Positions 1 through 48,657 of a stretch of DNA of 48,657 bases are shown here, one piece after another. The stretch comes from Bacteroidota bacterium (GTDB lineage Bacteria > Bacteroidota > Ignavibacteria > SZUA-365): positions 1 through 48,657 of the forward strand of contig QKAF01000038.1 of NCBI GenBank assembly GCA_003246455.1. The letters are read 5' to 3'. Position 1 is the first letter of the stretch. Every line of letters begins with the position of its first letter. A program made the translations under genes and the position numbers. The notes under the pieces are model-generated. The model had not been told where the DNA came from, did no database searches, and saw nothing but the letters and a program-made list of their open reading frames with translations.

Positions 1-1
1 G

Positions 2-886
2 CGGAACACGAAGAATCCGGAACTCGCATGGTGTCCCCCGGGACACGGCGACATCTACACCGCGCTGGTCACGTCAGGACTGCTCACGCAGCTTCTGGAA
101 AAAGGAATTGAATACGCGTTTATCAGCAATGCGGACAACCTCGGCGCCGTGGTCGATCTTGACATTCTCGGCTACTTCGCGAAGGAACAGCTCCCCTTCA
201 TGATGGAAGTGGCCGATCGTACGCCTGCCGACCGCAAGGGCGGACATCTCGCCCGTCTCAAGGACGGCCGCCTCACGCTGCGCGAGTCCGCACAGTGTCC
301 GGAGGACGAGCAGGATGAATTCCAGGACATCGCGCTGTACCGCTACTTCAACACGAACAGTCTCTGGGTGAATCTTCGCGCGCTGCGCGAAACGCTGGAC
401 CGTTACGACGGCCTTCTGCCGCTGCCGCTGATTCGCAACCGGAAGACTCTGGATCCGCGCGATCCGGCATCCCCTGCGGTGTACCAGCTCGAGACCGCGA
501 TGGGCGCGGCCATTTCGCTGTTCGACCGCGCCGCGGCCCTGCGCGTGCCGCGCACACGCTTCGCGCCGGTCAAGACCTGCGACGACCTTCTCGGCATCTG
601 GTCCGATGCCTATGTGCTGACAGAGGATTTCCGGATTGTCGTCAATCCTGCGCGTACACTCCCGCATCTCGACGTCGTGCTGGATAAGCGGCATTACCGC
701 TTCGTTTCGCAGCTCGAACAGCATTTTCCCCACGGCGCTCCGTCGCTGCTGGATTGCGCCGCACTGCGCATCGACGGAGACGTGCACTTCGGCGGCGGCG
801 TCGTATGCCGCGGACACGTACAGCTGCGGCCGGAGGAAGGCTCCGTGCTGCACATCGACGACAACAGCATCCTGGAGGAAAAATGA
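2..886 (+). CDS. UTP--glucose-1-phosphate uridylyltransferase-family protein (5' truncated)
   Basis: The reading frame is open from base 2, so the N-terminus lies upstream of the window; 294 residues are visible. The start of the visible part reads NPELAWCPPGHGDIYTAL and then YAFISNADNLGA, signatures of the UDPGP family (eukaryotic-type UDP-glucose / UDP-N-acetylglucosamine pyrophosphorylases). These enzymes join UTP and a sugar-1-phosphate to give a cytosolic UDP-sugar for envelope polysaccharide synthesis. The glycine-rich nucleotide-binding loop of the family lies in the missing part. The C-terminus (GGGVVCRGHVQL region) is compatible with the family's beta-helix tail. The stop overlaps the next start by ATGA, implying translational coupling. 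The exact sugar (glucose or GlcNAc) cannot be settled. Confidence 0.88.
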   Translation, partial: RNTKNPELAWCPPGHGDIYTALVTSGLLTQLLEKGIEYAFISNADNLGAVVDLDILGYFAKEQLPFMMEVADRTPADRKGGHLARLKDGRLTLRESAQCPEDEQDEFQDIALYRYFNTNSLWVNLRALRETLDRYDGLLPLPLIRNRKTLDPRDPASPAVYQLETAMGAAISLFDRAAALRVPRTRFAPVKTCDDLLGIWSDAYVLTEDFRIVVNPARTLPHLDVVLDKRHYRFVSQLEQHFPHGAPSLLDCAALRIDGDVHFGGGVVCRGHVQLRPEEGSVLHIDDNSILEEK

Positions 887-1317
887 AACGCGCGCTGCGC
901 CTGATTCTGTCCGTCCTCTTCGCGGTTTTTGTGATCATCCAGTTCTTCCAGACCGACCACTCGAATCCCCCGGTGCGTGCAGAAATCAATGCGCCGCCTC
1001 CGGTCAAAGCCGTGTTCCGCCGGGCCTGCTACGACTGTCATTCCAATGAGACAACGTGGCCGTGGTACAGCTACGTCAACCCCGCGGGCTGGCTGGTCGG
1101 CGGACATGTGGCGGACGGACGCCGGCATCTGAATTTTTCCGAATGGGAAAACCTGGACGCACAGAAGAAATACCACAAGAAGCAGGAAATTCTTGAGCAG
1201 GTCGAGGAAGGCGAAATGCCGCTCGAATCGTATCTGCTGCTTCACGGCGATGCGAAACTCAGCGACGAAGACCGCGGCGTGATCACCCGCTGGGTACAGG
1301 ACCGCAGCGCGAAATGA
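883..1317 (+). CDS. Haem-binding domain protein with CxxCH motif
   Basis: A 144-residue protein starting at the ATG that overlaps the previous stop. An N-terminal hydrophobic stretch (LILSVLFAVFVIIQFF) serves as a signal anchor or signal peptide. It is followed by CYDCHSNET, a c-type haem attachment motif, and by the acidic EMPLESYLLLHGDAKLSDED segment, typical of the small 'haem-binding domain' family (Haem_bd) common in Bacteroidota. The likely role is a periplasmic or membrane-anchored monohaem electron carrier or haem-binding protein; the partner is unknown. It sits between a UDP-sugar enzyme and a PAP2 membrane enzyme, with 4-base overlaps on both sides, so the three are probably co-translated even though no functional link is obvious. 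Confidence 0.82.
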   Translation: MKRALRLILSVLFAVFVIIQFFQTDHSNPPVRAEINAPPPVKAVFRRACYDCHSNETTWPWYSYVNPAGWLVGGHVADGRRHLNFSEWENLDAQKKYHKKQEILEQVEEGEMPLESYLLLHGDAKLSDEDRGVITRWVQDRSAK

Positions 1318-2285
1318 GCGGGCCGTTTTCCCGCACTCCCTCCCTGGAAACGGCGCTGCATGAATCTCCCGCGCCGTACCGCACGCTCAGGCAGTGGACC
1401 ACCTTCCATGCCGCCTTTGCGCTCAGTGTCATCGTCCTGCTGATCATCGACGCGCTTGCGCACGGCAGCACGGCGCATGTCGCCGAAGTCGCGGGAGTCA
1501 CGGCAGCGTTCACGGGGATCTGGCTGTTCGCCTTCGTGCAGCGCGCACGGTATCCCAAGACCGCCAGCTTCGTCCGCTATCTCCTTCCCCTTGTCCTTTA
1601 CCCCGCGATCTACGGCATGCTGCACGCGATGGTCACAGCCGCCCGTCCTTCATCGACCCATCTCGTCGACAGCGTCCTGCATCACATCGACCTTTCACTG
1701 TTCGGAACGGACCCCGTCGCCTGGCTGGGGAATCACGGCCATCCGATGCTGACGGATCTTCTCCACCTGACGTACTTCTCGTATTACTTCGGGATGCCGG
1801 TGCTGATGATACTGATGTTCCGCGGCAGCCGCCGCGAGGATTTCCGGCGTGCGCTCGCCGCGATGATCATGGGATGGTACGGTGCGCTGATTACCTACGC
1901 GCTGTTTCCCGCCCTCGGACCCAGCCGCTGGATGGCGGATCAGCTTCCGGTGCTGCATGGCTGGCTGCCGATCACCGGGTGGGTGCAGGCCTTCCTCGCC
2001 GCGAATCTCAATCCCGCCGTTCGCGACTGCGTTCCCTCCATGCACACCGGCGTGACGCTGCTCACGCTCATCTTCGCCTTCCGCTTTCAGCGGCGGTACT
2101 TCTGGCTCTTTCTTCTCCCCGGTATCGGCATCATCGTCGCAACCGTGTATATCCAGGCGCACTACGTCATCGACGTCATCCTCGGTATCGCTGCCGCGGG
2201 ACTCATCTACTGGCTGTCGGGACTTGTCTATCCTGATTCATCGACCCCGCGCACCTTCCATCGTTCCGGATTCAACCGAATGTAA
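1314..2285 (+). CDS. PAP2-superfamily membrane protein (Aur1/inositolphosphotransferase-like)
   Basis: A 323-residue polytopic membrane protein with about six or seven hydrophobic segments. The late motif CVPSMHTGVTLL followed by HYVIDVILGI matches the conserved PSxH and HxxxD signatures of the PAP2 superfamily, in the arrangement seen in the Aur1-like branch (lipid phosphotransferases that move a phospho-headgroup, or lipid phosphatases). The catalytic His residues would be those in PSMH and in QAHYVID. Start chosen at the ATG overlapping the upstream stop (ATGA). Substrate unknown; a role in sphingolipid or phospholipid headgroup metabolism in the inner membrane is inference from the family. 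It converges on the T9SS protein, with only 44 bases between stops. Confidence 0.8.
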   Translation: MSGPFSRTPSLETALHESPAPYRTLRQWTTFHAAFALSVIVLLIIDALAHGSTAHVAEVAGVTAAFTGIWLFAFVQRARYPKTASFVRYLLPLVLYPAIYGMLHAMVTAARPSSTHLVDSVLHHIDLSLFGTDPVAWLGNHGHPMLTDLLHLTYFSYYFGMPVLMILMFRGSRREDFRRALAAMIMGWYGALITYALFPALGPSRWMADQLPVLHGWLPITGWVQAFLAANLNPAVRDCVPSMHTGVTLLTLIFAFRFQRRYFWLFLLPGIGIIVATVYIQAHYVIDVILGIAAAGLIYWLSGLVYPDSSTPRTFHRSGFNRM

Positions 2286-2329
2286 TTCCGCATGTGGAAA
2301 AGCGCGCGATGATCGTGAATGATGCGTGC

Positions 2330-4921
2330 CTACCGTATCACCATGATTTTCCGGGTGACCTCGGAGCCTCGGGCGTGGATGCGGAGGAGATAGGTGCCTG
2401 TTTCGGCGGCGCGTCCGTCAGACCAGTATCCGTCCCACACCAGCAGATGCCGGCCGGCGGATACCCCCTCGTTGCGCAGAACTTTCACCCGCTGCCCGAG
2501 AATATTGAATACTTCCGCGCGCAGGACAGCCGGCTCCGGAAGATCGATCGTGACGGAGGTCCAGTCCGTCAGCGGCATGGGCGATGCATGCGATACCACG
2601 GCATCCGATGTCGCCTTCTGGCTGCGTGCAAGGAGCACATGCCGCGGATTGAAGATGTACAGGTCGGCTTCGCCGGCCGGATTGGGACTCGCGCCTGCCT
2701 TGCCGATCGTGCCGCGCACCACGCGGAAGCCGTCCGTCACGGGAACGGCACCGGTGAAAACATCGAGCCCGTAGTCGGAGAAATACGGGACGCCGGTCGC
2801 GGAGTCGTGCAGCGCGAGCTGACGATCGTACGGATCGCCGCTGATCGAAGCGACATACCATTTATCCTGCAGCGCGGAAAGGTCGAGAAGACGGACGCCC
2901 GGGCGCTCATCCGAACCTCCTCGGATCTGTGTCATCAGTACGTCGTACCATTCGTTCGCCGTGCTGTCGACGGGAATCCAACTCTGCTTCTCCCACCAGA
3001 CATTGTTCGCCGGATCGAAGAGATCGTAGCGATACGAAATGCTGTCCCTGTCCACGCTGACCGAGTCTTCCCAGAAACTGCTCCAACCCATGGCAGGCTG
3101 CCAGGGACGCTGCGTCGACGGTGCGACTGCGCCGGCGACAAGGGCGGGGACATTCAGCCACTGGGCCGTCGGCATTTTCAACGACTGGGCGAAGAGGTCA
3201 TACGCGTAGGCGGTGCGGTTGACAAAGCGCGGAAACCACCGCGCGTCCTCGTCCAGTGCCATTCTTCCGTTCCCGTCACCCTCTTCAAGCACTTCGATGC
3301 CCTCGAGATCGATGTTTCCGCTTATCGGCACGGAAACACGGCCCGGAATGCGGATCGACTCGGAGTCCCACTCCGCGATGAAGGAGATATTCACCCCTTC
3401 GCGACTGCCGCCGGGGAGGGAAACCGTTTTCCGGTAGATCCATTCGTCCTGCGAGGCGAAACGGTCCATCGGTGTATCTGAGAGAACCGTCCCCTCGGCG
3501 TCGCTCACCTCCACACGAAGATCCACCGGGTAGAGTCCCATGCGCGCGTTGACGTCGACGACGCCGGGCGCGGTGGTAGATGCCGGGGGACGTACCGCGA
3601 CACTGCGATACGCCGCTGCAAGGGGACTCTGCCGAAATTCCGCACGCCAGAAATCGGCGCGGTCGCGCAGTTCGTGCAGCGCGGCGCGCGGAGAAGCGCC
3701 GCGGGCGGCGATGAACGCGAAGGTGACCTGCTGTGTGTCACCGGGTGCGAGATCGAAGGGACCCGCGGAGATGAGCACCCGCTGATCGCTCGGAGTCTGC
3801 GGGAAGGTCTGTCCGTCCGCCAGTTTTATCCCGTCTTCCGGCAGCCATCCGCTTCCCGCGACATGATCGCCGGAATACCAGAATCGCGTCGGCGCCCCGG
3901 TGCGGGGATTGACGACGGCGGTTCCCTGTCCCCTGCCCTGCATGAACGCATACCAGCGCTCTGTTTCATCCACACCCAGGCGGGGTTCGCTGACCGGCGT
4001 CCCTCCCCATTTGAACGGTACGACCGCCGCGGTCACGGGAATATTCCGGGCGTCGGCTTTCCAGCCGGCGAACCACCGGGCGCTGTCTCCCGGCGATGGG
4101 AGAGCCGGGGTCTGCAGCATGAGAATGCCGATCGCCGCCGGCATGCCGTCCTCCGCGGCTTTGACCTGTCCGTCATACGCAAACACCATGCCGCGGAGGG
4201 AATCCGATCCTGCCAGATCGTTCAGCCCGTCGCGCACGTCCGCGTCCATGAAGAATCCCGCGTAAGCATCGCGGATGCTGTCGTTTCCCTTGTTGATATA
4301 GGTCACCTGCAGCAGCTGGGTGTTGTCCCGCGCATCACCGGACCACGGCGAATACAGGAGGAAACGCATTTCCACACCGAGCGGGTCGCAGCCGTTATAC
4401 TGCCGCATCGCGGTGGTATCGAAGTCGTTCATCACCCAGAACATCTCTGAATTCCCGTAGAATAGCGGCGTTCCATCCGGCAGTCCGGGCGCACCGAGAA
4501 AGAGCGGCCATTCGGAATAGTCGAAATCCTCGGTTTCCATCCAGCGAACTTTATAGGCGCGGAACGCCGGATCGCTCGGATTGGTAACGGGCTTCCCGCT
4601 GAAGATGGGTCCGGTGATGAAGTTGTCCCTGTAATAGCTGGCCGACACACGGACGCTGCCGCCGATGCGGCCGGCAAGCACGGGTGTGGCGGAGAAGCAG
4701 AGTCCGCGCGTGCGCGCCTCCGATGCTCCGGGCTCCGGCCAGAACATGCCGTGCTGATCAGATGTCACTGAGCTTCCAAACTGTCCTTTCATCGACAGGA
4801 TCACGCGCATCCCGCCGCCATCGAACACCGGGTGCGGATTGAAGACGGCGCTCTGTGCCGCGAGCATGACGGGGAGCATGAGAAGGAGTGCTGTGTACAG
4901 AGACCGGAGCAGTCGAATCAT
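2330..4921 (-). CDS. Secreted protein with T9SS type A sorting domain
   Basis: An 863-residue protein. Start placed at the ATG of MIRLLRSLYTALLLMLPVML, a clear signal peptide (cleavage near LAAQ-S); the reading frame runs further upstream, but that part overlaps the inverted repeat and looks non-coding. The body has no catalytic motif that I recognise. It is rich in aromatic and Asp/Gly residues, as in beta-rich surface proteins. The last ~80 residues (ending FNILGQRVKVL..., ETGTYLLRIH and RKIMVIR) form a classical T9SS type A C-terminal sorting domain, which directs export across the outer membrane with removal of the tail. A candidate promoter lies at 4963-4991. Role unknown; probably a cell-surface or released structural or binding protein. 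Confidence 0.85.
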   Translation of the reverse strand: MIRLLRSLYTALLLMLPVMLAAQSAVFNPHPVFDGGGMRVILSMKGQFGSSVTSDQHGMFWPEPGASEARTRGLCFSATPVLAGRIGGSVRVSASYYRDNFITGPIFSGKPVTNPSDPAFRAYKVRWMETEDFDYSEWPLFLGAPGLPDGTPLFYGNSEMFWVMNDFDTTAMRQYNGCDPLGVEMRFLLYSPWSGDARDNTQLLQVTYINKGNDSIRDAYAGFFMDADVRDGLNDLAGSDSLRGMVFAYDGQVKAAEDGMPAAIGILMLQTPALPSPGDSARWFAGWKADARNIPVTAAVVPFKWGGTPVSEPRLGVDETERWYAFMQGRGQGTAVVNPRTGAPTRFWYSGDHVAGSGWLPEDGIKLADGQTFPQTPSDQRVLISAGPFDLAPGDTQQVTFAFIAARGASPRAALHELRDRADFWRAEFRQSPLAAAYRSVAVRPPASTTAPGVVDVNARMGLYPVDLRVEVSDAEGTVLSDTPMDRFASQDEWIYRKTVSLPGGSREGVNISFIAEWDSESIRIPGRVSVPISGNIDLEGIEVLEEGDGNGRMALDEDARWFPRFVNRTAYAYDLFAQSLKMPTAQWLNVPALVAGAVAPSTQRPWQPAMGWSSFWEDSVSVDRDSISYRYDLFDPANNVWWEKQSWIPVDSTANEWYDVLMTQIRGGSDERPGVRLLDLSALQDKWYVASISGDPYDRQLALHDSATGVPYFSDYGLDVFTGAVPVTDGFRVVRGTIGKAGASPNPAGEADLYIFNPRHVLLARSQKATSDAVVSHASPMPLTDWTSVTIDLPEPAVLRAEVFNILGQRVKVLRNEGVSAGRHLLVWDGYWSDGRAAETGTYLLRIHARGSEVTRKIMVIR

Positions 4922-4962
4922 CGGGTATCCTTGGCAAAACGAGGGTCCAGAGTATCGGACCA

Positions 4963-4991
4963 ATACTACCGAAATCACCGTGCATTTACAA
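4963..4991 (-). promoter_or_regulatory. Candidate sigma70-type promoter of the T9SS cargo gene
   Basis: Read on the minus strand: TTGTAA, 17-base spacer, TAGTAT. It ends about 40 bases before the chosen ATG at 4921. It supports that start, because the longer reading frame would begin upstream of the promoter. Identified by eye only. Confidence 0.5.
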
Positions 4992-5002
4992 GGCATACAA
5001 GA

Positions 5003-5147
5003 GTAACCACGGATTGCACAGATTGCACGGATTGCTTCTTCTAGCGCTTCTTGAATGTCCACACCACTCGTCCGGAAGACCTCGCTCCGGATCTTCGACG
5101 CAACGCCCAAAAATCCAATCCGTGTAATCCGTGCAATCCGTGGTTAT
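5003..5147. repeat. Long inverted repeat with 9-nt internal periodicity
   Basis: Two 32-bp arms, 5003-5034 and 5116-5147, are reverse complements with only three mismatches, separated by 81 bases. Each arm is built from three consecutive 9-nt words, variants of AATCCGTGC on one strand, followed by a GTTAT/GTAAC end. It lies between the divergent T9SS and PAP2 genes and reaches to within 16 bases of the PAP2 start. It resembles a REP/MITE-type dispersed element; no transposase is present. Confidence 0.75.
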
Positions 5148-5162
5148 TCTTTATCTTGCGGT

Positions 5163-5792
5163 ATGAACAATCCGACGCCCCGCACCCCCGCCGCACAGTT
5201 CGCGTACCGCCTCTCGATTGCGTTCATCCCGCCGACGATCGCCGCAGCCGTCTTCGCGCTGCTCGTCCTGGCCTACGAACATGGCAGCCTGTTTCATCAG
5301 GCCGTCGTCTGGATCGTTGCCACGGCCTGCGCAGGCGGACTGCAGATGGTATACGTCCTGTATCTCAGGAGAATGGAACAGGTCAGCGCATATGACGTCC
5401 CGGAACGCCTGCAGCGCACGAAGCCCTATCTTATCAGCGCCGGCTTCTCCCTGGGCGGACTGATGATACTGCTGTTTCTCAATGCGTCCCTGTTCGTATG
5501 GGGACTCATGTGGTGCTTTCTCGTCAATACGCTGCTGCTCAACGCGATCAACCTGCGCTGGAAAATCAGCGCGCACATGATGGGATTCACGGGCCCGCTG
5601 GTGTTCCTCTTTCCGCTTTTCGGATGGAAACTGCTGTGGACGCTCCCGCTCATCCTCCTCCTCGGCTGGTCGCGCGTCACCCTCCGCGCGCACACCGTCT
5701 CCCAGGTCGTCGCCGGCGCCCTCGCGGGCATAGCTCTGACCCTGATCCAGGTCTGGGTGATAATTTCCGCCATCCTGCCGCTGATGAAGTGA
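5163..5792 (+). CDS. PAP2-superfamily (lipid) phosphatase-like membrane protein
   Basis: A 209-residue membrane protein with about five hydrophobic segments. The segment WKISAHMMGFTG followed by SRVTLRAHTVSQVVAG matches the PAP2-type histidine motifs (central H, then R...H..(S/D)xVxAG), although the first KxxxxxxRP motif is degenerate. Family members dephosphorylate undecaprenyl or other lipid phosphates in the membrane. Start chosen at MNNPTPRT, immediately after the inverted repeat; an upstream extension would translate repeat DNA (reading IRVIRAIRGYS) and is rejected. There is no strong ribosome binding site before this ATG (TCTTGCGGT). It is not closely similar to the PAP2-like protein at 1.3 kb. 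Confidence 0.7.
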   Translation: MNNPTPRTPAAQFAYRLSIAFIPPTIAAAVFALLVLAYEHGSLFHQAVVWIVATACAGGLQMVYVLYLRRMEQVSAYDVPERLQRTKPYLISAGFSLGGLMILLFLNASLFVWGLMWCFLVNTLLLNAINLRWKISAHMMGFTGPLVFLFPLFGWKLLWTLPLILLLGWSRVTLRAHTVSQVVAGALAGIALTLIQVWVIISAILPLMK

Positions 5793-6136
5793 GGCGTGGG
5801 AGAGAGAGGGAGAGAGGCAGCGGAGGACGCAGAGAAGATTTTTACCGCAGAGGCGCGCTGAGGCGCACGGAGGGATTTGGGGAGGAGCATTCGATCTCAT
5901 CTGGGGCAGTGTTGACAACCGCTGTGTCTGTTCTCTCATCGTCATGCCGATTAGGTCGCGGCAGCGACCGTATCGAGGCACGTCCCTCGGTACGCGTCTC
6001 CCGCCTCCGGCGGACGCTGTGACTCGGGATGACGTTATTCGGGATGACGCTCCTCCCTTCAAAACCCTCTGCGCGCCTCCGCGGTAAAATCTTCTCCGTG
6101 TCCTCCTTCCCCTCTCTCCCTTTCTCCTCCCATGCC
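5793..6136. repeat. Nested inverted-repeat element with internal hairpins
   Basis: The 426 bases between the PAP2 and HAD genes (5793-6218) hold no gene but a composite palindromic structure. Outer arms of ~75-85 bp (about 5793-5875 and 6049-6136) are imperfect reverse complements sharing GAAGATTTT, TTACCGC and GAGGCGCGC blocks and purine-rich GGGAGAGAG ends. Inside, GTCATGCCGA (5941-5950) faces CTCGGGATGAC (6023-6033), which recurs as TTCGGGATGAC at 6038-6048. Within these are three small hairpins: GGTCGC/GCGACC at 5954-5969, a 10-bp stem at 5969-5994 and CCGCC/GGCGG at 6001-6013. It looks like a non-autonomous repeat with another repeat inserted in it. Confidence 0.75.
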
Positions 6137-6218
6137 TCCCCTTTTCCCTAGAACTTTTCCCCACTTTCTTCGTAGATTATAAGTCTGTAGCGACCGATGT
6201 CAAACCTGCGCGCGACCT

Positions 6219-6869
6219 ATGATCAAGGCAGTATTTTTCGATCTCGACGGCGTCATCGCCGATACCCTCCATTTTCACTATCTCGCCTGGGAAAAGATGT
6301 TCCAGGAACTCGGGGGCAGCGTGTCCGAACATTCGGTGCTGCTGCATGAAGGTCGCGCTTCGCGCGAAATCCTGCCCACATTCCTGGCAGAAGCCGGCGT
6401 GACGCTCCCCGCCGAAGAGCATGAAGCGTTTATCGACCGCAAGCGTGAATATTACCGGTCGATCGTCAACGTGACCTACTATCCGCACGTATTCGAAGTG
6501 ATCGCCGAACTGCGCCGCCGCGGCTTTCTGACCGCGCTCGTGACCGCATCGTCGAAGAAAAACATGGAAACCGCGCTGACCGCGGAGCATCGGGCGCTCT
6601 TCGACTTCCTCATCACCGGAGACGAGGTGCACCGGGCGAAACCGAATCCCGATCCCTATCTCGCCCCCATGCATCACATGGAACTGACGCCCGAAGACTG
6701 CCTGGTGGTGGAAAACGCTCCCCTGGGCATCGAATCCGCCAGGAATGCCGGGATGCGCTGCGTGGCAGTCGAGACGACCCTCGGCCGGGAGTATCTCGGC
6801 CTTGCCGATCATGTCATCCACGAAATCCGCGGACTGCTCGAACTGCCGTTCCTGCAATCCGCCGGCTGA
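6219..6869 (+). CDS. HAD-superfamily hydrolase, beta-phosphoglucomutase-like
   Basis: A 216-residue cytosolic enzyme with all four HAD motifs: FDLDGVIADT (nucleophile D8 and acid/base D10), VTAS, AKPNP (lysine) and VVENAPLGI. The DGVIADT start and the cap between motifs I and II are typical of subfamily IA, the beta-phosphoglucomutase / phosphoglycolate phosphatase group. It is either a sugar-phosphate mutase or a small phosphatase; the sequence does not decide between them. It stands alone on the plus strand, after the nested repeat element and 54 bases before the M16 peptidase gene. The ATG at 6219 is the first sensible start, placing motif I right at the N-terminus. Confidence 0.85.
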   Translation: MIKAVFFDLDGVIADTLHFHYLAWEKMFQELGGSVSEHSVLLHEGRASREILPTFLAEAGVTLPAEEHEAFIDRKREYYRSIVNVTYYPHVFEVIAELRRRGFLTALVTASSKKNMETALTAEHRALFDFLITGDEVHRAKPNPDPYLAPMHHMELTPEDCLVVENAPLGIESARNAGMRCVAVETTLGREYLGLADHVIHEIRGLLELPFLQSAG

Positions 6870-6923
6870 CAATACCGAAACGACATTCAATCAATTACTT
6901 CAATCTCCATTGAGGTCTTTTTC

Positions 6924-8249
6924 ATGAAACAACGGATTTTCATTCCAGTTCTTCTGCTGCTCGCCGTGGGACTGCATGCGCAGAGCTTCAAGCCGATCCA
7001 GTACGAACAATACAAACTGGATAACGGCCTGACGGTGATTCTGCACGTGGATCGTACGGCACCGACGGCGATGACATACCTGCTTTACCGCATCGGATCC
7101 AAAGACGAGGTCACGGGCCGCACCGGATTCGCGCACTTCTTCGAGCACCTGATGTTTGAAGGAACGAAAAACATCCCGCGCGGACAGGTCGACAAACTGA
7201 TCACCGCGGCGGGCGGCATGCTCAACGCCTCCACATCGTTCGATCAGACCGATTATTTCTTCAAAGTTCCCATCAATCAGCTGCAGCTCGCGCTGTGGAT
7301 CGAGTCGGAGCGCATGATGCACCTGGTCGTCGATTCCCTCGGCGTGGAAACACAGCGCAAAGTGGTGAAGGAGGAACTGAAGCAGCGCTACGAGGGACGC
7401 CCCTTCGGTACGCTGGGAGACAACCTGTTCAAGAACACCTTCAAGGGCTCCTCGTACGAGTGGATGCCCATCGGTGTCGCGCAGGACATCAACAACGCTT
7501 CCATCGATGAATTCCGTCAGTTCCATGACAAGTACTACCTCCCGAATAACGCCTGTCTCGTGGTCGGCGGCGATCTCGATGTCGCGCAGACCAAGAAAAT
7601 GATCCAGGACTATTTCGGCGATATCCCCGCCGGTCCGACTCCGGAACGGCGTGAGGTGGTCATCCCGAAGCAGACCGAACCCCGCACGATGATCGTCGAG
7701 GAAGAAGTCACCCCGCTGCCCGCGTATATCGAATCATATGTCACCGTGGATTACCGCAATCCCGACGCCTACGCGCTCGAACTGCTCGGGAACGTGCTTT
7801 CCGACGGAAAGAGCTCCCGCATCTATCAGCGCCTCGTCGACAAGGAGCAGCTGGCCCTTCAGGCGTCCAGCTTCGGCATGCCGCTGGACAAGGCCGGAAT
7901 GTTCGCGTTCTTCGCCATCGCCAACCATGGCGTGGGCTTCGACGCCATCGAGACCGCCATCCGCGAGGAACTCGAGAAAGTGCAGCGCGACGGCGTGACA
8001 GAAGAGGAATTCGAGAAAGTCCGCATGGCGAAAGAAACCGAATTCACCCGCAGCTTCCTGTCGCTCGATGGCAAGCTTCGCCGTCTCGCGCAGTATTCGC
8101 TCTTCCGCAACCAGACGGACCTGGTGAACAAGGAACTCGATAATTACATGGCGGTGACCCGCGACGACATCAAGCGCGTCGCGAACACGTATCTGCGCCC
8201 CGAGCGCAAGAACGTGGTCAAGTACGTCGTCATGGATAAAAAAAGCTGA
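6924..8249 (+). CDS. M16 family zinc metallopeptidase (catalytic)
   Basis: A 441-residue protein with a signal peptide (MKQRIFIPVLLLLAVGLHAQS). The inverted zinc motif HFFEH at residues 71-75, in the context TGFAHFFEHLMFEGT, and a downstream acidic residue (E151 in KEELKQR) supply the M16 (pitrilysin/MPP) zinc site. A second M16-like half follows (residues ~190-440). Family members degrade peptides within a clamshell formed by two halves or two subunits; export suggests the periplasm. It has a good ribosome binding site (GAGGT, 6911-6915). Twenty-eight bases downstream begins a second M16-like gene that lacks the zinc ligands, so the two probably form a heterodimer. Confidence 0.92.
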   Translation: MKQRIFIPVLLLLAVGLHAQSFKPIQYEQYKLDNGLTVILHVDRTAPTAMTYLLYRIGSKDEVTGRTGFAHFFEHLMFEGTKNIPRGQVDKLITAAGGMLNASTSFDQTDYFFKVPINQLQLALWIESERMMHLVVDSLGVETQRKVVKEELKQRYEGRPFGTLGDNLFKNTFKGSSYEWMPIGVAQDINNASIDEFRQFHDKYYLPNNACLVVGGDLDVAQTKKMIQDYFGDIPAGPTPERREVVIPKQTEPRTMIVEEEVTPLPAYIESYVTVDYRNPDAYALELLGNVLSDGKSSRIYQRLVDKEQLALQASSFGMPLDKAGMFAFFAIANHGVGFDAIETAIREELEKVQRDGVTEEEFEKVRMAKETEFTRSFLSLDGKLRRLAQYSLFRNQTDLVNKELDNYMAVTRDDIKRVANTYLRPERKNVVKYVVMDKKS

Positions 8250-8277
8250 TTCACAACGAGACACAGGAATGATGACA

Positions 8278-10395
8278 ATGAAATACTTTCGCATGTTCAT
8301 GATTTTTGCGCTCCTGCTGCTCGTTGGCGGACAACTGGAAGCGCAGATCGACCGGACACAGAAACCGGCACCGGGTCCCGCCCCCAAGGCGTCTTTTCCC
8401 GACTATTACGAAACGACTCTCGACAACGGCCTGAAGGTCTTCGTCATCACCAATGACGCCGAACCCGTCGTGACATTCCGCCTGCTTATCAAGTCCGGCT
8501 CGGAATATGACGGCGATGTCTCCGGCATCGCAAGCAGCGTAACGGATCTCCTGACGTCCGGCACGACGACGCGCACATCCCTGCAGTTCGCGCAGGAATC
8601 CGACGCGCTCGGCCTGAGCATCGGCGCAGGCGCAGCGGACGACCAGATGTCCGTCAGCGGTTCCGGCCTTAAGAAAAACATGGACAAGCTGCTGACGCTG
8701 ATGACCGACGCCCTGTACAATCCGACCTTCCCGCAGGACGAACTGGACAAGCAGAAAAAGCAGTCCCTTTCCGGGCTGAAGACCGTCAAGCGCGATCCGG
8801 ATGCGGTGATGAGCCGCCTGCAGATCACGGTCGGATACACGCCGCATCCCTATGCGAATTTCGGCACCGAAGATGATGTGAACAGCATCTCCCGCGATGC
8901 CCTCGTGGCGTTCCACAAAACCTATTTCATTCCGAACAACGCCTCGCTGGCCATCGTCGGCGACGTGACCCCGAAGGAAATCCTCCCGATCATCAAAAAG
9001 TACTTCGGGACCTGGAAAAAAGGCACGGCTCCGGCAAACACCTTCCCGAAACCGGCGCGCATCACCGGCAAAAGCGTCCATCTGGTCGACCTCGGCAAGA
9101 CGCAGACGCAGACCTCCATCACGGTACAGGTCACCGGCATCGAGCGCAGGAATCCCGACTATGTCGCGGCCGGCGTCATGAATTCGATCATCGGCGGCGG
9201 TTTTTCGGGCCGCCTCTTCGCGAATCTCCGCGAGAAGCACGGCTTCACCTACGGTGCGTACAGCAGCCTCGAATCGCGCAAAGCCGCCGGTCTCTGGCAG
9301 GCCTCTGCCGATGTGCGCCGCATCGCGACCGATTCCGCCTTCACGCAGATCCTGCTTGAAATGAACAGACTTCGGGACGAGAAAATCGACGATCAGACGC
9401 TCGACATGCACAAACAGTATGCTGCCGGACGTTTCCTCCTCGGCCTCGAGAATCCCTCGAACATCGCCACGATGGTACAGAACATCGACCTCTACGATCT
9501 GCCGAAGGACTACTACAAGTCGTATGTCGTCAACATGATGAACGTCACCGTCGATGATGTGCAGCGCCTCGCGAAGAAATACCTGACCACCGATAACGTC
9601 GCCTTCCTTGCGGTCGGTGACGCCAGCGTGATCAAGGAACCGCTCGCCGCCTTCGGAGAAGTACACATGTACGACACGGATATGAATCCGATCGCCGCGG
9701 GCCAGTCGTTCAAGGTCGATATCGACGGTCCGGCGCTCCTCGAGAAGCATATCGAAGCCATCGGCGGCCGTGCGGCATTCGCGAAGCAGAAGTCACGCGT
9801 CACTGAAGGGGACGTGACCATTTCCTTCGGACCGTCCACCGCGGAGGGAATGTTCAAGGAAATCGCGATGGCGCCGAACAAGAAGTACCAGCTGGTGACC
9901 CTCTCCGTCGACATGGGCGGCGGTGCACAGATCCTCGAAATCGAGGAATGGGTCAATGGACAGAAGGCCTGGAGCCGCCAGCCGATGCAGCCGCTGACGG
10001 AAGTCACGGGCGACGACCTGGCGCAGTCGCTCGAGGATGAGCAGTTCAACAGCGTCGTTCGATGGAAGGAACTGGGATATGTGCCGACCGTCACCGAGAA
10101 AAAGGAAATGAACGGACGCGTCGTGTATGTGCTCGCCCTGAAAAAGCAGCACGGCACGGATGAACTGTACATCGATGCGGAGAATTTCCTGCTCGTCGCC
10201 GAGTCCGCAAGCAAGGACACCCCGAACGGCCCCATCTCCGTCATGAAAACGTTCGGCGATTACCGCGACGTCGACGGCGTCAAGCTGCCGTTCTCGGTGA
10301 GCGTCGAAACAACCGGGATGACGCAGAAGGCAACGATTACCTCCTACAAGCACAACACCGAAATCAACGACGCCCAGTTCGAACCCAAGAGCTGA
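8278..10395 (+). CDS. Non-catalytic M16-like peptidase with C-terminal extension
   Basis: About 705 residues with a signal peptide (MFMIFALLLLVGGQLEAQ). The M16 fold is clear (TTLDNGLKVFV, SGRLFANLREKHGFTYGAYS), but the zinc motif HxxEH is replaced by SSVTD at residues 86-90 (context SGIASSVTDLLTSG), so it should not cleave peptides. The Arg/Tyr substrate-binding segment of the M16 second half (LREKHGFTYG) is kept. After ~residue 480 comes a ~220-residue extension without M16 character, resembling LolA-like or outer-membrane-lipoprotein beta folds (FKEIAMAPNKKYQLV, DYRDVDGVKLPFSV). Three in-frame ATGs occur (8269, 8272, 8278); AGGA at 8265-8268 favours 8278. Likely partner of the upstream catalytic M16 protein. 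Confidence 0.88.
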   Translation: MKYFRMFMIFALLLLVGGQLEAQIDRTQKPAPGPAPKASFPDYYETTLDNGLKVFVITNDAEPVVTFRLLIKSGSEYDGDVSGIASSVTDLLTSGTTTRTSLQFAQESDALGLSIGAGAADDQMSVSGSGLKKNMDKLLTLMTDALYNPTFPQDELDKQKKQSLSGLKTVKRDPDAVMSRLQITVGYTPHPYANFGTEDDVNSISRDALVAFHKTYFIPNNASLAIVGDVTPKEILPIIKKYFGTWKKGTAPANTFPKPARITGKSVHLVDLGKTQTQTSITVQVTGIERRNPDYVAAGVMNSIIGGGFSGRLFANLREKHGFTYGAYSSLESRKAAGLWQASADVRRIATDSAFTQILLEMNRLRDEKIDDQTLDMHKQYAAGRFLLGLENPSNIATMVQNIDLYDLPKDYYKSYVVNMMNVTVDDVQRLAKKYLTTDNVAFLAVGDASVIKEPLAAFGEVHMYDTDMNPIAAGQSFKVDIDGPALLEKHIEAIGGRAAFAKQKSRVTEGDVTISFGPSTAEGMFKEIAMAPNKKYQLVTLSVDMGGGAQILEIEEWVNGQKAWSRQPMQPLTEVTGDDLAQSLEDEQFNSVVRWKELGYVPTVTEKKEMNGRVVYVLALKKQHGTDELYIDAENFLLVAESASKDTPNGPISVMKTFGDYRDVDGVKLPFSVSVETTGMTQKATITSYKHNTEINDAQFEPKS

Positions 10396-10445
10396 GCGTT
10401 TCGCGATCGGGTATCCGCCGTAAAGAATAATTTCCCGCCAACGTC

Positions 10446-10480
10446 TAGGGGCGCAGCATGCTGCGCCCCTACATTTTTTG
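10446..10480 (+). terminator. Perfect 26-bp palindrome plus T-run (copy 1 of a dispersed palindrome)
   Basis: Bases 10446-10471 are a perfect palindrome (half-site TAGGGGCGCAGCA, no loop), followed by ACATTTTTTGG. It therefore can act as an intrinsic terminator for the M16 operon, 50 bases after its stop. The same palindrome recurs at 27915-27944. It lies between convergent genes. Confidence 0.7.
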
Positions 10481-10529
10481 GATTGTATCGGGAGTTTTTT
10501 TCCCTCTCATGCCGGACGAGATTCTTCCC

Positions 10530-11069
10530 CTATTTCACCAGCTTCGATATGGCTTTGAAGCGCTCGGTACCGGACTCTTTCAGCAGTTCGAACAGCACCA
10601 TCTCCGTGCTCGTGGGTTTCGCGCCCAGCGAGGAACACACCGAGACGCCCAGCTGCCAGTTCTCTTCCGTCCGGCTGGAAACCGCGTCGGTGACCAGGTG
10701 CACATTGTAGCCAAGGGCGAGCAGATCCCGTGTCGTCTGATACACGCAGACATGGGTTTCGATGCCGCACACGACGACATCGGTCTTGTGCAGCTCGGCC
10801 AGCTTCGTCTCGAAATTGAATTCGCCGCAGCAGCTGAAGCTGCTTTTCTCGATGACCGGTGCATCGCCGAGACGATCGGCGATGGGAGGGATGGTGCTGC
10901 CGAGTCCCTTCGGATACTGTTCGGTCGCGATGACGGGGATTCCGAGCACTTTCATGCCGTCGATGAGAACCCCGATATTCTTCTGAACCTGCTCTGGGCG
11001 CCAGACCAGGTCGGCGAGCTTGCCCTGAACGTCGATGACAAGCAGCAGTGTATGTGCGGTTGTGAGCAT
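10530..11069 (-). CDS. Isochorismatase-family cysteine hydrolase (YcaC-like)
   Basis: A 179-residue cytosolic enzyme. The family triad is visible: D13 (LLVIDVQGKL), K75 (VIEKSSFSC) and C108 within GIETHVCVYQT, preceded by the cis-peptide region VVCGIE. Members hydrolyse amides or enol ethers (nicotinamide, isochorismate, N-carbamoyl compounds); the short form without extra domains resembles the YcaC-like group of unknown substrate. It follows the TPR protein on the minus strand with a 15-base gap and is probably co-transcribed with it. Its 3' end faces the M16 operon across the palindrome at 10446. Confidence 0.88.
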   Translation of the reverse strand: MLTTAHTLLLVIDVQGKLADLVWRPEQVQKNIGVLIDGMKVLGIPVIATEQYPKGLGSTIPPIADRLGDAPVIEKSSFSCCGEFNFETKLAELHKTDVVVCGIETHVCVYQTTRDLLALGYNVHLVTDAVSSRTEENWQLGVSVCSSLGAKPTSTEMVLFELLKESGTERFKAISKLVK

Positions 11070-11084
11070 GACGAATCTCTCAGC

Positions 11085-11879
11085 TTATGGTTGCGATGAT
11101 TGCTCGTTGTCCCTCTTTGTCTCCACTTCCCTGATTTTCCCCTCGAAGTAGTCGCGCCGGTCGCTGTGCCGCGCCGCAAGCCGGGCATAGCCGTCGATGG
11201 CTTCACGCCAGCGTCCCTGCTGCTCGTAGATGCCGATGAGGGTCTCCGTCACCGGGCGCAGCTCGAGGTTCACGGATTCGACCGTTTCCTCACCGGTGCT
11301 TTCCTGGTACTCGTCCTCCTCCGGCAGCGAAGGAATCCGTGCGCCCTCCAGGCGCTGCGCGAGCGCGCCGAGGTCGAAAACCGGGCGCGGCTCTACGGAA
11401 CCGGGTTCCGCATCGGCGCCGGGTGCGACATCGCTCCGTGTCGGGGCGAAGCTCTCGATCCCGGGGAGAATGTCGTCCTGGTGGCTCCATTGCTGGCGCT
11501 GGTCGCGCGCATCCTGCTCACGTCCGAGATTGTGCCGGGAAACGATCATGCCGCCGGAGGCGGCATAGGGCGGGTATTCGAGTTCGAGTTCGGTCATCCG
11601 GTCGATCAGGCGCAGCGCGGCGACACAGGAAGGCAGGATGCGGATGAGTTCGTGCAGCGTCTGGCGGGCGTCGCTGTACTGGCGGAGCATGATCTGCGCG
11701 CGGGCGATCATGAGCAGCCCTGTGGGATAGTCCGGATGCAGCTTGATGCCCTGCAGGCAGATTTTCAGGGCCTGGGCGGGACGGTTGCTCTCGATGTACA
11801 GGGAGGCGAGCCGCGCGAACAGCGGCGAGGCGGGGTATGCGGCAATATGCCGCTCCAGTGCGGCGATGTCGTCGAACAT
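11085..11879 (-). CDS. TPR-repeat protein, function unknown
   Basis: A 264-residue soluble protein without signal peptide. Residues ~5-90 hold TPR-like helices (FARLASLYIESNRPAQALKI, LLMIARAQIMLRQYSDARQT) and a further repeat occurs near the C-terminus (LIGIYEQQGRWREAIDGYA). The middle (~120-200) is charged and low in structure. Start chosen at MFDDIAALERH, which has an AGGGA site five bases upstream; two upstream in-frame ATGs either lie inside the terminator hairpin (11924-11959) or lack a site. The repeats suggest a protein-protein scaffold. A partner cannot be named; the downstream isochorismatase-like gene is the only close neighbour. Confidence 0.75.
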   Translation of the reverse strand: MFDDIAALERHIAAYPASPLFARLASLYIESNRPAQALKICLQGIKLHPDYPTGLLMIARAQIMLRQYSDARQTLHELIRILPSCVAALRLIDRMTELELEYPPYAASGGMIVSRHNLGREQDARDQRQQWSHQDDILPGIESFAPTRSDVAPGADAEPGSVEPRPVFDLGALAQRLEGARIPSLPEEDEYQESTGEETVESVNLELRPVTETLIGIYEQQGRWREAIDGYARLAARHSDRRDYFEGKIREVETKRDNEQSSQP

Positions 11880-11923
11880 ATTTCCCTGTCCCGATTGCTC
11901 CATGAGGTCGTACCAGACAAAAC

Positions 11924-11959
11924 ATTTCGCCACATCGGCCGCAGCCGGTGTGGCGAAAT
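11924..11959 (-). terminator. Strong hairpin after the glycosyltransferase gene
   Basis: A 36-base hairpin: arms ATTTCGCCACAYCGGC of 16 bp with one wobble and a 4-base loop, followed on the minus strand by GTTTTGTC. It lies 61-96 bases after the glycosyltransferase stop and just before the TPR gene, so it likely ends the miaB-to-glycosyltransferase transcript or partly attenuates read-through. Confidence 0.7.
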
Positions 11960-12019
11960 CTCATTCATACGTAAATCAAAATGGTTGCAAGAAACCGCTA
12001 TGCGCTCCGCTTCGGTGAA

Positions 12020-13483
12020 TCAGGCGCCCTGGGGACCGAGGGCGTGACGAATGGACAGAAGACCGACCAGGCCGAAGCCGAGGAAGAAAAGAAGCTGGAA
12101 CGGCAGGGCGGCGATTTCCAGGAACCAGATCGAAGCGACGACGCCGATGAAGCAGTACAGCGCCAGCGCGATTTCAAAAATGACGGCGATCGAGATTTTC
12201 CGCGGGGCCGCCTGGTACTTCTTGTTCTTCCAGGTGTCCTTCTCGGTCTCGATGCGGAATTTCGGCGTGCGGATGAACGCGCTTTTGCGGTTGAGCAGGC
12301 CTTCGATCACCGCGCGCGAATTGTTCACGGAGAAGCCCATGCTGCCCGACATGAAGAGCGGGAAAAGGAAAATGCGCTTCTTCCAGTCGGTGTACACGTC
12401 CTTCTGTGAATACAGGTAGAAAAGAAACGAGCTGATGAACGCAAGGACGAAGATCGACATGAACGCGAAAAACGTCTCGTGATGGCCGGCATGCTTGATG
12501 AACACCAGCGGCACGTTCAGAATACCGGTCAGCAGAATGAACGGGAATACGAGGTTGTTGGTCAGGTGCACGGTCGACTGCAGCTTGACGCGCAGCGGGA
12601 GCTTGGATTTCCACACGCGGGGAAGAATCTTCCGTGCAGTCTCGATGGCGCCCTTGGTCCAGCGGAACTGCTGCGATTTGAGCGCATTGATCTCGGACGG
12701 CAGTTCGGCCGGGGATGTCACGTCATTGAGAAATACGAAGCGCCAGCCCTTCAGCTGTGCGCGGTAGCTCAAATCGAGATCCTCCGTCAGCGTGTCCGCC
12801 TCCCAGTTTCCCGCATCCTCGATGCAGGAACGGCGCCAGACACCGGCGGTCCCGTTGAAATTGATGAAAAAGCCGGACTTGTTGCGCACCTGCTGCTCGA
12901 TCACGAAGTGACCGTCAAGCGCGATGCCCTGCGCACGCGTGAGCAGAGAAAACTCGTTGTTCAGATGCTCCCAGCGCGTCTGGACCATGCCGATGCGATC
13001 GTCAGTGAAGTGGCGAAGCGTCTCGGTAAGGAAGTTCGACCTGGGAACAAAATCGGCATCGAAAATCGCGATGAATTCGCCCTTGGCGATTTCCATCCCG
13101 TAGCGAAGCGCGCCTGCCTTGAAACCGACCCTGTTCTCACGCCGGACCTGGACGATATCGAAGCCTTCCGCCTGCCGGACGGCGACGGCGGCCGCGACAA
13201 CGTCTACCGTCTCGTCGGTGGAGTCATCGAGAACCTGAATTTCCAGCTTGTCCTTCGGGTAATCGAGGGCGCAAACCGCATCGATCAACCGTTCCACGAC
13301 ATACAATTCGTTGTACACCGGGAGCTGGACGGTCACCACCGGCTTGTCGTCCAGGATCGCCTTCCCTTCCGGCCTCTTGTCCTTGTTCTTGAAATAGTAG
13401 TAGATCATCACGAACCCGTGCGATCCGAACAAGAACAGGATGCTCAGAGAGAACACATACGCACCCAGTATAAAATCTTCCAT
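12020..13483 (-). CDS. Processive family 2 glycosyltransferase (cellulose synthase-like)
   Basis: A 487-residue membrane enzyme. There is one N-terminal membrane segment (residues ~5-30), a cytosolic GT-A domain (~48-290), then four or five C-terminal membrane segments. The processive GT2 signature is complete: VLDDSTD (D86/D87), FDADF (141-145), TEDLDLS (D235) and QQFRW (271-275). It therefore builds or adds to a polysaccharide or glycolipid from a nucleotide sugar at the inner membrane; GT2 enzymes of this shape include glucosylceramide/glucomannan- and cellulose synthase-like proteins. The donor and acceptor are not predictable. It follows lptE with a 35-base gap in the same direction, suggesting an envelope-linked role. 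Confidence 0.9.
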   Translation of the reverse strand: MEDFILGAYVFSLSILFLFGSHGFVMIYYYFKNKDKRPEGKAILDDKPVVTVQLPVYNELYVVERLIDAVCALDYPKDKLEIQVLDDSTDETVDVVAAAVAVRQAEGFDIVQVRRENRVGFKAGALRYGMEIAKGEFIAIFDADFVPRSNFLTETLRHFTDDRIGMVQTRWEHLNNEFSLLTRAQGIALDGHFVIEQQVRNKSGFFINFNGTAGVWRRSCIEDAGNWEADTLTEDLDLSYRAQLKGWRFVFLNDVTSPAELPSEINALKSQQFRWTKGAIETARKILPRVWKSKLPLRVKLQSTVHLTNNLVFPFILLTGILNVPLVFIKHAGHHETFFAFMSIFVLAFISSFLFYLYSQKDVYTDWKKRIFLFPLFMSGSMGFSVNNSRAVIEGLLNRKSAFIRTPKFRIETEKDTWKNKKYQAAPRKISIAVIFEIALALYCFIGVVASIWFLEIAALPFQLLFFLGFGLVGLLSIRHALGPQGA

Positions 13484-13518
13484 GATTTAGATTTCACCTA
13501 GTGAATGAAACAGCAAAT

Positions 13519-14043
13519 TTACCACGCGGAGACCGTCTCCAGCAAGAGGTCGTCAGTCATGTTTTCCATGGCCTGCAAAAGGCCCTGTTCACGACCGGAC
13601 TGGCCGGACGCGGCAGGGTAGTCACCTGTTGCGGTGAAATCCTTGCTCCAGACTTCCTTGTTGGTAACGTGGTCGATCAGTTTGACTCGTGTTTTGAGAC
13701 TAACCTGCAGCTTGGACGCTTGCGCGCCCTGGGCGACAGCGATGGGCTGATCAGCGATGATGGAGATGATGACACCTCTCAATTCGACGTTCGCCGACTG
13801 CCGGGCCGCAAGCTGCAATGTGTTGTCTTGCTGAAATTTCTGTATCAGCATGTTGGTCAAGTCCTCACGCAGCGAGGGCTGGCCGAAATTACTCTCGTCG
13901 TCGAACAACGGGATGGCTATGGACTTCCAGTGCGCCGGAACGGATGCGCCGGTGAACGAATACGCGCATCCGCCAAGCATGGCGGCACCAAGAAATATGG
14001 GACTAAGATACAAGATAATCCAAAATGAACGCAAGCTTCGCAT
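13519..14043 (-). CDS. lptE: LptE family LPS-assembly lipoprotein
   Basis: A 174-residue lipoprotein: a hydrophobic leader followed by the lipobox AMLGGC (lipidated Cys around residue 26) and CAYSFTGASVPAHWKSIAIPLFDD, typical of Bacteroidota LptE. LptE plugs LptD in the outer membrane for LPS insertion. The start used is the ATG whose A is shared with the upstream TGA stop; a GTG one codon earlier is possible. The miaB - sigma-54 activator - lptE order is, as I recall it, conserved in Bacteroidota, which strengthens the call although the protein family is divergent. The C-terminal half shows the alternating pattern and KDFTATGDYP segment expected of the fold. Confidence 0.85.
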   Translation of the reverse strand: MRSLRSFWIILYLSPIFLGAAMLGGCAYSFTGASVPAHWKSIAIPLFDDESNFGQPSLREDLTNMLIQKFQQDNTLQLAARQSANVELRGVIISIIADQPIAVAQGAQASKLQVSLKTRVKLIDHVTNKEVWSKDFTATGDYPAASGQSGREQGLLQAMENMTDDLLLETVSAW

Positions 14044-15203
14044 CACAGTCCGTAATCTTTGATTTTTCTGTACAAAGTTCGTTCACTTATGTTCAATGCC
14101 TCGGCGGCCAGCCTCCGATTGCCGTGGAAACGCCGGAGCATGTGCGCGATAAGCTCTTCCTCCATGCCGCGCAGCGTCATATCGTCCATGTGCACGGTGC
14201 CGCCATCGCCCTGTTCGCCGGGCGGCAGGGAGAGCGGCGGACGGTGCTGAAGCTCGCCCACCATGCCGCGGAGATCCTGCAGATCGTTTTTTATCTCCCA
14301 GAGAAGCCGGAAAATCAGCTCGCGTTCGGCCTGCTCGGGGGGCTTGCCGAGGTGCATCGGGAGGGAACGATCCTCGTAGGGTTCCTCCATGAACTGCAGG
14401 TACTTTGCGATCACATGCTCGTCGACCACGTTTCCGCGCTCGAGGATGATGACGCTCTCGATCACGTTGCGCAGTTCACGCACGTTCCCCGGCCAGTTGT
14501 GGCGCATCAGCGCGGCCATGCCGTCGTCGGTGATCAGAATGTCCTTCCGCGCATCGCCCGCGAGACTGGCAAGGAAAGACTCCACCAGCAGCGGGATGTC
14601 GCCGCGCCTGCTGCGCAGCGGCGGAATGCGGATGTTCACCGAACGAAGGCGGAAAAACAGGTCCTGCCGGAAACGGCGGCTGCGGACTTCCTCTTCCAGG
14701 CTCTTGTTGGTCGCGGCAATCACGCGGACGTCGGAGCGCCGCGGTTCGGAGCTGCCCACGCGCATGAATTCCCCGCTCTCGAGCACGCGAAGCAGCTTGA
14801 CCTGCGTGGAAATCGGGGTATCCCCGATCTCATCGAGAAAGATCGTCCCGCCGTCCGCCAGCTCGAAATATCCCTTCCGCGTTTCCACGGCGCCGGTAAA
14901 CGAGCCCTTCTCATGTCCGAAGAGTTCGCTCTCGAGTATGCCCTCGGGAATGGCCCCGCAGTTGACCGGAATGAATTTCCGTGCAGCCCGGCGGCTCGCG
15001 CTGTGGATGGCCTTCGCGATCACTTCCTTGCCGGTTCCGCTTTCCCCCGTCACCAGGACCGTGATATCGGTCGGCGCCACCTGCATGATCGTATCGACCA
15101 CCTCCCGGATCTCGGTGCTTTTGCCGATGATGCCGTGACGCCGCTGAAAGGCCTGGCGATCCCCCGAGGAAATGTTCATGGCTCCTGTTGTGACGTCGCT
15201 CAT
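14043..15203 (-). CDS. Sigma-54-dependent transcriptional activator (AAA+ and Fis HTH, no receiver)
   Basis: A 386-residue regulator. Only ~24 residues precede the AAA+ domain, so there is no receiver or sensor domain. Walker A is GESGTGKE (53-60), the sigma-54 contact loop is GSFTGA (100-105; serine replaces the usual alanine), Walker B is IFLDEIG (121-127), and the C-terminus is a Fis-type helix-turn-helix ([24 protein letters not shown] region, from ~361). It activates promoters read by RpoN; without a receiver its activity is probably set by abundance or a partner. The start overlaps the MBL gene's stop by ATGA, and its stop shares a base with the lptE start. A consensus sigma-54 promoter exists at 38354-38370. 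Confidence 0.94.
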
Positions 15204-15976
15204 GTCTTGGTTCTCTCCAGCAGGTACTGCATTCCGTCGTAGGCGTAGAGCACGCGCCCGCCGGCTTCCTCGGCGCTCCGCTCGCGGAGAGCCATCAGCC
15301 CCGGTTCGATTTCGGGCGGAATATGCGTGCAGATCACCGCGAGTTTCTCATGCGCGGCGGCAAAAGCGAAAATCTCGTCCTGGAGCACGTGCGTACCGTC
15401 GACGATCAGCAGATCGCTGCCCGCCGCGGCGGCCGCGACATCGTCGAGAGACGCAATATCAGAAGAAATCACGACAGAACAGCATTCGCTGCTCACGTGA
15501 AGGGAGTAGGAATCGGCGGGCACATCGTGGCGCGCGGCCAGCTCCCGGACTTTCTCCAGGTGACGGTTGGGAAACGGCGCGATGCGAAGTCCGCCCTCGC
15601 TCGCAGGGATGTCCCCGTACTGCTGGACCTGGAACGGGAAACCCCATTTCTCCGCGTAGATGTACATGCCGCGCAGCCACTCCCGAAACCACTGCACTCG
15701 TCCCGGGGGAACGCTGATCGGCAGCGGCTCGGTCCTCCCCGCAATGTGCATTCCCTGCAGCAGCATCGGGAGCCCCGTCACATGGTCGGGATGGGTATGC
15801 GAAATGACGATGCGCGTGATCGACGCGAGGGCAATGCCGGCGGCAAGCAGCGCCGCGGACGTCCCGTCCCCGGCATCGACCAGCACGCGCTGTTCTCCGT
15901 CCTCGATCACGAGGGAGGCATGACGTCGATGCGCGACGGGCATGCCGGAGGCTGTTCCTGTCAGAATGAATTTCAT
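15200..15976 (-). CDS. MBL-fold metal-dependent hydrolase (RNase Z-like)
   Basis: A 258-residue cytosolic protein. The metallo-beta-lactamase signature HTHPDH (context [14 protein letters not shown]) and later metal-ligand regions ([32 protein letters not shown]) fit the ElaC/RNase Z-like branch, although the domain that binds tRNA in true RNase Z (exosite) is not evident. It could be a nuclease or a phosphodiesterase. In the cluster it sits 8 bases after the SPOR gene and overlaps the sigma-54 activator. A clear GAGGA site precedes the ATG. Neither SPOR nor MBL belongs to the miaB/sigma-54/lptE core that I recall from Bacteroidota. Confidence 0.85.
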
Positions 15977-15984
15977 GGGAATCC

Positions 15985-16779
15985 TCAGCGCCGCACGACG
16001 ATGGCGTCGATTTTCTGCTGTTCTTTCAGTTTTCGCGCAAATGCCTGGGCCTGGGAGAAATCCGAAAATATCCCCAGCCAGACGGCCTGCACGGTTTTCC
16101 TGTTCACCGTTTTTTCACGGAGATACGCGGTATAGCCCTTGGTCTTCAGCTCGTCCGACAGCTTCAGCGCGTCGGATTTCCGGGAGAAGGCGCCCACCTG
16201 CACGGCGTAGCTCTTCTGTGCGTCCGCGGCAGCCGGCTTCTCCGCGGGCGCTTCCGCGGTCGGGGCAGACTGAGCGGGGGGCGTCCGCTTCGCGGTCGTC
16301 TGCGGCGCGGCTTTTTCCGTCCCGGCCTCCTTCGCGGCTTTCATGGCCGCCGCGCGCTGCTCGCGGCTCAGGAACGGCGACTGCGGGAAATCCTTGGCGA
16401 TACGGTCCGTGTACGTGCGGGCCGTCCGGTAGGCGCCGACGGCATAGCTGTATTGATAGAGGCGGTACAGTGCGTCATCGGACCATTCGCTGCGCGGAAA
16501 ATCATCTGCCACGCGCTGGTAGAGTTCGACGGCCTTCTCGGCATTGGTTTCGAGAAGCGCCTCGAGCAGCAGTACACCGGCCTTGTCGGGATGGGATTTT
16601 TTCAGTGCGGGAAGGAGTTTGGCCACCTCCGTTCCGGCGCCGGCTTTCACCTGCGCGATGAGGATGGCGATGTCGCGGCGCGCCTGCGCCCGGCCCGTGG
16701 CCGGGAAGATACTGCCGAACGCTGCCAGGAGAAGCAGGAAAGACAGTATGCGGAAAGGTGCGGGCGCTCTGCAGATCAT
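15985..16779 (-). CDS. SPOR-domain protein with TPR-like region
   Basis: A 264-residue exported protein. Start at MICRAPAPFRILSFLLLL, preceded by AAGGAA at a good distance; the hydrophobic leader ends near GRAQA. Residues ~30-145 are helical, tetratricopeptide-like (DFPRSEWSDDALYRLYQYSY). A Pro/Ala/Lys-rich linker follows, and the last ~75 residues (SYAVQVGAFSRKSDALKLSDELKTKG region to the end) are a SPOR domain, which binds glycan strands of peptidoglycan stripped of stem peptides, usually at the division septum. It begins 23 bases after miaB and is thus likely in the same transcript; it probably acts in the periplasm or on the outer membrane in wall remodelling. Confidence 0.87.
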   Translation of the reverse strand: MICRAPAPFRILSFLLLLAAFGSIFPATGRAQARRDIAILIAQVKAGAGTEVAKLLPALKKSHPDKAGVLLLEALLETNAEKAVELYQRVADDFPRSEWSDDALYRLYQYSYAVGAYRTARTYTDRIAKDFPQSPFLSREQRAAAMKAAKEAGTEKAAPQTTAKRTPPAQSAPTAEAPAEKPAAADAQKSYAVQVGAFSRKSDALKLSDELKTKGYTAYLREKTVNRKTVQAVWLGIFSDFSQAQAFARKLKEQQKIDAIVVRR

Positions 16780-16802
16780 GCCGGTGAATTCCTTGTGCCG
16801 CG

Positions 16803-18128
<1,326 letters not shown>

Positions 18129-18174
18129 GTGTGTATCGTATCTGTCAAATTGGCAGTGAAATATGCAATAAAAT

Positions 18175-18202
18175 TTTATAGATTAGTAAAATAGAAAGTC
18201 AA
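18175..18202 (-). promoter_or_regulatory. Candidate promoter of the miaB operon
   Basis: Read on the minus strand: TTGACT, 16-base spacer, TATAAA, about 47 bases upstream of the miaB start in an AT-rich patch. Two near-identical 13-bp direct repeats (GTCAAATTGGCAG at 18143-18155 and GTCAATTTGGCAG at 18199-18211, plus-strand reading) flank the -10 region; the second contains the -35 element. Confidence 0.5.
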
Positions 18203-18273
18203 TTTGGCAGAATCAAGTGCGATCGCACACCCCCGGACACCGCGATCAGCCGCGGAGGCGTTTTCTCCAGGGG

Positions 18274-18310
18274 AAAAAAGAAAACCGGGACCGCATGAAG
18301 CGATCCCGGT
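18274..18310 (-). terminator. Intrinsic terminator of the Rrf2 gene
   Basis: On the minus strand, an 11-bp stem (ACCGGGATCGC, loop TTCAT, GCGGTCCCGGT; one wobble) is followed by TTTCTTTTTT, about 29 bases after the stop at 18339. This is a classic rho-independent terminator, separating the Rrf2 gene from miaB. Confidence 0.85.
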
Positions 18311-18338
18311 GTTTGGAAAACGGTGGCTGCGTCGAAGA

Positions 18339-18923
18339 TTATTTCTTTTTCTTCTTCGCTGTCGCGGCTTTCTTGGCAGGAGCGGCCTTCTTCACCGCGG
18401 GCTTCTTCGCTGCGGCTTTCTTGACGGGCGCTTTCTTGGCGGCGGCTTTCTTCACCGGAGCTTTCTTCGTCTTTTCGGCTGCCGGAGCGACGCCCATGAG
18501 CAGCGTGCGGTAACGGATCGGCATTTCCTTCGCGAGCTCGAAGATCGACTTGCTGTTCACCAGCTCGCGGATCTCCTCACGAATGCGCTTCCATTCGTGA
18601 TGGAACGGACAGGCATTCTCTTCGCTGCAAGGACTGAATCCGGCGAGACACATGTCGAAATTCATCGGACCGTCGACGACGGCGACGAGTTCGGCGATGG
18701 TCGATCCGGCGCCCTTCTCGGAAAGGGAGAACCCGCCCTTGGGGCCCTTGACCGAGTTGAGGAAGCCGTACCGGCTGAGCGTCTGCAGGATCTTGCTCAG
18801 GAAGGAAGACGGAAGGCCCAGCTCCTTGGCGACGTCGCGCACAAGGATGTTCTGCTCCGAATTGTTTGCGGCAATGAAGAGCATCGACTGGATGGAATAC
18901 TGTGCGGTCTTTGAGTACAACAC
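18339..18923 (-). CDS. Rrf2-family regulator with histone H1-like lysine tail
   Basis: 194 residues. Residues 1-~140 are an Rrf2 winged helix regulator (LGLPSSFLSKILQTLSRYGFL; KGPKGGFSL wing) with three cysteines C92, C99 and C105 in CLAGFSPCSEENACPF, the place where Rrf2 proteins such as IscR and NsrR bind an Fe-S cluster. Residues ~147-194 are a low-complexity tail of about 48 residues repeating KKAPVKKAAAKK units and ending KKKKK, like bacterial histone H1/Hc1 or AlgP tails. The tail is encoded by a degenerate nucleotide repeat and may vary in length. A promoter with an overlapping dyad lies at 18969-19013. It is likely autoregulated and may add non-specific DNA affinity; the target regulon is unknown. 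Confidence 0.88.
   Translation of the reverse strand: MLYSKTAQYSIQSMLFIAANNSEQNILVRDVAKELGLPSSFLSKILQTLSRYGFLNSVKGPKGGFSLSEKGAGSTIAELVAVVDGPMNFDMCLAGFSPCSEENACPFHHEWKRIREEIRELVNSKSIFELAKEMPIRYRTLLMGVAPAAEKTKKAPVKKAAAKKAPVKKAAAKKPAVKKAAPAKKAATAKKKKK
18345..18478. repeat. Degenerate minisatellite encoding the Lys/Ala/Pro tail
   Basis: The plus strand alternates GGCTTTCTT- and CTTCTTCAC-like units (minus-strand AAGAAAGCC / GTGAAGAAG) through the 3' end of the Rrf2 gene. Such repeats can change copy number by slippage, altering tail length. Confidence 0.6.
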
Positions 18924-18968
18924 GAGGCGTGACTCCTTGATGGTGAGTAAAAATAATTAAAGATTTGA

Positions 18969-19013
18969 TTACCTTTTAGTAGGAAAAGTAAGTTCTTTTT
19001 TTGGTTTTGTCAA
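18969..19013 (-). promoter_or_regulatory. Promoter of the Rrf2 gene with overlapping dyad
   Basis: Minus strand: TTGACA (19008-19013), 17-base spacer, TACTTT (18985-18990). A dyad TTACcTTTT-AGTAGG-AAAAGTAA (18969-18991) covers the -10 element and the start region, a position suitable for repression by the Rrf2 protein itself. The rest of the 219-base intergenic region up to the MetH-like gene is AT-rich, without an evident cobalamin or SAM riboswitch. Confidence 0.55.
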
Positions 19014-19142
19014 TACCCGGTTCATCGAAAAAACGCGTTGAACGGGGCTTGCGGGCCGGAATGTATCGGAGCGATGGTAGCTCAAAATAGAACATTCACG
19101 ATATGAACAAAAGTTTCAGATGAAAAAATCTAAAGGTCATTT

Positions 19143-21065
19143 ATGACGGACGGTCAGGACAAAACCTGCGTGTACGATCCGCTGCTGGCTTTCATGGCGC
19201 ACTTCGCCGGCGGAGAAGCGGCGGCGCGCGATACGGAGCGGGACGCCGGCGCGACGATCGAGGAGAAACTCGCGCGACGGATAATCGACGGGGACAGGCT
19301 GGGCCTCGACCGCGATCTGGAGGAGGCCCTGCGCACGCATCCGGCGCTCGAGATCATCAATGACATCCTGCTCGACGGCATGCGGACCGTGGGCGACCTG
19401 TTCGGTTCGGGCCAGATGCAGCTGCCGTTCGTGCTGCAGTCCGCCGAGACCATGAAAGCCGCCGTTGCCCTGCTCGAACCGCACATGGAGAAGGTCGACA
19501 CGGCCCCGAAGGGAACGATCGTTCTCGCCACGGTCAAAGGCGATGTGCACGACATCGGAAAAAATCTCGTGGATATCATTCTGACCAATAACGGGTACCG
19601 CGTCATCAACCTCGGTATCAAGGTCCCGGTCGAACAGATGCTGACCACGGCCGCCGAACAGCACGCGGACGCCATCGGCATGAGCGGGCTTCTCGTCAAA
19701 TCGACGCTCATCATGAAAGAAAATCTCGACCTGATGCGGCAGCGCGGCCTTACGACGCCGGTCATCCTCGGCGGCGCGGCGCTCAACCGTCGCTTCGTCG
19801 AGAACGACCTCCGCCCGCTCTACGGCGGCGCCCTCCGCTACGCGCAGGATGCTTTCGACGGACTGCATTTCATGGAAGACCTTGCGGCTGGCCGCCTCTT
19901 CCCCGACGGCGCCGACCACCGCGTGAGCGGCACGGATGCCCCAGCGGAACTCTCGGGCATGGAGGCGAAGATCGCCGCGGCAGGAAAAGCTGGCGCGGCA
20001 GGAGAAGCTGGCGCGGCAGGAGAAGCTGGCGCTTCCGGCGGCTCCGCCGGCGCGACCGCGGGTGAAGACGCTCCGGGCGGTGCGGCGATGGAGACGGCGA
20101 TCCGGCTGCGGGACGCACAGGAAAAGCAGGCGGATGGCCGCCGGCGCATCGCCGCGACGCGCGACGGACGTCCCGCCTTCCGCATCCGTTCCGAGGTCGC
20201 CCACGACGCTCCCGTTCCGATCGCCCCGTTCTACGGATCGAAAGTCATCGACGACGTACCGATAGAAAAGATCTACGAATACATCAACGAGGTCGCCCTC
20301 GTGCGCGGCCAGTGGCAGTTCCGGCGGGGAAAGCGCAGCGAGGAAGACTATCAGCGGGAGCTCGACACGGTGGTGCGCCCCCGCCTCGAGGAACTGAAGC
20401 TGCAACTGAAAAGAGAACACGTCCTGCGTCCCGCCGTCGTCTACGGCTATTTCCCCTGCCAGGCTGACGGCAGCGATCTGGTGGTGTACCGGCCGCGGGA
20501 CCTCGACGGCGACGCACTCCACGATCCGTGGCCGCGGAGTGACTATTCGATCGACGAACTTGTCGAATGGCAGCGTTTCGCATTTCCACGACAGAGCGGC
20601 GACCGTTATCTTTGTATTGCGGACTTCTTCCGCTCCGCGGAAGAACCCGTGGTCGATGTCTGCGCCTTCCACATCGTGACGATGGGGAGCTATGCCAGCG
20701 AGTACACGGCCGCGCTTTTCGCGAACGATCAGTATCAGGACTATCTTTATATTCACGGACTCACCGTCGAAAGCGCCGAGGCGCTCGCCGAGTACTGGCA
20801 CAAATCGATACGTGCCGAACTCGGCATCGGTGACCGGGATGCTGACGAAATCCGGCGACTGTTTTCCCAGGGATACCAGGGATCCCGTTACTCCTTCGGA
20901 TACCCCGCGTGTCCGAACCTCGAGGACCAGCGACAGCTGTTCGCGCTGCTCGCCCCCGAGAGAGTCGGCATCACGCTGACCGAGGAGTTTCAGCTCGTTC
21001 CCGAGCAGAGCACCAGCGCCATCATCGTGCATCATCCCGAAGCCAGGTATTTCAACGTCAAGTAA
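19143..21065 (+). CDS. Half-length methionine synthase: B12-binding and activation domains only
   Basis: 640 residues matching only the C-terminal half of cobalamin-dependent MetH (about 1,200 residues). Order: helical cap (~35-118); B12-binding domain with DVHDIGKN (H136 is the lower cobalt ligand), SGLLVKS and a GG segment; an Ala/Gly-rich linker (~279-304) from an 18-bp tandem repeat; reactivation domain (~345-640) with ACPNLEDQ after R582 and GYP, the SAM-binding signature RxxxGYPACP. The homocysteine- and folate-binding domains are absent, and upstream DNA is non-coding, so this is not a truncation artefact within the window. A separate protein must supply the methyl-transfer modules if it makes methionine. 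AAAGGT site 6 bases before ATG; the LCP gene follows after 3 bases. Confidence 0.87.
   Translation: MTDGQDKTCVYDPLLAFMAHFAGGEAAARDTERDAGATIEEKLARRIIDGDRLGLDRDLEEALRTHPALEIINDILLDGMRTVGDLFGSGQMQLPFVLQSAETMKAAVALLEPHMEKVDTAPKGTIVLATVKGDVHDIGKNLVDIILTNNGYRVINLGIKVPVEQMLTTAAEQHADAIGMSGLLVKSTLIMKENLDLMRQRGLTTPVILGGAALNRRFVENDLRPLYGGALRYAQDAFDGLHFMEDLAAGRLFPDGADHRVSGTDAPAELSGMEAKIAAAGKAGAAGEAGAAGEAGASGGSAGATAGEDAPGGAAMETAIRLRDAQEKQADGRRRIAATRDGRPAFRIRSEVAHDAPVPIAPFYGSKVIDDVPIEKIYEYINEVALVRGQWQFRRGKRSEEDYQRELDTVVRPRLEELKLQLKREHVLRPAVVYGYFPCQADGSDLVVYRPRDLDGDALHDPWPRSDYSIDELVEWQRFAFPRQSGDRYLCIADFFRSAEEPVVDVCAFHIVTMGSYASEYTAALFANDQYQDYLYIHGLTVESAEALAEYWHKSIRAELGIGDRDADEIRRLFSQGYQGSRYSFGYPACPNLEDQRQLFALLAPERVGITLTEEFQLVPEQSTSAIIVHHPEARYFNVK
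19978..20036 (+). repeat. 18-bp tandem repeat in the MetH linker
   Basis: About three units of AGGAGAAGCTGGCGCGGC (first unit with one difference, last one partial) encode AGEAGA-type linker residues between the B12 and activation domains. The unit is a multiple of three, so slippage keeps the frame. Confidence 0.8.
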
Positions 21066-21068
21066 CGC

Positions 21069-22454
21069 ATGCATTCCGATACGGAAAACCAGAGCCAGAA
21101 AGAACCAGAGCAGGAAAAAACCGGCCGCACCTTCACGCTGATCGTCCGATGGACGTTCTGGTTCATCATCGCGATCGCGGGCTGGGGGCTTCTGGCCTCC
21201 ATGCTGCCCGGACTCCCCGGACCCGGGGCGGGCCTCCGCGCGGTTCTTCGTGTCGCCAAGGGCGCGACCGACCGGGTGTACTTCTGGGCGACCGAGGAGT
21301 CTCTCGAAAAGGCCGCGGAAACCGTCCGCAACGCGGCCGTCGAAGACCGGTCGCAGGATACGATGAAATCGGATCTCGACCGGCTCAGCGCGGAACGCCG
21401 CGCCCTCCTCCCGATGCGGCCCATCCTCGAGGATTCGGTGCTGCAGCAGCAGCTCTCGAACATTTCGGATCTGCCCCCGGTTCGAGGACGCCTGATCAAC
21501 GTGCTCATCATCGGCATCGACTCGCGCCTCTCCGCGCGTGACGCGCGTGCCGACGCGCTCCATCTGGTCACGATCAACCCCGATTCGGCGGTGATCGAGT
21601 TCATGTCGATCCCACGCGATACGTACGTGGATCTCGGTTATCCCGACACCACCAGCTTCAACATCATCGCGAACGCGAAACTGCCGGGAAACGGCAATCT
21701 CATGCGCAAGGTGAGCGAACTCGCGAAGCGCGGTCCGGTCAATTATTACGTCGAGGTCGGGTTCAGCCAGGCCATGGGCATCCTCGAGATACTCGGATAC
21801 AAGGAACCGGTGAAAACCCTGCAGTTCCTTCGTACCCGCCGCACGCTGCCCGGAGGAGACATTCAGCGGGCGCATAATCAAGCGGTCTTCATGCGCCAGA
21901 ACCTGATCGACAAATTTCCGCTGCTCACAGGCGGGACGGGCGACCTGATCATCAGCTCGGGACTGAACTTCCTGACGACGAACATGACGCGCGATTTCTG
22001 CCTCGGCCTGATCTACAGCCTCGAGAAAAAAGGCTTCCCGCATCACCGTCCCGACGCCGTGCGTCTGCGGATGCTGTCGGGCAGCAATATCCGGCTGAAG
22101 CAGATGATGGCCGATTCGGCAACCGTCAACGCCACGATCGAGCGCGTCCAGCGCGTCCACGGCGGCGACGACCCCAATATCGACGTCACGTCCTACCTCC
22201 GTCGCGTTTACCTTCGGGCGATGCAGGACTCCTCGCGTCCGGGGCAGATCGTCCACCGGCTCCGGCGGCTCAACGAACAGCATGCCTGGCTGCAGATCCA
22301 GGATCAGAATGCGCGGCTCGGCGTCCGCGACACCCTTACCGGATTGCTCGAATTCGCCCTGCAGAAGCTCGGGAAGACCGATGAAGCGGACCGCGTGCGG
22401 AAGGCGCGCGAGGCCGAAGACCTGCTCATCCGCCGGCAGCTGCTGCGGAAGTAG
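21069..22454 (+). CDS. LCP (LytR-CpsA-Psr) family protein
   Basis: 461 residues: a short cytosolic N-terminus, one membrane segment (~22-44), a charged helical stretch (~55-135), then an LCP domain beginning NVLIIGIDSR (144-153) with RADALHLVTIN and FMSIPRDTYVDL, the pyrophosphate- and Arg/Asp-rich core of the family, and QRAHNQAVF. The last ~110 residues are helical and charged. LCP proteins transfer polymers (wall teichoic acid, capsule, arabinogalactan) from lipid carriers to peptidoglycan in Gram-positives and also occur in some diderms. Here the ligand is unknown; envelope glycopolymer attachment is inference. It begins 3 bases after the MetH-like stop, so it is co-translated with an apparently unrelated gene. 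A hairpin at 22462-22483 follows. Confidence 0.82.
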   Translation: MHSDTENQSQKEPEQEKTGRTFTLIVRWTFWFIIAIAGWGLLASMLPGLPGPGAGLRAVLRVAKGATDRVYFWATEESLEKAAETVRNAAVEDRSQDTMKSDLDRLSAERRALLPMRPILEDSVLQQQLSNISDLPPVRGRLINVLIIGIDSRLSARDARADALHLVTINPDSAVIEFMSIPRDTYVDLGYPDTTSFNIIANAKLPGNGNLMRKVSELAKRGPVNYYVEVGFSQAMGILEILGYKEPVKTLQFLRTRRTLPGGDIQRAHNQAVFMRQNLIDKFPLLTGGTGDLIISSGLNFLTTNMTRDFCLGLIYSLEKKGFPHHRPDAVRLRMLSGSNIRLKQMMADSATVNATIERVQRVHGGDDPNIDVTSYLRRVYLRAMQDSSRPGQIVHRLRRLNEQHAWLQIQDQNARLGVRDTLTGLLEFALQKLGKTDEADRVRKAREAEDLLIRRQLLRK

Positions 22455-22461
22455 CGCCCCC

Positions 22462-22483
22462 CGGGCGACAGTGCGATCGCCCG
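22462..22483 (+). terminator. Possible hairpin after the LCP gene
   Basis: A perfect 7-bp stem CGGGCGA/TCGCCCG with an 8-base loop begins 7 bases after the LCP stop. No T-run follows, so any termination would need Rho or be partial. Confidence 0.35.
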
Positions 22484-22544
22484 CTGTACGGCCATTCGGG
22501 ACCGCGCGGGCACCATTTGGAAAACGGACACGTTAGGTTTTCAA

Positions 22545-23611
<1,067 letters not shown>

Positions 23612-23632
23612 TCGCCGCGTACAAGTGTTCCG

Positions 23633-23668
23633 GTGGCCTGCAGCATTCCTGCAGGTCACTTTTTGTTT
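23633..23668 (+). terminator. Intrinsic terminator between gap and pgk
   Basis: An 11-bp stem GTGGCCTGCAG, loop CATTC, CTGCAGGTCAC (one G-T pair) is followed by TTTTTGTTT. It starts 22 bases after the gap stop, so pgk needs read-through or its own promoter. Confidence 0.88.
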
Positions 23669-23724
23669 GAGCTTGGGTTTTCGTAGGTTTTTCGCATTCC
23701 TGCACGATTCCACAGGAGCATGCA

Positions 23725-24924
23725 ATGAACAAGATGACCATCCGTGACGCCATCCTGCAGGGCAAACGCGCCCTCGTCCGCGTCGACTTCAACGTCCCTC
23801 TCAACGACAGAATGGAAATCACCGATGACACCCGCATCGAAGCGAGCGTGCCGACCATCAACACGCTGATCGAACGCGGGGCATCCGTCATTCTCATGAG
23901 CCATCTCGGACGGCCGAAAGGTGCGGCAGACCCCGCCTTCAGCCTGCGTCCCGTGGCCGCGCGTCTCGCGCAGCTGCTCGGCCGTCCCGTCGACTTCGCG
24001 CCCGACTGTATCGGCGGCGACGTCGAGGCGCGTGCAGCGGGGCTTCGACCCGGCGACGTGCTGCTGCTGGAAAACCTGCGATTCCATCCGGGTGAAACCG
24101 CGAACGATCCGCAGTTTGCGCAGGCGCTCGCCCGCCTCGGCGACGTCTATGTCAACGACGCGTTCGGTACCGCGCACCGTGCACATGCCTCCACCGAAGG
24201 CGTCGCGCATTTCCTGTCGCCGGCGGTCGCCGGACTCCTCATGGAGAAGGAGATCGACTATCTCGGCCGCGCCGTCGGCCATCCCGAACGTCCGTATCTC
24301 GCGATTCTCGGCGGGGCGAAGATTTCCGGGAAAATCGACGTGATCTCGAACCTCCTTGAAAAAGTCGATACGCTGCTGATCGGCGGCGGCATGATGTTCA
24401 CCTTCCTCAAGGCGCAGGGACGGGAGATCGGACGCTCGCTGCTCGAGGAAGACCGGCTCGAACTCGCCGGCCAGATCCTCGACGCCGCCGCAAAAGGCAA
24501 CAAACAGCTGCTGCTCCCCGTAGACACCGTCGCAGGCAGGGAATTCAGCAACGAGACGGATTTCCTCACCGTTCCCGTTTCGGAAATCCCCGCCGATATG
24601 ATGGGCCTCGATATCGGTCCGGAAACCGTCGCGCTGTTCGAAAAACACATCCTTGCCGCGAAAACAGTTGTTTGGAACGGTCCAATGGGCGTATTTGAAA
24701 TGCCGAACTTTGCGCGCGGAACCTACGCCGTCGCGCAGGCGCTGGTGCGTGCAACGCAGAATGGCGCGGTCACCGTCATCGGCGGCGGCGATTCCGCGGC
24801 TGCCATCACCCAGGCAGGGCTCGAGCACCAGGTCAGCCATGTCTCCACCGGCGGCGGCGCTTCGCTCGAACTGCTCGAGGGAAAAACGCTGCCGGGTCTG
24901 GCGGCCCTGAGCGATCGGGGCTGA
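23725..24924 (+). CDS. pgk: Phosphoglycerate kinase
   Basis: 399 residues, normal length. Substrate motifs are in order: [13 protein letters not shown] (near 15-27), [10 protein letters not shown], and [11 protein letters not shown]; the C-terminal nucleotide domain has GGAKISGK and ends with [13 protein letters not shown] and [16 protein letters not shown]. It transfers phosphate from 1,3-bisphosphoglycerate to ADP in glycolysis. AGGAG lies 7 bases before the ATG. It is separated from gap by a strong terminator; a TTTG-N14-TAGGTTTT motif at 23666-23691 recurs upstream of gap. Confidence 0.98.
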
Positions 24925-24983
24925 GGCGCCGGAACGATCCCGCGCCACGCTCTGTTTTCCTATTTGTTGAACTACAGGTTCCC

Positions 24984-25910
24984 ATGTCCTACAGAAATTA
25001 TTCAAATCAGCCTTTCCGTCCCCAGTTCGGGGGATTCAGTTTCTTCCCGCCCGTGATAAAATACCTGCTGATGAGCAACGCGGCGGTATTTCTCGTGCAG
25101 ATGATGCTCCAGGGCGGCGTTCTCACTTTCCACGGCGAATCTCTCTTCGACTGGTTTGCACGCACGTTTTATCTCTGGCCGCTGGGCAGCGGGGCCTTCA
25201 TGCCCTGGCAGCTGGTCAGCTACATGTTTATTCACGGCGGTTTTCAGCACGTGTTTTTCAACATGCTGATGCTGTGGATGTTCGGTGTTGAAATTGAAAA
25301 CCTCTGGGGCTCGAAGAAGTTCGCGATCTTCTATTTCACCGCGGGCATCGTCGCGGGGCTCGCCAACCTGCTCATCGCTCCCATATTTACCGCAACGGGA
25401 CCGACGATCGGCGCATCCGGCGGCGTCTACGGGGTGATGGCGGCTTTCGCCATGGTCTTCCCCGACCGCTACGTGTACCTTTACTTCCTTCTGCCGATAC
25501 GTGCCAAGTATCTCATCGCCGGACTCATTCTCCTCGAAGTGGTGTACGGCGTGCTCGGTACGCATGAAGGCATCGCGCATATCGCCCATCTCGGCGGCGC
25601 GATCGTCGGAGGCGTCTGGGTGCTGCTCGATCAGCGGGGGCATATCGATCGCTGGCTGAGCAGGCGGCGATCGGGCAGCTCGGTTTCGACGCGCTGGAAT
25701 GAAAGCCAGAAGGATGCGAAATTCTACGAGTTCACTCCCGGCCGTCATGAACGGAAAAGCGGAGACCAGGCCTACGACGCCGCGCAGAAGCGCATCGATG
25801 AAATTCTCGACAAGATCAGCGTCTCCGGCTATGCCGGTCTGACGGAAGAAGAAAAACGCATTCTGCTCGATGCGAGCAAGCGCATTCACCCCGACAGCCA
25901 AAACAACTGA
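24984..25910 (+). CDS. Rhomboid family intramembrane serine protease with DUF6576-like tail
   Basis: 308 residues. About six membrane segments span residues ~20-215. The catalytic dyad is S145 in the GASGGVYG motif and H202 in IAHIAHLGG; FIHGGFQHVFFNM carries the oxyanion region typical of rhomboids. It cleaves transmembrane helices of client proteins within the inner membrane. The soluble C-terminus (~265-300, ERKSGDQAYDAAQKRIDEIL and GLTEEEKRILLDASKR) matches the short tail (DUF6576-like) found on many Bacteroidota rhomboids. A CAGG site precedes the ATG weakly. Clients cannot be predicted. Confidence 0.93.
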   Translation: MSYRNYSNQPFRPQFGGFSFFPPVIKYLLMSNAAVFLVQMMLQGGVLTFHGESLFDWFARTFYLWPLGSGAFMPWQLVSYMFIHGGFQHVFFNMLMLWMFGVEIENLWGSKKFAIFYFTAGIVAGLANLLIAPIFTATGPTIGASGGVYGVMAAFAMVFPDRYVYLYFLLPIRAKYLIAGLILLEVVYGVLGTHEGIAHIAHLGGAIVGGVWVLLDQRGHIDRWLSRRRSGSSVSTRWNESQKDAKFYEFTPGRHERKSGDQAYDAAQKRIDEILDKISVSGYAGLTEEEKRILLDASKRIHPDSQNN

Positions 25911-25930
25911 AGCGGAAGCGACGACATCAC

Positions 25931-27079
25931 ATGATAGAAATTCCCGTCATCCAGGATCCGAACGCACCGGTGTGGCAGCCGCCGCAGGTGAAAAGCATCC
26001 GACGCAGGACCCGCAAGGTCTGGGTGGGCGACGTCCCCATCGGCGGCGATGCCCCGATCAGCGTTCAGACCATGACGAAAACCAAGACCAGCGACGTTGC
26101 CGCCACGGTCGAACAGATCCGGAAATCGGCCGACGAAGGCTGCGACATCGTTCGCGTGACCGTCAACGACAAGCACGCCGCCGCCGCGATGGCGGATATC
26201 GTGCGCAATTCCCCGCTGCCCATCGTGGCGGACATTCATTTCAACCATGTCTTCGCCCTCGAAGCGATCAAGGCCGGCGTTGCGAAAGTCCGCATCAATC
26301 CCGGCAACATCGGATCGATCGACCGCATCCACCAGGTGCTCGCCGCCGCGAAGGAGCGCGGCATCCCCATTCGGATCGGCGTGAACTCCGGATCGCTTGA
26401 AGAAGACATTCTCGAGAAATACGGCTATCCGACCGCGGAGGCGCTGTTCGAAAGCGCGATGCGGCACGCCACCATCTGCGAGGACTTCGGCTTCCGTGAT
26501 GTGATTATTTCCGTGAAATCCACCGATACACGGCTCATGATCGAGGCCTATCGCTATATCGCCGAACGCACGGATTATCCGCTGCATCTCGGCGTCACCG
26601 AGGCGGGCACCACCCGTGTCGGCACGATCAAGAGTTCTGTCGGTATCGGCACCCTGCTCGCCGAGGGCATCGGCGACACCATCCGCGTCTCGCTCACCGA
26701 CGAACCGTGGAAGGAAGTCGAAGTGGGCAAGGAGATCCTCCGTTCGATCGGCCTCGCGTCACGCAGTGTGGAAATCATCGCGTGCCCGACCTGCGGCCGC
26801 CTGGAAGTGGATCTCTTCAAAATCACCAACGAACTCGAGCAGCGGCTCGCCGGCATCAAGAAACCGGTGAAGATCGCACTGCTCGGCTGCGTGGTGAACG
26901 GTCCCGGCGAAGCAAGCGAAGCCGATATCGGCATCGCGGCCGGGAAAGGCGTCGGCATCCTCTACCGCAAGGGCGAGGTTGTCCGCCGGCTGAAGGAGGA
27001 TGAAATCATCGATGCCGTGTACGAGGAAGCCATGAAGTTCGTCCCCGAAGAACAGAAGGAAGAATCCGCCACGGCCTGA
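25931..27079 (+). CDS. ispG: 4-hydroxy-3-methylbut-2-enyl diphosphate synthase (IspG/GcpE)
   Basis: 382 residues. A TIM barrel is followed by the 4Fe-4S domain; cluster ligands visible are C285 and C288 (CPTCGR), C320 (LLGCVVNGPGE) and E327. It performs the penultimate step of the non-mevalonate isoprenoid pathway. It is the short, two-domain form, lacking the long central insertion common in Bacteroidia IspG. It starts 20 bases after the rhomboid stop and is followed by a strong hairpin (27092-27122). Confidence 0.97.
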   Translation: MIEIPVIQDPNAPVWQPPQVKSIRRRTRKVWVGDVPIGGDAPISVQTMTKTKTSDVAATVEQIRKSADEGCDIVRVTVNDKHAAAAMADIVRNSPLPIVADIHFNHVFALEAIKAGVAKVRINPGNIGSIDRIHQVLAAAKERGIPIRIGVNSGSLEEDILEKYGYPTAEALFESAMRHATICEDFGFRDVIISVKSTDTRLMIEAYRYIAERTDYPLHLGVTEAGTTRVGTIKSSVGIGTLLAEGIGDTIRVSLTDEPWKEVEVGKEILRSIGLASRSVEIIACPTCGRLEVDLFKITNELEQRLAGIKKPVKIALLGCVVNGPGEASEADIGIAAGKGVGILYRKGEVVRRLKEDEIIDAVYEEAMKFVPEEQKEESATA

Positions 27080-27091
27080 GACAGAACTGCG

Positions 27092-27122
27092 CGGAACGCC
27101 CGTGAAACCCGCGGGCGTTCCG
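27092..27122 (+). terminator. Hairpin terminator after ispG
   Basis: A perfect 11-bp stem CGGAACGCCCG/CGGGCGTTCCG with a 9-base loop, followed by TCCTTTCC. It starts 12 bases after the ispG stop. The T-run is interrupted, so strength is uncertain. Confidence 0.7.
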
Positions 27123-27157
27123 TCCTTTCCGGATGCACGTCACCAGGGAGATCAGAC

Positions 27158-27862
27158 ATGCACCTCATATGCCATGCATTGCTCGACGTCCTGTATCCCC
27201 CGCTCTGCCAGGGCTGCGGATTGCGCGTTCGCGCCGGGGACTTTCTCTGCCCCGCCTGCCTTGCGGAGCTGCTTCCGCTGCCCCTGACCAGGGCGCAGTC
27301 GTCGGCGCACATCGCATCGCTCGCGTGCGCCTGCGATGCGACCATGATGCTGGTGGGCTGGGAATATGAAAATGGCAGCGTCATCGAACGCTGCATCCAC
27401 ACGATGAAATATCGTCAGCTGCATCGCGCGGGAGAGTGGCTCGGACGTCTGCTCGGCGAGCGCCTCATCGGAACCTGTCTTCTCGAAGGCGATCCGCTCC
27501 TCCTGCCCGTACCGCTGCATCCGCTCAAGCGCATCGAGCGGGGATACAACCAGGCCGAGCATCTGTGTCGGGGACTCGCCGCGGAATGCGGCCTCGAATG
27601 GGAAAGCAGACTTCTGCTTCGACAACGGTACACCAGTTCGCAGTCCGCCTCGCGCCTCGATCGCGACGAGCGCCAGGCGAATGTGCGCGATGCGTTCATG
27701 GCAGATCAGGCGCGTGCGGTGGAGCTGGGCGCACGGCCCCTGCTTCTCGTTGACGACCTGGTCACTACCGGAGCGACCATCGGCGCCTGTTCCGATGTGC
27801 TGATCTCCTCCGGCTTCACCGATGTGCGCATCCTGGCCGTGGCGCGTCCCCCGCGGCATTGA
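27158..27862 (+). CDS. ComF family phosphoribosyltransferase-like protein
   Basis: 234 residues. N-terminal zinc finger C17-x2-C20 ... C31-x2-C34 (PPLCQGCG, FLCPACLAEL), then a type I PRTase fold ending in the PRPP loop LLLVDDLVTTGAT (~residues 194-206) and KRIERGYNQAEHL, the ComF/GntX signature. ComF proteins are needed for uptake of transforming DNA in competent bacteria; in others the role is unclear. Zinc ligands and PRPP loop are both intact. It stands alone after ispG, 78 bases downstream, and ends facing the convergent nucleotidyltransferase gene. Confidence 0.9.
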   Translation: MHLICHALLDVLYPPLCQGCGLRVRAGDFLCPACLAELLPLPLTRAQSSAHIASLACACDATMMLVGWEYENGSVIERCIHTMKYRQLHRAGEWLGRLLGERLIGTCLLEGDPLLLPVPLHPLKRIERGYNQAEHLCRGLAAECGLEWESRLLLRQRYTSSQSASRLDRDERQANVRDAFMADQARAVELGARPLLLVDDLVTTGATIGACSDVLISSGFTDVRILAVARPPRH

Positions 27863-27874
27863 AGTCATTTCGCG

Positions 27875-27908
27875 CGGAGACGCCACACGCACGGAGACGC
27901 CACATGCG
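27875..27908. repeat. Two adjacent 17-bp direct repeats
   Basis: CGGAGACGCCACACGCA (27875-27891) and CGGAGACGCCACATGCG (27892-27908) differ at two positions. They lie between the ComF stop and the palindrome at 27915. Confidence 0.85.
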
Positions 27909-27914
27909 CGAATC

Positions 27915-27944
27915 TGTAGGGGCGCAGCATGCTGCGCCCCTACA
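27915..27944. repeat. Perfect 30-bp palindrome (copy 2 of the dispersed palindrome)
   Basis: Half-site TGTAGGGGCGCAGCA, centre at 27929/27930, no loop. Its inner 26 bp are identical to the palindrome at 10446-10471. Like the first copy, it lies between convergent genes (ComF and nucleotidyltransferase), but here no T-run follows on either strand. Confidence 0.92.
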
Positions 27945-27991
27945 AGGTGTCGGCAACCCTTGCATTTTCTTATCGGAACGGCGCAGCGATC

Positions 27992-28798
27992 TCACCCACC
28001 CCAAAGTTTCCACGGCGCCGAGCCGGTATACCAGATGCGGTTCAAATCCTGAACGTGCTTGGGAGTGTCCATGCAGTGCCAGAACCCGTCATGCGGGAAT
28101 ACCTGGATGCGTCCTTCCTCCGCCAGGCGCGGCAGGAGATCTTTCTCGAGTATCACGTCGTCACCCTGGATTTCCTCGAGTATGCTCCTGCGCATGACGA
28201 AGAACCCGCCGTTGATTTCGCACGTGGTGCGGGGCTTCTCATCGAACCCGAGCAGCATCCGCCCGTCGCTTTCGAGAATGCCGAAGGTACTGGTCAGCTT
28301 GACCGAGAGCAGGGTCACGTCTGCCTGCGACGCGATATGCTGATCGAGTTCCATGCCCAGATCGGCGTCGCAGAGACCGTCGGCGTACGTGGCCAGGAAG
28401 TGTTCTTCTTCAATGAACGGCGCCGCGCGCAGCAGCCGACCGCCGGTTTCCGTACTCTTGCCGGCATGGAGAAAGGTCACGTTCCAGCCGCGCTCGTCGT
28501 CGGGCAGCATCGTATGGAAGGTATGCGCACCGTCGGAGAGACGGATCGTAAAATCCGTTGTCATGCTCAGGTAGCGCTCGAACCAGCCGATGATCTGGTC
28601 CGCACCGTGCCCCAGCGGCAGTATGAAATGGCGCAGACCGAAATGGGAGTACAGCTTCATCACATGCCACAGCACGGGACGCGCACCGATCTGGACAAGC
28701 GCCTTGGGCCTGCCGTCCGTGAATTCCCGCATGCGGAGTCCAAGACCTCCGCACAGTATCACTACCGGATAGGGACGCGGTTCGTGTGAAGCCTCCAT
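27992..28798 (-). CDS. Sugar nucleotidyltransferase, glucose-1-phosphate cytidylyltransferase (RfbF)-like
   Basis: 268 residues. Nucleotide-binding start VILCGGLGLRMREF with GRPKALVQIGARPVLWHVMKLYSHFG closely follows RfbF; the metal-binding Asp of the GDG-type motif is in TYADG, and INGGFFV, GFWHCMDT and the APWKLW end are kept. RfbF makes CDP-glucose from CTP and glucose-1-phosphate, the start of CDP-dideoxyhexose synthesis. None of the later genes (RfbG, RfbH) is nearby, so the product's use is open. GAGG site 7 bases upstream. It is last in the minus-strand run GH13-USP-nucleotidyltransferase. Confidence 0.83.
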   Translation of the reverse strand: MEASHEPRPYPVVILCGGLGLRMREFTDGRPKALVQIGARPVLWHVMKLYSHFGLRHFILPLGHGADQIIGWFERYLSMTTDFTIRLSDGAHTFHTMLPDDERGWNVTFLHAGKSTETGGRLLRAAPFIEEEHFLATYADGLCDADLGMELDQHIASQADVTLLSVKLTSTFGILESDGRMLLGFDEKPRTTCEINGGFFVMRRSILEEIQGDDVILEKDLLPRLAEEGRIQVFPHDGFWHCMDTPKHVQDLNRIWYTGSAPWKLWGG

Positions 28799-28810
28799 GG
28801 CGCGGCCTCG

Positions 28811-29647
28811 TCAGTGGAACACGAATACGGGGACGGTCGCATCCTTGATGATGCTCCCGACCGTGCTGCCGAAAATCCGTTCGGTCAGACTCTGCGCGAC
28901 GGGTCTGCCGAGGATGATCAGCGCCGGGTGAAGTTCCCGCAGCACCTGCTGTATCGCGTCGAGCGGCTTTCCCGTGCGAAGCATCATTCGCGCTTCGATC
29001 CCGTGGGAACGAAGGAAGCGCGCGGCTTTCTCGAGATGGTATTTGTTCCTGTCGTAGTCGGCCGCGACGCACAGCAGCGTGACGGGATAGATATCCGGGA
29101 TGTCGGGAGTGACATGCGCATACGCCTGCAGCGCCCGCGCTGCACCCCTGGAACCGTCGTACGCGATGACCACGTTACGGGGGAGTTCCATGTCTTTCGG
29201 AACCGCGAGCACCGGGCAGACCGGATCTTTCAGCAGCAGCTCGAGTGTATCACCGGGGCCTTCACGGGTGGGGTAGTGGAAGAATGTCCGGAGCCCGGTG
29301 ATGATCAGGTCGGCGGTCCGGCTTTCCTGTCCGAGACCCTCGTACGGCGTTCCCGTGTAGATGATGTCTTCATGCGCGATTTCATGCTGGTCGCACTCCA
29401 TGCGAAACTGCGCGATGAGATTTTCCGCGTGACTTTTGGCATCGTTCAGCAGACCGGAAACGGTGCTTTCGGCGAGCTGAAATCCCCCGGGTTGTGCCCC
29501 GGCGGCAAGGTGCTCGATACTGGGCCGGTCTATCACGGCCACACCGATCAACGTGCCTTTATACAGCTTCGCCCGACGGATGGCCATACCCAGTGCGGTT
29601 TTTGAGTACGGTGACCCGTCAAGTCCGACGACGATACGTTTGCTCAT
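28811..29647 (-). CDS. Tandem universal stress protein (two USP domains)
   Basis: 278 residues comprising two USP folds (1-~150 and ~155-278). The first opens IVVGLDGSPYSKTALGMAI and the second NVVIAYDGSRGAARALQAYA. The second ends LIILGRPVAQSLTERIFGSTVGSI, similar to the ATP-binding G-x2-G-x9-G-S/T motif, but the second glycine is missing, so ATP binding is uncertain. Start at MSKRIVVG, which has an unusually strong GGAGGT site 6 bases before it. Located 12 bases before the nucleotidyltransferase gene and 31 bases after the amylase gene, so probably co-transcribed with both. Confidence 0.9.
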   Translation of the reverse strand: MSKRIVVGLDGSPYSKTALGMAIRRAKLYKGTLIGVAVIDRPSIEHLAAGAQPGGFQLAESTVSGLLNDAKSHAENLIAQFRMECDQHEIAHEDIIYTGTPYEGLGQESRTADLIITGLRTFFHYPTREGPGDTLELLLKDPVCPVLAVPKDMELPRNVVIAYDGSRGAARALQAYAHVTPDIPDIYPVTLLCVAADYDRNKYHLEKAARFLRSHGIEARMMLRTGKPLDAIQQVLRELHPALIILGRPVAQSLTERIFGSTVGSIIKDATVPVFVFH

Positions 29648-29678
29648 GGTGTACCTCCTCGCATCAATGAGGAATGAA

Positions 29679-32033
29679 TCAATTTCGAATCCAGATACGG
29701 ACGTCTCGCGCATCGATCGCGACCGTATGCGATCCGCCGCGCAGAACGCATTGCGGCAGGTCGACAAGCGGCTGAGTCCCGGCGCGATCACCGTGGACGA
29801 CGAGCTGCCAGTCTCCCTCGGGAAGATTCAGCGTGAGAGATGACGATGCATCCCCGGTATTCACGGCGACGGCCACGCGTCCGCCGATCACGTATCCAAG
29901 CAGCATTTCATCCGCAGGCAGCATCCACTCGATATAGCCTTCCGGCACGGCCGTCCCACGCCGCAGCACCGCCCCGTATTCCGACCGCCGCAGCCGGATC
30001 AGTCCTTTCCAGTAGTCGTTCATGCGCTGGAAATTGCAGGCGGCGCCGTCTTCAATGTTTCGCCCGAGGGTCTCCCACAGGAAGAGGTTCGGACGGCGAA
30101 GGTTGTAGGTATCGCGCTTCCCGTGGATGTAGATCGGACCGCTCTCCGTGTATTTGACATACTCGACCAGCGGAGACGCGGCCTTGCTTCGCATGAATTC
30201 GCTCCCGCCGTGTAGCACCACCGGCCCGAGGGACGTCAGCAGCATGGCCGCCGCGATGCGGTACCGGTCTTCCTCGACGCCGCGAAGTCCGTTCCAGTCT
30301 TCGCGGGCAAACCGGTCGGCGAGCGCCCAGTTATCGTGGATGTCGAGATAGTTGATTCCTTCGTTGGGATTGTCTTCGTATTCGAAGCTGTTGGCGATGG
30401 CGGCACGGGCGGCCTCCCTGCTGCCGTTTCCTCCCGCGTATCCGCGGTCGCGCCGCTTGTCCTGCGGATTGTCGGGCGGACCGCAGAGGGCGTTGCGGCA
30501 GTCGTCCTGGAAATAGGTGATCGGCGCGTCCGCCTTGTACCAGTCCCATGCGGGATTGTTTTCGAAGCGGGGATCGCTGGAACCGATCCACGGCTCTCCG
30601 TAAATCAGAATGTCCGGCCCGAGACGCCGCCGCAGTTCCCGAAGCGTCTGCTCGTCGGTGAGCCCCGCGAGATCGATGCGGAATCCGTCCACTCCATATT
30701 CATTTACCAGCGCGGCGCATTGATCGTAGATCCATCGCGCCGTCATCGGCCGGTCTTCCGATTTCGTTTCATTGCCGAAGGCGCCGACGAAATCGAGTTT
30801 CTCGTTGGTACGGTAGTAGGCATACTTCCCGAAGACCCTGAAGTTGAAATAGAGTTCGCGGCTGTCCATGCGTTCCGCCGTATGATTGAAGACCATGTCC
30901 ACGATCACGGCGATGCCTTTCTCATGAAACGCCGCGACGAGGTCGCGGAACTGCCGGTTCTGCGCGCCCCGCTCGCTGTCGCCCTCCCGATAGCGCGTCT
31001 CGAGCGCGAACGCGTGCGACGTGCGGTATCCCCACTGATAGTTGCTTTCCGAGATCATCTGCTCGCGCATGTATGGATCGTCCTCGAAAGCCCGCCTCCA
31101 TTCCTCGTCCGGAAAATGCAGAAACTCCTGGACGGGCATCAGATGAACGGCGTTGATACCGAGATCCACCAGGTGATCGAAGCCGACGGCAATCCCCTGC
31201 GCGTTTTGCAGTCCCGGCGTGCAGACCCCGGTAAATGTTCCGCGAAGCTTCGGATCGAGCGCATCGATTGCGCGGGTGAAATCCTCGACGTGCATTTCGT
31301 AGGAGATGAGGTCCTCCATGCGGGGACGTCCCCCGCGCACCGGCGGCGGCGGCGTCATGCGCGGCCAGATCCTCGCGCGCCCGAAGCTGTCATCGGAAAC
31401 CCGGGCGTACGGATCGGTGACGTGCACGGGTACCTGTTCGAAAAATTCGCTGCCGGGGTCCTTCGGACCGTGAACCGTAAAGTCATACCACCAGCGTTCG
31501 AAGTTGCCCTCGACATCCGCCTCCCATACGCCGTCCGCATCACGCAGCATCTTCAGGCGATGATCGGCCGGTCCGGTGCGGGACAGGTACAGGTAGAGGA
31601 TGACGCTGTCGGCCCGCGGAGAGAAAACGCGGACGACGGTGCGATTCCGCTCAGGGAGAAAATTCGCGCCGAGCTCCTTTTCCGATGCCAGGTTCCGAAG
31701 CCATCCGTCGAACGAGCAGAGAAGCGTGTCACCCGCGGGATCCACGACATAATGCACCCGCCGGATATCGACGTCGCGTGCAAGCTGCAGGAGCAGCTCG
31801 TGTGCGCCTGAGGGCAGCACCTCGCGAACGGGGATGCGATCCCCTTCCGCGTTCCGCACCTGGTACTGCTGGGGGTCCGTCGTATGTCCGCCTGCTTCCG
31901 CGAGGACGCAGAGCTTCACTGACCGTGCGCCGACAAGTTCGGCGCAGCCAGACAGTGTCTGTGCCGCGGTGAAATGATGCAGCAGACAGACAGCGAAAAA
32001 TATCGCTGCGCAGGGTCGCATTCTTTCGTTCAT
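29679..32033 (-). CDS. Secreted GH13 alpha-amylase/pullulanase-like enzyme
   Basis: 784 residues using the start MNERMRPCAAIFFAVCLLHH; a start 12 bases later (MRPCAAIFF) is equally possible. A signal peptide is followed by an N-terminal region, a CBM48-like beta domain (~135-215, VVRVFSPRADSVILYLY), the GH13 barrel from YEMHVEDF, and a C-terminal beta domain. Catalytic residues are nucleophile D454 (FRIDLAG), acid/base E480 (IYGEPWIG) and D567 (LDIHDN). NYQWGYR is pullulanase-like (alpha-1,6 debranching) rather than simple alpha-amylase. It likely degrades glycogen- or starch-type polymers outside the cytoplasm. The end lacks a T9SS tail, so export may stop in the periplasm. Confidence 0.9.
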   Translation of the reverse strand: MNERMRPCAAIFFAVCLLHHFTAAQTLSGCAELVGARSVKLCVLAEAGGHTTDPQQYQVRNAEGDRIPVREVLPSGAHELLLQLARDVDIRRVHYVVDPAGDTLLCSFDGWLRNLASEKELGANFLPERNRTVVRVFSPRADSVILYLYLSRTGPADHRLKMLRDADGVWEADVEGNFERWWYDFTVHGPKDPGSEFFEQVPVHVTDPYARVSDDSFGRARIWPRMTPPPPVRGGRPRMEDLISYEMHVEDFTRAIDALDPKLRGTFTGVCTPGLQNAQGIAVGFDHLVDLGINAVHLMPVQEFLHFPDEEWRRAFEDDPYMREQMISESNYQWGYRTSHAFALETRYREGDSERGAQNRQFRDLVAAFHEKGIAVIVDMVFNHTAERMDSRELYFNFRVFGKYAYYRTNEKLDFVGAFGNETKSEDRPMTARWIYDQCAALVNEYGVDGFRIDLAGLTDEQTLRELRRRLGPDILIYGEPWIGSSDPRFENNPAWDWYKADAPITYFQDDCRNALCGPPDNPQDKRRDRGYAGGNGSREAARAAIANSFEYEDNPNEGINYLDIHDNWALADRFAREDWNGLRGVEEDRYRIAAAMLLTSLGPVVLHGGSEFMRSKAASPLVEYVKYTESGPIYIHGKRDTYNLRRPNLFLWETLGRNIEDGAACNFQRMNDYWKGLIRLRRSEYGAVLRRGTAVPEGYIEWMLPADEMLLGYVIGGRVAVAVNTGDASSSLTLNLPEGDWQLVVHGDRAGTQPLVDLPQCVLRGGSHTVAIDARDVRIWIRN

Positions 32034-32229
32034 CATGTTTCGTATGGCTGAAATATAATAGAAAAATGGTATTTGTACAGCGATTTGGCGGATTTTCGCA
32101 GGGAATTCTTTCTCCCTGTCGCATTTGTTCTTGAATTTATTACATTGCATGTCCCGATTGCGGCACTCCGTTGCATTCGTCGGAGTGTGCGCTTACCGTT
32201 TCTACCATTTCCACACCCGGAGTAGTTCT

Positions 32230-32556
32230 ATGGCGGTATATCAGTCCGAGAAGGAGTTTCTCCGTTCGTTGAAGCGCTTCAACGCACTTTCTTCCCAACA
32301 GTACGAGTGGCATACCGGTATTTCCGAAAAGGAGCATGACTGCATGTTCGGACATGCCATTCCTTCGGAACAGCTGTATTTCAAGAAACCGCTGGACATG
32401 GAAGGGGAACGAACCGTGCGCGTTTGCAGGGACTGCATGGAGAAGCTGGTATTCGTGACTATCGACAGCGACCGGCACAGCAAGAATCTATCGGAACACC
32501 TGTACCGTGAACGTCATCCGGCTCAGAAGAAAATACTGAAAACCATGCCGCGCTGA
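32230..32556 (+). CDS. Small conserved-looking protein with zinc-ribbon-like Cys/His pairs
   Basis: 108 residues, family not recognised. Start at MAVYQSEKEF, with GGAG about 8 bases upstream. Residues H36/C38 and H42 (EHDCMFGH) and C66/C69 (VCRDCMEK) could form a single zinc site; the rest is charged and without signal peptide or membrane segment. A 5' leader hairpin CACTCCG/CGGAGTG lies at 32164-32187, and a strong terminator follows at 32571-32599, so it is a single-gene unit. It is probably a small DNA-, RNA- or protein-binding factor, which is inference. Confidence 0.75.
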   Translation: MAVYQSEKEFLRSLKRFNALSSQQYEWHTGISEKEHDCMFGHAIPSEQLYFKKPLDMEGERTVRVCRDCMEKLVFVTIDSDRHSKNLSEHLYRERHPAQKKILKTMPR

Positions 32557-32570
32557 TGCGCGTGCGATTG

Positions 32571-32599
32571 AGGGCGCCGTTCGGGCGCCCTTTTTTTTT
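32571..32599 (+). terminator. Intrinsic terminator of the small zinc-ribbon-like gene
   Basis: Perfect 8-bp stem AGGGCGCC, loop GTTCG, GGCGCCCT, followed by eight more T. It starts 14 bases after the stop. Textbook form. Confidence 0.95.
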
Positions 32600-32687
32600 C
32601 ACCGCGTTCGAATGAAACGCGCGCGGCGCTTGGTTTTCGTTTCCGAAGCATGTTTTTTTCACTCGGCGTTTCTACCGATCAAAGGGA

Positions 32688-34109
32688 ATGCATTTGTCTC
32701 TGCTCCATTTCACCTGGATTGACTGGACCATTGTCGCAGCGTACCTCGGATTCCTGCTCTACCTGGGATTTCGCGGTTCGACGCTCAACCGCAGCAGCGC
32801 GGAGCAGTTCATCCTCGGCGGACGCATGCTCAGTCTCCCGGGTTTTGTCGCCGCGCTCGTCGCAACCTGGTACGGCGGCATCCTCGGTGTCGGCGAGTTC
32901 AGCTACCAGTACGGGATAGCCAACTGGTTCGTCTTCGGATTTCCCTACTACATATTCGCCCTCGTGTTCGCCCTGTTCTTTGCGCGGCGCGTGCGCGACA
33001 CCGGCACGTATTCCATCCCCGATCAACTGTATCGCTGCTACGACCGGAAAACCGGTTTGCTCGGATCGGTGCTGGTGTTCTTCAACAGTTCGCCTGCCCC
33101 GTACCTTCTCATGCTGGCGGTGCTGCTGCAGGTCGTGACCGGCTGGAATTTCCTGCTGTGCCTCACCCTCGGGTCCCTCGTCTCCATGGTCTATGTCTAT
33201 GCCGGCGGTTTCCGCGCGGTCGTGCGGACCGATCTTCTGCAGTTCACCCTGATGTTCGGCGGGTTCTTCCTCCTGCTGTTCTTCCTGGTCTCGGATTACG
33301 GTCTCGAGCCCTTTCTCTCGGCCAATCTCCCGCCGATGCACCTGACGCTGTCCGGCGGAAACTCGTGGCAGTACATCCTTGTCTGGTTCTTTATCGCCCT
33401 GTGGACGCTGGTTTCGCCGCAGTTTCACCAGTTCACGCTCAGTGCGAAATCTCCCCGCACCGCGCGCAGCGGCATCCTGATATCGATCCTCTTCTGGTTC
33501 ATCTTCGACACGGCGACGACGCTGTCGGGGCTCTATGCCAGGGCGCTGCTGCCGGACCTCACCCAGCCCTCCATGGCCTTTCCGCTGCTGGGAGACGCTG
33601 CGCTCCCCGCTGCCGCGAAAGGACTGTTTTACGTCGGGATGCTGGCCACCGTCATGTCGACCACGGACGGCCTGACGTTCATCGCCGCGCTGACGGTCGG
33701 GCGCGACATCATCGCCCGCTGGGGCGGACGCGACGACGACCGATCCATCACCCGCTACACGCAGTACGGGGTGCTGTTCACCACGGGAATCTCGGCGGTG
33801 GCCGTCCTGCTCTTCCCCTCCGTGATCGACCTCTGGTACGTGATCGGAACGCTGTTCATACCGGCGCTGCTGCTTCCGCTCACGGCTAGCTACTATCCGC
33901 GCCTCCGGCTCGGCGGCACGCAGACCTTCGTCGCGATGACGGGGGGATTCCTCGTCAGTTTTGCTTCGTTCGCCGCCGGACACGCCATGGCCGCAAACGC
34001 CGCGCCTCAATACCCCCTCGGCATCGAGCCGATGTACGCCGGACTCAGCGTCAGCGTCCTCCTTTACGCGGCCGGCCTCACTGCGAAGCACCGAAACGCT
34101 CCCCGCTGA
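32688..34109 (+). CDS. Sodium:solute symporter family transporter
   Basis: 473 residues, about 13 membrane segments, SSS/SLC5-like (AEQFILGGRMLSLPGFVAALVATWYGG; VYAGGFRAVVRTDLLQ; LFYVGMLATVMSTTDGLTFIAALTVGRDI, the sodium-site region in TM8). It couples Na+ entry to uptake of a solute not predictable from sequence. The ATG at 32688 directly abuts the AAAGGGA ribosome site (no spacer); TTG two codons later (32694) would have a 6-base spacer and may be the real start. It follows the terminator at 32571 and has no close partner. Confidence 0.9.
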   Translation: MHLSLLHFTWIDWTIVAAYLGFLLYLGFRGSTLNRSSAEQFILGGRMLSLPGFVAALVATWYGGILGVGEFSYQYGIANWFVFGFPYYIFALVFALFFARRVRDTGTYSIPDQLYRCYDRKTGLLGSVLVFFNSSPAPYLLMLAVLLQVVTGWNFLLCLTLGSLVSMVYVYAGGFRAVVRTDLLQFTLMFGGFFLLLFFLVSDYGLEPFLSANLPPMHLTLSGGNSWQYILVWFFIALWTLVSPQFHQFTLSAKSPRTARSGILISILFWFIFDTATTLSGLYARALLPDLTQPSMAFPLLGDAALPAAAKGLFYVGMLATVMSTTDGLTFIAALTVGRDIIARWGGRDDDRSITRYTQYGVLFTTGISAVAVLLFPSVIDLWYVIGTLFIPALLLPLTASYYPRLRLGGTQTFVAMTGGFLVSFASFAAGHAMAANAAPQYPLGIEPMYAGLSVSVLLYAAGLTAKHRNAPR

Positions 34110-34217
34110 TCATTGCCTTTCCCGCCTTCGGCCGCGAAGAGAACTCGGCGGGCGCAGCGCCTTCACCGCGAGATCGCCCGGATGCACCTGCCCCCCTTTC
34201 GATTCCCGGGCTCACCG

Positions 34218-34261
34218 AAAAAAAAAGAACGCGCACGGTCGAGGGGTCGATCCGTGCGCGT
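34218..34261 (-). terminator. Intrinsic terminator of the MarR gene
   Basis: Stem ACGCGCACGG/CCGTGCGCGT with an inner TCGA/TCGA pair, then on the minus strand TTCTTTTTTTTT. It lies 57 bases after the stop. A second hairpin AACAATTGC-ATGGC-GCAATTGTT (34297-34319) covers the stop codon itself. Confidence 0.88.
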
Positions 34262-34317
34262 CAAAATAATTGTCGAAAGAATTAGTTGCGGCCAGAAACA
34301 ATTGCATGGCGCAATTG

Positions 34318-34785
34318 TTAACTGTATTCCTCAACGAACTCTGTTCTGATTTGCATGACGTCCGCGAGTTCATTGACTGCGGAGATAATGCGGTCATGGT
34401 CCTTGGCCTGGAGAATGCTGAGTACCTGCTCGTAGACATGGGTACAGTCGTTGGTCACCTTGCGGGCCACGGTTTCTCCCTGTTTCGTCAGGCGAACATT
34501 GATGATGCGGCGGTCATGGGGATCGATATGCCGCGTCACGTAACGTTTCTTTACAAGGCCGTCAATAATGCGGGTGAGGCGACTGCTGGTGAGATTCATA
34601 CGCTGAGCGATGTCTTTCACCGACATTTCCGTATCGCGGCGGAACGCCCGCAGACATTTGAATTCTGACAGGGAAAGATGCGCCCGCTCAGCGATCTCTT
34701 CCTGTTTCGTCTGGCAGCAGCCGACCAATCCCAGAGTCAGGTCAGCCAGACGTTCGGCTTTTCGGTAGATTTCCGGATCTTCCAT
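34318..34785 (-). CDS. MarR-family transcriptional regulator
   Basis: 155 residues: winged helix of the MarR type (SVKDIAQRMNLTSSRLTRIIDGLVKKRYVTRHIDPHDRRIINVRLTKQG region) flanked by dimerisation helices. It is read divergently from the fumarase gene, 188 bases away. A candidate promoter lies at 34817-34845, with the dyad TTGCTAGTATCAA (34806-34818) just downstream of and overlapping the -10 element, a suitable autoregulatory site. Ligand unknown; the cysteines CC near residue 23 could sense oxidants, which is speculation. Confidence 0.92.
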   Translation of the reverse strand: MEDPEIYRKAERLADLTLGLVGCCQTKQEEIAERAHLSLSEFKCLRAFRRDTEMSVKDIAQRMNLTSSRLTRIIDGLVKKRYVTRHIDPHDRRIINVRLTKQGETVARKVTNDCTHVYEQVLSILQAKDHDRIISAVNELADVMQIRTEFVEEYS

Positions 34786-34805
34786 AGGTACTACGAAATA
34801 AATAA

Positions 34806-34845
34806 CTTGCTAGTATCAACTTATGTCTATATGAAATAAATGTCA
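34806..34845 (-). promoter_or_regulatory. Promoter of marR with overlapping dyad
   Basis: Minus strand TTGACA (34840-34845), 17-base spacer, TAAGTT (34817-34822). The dyad TTGCTAGTATCAA (34806-34818) is symmetric at 10 of 13 positions and overlaps the -10 edge. It also lies in the fumarase leader region, so both genes might be controlled. Confidence 0.5.
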
Positions 34846-34973
34846 AGAATATTTTAAGATATTTTTATAAGAATAAGGGCATTCCGTCACCCCCCTGTTT
34901 GATTCCGAGAGTGATTCATCGTATCATTTAATCCGTTTTTCCGCTTCCCATGATTCAATCTTTGAGGCAACGC

Positions 34974-36500
<1,527 letters not shown>

Positions 36501-36515
36501 TCGAACAGGATCAGC

Positions 36516-37094
36516 ATGAACAGCATCGATCACGCCTTTCACGACGCACAGCACTTTCTCGCGCGATTCATCAACGACGACGAACAGTACCCGCGGGTAC
36601 AGCTCTTCGCCGAAAAACTGGCCGCGACCTTTCGTGCCGGCTGCAAGGCAATGTCATGCGGGAACGGCGGTTCGATGAGCGATGCGATGCATTTCGCCGA
36701 GGAATGGAGCGGCCGCTACCGTAAGGAGCGCCCCCCCCTTCCCGCGATCGCTTTCAGTGATCCGGGACATATGAGCTGCGTCGCGAACGACTATGGATTC
36801 GCGGAGGTTTTCGCGCGTCAGGTGCAGGCGCTGGGCAAGGAAGGCGACCTCCTGCTCATGCTCAGCACCAGCGGAAATTCGCCGAACCTCCTGCGCGCGG
36901 CGGAGGAAGCGCGCGCGAAAGGCGTGACCACCGTGGGACTGCTCGGCAAGGGAGGCGGTTCGCTGCTGCCGCTCTGCGATCTCTCCATCGTGGTCCCGGG
37001 CAACACCAGCGACCGCATCCAGGAGCTTCACATCAAGATCATTCATATCGTGATCGAGACTGTGGAGCGGACCCTCTTCCCGGACCTGTACTGA
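36516..37094 (+). CDS. gmhA: Phosphoheptose isomerase GmhA (SIS domain)
   Basis: 192 residues, full length. SCGNGGSMSDAMHFAEEWSGRYR, ISFSDPGHMSCVANDYGF-type segment and STSGNSPNLLRAAEEA are typical of GmhA; the zinc/active-site residues H-x3-E in MHFAEE and Q/H in RIQELHIKIIHI are kept. It turns sedoheptulose-7-phosphate into D-glycero-D-manno-heptose-7-phosphate, the first step of the LPS inner-core heptose pathway, consistent with the LptE gene. It probably shares a transcript with the fumarase gene and is followed by two hairpins, the second a strong terminator. Confidence 0.95.
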   Translation: MNSIDHAFHDAQHFLARFINDDEQYPRVQLFAEKLAATFRAGCKAMSCGNGGSMSDAMHFAEEWSGRYRKERPPLPAIAFSDPGHMSCVANDYGFAEVFARQVQALGKEGDLLLMLSTSGNSPNLLRAAEEARAKGVTTVGLLGKGGGSLLPLCDLSIVVPGNTSDRIQELHIKIIHIVIETVERTLFPDLY

Positions 37095-37096
37095 CA

Positions 37097-37164
37097 GCCA
37101 GGTCAGGATTCCTGGCCGTCATTCGTTTATAGGAGAATAAGCCGGACCTGCCGTCCGGCTTTTT
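37097..37164 (+). terminator. Double-hairpin terminator after gmhA
   Basis: First hairpin GCCAGG/CCTGGC (37097-37116) right after the stop; second a perfect 9-bp stem AAGCCGGAC, loop CTGCC, GTCCGGCTT, followed by TTT (37139-37164). Confidence 0.88.
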
Positions 37165-37202
37165 CCTGCAATGACCCTTTCCCCGGCTGTGCAAAATTTT
37201 AC

Positions 37203-37231
37203 TTGCTTTTCGGGAAAGAATACCATAGATT
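37203..37231 (+). promoter_or_regulatory. Candidate promoter of the first mini sorting-domain gene
   Basis: TTGCTT, 17-base spacer, TAGATT, ending ~75 bases before the ATG at 37307. Moderate match only; no sigma-54 site was seen here, unlike the paralogue at 38.4 kb. Confidence 0.4.
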
Positions 37232-37306
37232 TCTCCCCTCACTCTCTCTCCACTCTCACTTGTTCTTTGACTGAAACGTGAAAGTCATTTAGAACATGGT
37301 GAGAAT

Positions 37307-38146
37307 ATGTATCGCTTTTCCCTGACCGCCATCGCGCTCCTGCTGCTCTGCGGCATGAGTTTGGCTGAACCCTCTCCTCAGAACATGCAGTTTGCAGCTC
37401 TGACAGGTGAGGTTTTGCCGTTGCATTCCTCCGTTACGTCTGGTGATGAGTCCCCTGACGGCAGAATCCCGTCCGCCAGCATTCCTTCGCGTTCGTCCGA
37501 CGCCGCGCTTCTCCCGAGCATGGCGCTGAACGAGCAATCCTCCGTGCTGTCCTCGTCCGCCGCGGTCTCGCGCCGCGACGAGCAGCATCCGGACTTCATC
37601 TCCTTCGAAGGATCGTATGTCAAGGACCTTGTCCGACTGAACTGGACCGTCGCGCCGGGCGCGAAAGCTCTCGGTTTCGCCATCGAACGCCGGTCGCAGT
37701 GTGACGAGCAGTGGTCGACGATCTCCTACTCCCGGGTCAACCCACGGAAGAAGGTGTCGGACTATTCGTATTTCGATTATGCGGGCGTCCGGGGTGTCAC
37801 GTATTACCGTCTCCGCCAGGTGGATGAAAGCGGCAAGAGCCTGCCCACCCCCGCGATCTGCGTGATGCCGAGCACGGTCCCGAACTCCTTCATCATCTGG
37901 CAGCATACGATCGATCCCTTCACGCGCTTCGGGACGCTGTCCTTCGGGCTCGGCAGTGCGATGCCTGTCCGCGTCACCATGATCGACAGCTACGGACGCA
38001 GCGTCGCCACGCTTGTCGAGAGCGCGCAGCTGGATGCCGGGCACCACATTCTTCCGTTCAGCACGGCAGCTCTCCCGGCGGGGATGTATACGCTTCGGCT
38101 GGAATCCGCCAGCGGCGTACAGTCCCAGCGTCTTGCCGTGCTCTGA
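37307..38146 (+). CDS. Secreted Fn3-like/T9SS-tail protein, paralogue 1
   Basis: 279 residues. Signal peptide MYRFSLTAIALLLLCGMSLAEP, a Ser-rich low-complexity stretch (~35-90), then an Fn3-like module (VRLNWTV; GFAIERRS; YYRLRQVDESG) and a T9SS-type tail (VTMIDSYGRSVATLVES; AGMYTLRLESASG; ending QRLAVL). The core matches the protein at 38.4 kb in layout and motifs, so they are tandem paralogues; this one has an extra Ser-rich insert. There is no catalytic domain. GGTGAG lies 5 bases before the ATG. Role unknown; surface display or adhesion is inference. Confidence 0.85.
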   Translation: MYRFSLTAIALLLLCGMSLAEPSPQNMQFAALTGEVLPLHSSVTSGDESPDGRIPSASIPSRSSDAALLPSMALNEQSSVLSSSAAVSRRDEQHPDFISFEGSYVKDLVRLNWTVAPGAKALGFAIERRSQCDEQWSTISYSRVNPRKKVSDYSYFDYAGVRGVTYYRLRQVDESGKSLPTPAICVMPSTVPNSFIIWQHTIDPFTRFGTLSFGLGSAMPVRVTMIDSYGRSVATLVESAQLDAGHHILPFSTAALPAGMYTLRLESASGVQSQRLAVL

Positions 38147-38197
38147 GCGCGGTCTTTTCGCAGCGCACGCTTCTTTTCTTTTCACGCACCATGTTCG

Positions 38198-38249
38198 AAT
38201 GGGGCCGGTCGATCCGCCACTGCGGCGAGATTCCGGCCCCATTTCTGTT
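38198..38249 (+). terminator. Terminator after paralogue 1
   Basis: Perfect 11-bp stem AATGGGGCCGG/CCGGCCCCATT with a 24-base loop holding an inner CGCC/GGCG pair, followed by TCTGTTT. It separates the two paralogues into independent units. Confidence 0.8.
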
Positions 38250-38353
38250 TCCAGCCTGCTGATCGCCGTTCGGATTCCGAACGCGGCGTGTCGGAATTCG
38301 TATACAGCCCATCTTGATTCGCTGAAAACAGCCTGTTTTGCTGATTCCGCCAA

Positions 38354-38370
38354 TTGGCACGGAGCTTGCT
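38354..38370 (+). promoter_or_regulatory. Consensus sigma-54 promoter (-24/-12)
   Basis: TTGGCACGGAGCTTGCT matches the sigma-54 consensus (TGGCACG-N4-TTGCW) at every fixed position, with exactly ten bases between the -24 GG and the -12 GC. The -12 element ends ~50 bases before the ATG of paralogue 2. An activator of RpoN is encoded at 14043-15203. No enhancer site could be recognised. Confidence 0.85.
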
Positions 38371-38419
38371 CTATTCGGTGCAGTTGGAATGAAAAACGAA
38401 TCAGCGAAATGGTGAAAAA

Positions 38420-39070
38420 ATGAAAACTGCATCTCTCGTCCTCTTCTTCGTGATGTCCTTCGCGGCCGTGACGAACGCAGCCGCCCCCCGGCCGACCGCC
38501 GCCGATGGAGTACAGATTTCCCAGTTTTCCGCAGCCCGTATTCAGGACCTGATCACGCTGAACTGGAACACCCTGGGAGAACGAAACAACCTCGGCTTTG
38601 AAATCGAGCGAAAAAGCCAGTTTGAAGAAAAATGGCAGACGGTGGGATACCTGCGCGGCCGCGGAACGGCTGCAGGCAGCAAGGATTATGCCTTTGTGGA
38701 GAGACTTTCGAGCACCGAAGTCGTCCTGTACCGCATCAAGCAGATCGACGTCTCCGGCAGTTTCCTTTACTCGCAGGCGGTGACGGTAACCCCGGATCAG
38801 TTTCGCGCCTCCATGCTCGTGAGCCCGGTGGCGGACCACCCCAGCGTTGAATACAACCGTCTTTCCTTTGCCCTTCCCGCCGACTGCAGAGTATCCGCGG
38901 CAGTGCACGACGTCTACGGTCGGAAGGTGCATACGATCAGTGACGGTCAGCGTCTGGACGCAGGCTATCACGTGATTCCTTTCGGCTCGGCCTCCCTCGC
39001 ACCGGGGGTGTACAGCGTACGGCTCGTCACGGATGCCGGCACCTTCGTGCGCACCTTTACGAAGCGTTGA
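38420..39070 (+). CDS. Secreted Fn3-like/T9SS-tail protein, paralogue 2 (sigma-54 promoter)
   Basis: 216 residues. Signal peptide MKTASLVLFFVMSFAAVTNAA, then an Fn3-like module beginning SAARIQDLITLNWNTLGERNN with GFEIERKSQ, WQTVGYLRG, YRIKQIDVSGSF, and a C-terminal sorting-type domain (SAAVHDVYGRKVHTISDG; GVYSVRLVTDAG; end TFTKR). It is little more than a T9SS tail with one preceding domain. GGTGA precedes the ATG. The perfect sigma-54 promoter 50 bases upstream implies condition-dependent, activator-driven expression. A strong hairpin follows. Function unknown. Confidence 0.87.
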   Translation: MKTASLVLFFVMSFAAVTNAAAPRPTAADGVQISQFSAARIQDLITLNWNTLGERNNLGFEIERKSQFEEKWQTVGYLRGRGTAAGSKDYAFVERLSSTEVVLYRIKQIDVSGSFLYSQAVTVTPDQFRASMLVSPVADHPSVEYNRLSFALPADCRVSAAVHDVYGRKVHTISDGQRLDAGYHVIPFGSASLAPGVYSVRLVTDAGTFVRTFTKR

Positions 39071-39090
39071 CGGTCATTCCGTGAAGAGAG

Positions 39091-39130
39091 ACGCAGACGG
39101 CCGTGCATTCAGCGCGGCCGTCTGTGTTTC
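39091..39130. terminator. Hairpin between convergent genes (paralogue 2 and NDH-2)
   Basis: 13-bp stem ACGCAGACGGCCG/CGGCCGTCTGTGT (one wobble) with an 11-base loop, followed by TTC. It begins 20 bases after the stop and could serve both strands, though T-runs are short. Confidence 0.65.
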
Positions 39131-39156
39131 ACACCCGTCGGTCCCTCCCGCGTCCC

Positions 39157-40419
39157 CTACCAGTGACCGGACCAGTTCTGCCGCTCCTTCCAGAGCAGGA
39201 AAATATGTTTCTCACTGATCGCCCGCTTGAGAAGGCTTCCGAGAAATCCCAGGAAACGGAAACGCATCCCGACCGGAAGCGCCGCCCAGCCGACCGCGAG
39301 ATGCTTCCCGAGTGAAACGACCTCCCCGAGCACCTTCGGGTGGTATTCTTTCAGCCCATGCCCATCCAGCAGCCGGTACAGATTGTCGGCGGTGAGATAC
39401 CCCTGCTGAAGCGCAAACTGCGCCGCGGTGGGAACGGCGTCGCCCCCGCGGGGATTGAGCGCCAGGGCGTTGTCGCCGATGGCGAAAACCTCGGGGTAAT
39501 GACGCACCTGCAGAAATTCGTTCACGATCACGCGGCCCTGCGGACCCGTTTCCGCGCCGCTGCGACGGATCAGATCCGAAATGCGAATTCCCCCCGTCCA
39601 GATCATCGTGCGGGTGGGAATCGGTTCGCCCGGCGACCGCAGCACCTCGAGCCGGCCGTCCGTCTCCCGCATTCCCGTCACCCGGGTGTTCGTCAGGATC
39701 TGTATCCCCATGGCCTGCATGGCTTCCGCCGATCTCGCCACCTGCCTGCCGTCGAGGGAGGGAAGGATTCGATCCGACAGTTCCACGAGCATCATTTCTG
39801 CTTCGCTGTGGTCGAGATGGTATTGCTCGCTCAGCGCGTCGAATCGTTCCGCCATCTCCGTCGCGAGTTCGACGCCGGTGAGTCCCCCTCCGCCGATGAG
39901 AAAGCGAAGATACTCCTTGCGCTTGTTCTGGTTCGTCTCCGTTGCCGCGATCGCGAACATGCGTTCGGTATGCGCGCGGATGCGCTCCGAATCCTCGAGT
40001 TCCTTGAGCTGAAACGCATGCTCCTCGAGGCCGGGAATCTGGTAGAAGTTGGTCTTGCTGCCCAGTGCGATCACGAGCGCGTCATATCGAATGCGCCGCG
40101 GCTGCGCGGTCGTGGTATCGGTCATGCCGAAGTCGAGTTCCACGTAGCGGTCGTCCAGCGCGATGTGCGTGACCTCGCCGAGATGAAAGGTGACGTTGGG
40201 CCGTTTGGCGAGGAACCGTGAGAGCGGAATGGTGATTTCCGATTCGCGGACGGCGCGTTCGTGCAGGCGCGTTTCGAGAAGATGGTAGGTGTGCCGGTCC
40301 ACGAGATGAATGCGAACGTCCGTGCGCTTTCGGAAGCGCCGGGAGAGCCGCGTCACACAGCTCATGCCCCCGTAGCCGGCACCGAGAATGACTATATCCG
40401 TGTACTTCACTGCGTTCAT
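39157..40419 (-). CDS. Type II NADH dehydrogenase-like FAD oxidoreductase (NDH-2)
   Basis: 420 residues. N-terminal FAD motif IVILGAGYGGMSCVTRL, second Rossmann motif FLIGGGGLTGVELATEM for NADH, and the FAD-closing motif FAIGDNALA; AQFALQQGYL is the quinone-site AQxAxQ motif of NDH-2. The C-terminus is amphipathic, suited to monotopic membrane binding. It oxidises NADH and reduces quinone without pumping protons. Length agrees with the family. It lies downstream of the metallopeptidase gene on the minus strand but is separated by a strong hairpin (40454-40485), so it is probably transcribed separately or by read-through. Confidence 0.93.
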   Translation of the reverse strand: MNAVKYTDIVILGAGYGGMSCVTRLSRRFRKRTDVRIHLVDRHTYHLLETRLHERAVRESEITIPLSRFLAKRPNVTFHLGEVTHIALDDRYVELDFGMTDTTTAQPRRIRYDALVIALGSKTNFYQIPGLEEHAFQLKELEDSERIRAHTERMFAIAATETNQNKRKEYLRFLIGGGGLTGVELATEMAERFDALSEQYHLDHSEAEMMLVELSDRILPSLDGRQVARSAEAMQAMGIQILTNTRVTGMRETDGRLEVLRSPGEPIPTRTMIWTGGIRISDLIRRSGAETGPQGRVIVNEFLQVRHYPEVFAIGDNALALNPRGGDAVPTAAQFALQQGYLTADNLYRLLDGHGLKEYHPKVLGEVVSLGKHLAVGWAALPVGMRFRFLGFLGSLLKRAISEKHIFLLWKERQNWSGHW

Positions 40420-40453
40420 TTCCGGATGCCTGAATGGTTATCCCCTATAACAA

Positions 40454-40485
40454 CAAAGGCCGCGTGATCGTGTCCGCGGCCTTTG
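40454..40485 (-). terminator. Hairpin after the metallopeptidase gene
   Basis: Perfect 11-bp stem CAAAGGCCGCG/CGCGGCCTTTG with a 10-base loop; on the minus strand TTGTTAT follows. It starts ~20 bases after the stop at 40507. Confidence 0.78.
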
Positions 40486-40506
40486 CTGAAATCCGGAATT
40501 TCCCGT

Positions 40507-42570
40507 CTACCGGACGGTCGTGAGCGCCTCCCGCGCCGCATCCAACATCGGCTGGGTCGAAATGGGGGCGCCGACCGCGGTGCGCATCCACAGATCCGGA
40601 GCGACGCTGCCGATACCGCACATGCGCTCCATTTCGCGGCCGAGATTCTTCCCCTCGAGGTACTGCTCGACCTGGAACGCGATGATGTGACCGAGCGGAT
40701 AATCGGGCGTGTACATCCCCGCGTCAATCATGTGAGAATAGATGCAGAGCAGGGGCTCGTCCTTCACGCCGAGCACGGGCGCATAGTAGCTGTTCCACAC
40801 TTCCTTCGCGATGCCGACAACCGCCTCGCGCAGCTGCGCGGGCGTCGCGTCCGGATGGTCGTACATCCAGCGCCAGGCGCGCATGTCGACCAGGGCAACT
40901 CCCGCGATCTCGTAGGTCGACCAGATTACGTCGAGCGTGTTGAGCGCTTTCGCCCGCGGATCGTCGACGCGCAGACCCAGCAGTTCGAGGTCGCGCGACT
41001 GGAACACAAAGGCGAAGCCCTCGGTGAAGGCCGTGTTCGGAACGCCCTGGAGCAGCGTGTAATCCATCAGCTGAAAGCTCATCACCTGCTCGACGTTGTG
41101 CCCGAGTTCGTGCACGGCAATGTTGTATCCCTTGTAGTTCATGCCGCTTTCCGGGACGCGCGTGCGCAGATGGGCGTTGTCGACCAGGCGGCCGGGACCC
41201 ATCGCGTGCCCCGCGCCGCGGGAGGCGTCCACCGTGATGTGATCGGCGAGGAATCTGGCCCGGTCGAAACTGAAGCCCAGCTTCGTCAGGATGTCGGGGA
41301 TGCCGCGCTCGAACGCTTCCACGGTGGGATATTTCTTTGAAACGATACGGTCGAGTTCATCTTCCGTAATCGCAGGCTTGCTCTTGAAGCCGGGGTACCA
41401 GATATCGAACGGTTCGAGTTCGCGTCCGAGACGCTGCCGGATCAGATCCGCGACCTGCCGGATTTCCGGCGAACCCAGAATGGAGACAAACAGTTCTTCT
41501 ACTCTTTCTTCCGGGATCTCGCGGTCGTCGTTGAACCGCCGTGCGATATGCGTGGGATTGTCGGGATGATACGGATCCACCCCGCGCTCCGCGTTGAAGA
41601 TGTTGAGCCAGTGCTGGTAGCGGACATCCGCCTCGCGCGGCGCTTCCTCGCCCGGACCCGCGGCACCGAACGGCGCAACGCGATTGTCCTCCACGTACCA
41701 GTCCTTCGCCGGATTGTTGATCACCTCCGCGGGAATGTCCTGTGCGATGATGCGTTCCATGATCTGATGAATCATCTTCTGGCGCGGAAGTCCGTCCGGT
41801 TTGGCATACTGCGCCTTCAGCTCGTCACGCAGTCCCCAGTGCGTGATCAGTGAGAGTCCCTCGGGGAAAAGACGCTGACCGTCCTTCGCCAGCACGTTGT
41901 GCATGATGATGTTGTAGCTGCTGATGTAGTTGTCCGCGTTGGTGTAGGCGACGTTCAGCGCCTGGTTCACCTCGGATGGGACACGTGTCGAGAACCCGCC
42001 CGCAAGGCGCGTTTCCGCCCACTGGCGTCGCGTCCACGTATCCCCTTTCTCGAGGCGCTCGGCGAGCGTGGAGAGCGGGAAATTCAGCAGCACGGTGAAT
42101 GCGATCCGGGATTTGAACATGTCTTCATTCACATGCGCGCCGGGAGAGAATTCGCCGAACTGGTAGTCGACGGGGAGAATCGGTCCCTGCTCCAGCTGCA
42201 GCGGTGCGTTGAGATCGCGGCCCATTTCCGTCAGGTATCCCCCGACCAGCATGAGGTTGTGCTGCAGACGTTCGAAGGTCGCATCGAGAAGGTCGGGATC
42301 GGATATGAACTGCGCCGCGCAGAATTCCTGGAATTCCTCGGCGCTCCCGTCCTCTGCGCGCCAGAGCTGCGCCACCTGCCGCACGCCGCGCTCGATGCGC
42401 GTGCGCTGCTGTTCACCGTGCCGGGCGACGAGGGTATCGATCGCCGCGCCGACTGCTGCTTCGCTCATGCTTTTCTCCGTCATCGTCTTTCCTTTCTCGC
42501 CCGGTGTTCCGCATGCCGCGAACAGCAGCAGCACGGCCATGGATACCAGACGTATCGCCTTCGATGTCAT
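40507..42570 (-). CDS. Gluzincin-type metallopeptidase lipoprotein (family unassigned)
   Basis: 687 residues. Start at MTSKAIRLVSMAVLLLFAAC with AGGTGA ahead; the lipobox LFAAC predicts lipidation. The zinc motif HELGH at 487-491 is followed 26 residues later by E517 in FTEGFAF, the HExxH...E gluzincin pattern. The surroundings (GMNYKGYNIAVHELGHNVEQ; LLQGVPNTAFTEGFAFVFQ) resemble M2/M3-like mostly helical peptidases, but I cannot assign a family. Tethered to a membrane, it presumably trims peptides in the periplasm or at the surface. The leader holds a strong hairpin (42615-42643). Confidence 0.82.
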   Translation of the reverse strand: MTSKAIRLVSMAVLLLFAACGTPGEKGKTMTEKSMSEAAVGAAIDTLVARHGEQQRTRIERGVRQVAQLWRAEDGSAEEFQEFCAAQFISDPDLLDATFERLQHNLMLVGGYLTEMGRDLNAPLQLEQGPILPVDYQFGEFSPGAHVNEDMFKSRIAFTVLLNFPLSTLAERLEKGDTWTRRQWAETRLAGGFSTRVPSEVNQALNVAYTNADNYISSYNIIMHNVLAKDGQRLFPEGLSLITHWGLRDELKAQYAKPDGLPRQKMIHQIMERIIAQDIPAEVINNPAKDWYVEDNRVAPFGAAGPGEEAPREADVRYQHWLNIFNAERGVDPYHPDNPTHIARRFNDDREIPEERVEELFVSILGSPEIRQVADLIRQRLGRELEPFDIWYPGFKSKPAITEDELDRIVSKKYPTVEAFERGIPDILTKLGFSFDRARFLADHITVDASRGAGHAMGPGRLVDNAHLRTRVPESGMNYKGYNIAVHELGHNVEQVMSFQLMDYTLLQGVPNTAFTEGFAFVFQSRDLELLGLRVDDPRAKALNTLDVIWSTYEIAGVALVDMRAWRWMYDHPDATPAQLREAVVGIAKEVWNSYYAPVLGVKDEPLLCIYSHMIDAGMYTPDYPLGHIIAFQVEQYLEGKNLGREMERMCGIGSVAPDLWMRTAVGAPISTQPMLDAAREALTTVR

Positions 42571-42614
42571 CAGGTCACCTGTTTGATATGTGAGTGAATC
42601 CTTCGTCCTCCTGG

Positions 42615-42643
42615 CGGCGCGGCATGGGCATGCCCCCGCGCCG
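42615..42643. repeat. GC-rich hairpin between divergent genes
   Basis: CGGCGCGG/CCGCGCCG (8 bp) encloses GGGCATGCCC, itself a perfect palindrome. It lies 45 bases upstream of the lipoprotein start and 120 bases before the membrane-protein start. Beyond it the 192-base region has no clear promoter. Confidence 0.65.
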
Positions 42644-42762
42644 TCAGTAAAAATACCGGCATTTGCCTGAAATTCCATTCGCACACCATTTTTCCTTCGC
42701 GTCGAGTTGGAATTCCGCTCCTTTTCGTCCGATATTGCCATACTTGTTCCACGCGCTCGAAT

Positions 42763-43737
42763 ATGCCCATGACACGCTCGATTCTCTTCTGGGTTCTCGC
42801 CCTGCTGCTGACCCTTGCCTCCGCCTATTACCAGCGAAAGACAGGCCCCACCTACCCGGTGACAGGCGTCGTCACCGTTCACGGCGCCGACGTGCACTAT
42901 TCACTGACACGCACCCACGGGGGTGACGGCGATCAGCCCGTTTCTCTTCTCGATCCCTCCGGAACGGTGTCCGGGGAAATTGTCTTCAAGCGGTATAAAA
43001 CGGCGGACGAATGGGAGCGTCGCGCTCTCGAGCGCAGCGCGGATACGCTCTGCGGCTGGCTTCCGCATCAGCCGCCCGCCGGAAAACTCGAGTACTTCAT
43101 CGAACTCGAGAACGGCAGCGGCGTCGAGCGCCTGCCCGAGCATGAATCCGTGGTCACGCGTTTCAAGGGCGCGGTCCCTCTCGGCGTGCTCATCCCGCAT
43201 ATTATCGCGATGTTCCTCGCCATGCTGCTCTCCACCCGTGCCGGCATCGAGTCCTTCCGCCGCAGGGGCAATCCGCGGAAACAGGCCATGTGGGCAACGG
43301 GTCTGATGATCATCGGCGGACTCATTCTCGGTCCCATCGTGCAGAAATATGCCTTCGGTGCATACTGGACGGGATTCCCCTTCGGCACGGATCTCACGGA
43401 CAACAAAACGCTGATCGCTTTCGTCGCCTGGCTCATTGCCCTCGCGGCCATCTGGAAGCCCGATGCCATCGAGCGGCAGCCTGTTCGCCGCTGGCTGGTG
43501 ACGTTTGCCGCTCTCGTGACGCTGGCGGTATACCTGATCCCGCATTCGATGATGGGAAGCGAACTCGATTACTCGAAACTTGACGCGGAACGCGCGAAAC
43601 AGCATTCCGCGACTGCCGACAGCGCCGGCACCGGTGCGGCGGACCTCGAGGACTCCGCGCCGATCGAGGCACCGGAGACGAATGCGGCGGATCACGCCGC
43701 TCCGGCCGACGTGCCGCAGGACGGTTCCGGGAAATGA
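42763..43737 (+). CDS. Membrane protein, function unknown
   Basis: 324 residues, family not recognised. One N-terminal membrane segment or signal anchor (~5-22), an extracytoplasmic beta-rich domain (~30-135, GEIVFKRYKTADEWE; LEYFIELENG), then about four hydrophobic segments (~140-270), and an acidic Ala/Pro/Asp-rich tail. The order (soluble domain, then membrane bundle) suggests a sensor- or cytochrome-associated-type protein, but no haem or metal motif is visible. An alternative start lies two codons later. No good ribosome site. Its stop overlaps the next start by ATGA, and a Nudix gene follows. Confidence 0.7.
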   Translation: MPMTRSILFWVLALLLTLASAYYQRKTGPTYPVTGVVTVHGADVHYSLTRTHGGDGDQPVSLLDPSGTVSGEIVFKRYKTADEWERRALERSADTLCGWLPHQPPAGKLEYFIELENGSGVERLPEHESVVTRFKGAVPLGVLIPHIIAMFLAMLLSTRAGIESFRRRGNPRKQAMWATGLMIIGGLILGPIVQKYAFGAYWTGFPFGTDLTDNKTLIAFVAWLIALAAIWKPDAIERQPVRRWLVTFAALVTLAVYLIPHSMMGSELDYSKLDAERAKQHSATADSAGTGAADLEDSAPIEAPETNAADHAAPADVPQDGSGK

Positions 43738-44021
43738 GCGCCCGATCCGATACAGGACATCCCCTCTATACGGGGTGCGCGGGTATCGGTATTCTTACCT
43801 TTTTCCTCGGTCCCGCGCTCGCGCTCCTGAGCGACACCGATCCGCTGGTCGCGGCGACCATCGGGTATGCAGGCATCGCCCTGTTCACGGGAGGCATTGC
43901 CGCGCGTTACTCTTTCGCCGTCGCAGCATCTCCCCTCGCTCAGCTCGCGAAAAACCTGCTGGTCGGACTGGCGGTCTCGATCGTGTTTTACGGCATTTTT
44001 CTTCTCCTGTACCTGATCTGA
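43734..44021 (+). CDS. Small three-helix membrane protein
   Basis: 95 residues, three predicted membrane segments (~15-32, 38-56, 68-95) with few charges. Family not recognised. The ATG overlaps the upstream stop (ATGA), and the Nudix gene begins 2 bases after its stop, so it belongs to a tightly packed three-gene operon with the membrane protein upstream. It could be a subunit of that protein; no evidence beyond position. Confidence 0.68.
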   Translation: MSARSDTGHPLYTGCAGIGILTFFLGPALALLSDTDPLVAATIGYAGIALFTGGIAARYSFAVAASPLAQLAKNLLVGLAVSIVFYGIFLLLYLI

Positions 44022-44023
44022 CA

Positions 44024-44464
44024 ATGTGCCCCCAATCCAAACCGTCTTCCTCCCCGTACTTCGAGCAATCCGCCGTCATTCCATGGCGGAAGCACCACCG
44101 CGGGATTGAAGTGCTGCTGGTCACCAGCGCCCGGAAGAAGAACTGGATCATCCCCAAAGGACTGATCGAACCGGGCATGGGAGCACGGGCCTCCGCGCGC
44201 AAGGAAGCAATGGAAGAAGCCGGCGTGGACGGGATCGTTTCCGCCGAGCGCATCGGTGAGTATTTCTACCGGAAATGGCAGGGAGACTGCCGCGTTCAGG
44301 TTTTCAGCATGCAGGTCACCGTCGTGCAGGATCACTGGGACGAGGAAAGCACGCGCAAACGGCGCTGGGTCGACATCAGGCAGGCGCTCGATCTCGTCGA
44401 ATCGCGCGATCTGAGAATTCTCCTCCAGCGTTTTCACCGCCAGATCATCTCCCTTCTCGACTGA
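44024..44464 (+). CDS. Nudix hydrolase
   Basis: 146 residues. Nudix box at ~46-68: GLIEPGMGARASARKEAMEE followed by AGV, fitting Gx5Ex7REUxEExGU except that the first glutamate position is Met and the Arg of RE is Lys. This variant (PKGLIEPGM...EAMEEAGV) is known in the diphosphoinositol-polyphosphate/Ap4A-like subgroup, so it is not necessarily inactive. The substrate would be a nucleoside diphosphate linked to X. No ribosome site, so translation probably depends on coupling to the small membrane protein gene two bases upstream. Confidence 0.85.
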   Translation: MCPQSKPSSSPYFEQSAVIPWRKHHRGIEVLLVTSARKKNWIIPKGLIEPGMGARASARKEAMEEAGVDGIVSAERIGEYFYRKWQGDCRVQVFSMQVTVVQDHWDEESTRKRRWVDIRQALDLVESRDLRILLQRFHRQIISLLD

Positions 44465-44681
44465 CCTCCCTCCCCATCTCCGGACGGCGAAACCGCGGCA
44501 GGGCAAACCTGCACGATTCCCCTGCCGTCCTGCCTCCCCTTACCATCCATTCCTCCCCATTGGAAATTTTTTTCGATAATCCGATCCGCCGTGAACGAAA
44601 ACGAAAAGCAATGCGTTAGGATTGGGAACAATAATCCGACATACGTTATCCCTTTTTGTCACATCCGGTACCGGAGTATAC

Positions 44682-45368
44682 ATGAAAAAACAGATTCTGA
44701 TGTTTTTCCTGCTGATTGGTGTTGCATCCTCGACCTTTCTCATCGCCCGGGCGTTCCGCCCGGCGCAGATCCCGAACGGGACGAAAAATGCCTGCGCCAA
44801 CTGTCATATCAACCCGGCTGGCGGCGGCCCCCGCACCGCATTCGGTACGGAAATCGAACTCAATTACCTCTCCACCCCCGGAGCGACGGGACAGGTGCAG
44901 TGGAGCGAAGCGCTCGCCGCGCTCGATTCGGACGGTGACGGCTTCAGCAACGGCGAGGAGCTCCAGGATCCGCAGGGAACCTGGCGAATCGGCCAGCCGG
45001 CACCCGGAGATCTTGCACTGGTGACCAATCCCGGCGATGCCAGCGACTTCCCGACGACCACGGCAGTGAAGCCCCTTCCCGGTATCGCCGACGAATTCCT
45101 GCTCGAAGCGAATTACCCGAATCCTTTCAACCCGACCACCACCATCCCGTTCCAGCTGCAGGAAGCGGGACACGTGCGTCTCGAGGTGTTCAGCAGCATC
45201 GGGGCCCGCGTGCGTGTGCTGGCTGATGCGGATATGGAAGCCGGGCGCTACAGCAGTGTCTGGAACGGCCGGGATGACGCCGGACGCAGCCTGGAATCGG
45301 GGACCTATCTTTACCGGCTCAGTGTCGGCGGTTTCAGTGCGGTGAAACGCATGGCACTGCTGAAATAG
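44682..45368 (+). CDS. Exported c-haem/EF-hand protein with T9SS sorting domain
   Basis: 228 residues. Leader MKKQILMFFLLIGVASSTFL, then C38-A-N-C41-H42, a c-type haem motif, in TKNACANCHINPAGGGP. Next DSDGDGFSNGEE (82-93), an EF-hand/dockerin-like calcium loop, and from ~145 the segment NYPNPFNPTTTIPF, the hallmark of T9SS type A tails, ending KRMALLK. It is probably a surface-exposed monohaem protein; an electron-transfer or redox-sensing role is inference. CCGGAG precedes the ATG by 7 bases, supporting this start over an upstream one. A strong terminator follows. Confidence 0.88.
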   Translation: MKKQILMFFLLIGVASSTFLIARAFRPAQIPNGTKNACANCHINPAGGGPRTAFGTEIELNYLSTPGATGQVQWSEALAALDSDGDGFSNGEELQDPQGTWRIGQPAPGDLALVTNPGDASDFPTTTAVKPLPGIADEFLLEANYPNPFNPTTTIPFQLQEAGHVRLEVFSSIGARVRVLADADMEAGRYSSVWNGRDDAGRSLESGTYLYRLSVGGFSAVKRMALLK

Positions 45369-45405
45369 GATCTCCCGCTGCGGCGGTTTTGCCGACGGAT
45401 AATAG

Positions 45406-45446
45406 AGCGGGCGTCCCGGTTTCGGGACGCCCGCTGTGTTTTTCTT
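45406..45446 (+). terminator. Terminator after the c-haem/T9SS gene
   Basis: Perfect 13-bp stem AGCGGGCGTCCCG, loop GTTT, then GTGTTTTTC. Located between convergent genes; the T-run is on the plus strand. Confidence 0.92.
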
Positions 45447-45488
45447 GGAAGGGAGAAAATCGAGGAAACCTCTTCCTCTCCGCGCCTG

Positions 45489-47618
45489 CTAGTTCTTGAC
45501 GTGGGAGCCGATGAAATCGAAAAACTCCTCGAACCAGATCAGCTGCTCCTGCGGGTGCAGAACCCAGTGGTTTTCGTTGGGATAGACGATCAGCTTCGAA
45601 GGAATACCCTTGACCTGCGCGACCGTAAAGGCCTCGAGGCTCTGCGTGTAGGGGACACGGAAATCCTTCTCGCCGGTAATGATCAGAATCGGGGTATCCC
45701 AGTTCTGCGCGTAGCGATGCGGGGAGTGCTTGTCATAGTTCGGCTTCGCCTTCGGATCCCAGTACGGTCCGCCGTTTTCCCAGTTGGTGAACCACAGTTC
45801 TTCCGTCGCGCCGTACATGCTCTCGAGATTGAACACGCCGCAGTGCGACACGAAGCTGCTGAAACGTCCCTTGTGATTCCCGGCGAGCCAGAACGTCGCA
45901 TAACCGCCGGCGCTGGCGCCGATCGCGGAGACATGTTTCGTGTCGATGTACGGCTCTTTGAGCATCACATCCGTGCATGCGAGAATATCCTGCATGGGCA
46001 TGCCGCCCCAGTCCTTGCTGATGGCGTCGTTCCAGTCCTGCCCGAAGCCGGGGAGTCCGCGGCGGTTGGGGGCGACGATGACGTAGCCCTTCGACGCGTA
46101 CAGAAGGAAATTCCAGGCGAAGCTGAAGAACTGGCTCACCGTGGCCTGCGGACCGCCCTGGCAGTAGGTGATCAGCGGGTATTTCTTCGTCGGATCGAAG
46201 TCCGGCGGATACACCACCCATGTCTGCACCTTTTTCCCGTCGGTGCTCGTGACCCAGCGCTCCTCGATCGTCGCCGGACGAATCGTCGAGAGAACGGCGG
46301 CGTTCTCGGTCGTCAGCGGCCAGGGACGCGCGTCTTTCTTCACCGGCTGTGCAAAGAGTTCGGTCGGAGCATTGAAATTCCGGCGGCCATAGACCATCGT
46401 CTTGCCGTCAGGCGAGATATCGAGTCCGCCGTCGTGATTGTACACGCCGCCGGTGAGGATTTCCCAGCTGCCATCGTCTGCATCCATGCGGTAGATCTGT
46501 ACCGTGGCCCCGTCTTCCGTGGAGAAATACAGCGCCTTGCTGTCGGGCGCCCAGACCGTGTGGCCGACCCACTGATCAAGCGATGCGGAGAGCTCGCGGA
46601 TTTCATGGCTTTCCCGATCGTAAAGCATCAGGCGGTTTCGATCGGCTTCGTGTCCGGCGCGCGCCATGGAATGGAACGCGATGTAGCGGCCGTCGGGAGA
46701 ATACAGCGGATCGCGGTCGAACCCGGGCATGCCCTCGGTGATGTTCCGCGTACTGCCGGTCGCGATGTCCACCACGTAAATATCCGAGTTGGTGCTCTCC
46801 GCGAAATGAGGCCCTTTCTTCGAAGTGTACGCGATCTCCGCGCCATCGGGCGCCCAGGCGATCTGCTCGCCGCCGCCGAACGGTTTCAGCGGTGTTTCGA
46901 AACGCTCGCCTGCCATCAGATCCCGCGGCTCCCCGCCCGTCGCCGGCATGATGAAGAGATGCATGTAGCTTTCGTCGTTCCACTCATCCCAGTGACGGAC
47001 AGGAATCTGATCGTAGATCCGCACGTTGGCCTTGTCGTACGCCGGATATTTCTCGGCGACCGTGGAATCCATTTTCACATCGGACGTAAAGGCGAAGTAT
47101 TTCCCGTCCGGCGACCACGACAGGTTGCTCGCGCCGTTTTTCACGTCGCTGACTTTCACGGCTTCCCCGCCGTCGACGGTGATGGTATAAATCTGCGAAC
47201 TTCCACCGCGTGTCGATAGAAAGGCGACCGTCTTTCCGTCTCTCGACCAGATCCCGTTGAAATCCGCCGACGGGGAGGTAGTGAGCTGTTTATGCCGCTC
47301 GCCATCCAGCGATGCCAGATACAGGTCTGAATTGCTGCGGTTGGCGGGGATGTCCGGAACGGTGACGCCGTACAGCACCCACTTCCCGTCGGGAGAAATA
47401 GCGGGACCGTAGACGCGTTTGAGATTGAGCAGTTCCTCGGCAGAAAGAAGATGCGTCCCCTCTTTCGCCTTGGCCTTCAGCTCCGCGCTGAGCTGCTTCT
47501 GCAGCTCGGGCGGAAGACGACGGGGCTTCTGCCCGTTCTGTGCGGTCAGGGGAAATGCGCACAGCAGCGAAAACAGGAGAAAATACGTCCCTATCGTGAT
47601 TATCGATCGTTTGTTCAT
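45489..47618 (-). CDS. S9 family serine peptidase (prolyl oligopeptidase / acylaminoacyl peptidase-like)
   Basis: 709 residues. Signal peptide MNKRSIITIGTYFLLFSLLCAF (to LTAQ). Residues ~50-430 form a WD40-like propeller with many SPDGK repeats (SPDGKWVLYGV; SRDGKTVAFLS; APDGAEIAYTS; SPDGRYIAFHS). The C-terminal alpha/beta hydrolase has nucleophile S569 (GASAGGYATF), D652 (GEKDFRVPY) and H684 (NENHWV): a complete triad. It is likely an exported exo- or oligopeptidase that removes short peptides. The dyad ATATCTGCA...TGCAGATAT (47642-47689) lies upstream. Confidence 0.93.
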   Translation of the reverse strand: MNKRSIITIGTYFLLFSLLCAFPLTAQNGQKPRRLPPELQKQLSAELKAKAKEGTHLLSAEELLNLKRVYGPAISPDGKWVLYGVTVPDIPANRSNSDLYLASLDGERHKQLTTSPSADFNGIWSRDGKTVAFLSTRGGSSQIYTITVDGGEAVKVSDVKNGASNLSWSPDGKYFAFTSDVKMDSTVAEKYPAYDKANVRIYDQIPVRHWDEWNDESYMHLFIMPATGGEPRDLMAGERFETPLKPFGGGEQIAWAPDGAEIAYTSKKGPHFAESTNSDIYVVDIATGSTRNITEGMPGFDRDPLYSPDGRYIAFHSMARAGHEADRNRLMLYDRESHEIRELSASLDQWVGHTVWAPDSKALYFSTEDGATVQIYRMDADDGSWEILTGGVYNHDGGLDISPDGKTMVYGRRNFNAPTELFAQPVKKDARPWPLTTENAAVLSTIRPATIEERWVTSTDGKKVQTWVVYPPDFDPTKKYPLITYCQGGPQATVSQFFSFAWNFLLYASKGYVIVAPNRRGLPGFGQDWNDAISKDWGGMPMQDILACTDVMLKEPYIDTKHVSAIGASAGGYATFWLAGNHKGRFSSFVSHCGVFNLESMYGATEELWFTNWENGGPYWDPKAKPNYDKHSPHRYAQNWDTPILIITGEKDFRVPYTQSLEAFTVAQVKGIPSKLIVYPNENHWVLHPQEQLIWFEEFFDFIGSHVKN

Positions 47619-47641
47619 GACTGTTCCTGTGATTGAAGGAC

Positions 47642-47689
47642 ATATCTGCAATCTCATAAAATACGGATACGAGGCATTAATGCAGATAT
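47642..47689. promoter_or_regulatory. Inverted pair in the divergent S9/S8 promoter region
   Basis: ATATCTGCA (47642-47650) and TGCAGATAT (47681-47689) are perfect reverse complements separated by 30 bases (39 bases centre to centre, nearly four helical turns). A perfect 10-bp palindrome GCATTAATGC (47674-47683) overlaps the second arm, and TTATTCGAATAA (47727-47738) follows. A possible operator region, unproven. Confidence 0.35.
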
Positions 47690-47772
47690 ATTTTTTCCCT
47701 TACCTCGGATTCCTCCCTGTCGTATATTATTCGAATAAGCCTGATTTCCCTCACAACAATTTCGGATTCATT

Positions 47773-48657
47773 ATGCGTATTGCCGTACCGCTTCTCGCTT
47801 TGCTCATCGCCTTCGCGATGACAACCGACGGCGTGGCAAAGGAGCGTCCGCGCCCTGCTGCGTCTGCCACGACCTCGGCCGATATCGTGCCGGGGTTTGT
47901 TTTCGTCAAACTCAAGGATGTGCATACCATCGCGCCGGGCGCGTCGACGACTGGAATCAGCAGCCTCGACCGCGTGCTCACCCGCGTGCTCACCACGTCC
48001 GTTGATCCGCTGCATCAGACGCTGGCCATGCGCAAGAGCTTCGCATCACAGCAGGAATCGAACATCGCACGTATCGTGAAGGTGCGCTATTCGGCGCCGG
48101 TTGACCCGCGCAAACTGGCGGAGGAACTCGCCTCCGACCCCACGGTGGAGTACGCCGAGCCGTTTTACGTTTTCCGCCCGCTCCATACGCCCAATGACTC
48201 GCGCCTCAGCACGCAGTGGGCGATCACCATGCTGAAAATGGAAGAAGCGTGGGACGTCACCACGGGCGATTCGACGATTGTCATCGGCTACGTCGATTCC
48301 GGCGTGAACTACTCGCACGAGGATCTCTCCCTCTCCATCGCGATCAATGCCGGGGAGTGGGGCGTGAACGGTGAACTCAAGGACAATGGCATCGATGACG
48401 ACAACAACGGAAAGGTCGACGACTGGCGCGGTTGGGATTTCATCGGCACCGGCGACCTCCAGAACCCCATTCCCGACAACGACCCGATGGATTGGAACGG
48501 GCATGGGACCAACGGCGCGGGCATCGCGGCTGCCAGGACCAACAACGGTATCGGTATCGCAGGCATCGGCTATGAGACGAAAGTCCTTCCGATCAAGGTT
48601 CAGGACGATGCCGGCACAACGGGCATGTCCGGATACGACGGCATTATCTATGCTGCC
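47773..48657 (+). CDS. Subtilisin-like S8 serine peptidase (3' truncated by window end)
   Basis: 295 residues are visible. Signal peptide MRIAVPLLALLIAFAMTTDGVA, then a propeptide-like region with LAEELASDPTVEYAEPFYVF (inhibitor I9-like), and the start of the S8 domain: D175 (IGYVDSGVNYSHEDL) and H244 (NGHGTNGAGIAA). A calcium-type loop DNGIDDDNNGKVDDW lies between them. The catalytic serine is beyond the window. These Bacteroidota/Chlorobiota subtilisins often end in a T9SS tail, which cannot be checked here. Secreted protease, probably with autoprocessing. It is divergent from the S9 gene, 154 bases away. Confidence 0.92.
   Translation, partial: MRIAVPLLALLIAFAMTTDGVAKERPRPAASATTSADIVPGFVFVKLKDVHTIAPGASTTGISSLDRVLTRVLTTSVDPLHQTLAMRKSFASQQESNIARIVKVRYSAPVDPRKLAEELASDPTVEYAEPFYVFRPLHTPNDSRLSTQWAITMLKMEEAWDVTTGDSTIVIGYVDSGVNYSHEDLSLSIAINAGEWGVNGELKDNGIDDDNNGKVDDWRGWDFIGTGDLQNPIPDNDPMDWNGHGTNGAGIAAARTNNGIGIAGIGYETKVLPIKVQDDAGTTGMSGYDGIIYAA

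Follow-up and report, generated by a model that had tools for sequence, protein, structure and literature searches.

The window, meaning the whole 48,657-nucleotide stretch of DNA analyzed, comes from a genome (4.1 Mb, 165 contigs; hereafter the host genome) whose closest named relatives are uncultured Ignavibacteria and Bacteroidetes MAGs. It carries a small gene, p2, within the order fumarase, SIS, p1, (p2), NADH dehydrogenase, which is kept in the family. The features discussed here, including a second unit on contig C101 of the same genome, are as follows.

14046..15203, minus strand: receiver-less sigma-54 activator (bEBP) with PF00158, lid and HTH_8, in a miaB-SPOR-MBL-bEBP-LptE operon
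37307..38146, plus strand: p1, tandem paralogue of p2, 279 aa, with the same two-domain end (34% identity to the p2 query, E 6e-31)
38268..38282, plus strand: enhancer (UAS) palindrome GTTCGGATTCCGAAC, a predicted bEBP site with a rare core, retained at 13 promoters across 8 genomes
38289..38303, plus strand: second, weaker enhancer copy TGTCGGAATTCGTAT, 21 bp nearer the promoter, matching at 10/15 positions
38355..38369, plus strand: predicted sigma-54 −24/−12 promoter TGGCACG-GAGC-TTGC, exact consensus, with TTGGCACG-N4-TTG invariant in a four-species upstream alignment
38381, plus strand: predicted transcription start, 12 bases 3′ of the −12 C at 38369
38420..39070, plus strand: p2, predicted secreted protein of 216 aa with signal peptide, Fn3-like domain and T9SS type A-like sorting domain
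39088..39130, plus strand: terminator-type hairpin 3′ of p2 (19-bp stem, −40.8 kcal/mol, z −7.1)
C101, 7866-12167 (L207): second unit, three tandem genes for predicted secreted proteins of 419-424 aa behind one enhancer/sigma-54 promoter

The AlphaFold model of p2 (pLDDT 83) comprises two beta-sandwich domains, residues 30-127 (Fn3-like) and 129-216, and the Fn3-like domain superimposes on an Ihog FNIII domain (Z 11.7, 2.2 Å over 96 residues). The tail scores 15.5 against TIGR04183, below the cut-off of 23. Across both domains, p2 aligns with the first cargo protein of the C101 unit, a paralogue whose own tail exceeds the cut-offs of PF18962 (3e-10) and TIGR04183 (34.6 bits, cut-off 23). PEP-CTERM models from NCBIfam matched none of p2, p1 and the C101 cargo. 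The preliminary description had called p2 almost only an Fn3-like module plus a sorting tail; the two-domain architecture bears this out, and the sorting assignment of the tail itself stays sub-threshold for TIGR04183. Together, these comparisons support the prediction that the p2 gene encodes a minimal T9SS-type cargo, and SprA of the T9SS machinery is encoded in the host genome (TIGR04189, 643 bits). Intact p2 genes, similar to one another from end to end, occur in the host, G001 and G009 (41-45% identity). In the second unit, the part of the first cargo before residue 344 had no Pfam match, the tandem genes are followed by one of 1018 aa, and the unit has no neighboring bEBP gene.

The 17 bases TTGGCACGGAGCTTGCT occupy 38354-38370 on the plus strand, 50 bases 5′ of the p2 ATG at 38420, and the TGGCACGGAGCTTGC they contain (38355-38369) is the window's only TGGCAC-N5-TTGC with no mismatch; a first-order model of the window predicts 0.09 occurrences of TGGCACN5TTGC and 0.036 of TGGCACGN4TTGC. 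The −24 GG and −12 GC doublets are both present at their fixed spacing. A consensus match at every fixed position, about 50 bases before a 216-residue protein (ORF end 39070), is thus exactly as first described. The sigma factor on which that description made its reading depend is encoded once (rpoN, C16:30033-30509, PF04552, E 7e-57), alongside 13 clear sigma-54 activators (bEBPs). Since rpoN and bEBPs are present, the site is conserved in orthologues and a palindrome lies in helical phase with it, we call the element a sigma-54 promoter, which it is by every sequence test available; as sigma-54 strictly requires an activator, p2 is predicted to be condition-switched. Upstream of p1, in the host and its relatives, neither an enhancer nor a sigma-54 site was seen.

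The putative enhancer GTTCGGATTCCGAAC is nested in a perfect 17-base palindrome, CGTTCGGATTCCGAACG (38267-38283), and lies 86 bp from the p2 promoter, start to start. The 4.1 Mb genome contains three copies of its 13-base core, where 0.5 would be expected; two copies precede perfect sigma-54 sites, those of p2 and the C101 cargo, and the third is in coding DNA. On C101 the spacing is 107 bp, that is, 21 bp or two helical turns beyond that of p2. The p2-type promoters also share a weaker second copy ~21 bp closer, which in G003 and G009 matches at 11/15 positions at the same distance of 65-66 bp from the promoter (these counts and the 10/15 of the host treat the central N as a match). No paper containing the palindrome string turned up in a literature search.

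Conservation across the family follows the same two elements. When the region upstream of p2 is aligned with those of G001, G009 and G003, the sigma-54 site forms the main invariant block and the palindrome, ~85 bp 5′, the second. Starting from the enhancer, seven of the nine exact TTCGGATTCCGAA palindromes in 12 family genomes have TGGCA[C/T][A/G] 70-115 bp downstream (chance ~4e-11, with genomes treated as independent). Enhancer and −24 box recur together in eight family genomes at 13 promoters (12 genes plus the gene-less site in G003), and both elements precede the first-copy C101-type cargo in the host, G003, G001, G007, G008, G005, G011 and G009. Because the −24 box belongs to the rule by which promoters were picked, selection accounts for some of its invariance. 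Neither the −13 G (13/13) nor the −14 T (12/13) entered that rule; background frequencies are 38% (G) and 16% (TG pair). Only 6/13 promoters retain the −12 C, the −12 box of relatives often being TTGA, TTGT, ATGC or GTGA, weaker than consensus. Distances from palindrome to box (107 bp in three promoters, 86 in four, 87 in two, and 96, 88, 84 and 76 in one each) fall mostly on the same side of the DNA helix (six representative values, R 0.85, P ~0.01). As the eight genomes are related, all these P values are optimistic. In G002, G004, G006 and G010, some of them incomplete drafts, we found neither the exact palindrome nor a close full-length C101-type cargo.

The switch precedes a second secreted family as well, in at least eight genomes, which argues for a small surface-protein regulon and not a chance motif. 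We therefore consider it highly probable, from sequence evidence, that the p2 site is the −24/−12 element of an enhancer-dependent sigma-54 promoter within a two-unit regulon of T9SS-type surface proteins. Under this proposal, sigma-54 RNA polymerase would wait in a closed state at 38355-38369, and dimers of a candidate bEBP would bind the palindrome at 38268-38282 and its weaker copy 21 bp nearer, come together as a hexamer and, through a DNA loop, use ATP hydrolysis to open the promoter. The predicted mRNA would start near 38381, encode p2 and end at the hairpin of 39088-39130. The same type of switch would drive the three tandem secreted-protein genes on C101, and a signal to one activator would thereby induce a few surface proteins at once.

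Several alternative readings must be weighed against this enhancer-dependent promoter. The palindrome might bind an ordinary regulator that is not a bEBP, with TGGCACG as part of the operator and transcription by another sigma factor; such an arrangement would fit the loss of the −12 C in 7/13 promoters and the fact that no bEBP could be assigned. It is very unlikely, however, given that −13 G and −14 T recur with precisely the spacing of sigma-54 sites around a variable four-base spacer, and that the distance between palindrome and box changes roughly one helical turn at a time, a behavior typical of looping enhancers but not of a fixed operator. The −24/−12 match could also have arisen by chance, p2 being read from an ordinary promoter. 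Genome-wide scoring, which used pattern searches only, gave eight exact TGGCAC-N5-TTGC sites against 7.7 expected by chance, which amounts to no overall enrichment; sites with up to one mismatch were not enriched either, being fewer than those of the reversed control (52 vs 143). The placement of the exact sites points the other way: two of the eight lie inside genes, but six are correctly oriented shortly 5′ of a start codon (P ~1.7e-6, assuming, not measuring, that 6.4% of positions qualify). Behind these six are p2, a lipoprotein-like gene, the C101 T9SS cargo, a small secreted protein, Lon and a gene with a signal-like N-terminus. Coincidence also fits poorly with a site kept in the orthologues of other species where the flanking DNA is not, with a rare palindrome at a helical-phase distance, and with the p2 region yielding no sigma-70-type site in a scan not tuned to the host phylum; we judge it highly improbable.

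The chance that the promoter serves mainly a short RNA, p2 being incidental, appears slimmer still. This reading draws on G003, where a perfect site TGGCACGATGCTTGC, an enhancer with one change and a similar hairpin sequence stand together without p2 (C139, 6987-7322; L065). Because promoter, enhancer and terminator are kept there, p2 is dispensable, and L065 is possibly an orphan sigma-54 promoter, perhaps reading a short RNA, or else a MAG error. Yet the region in G003 looks like an ORF deletion, p2 is intact in the three other genomes named above, and an Rfam scan of 37000-39300 gave no match. A variant of the enhancer-dependent reading would make the window's own bEBP the cognate activator. 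That a receiver-less sigma-54 activator is encoded in the window is correct (14046-15203, minus strand, no receiver domain), and its candidacy gains from its being complete, from its Fis-type HTH and from its orthologues in the regulon-bearing genomes compared. The tie to the p2 promoter implied by the preliminary description nevertheless falls away. All eight relatives compared retain this bEBP, among them the four without the regulon (G002, G004, G006 and G010, where the exact enhancer was not found). It sits in the miaB-LptE operon, a bEBP-LptE pair also being present in Flavobacterium psychrophilum according to one study (PMC9723704), and its surroundings contain no enhancer palindrome. 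Given the operon context and its retention in regulon-less genomes, nothing ties it to the promoter; it is probably a general bEBP, and unlikely to be the activator sought.

Other host activators were considered in turn. L048 fits the pattern within the genus but is missing from the enhancer-bearing G005, G007, G008, G009 and G011; it is found in full in the host genus only, with a partial match in G006, and the host protein (C144) has an unassigned N-terminal region of ~230 residues and RtcR as its second-best NCBIfam model (293 bits, below cut-off). L046 has the best presence/absence fit (absent from G004, G006 and G010), but its own cargo promoters lack the palindrome. Against the PrsR model (TIGR02915), the best of the ten host bEBPs scanned (L049, L050 and L051 aside) reached 423 bits, below the cut-off of 502.6. 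L039, L040, L042-L045 and L049 are possible activators; L040 (NtrX-like) occurs in all genomes, and L043 and L044 were not found in the incomplete G011.

The locus of L046 is of interest in its own right. L046 and a multi-domain kinase of 1657-1700 aa adjoin T9SS cargo in G003 (C107, L318), G002 (C244, L319), G007 (L320), G009 (L323) and the host (C47, L321). As in the p2 system, the T9SS-type cargo genes lie behind −24/−12 sites (~60-75 bp 3′ of them); unlike in the p2 system, the GTTCGG..CCGAAC palindrome is absent upstream, so L046 probably reads another site and the locus probably answers to another activator. A motif around CTTGTCCCACA / CCTTGTC is shared upstream of several of these cargo genes and may be L046's own enhancer.

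Systems of this general kind are known. In the PEP-CTERM/PrsK-PrsR regulon of Proteobacteria, one bEBP serves sorting-system cargo through an enhancer ~63 bp (32-92) before a −24/−12 site, with ~71 bp from promoter to start and large upstream regions (Haft et al. 2006, PMC1569441). The likeness to p2 is in layout (enhancer, sigma-54 site, secreted cargo), whereas the p2 and C101 cargo carry T9SS-type tails and the ten host bEBPs scanned fall below the PrsR cut-off. Closer in cargo export is F. psychrophilum, where the available text of the study cited above reports a sigma-54 (SM4) promoter, validated by reporter mutagenesis, for the T9SS adhesin operon remFG-sprCDBF, and lists Lon as a sigma-54 target (PMC9723704). 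A sigma-54 promoter ahead of genes for T9SS-type cargo, the Lon target and the bEBP-LptE pair are common to both; the cargo family and bacterial class differ, and that text reports no enhancer motif. With this sprB operon as precedent and a second such locus in the host family, the combination of RpoN with T9SS cargo is less unusual than first supposed. A literature search combining Ignavibacteria, sigma-54 and T9SS returned nothing relevant; the kind of system is thus known, and the regulon, enhancer and lineage are new to the literature searched.

One promoter-like site has in this way led to a defined regulon in Ignavibacteria with a testable enhancer sequence. We hypothesize, at roughly even odds, that T9SS surface proteins have a switch of their own in an undescribed bEBP of this Ignavibacteria family acting on GTTCGGATTCCGAAC, a counterpart of PrsK/PrsR, with the parallel bEBP-kinase locus showing recurrence. 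If that parallel holds, sigma-54 control of T9SS cargo would recur within the lineage. The comparison suggests a parallel origin of sigma-54 control over sorted surface proteins, PEP-CTERM in Proteobacteria and T9SS here. This would agree with an earlier view in which sigma-54 controls the exterior of the bacterial cell (PMC3162934).

Two further sites in the host genome were observed. An exact TGGCAC-N5-TTGC lies just 5′ of a Lon protease gene (C13:2825; Lon by PF02190). On C110 (3684-8114), a histidine kinase and the receiver bEBP L039 are encoded together. The kinase gene is preceded by a near-consensus sigma-54 site and the gene for a small secreted protein by a perfect one (7297); the locus resembles a self-contained two-component unit based on sigma-54.
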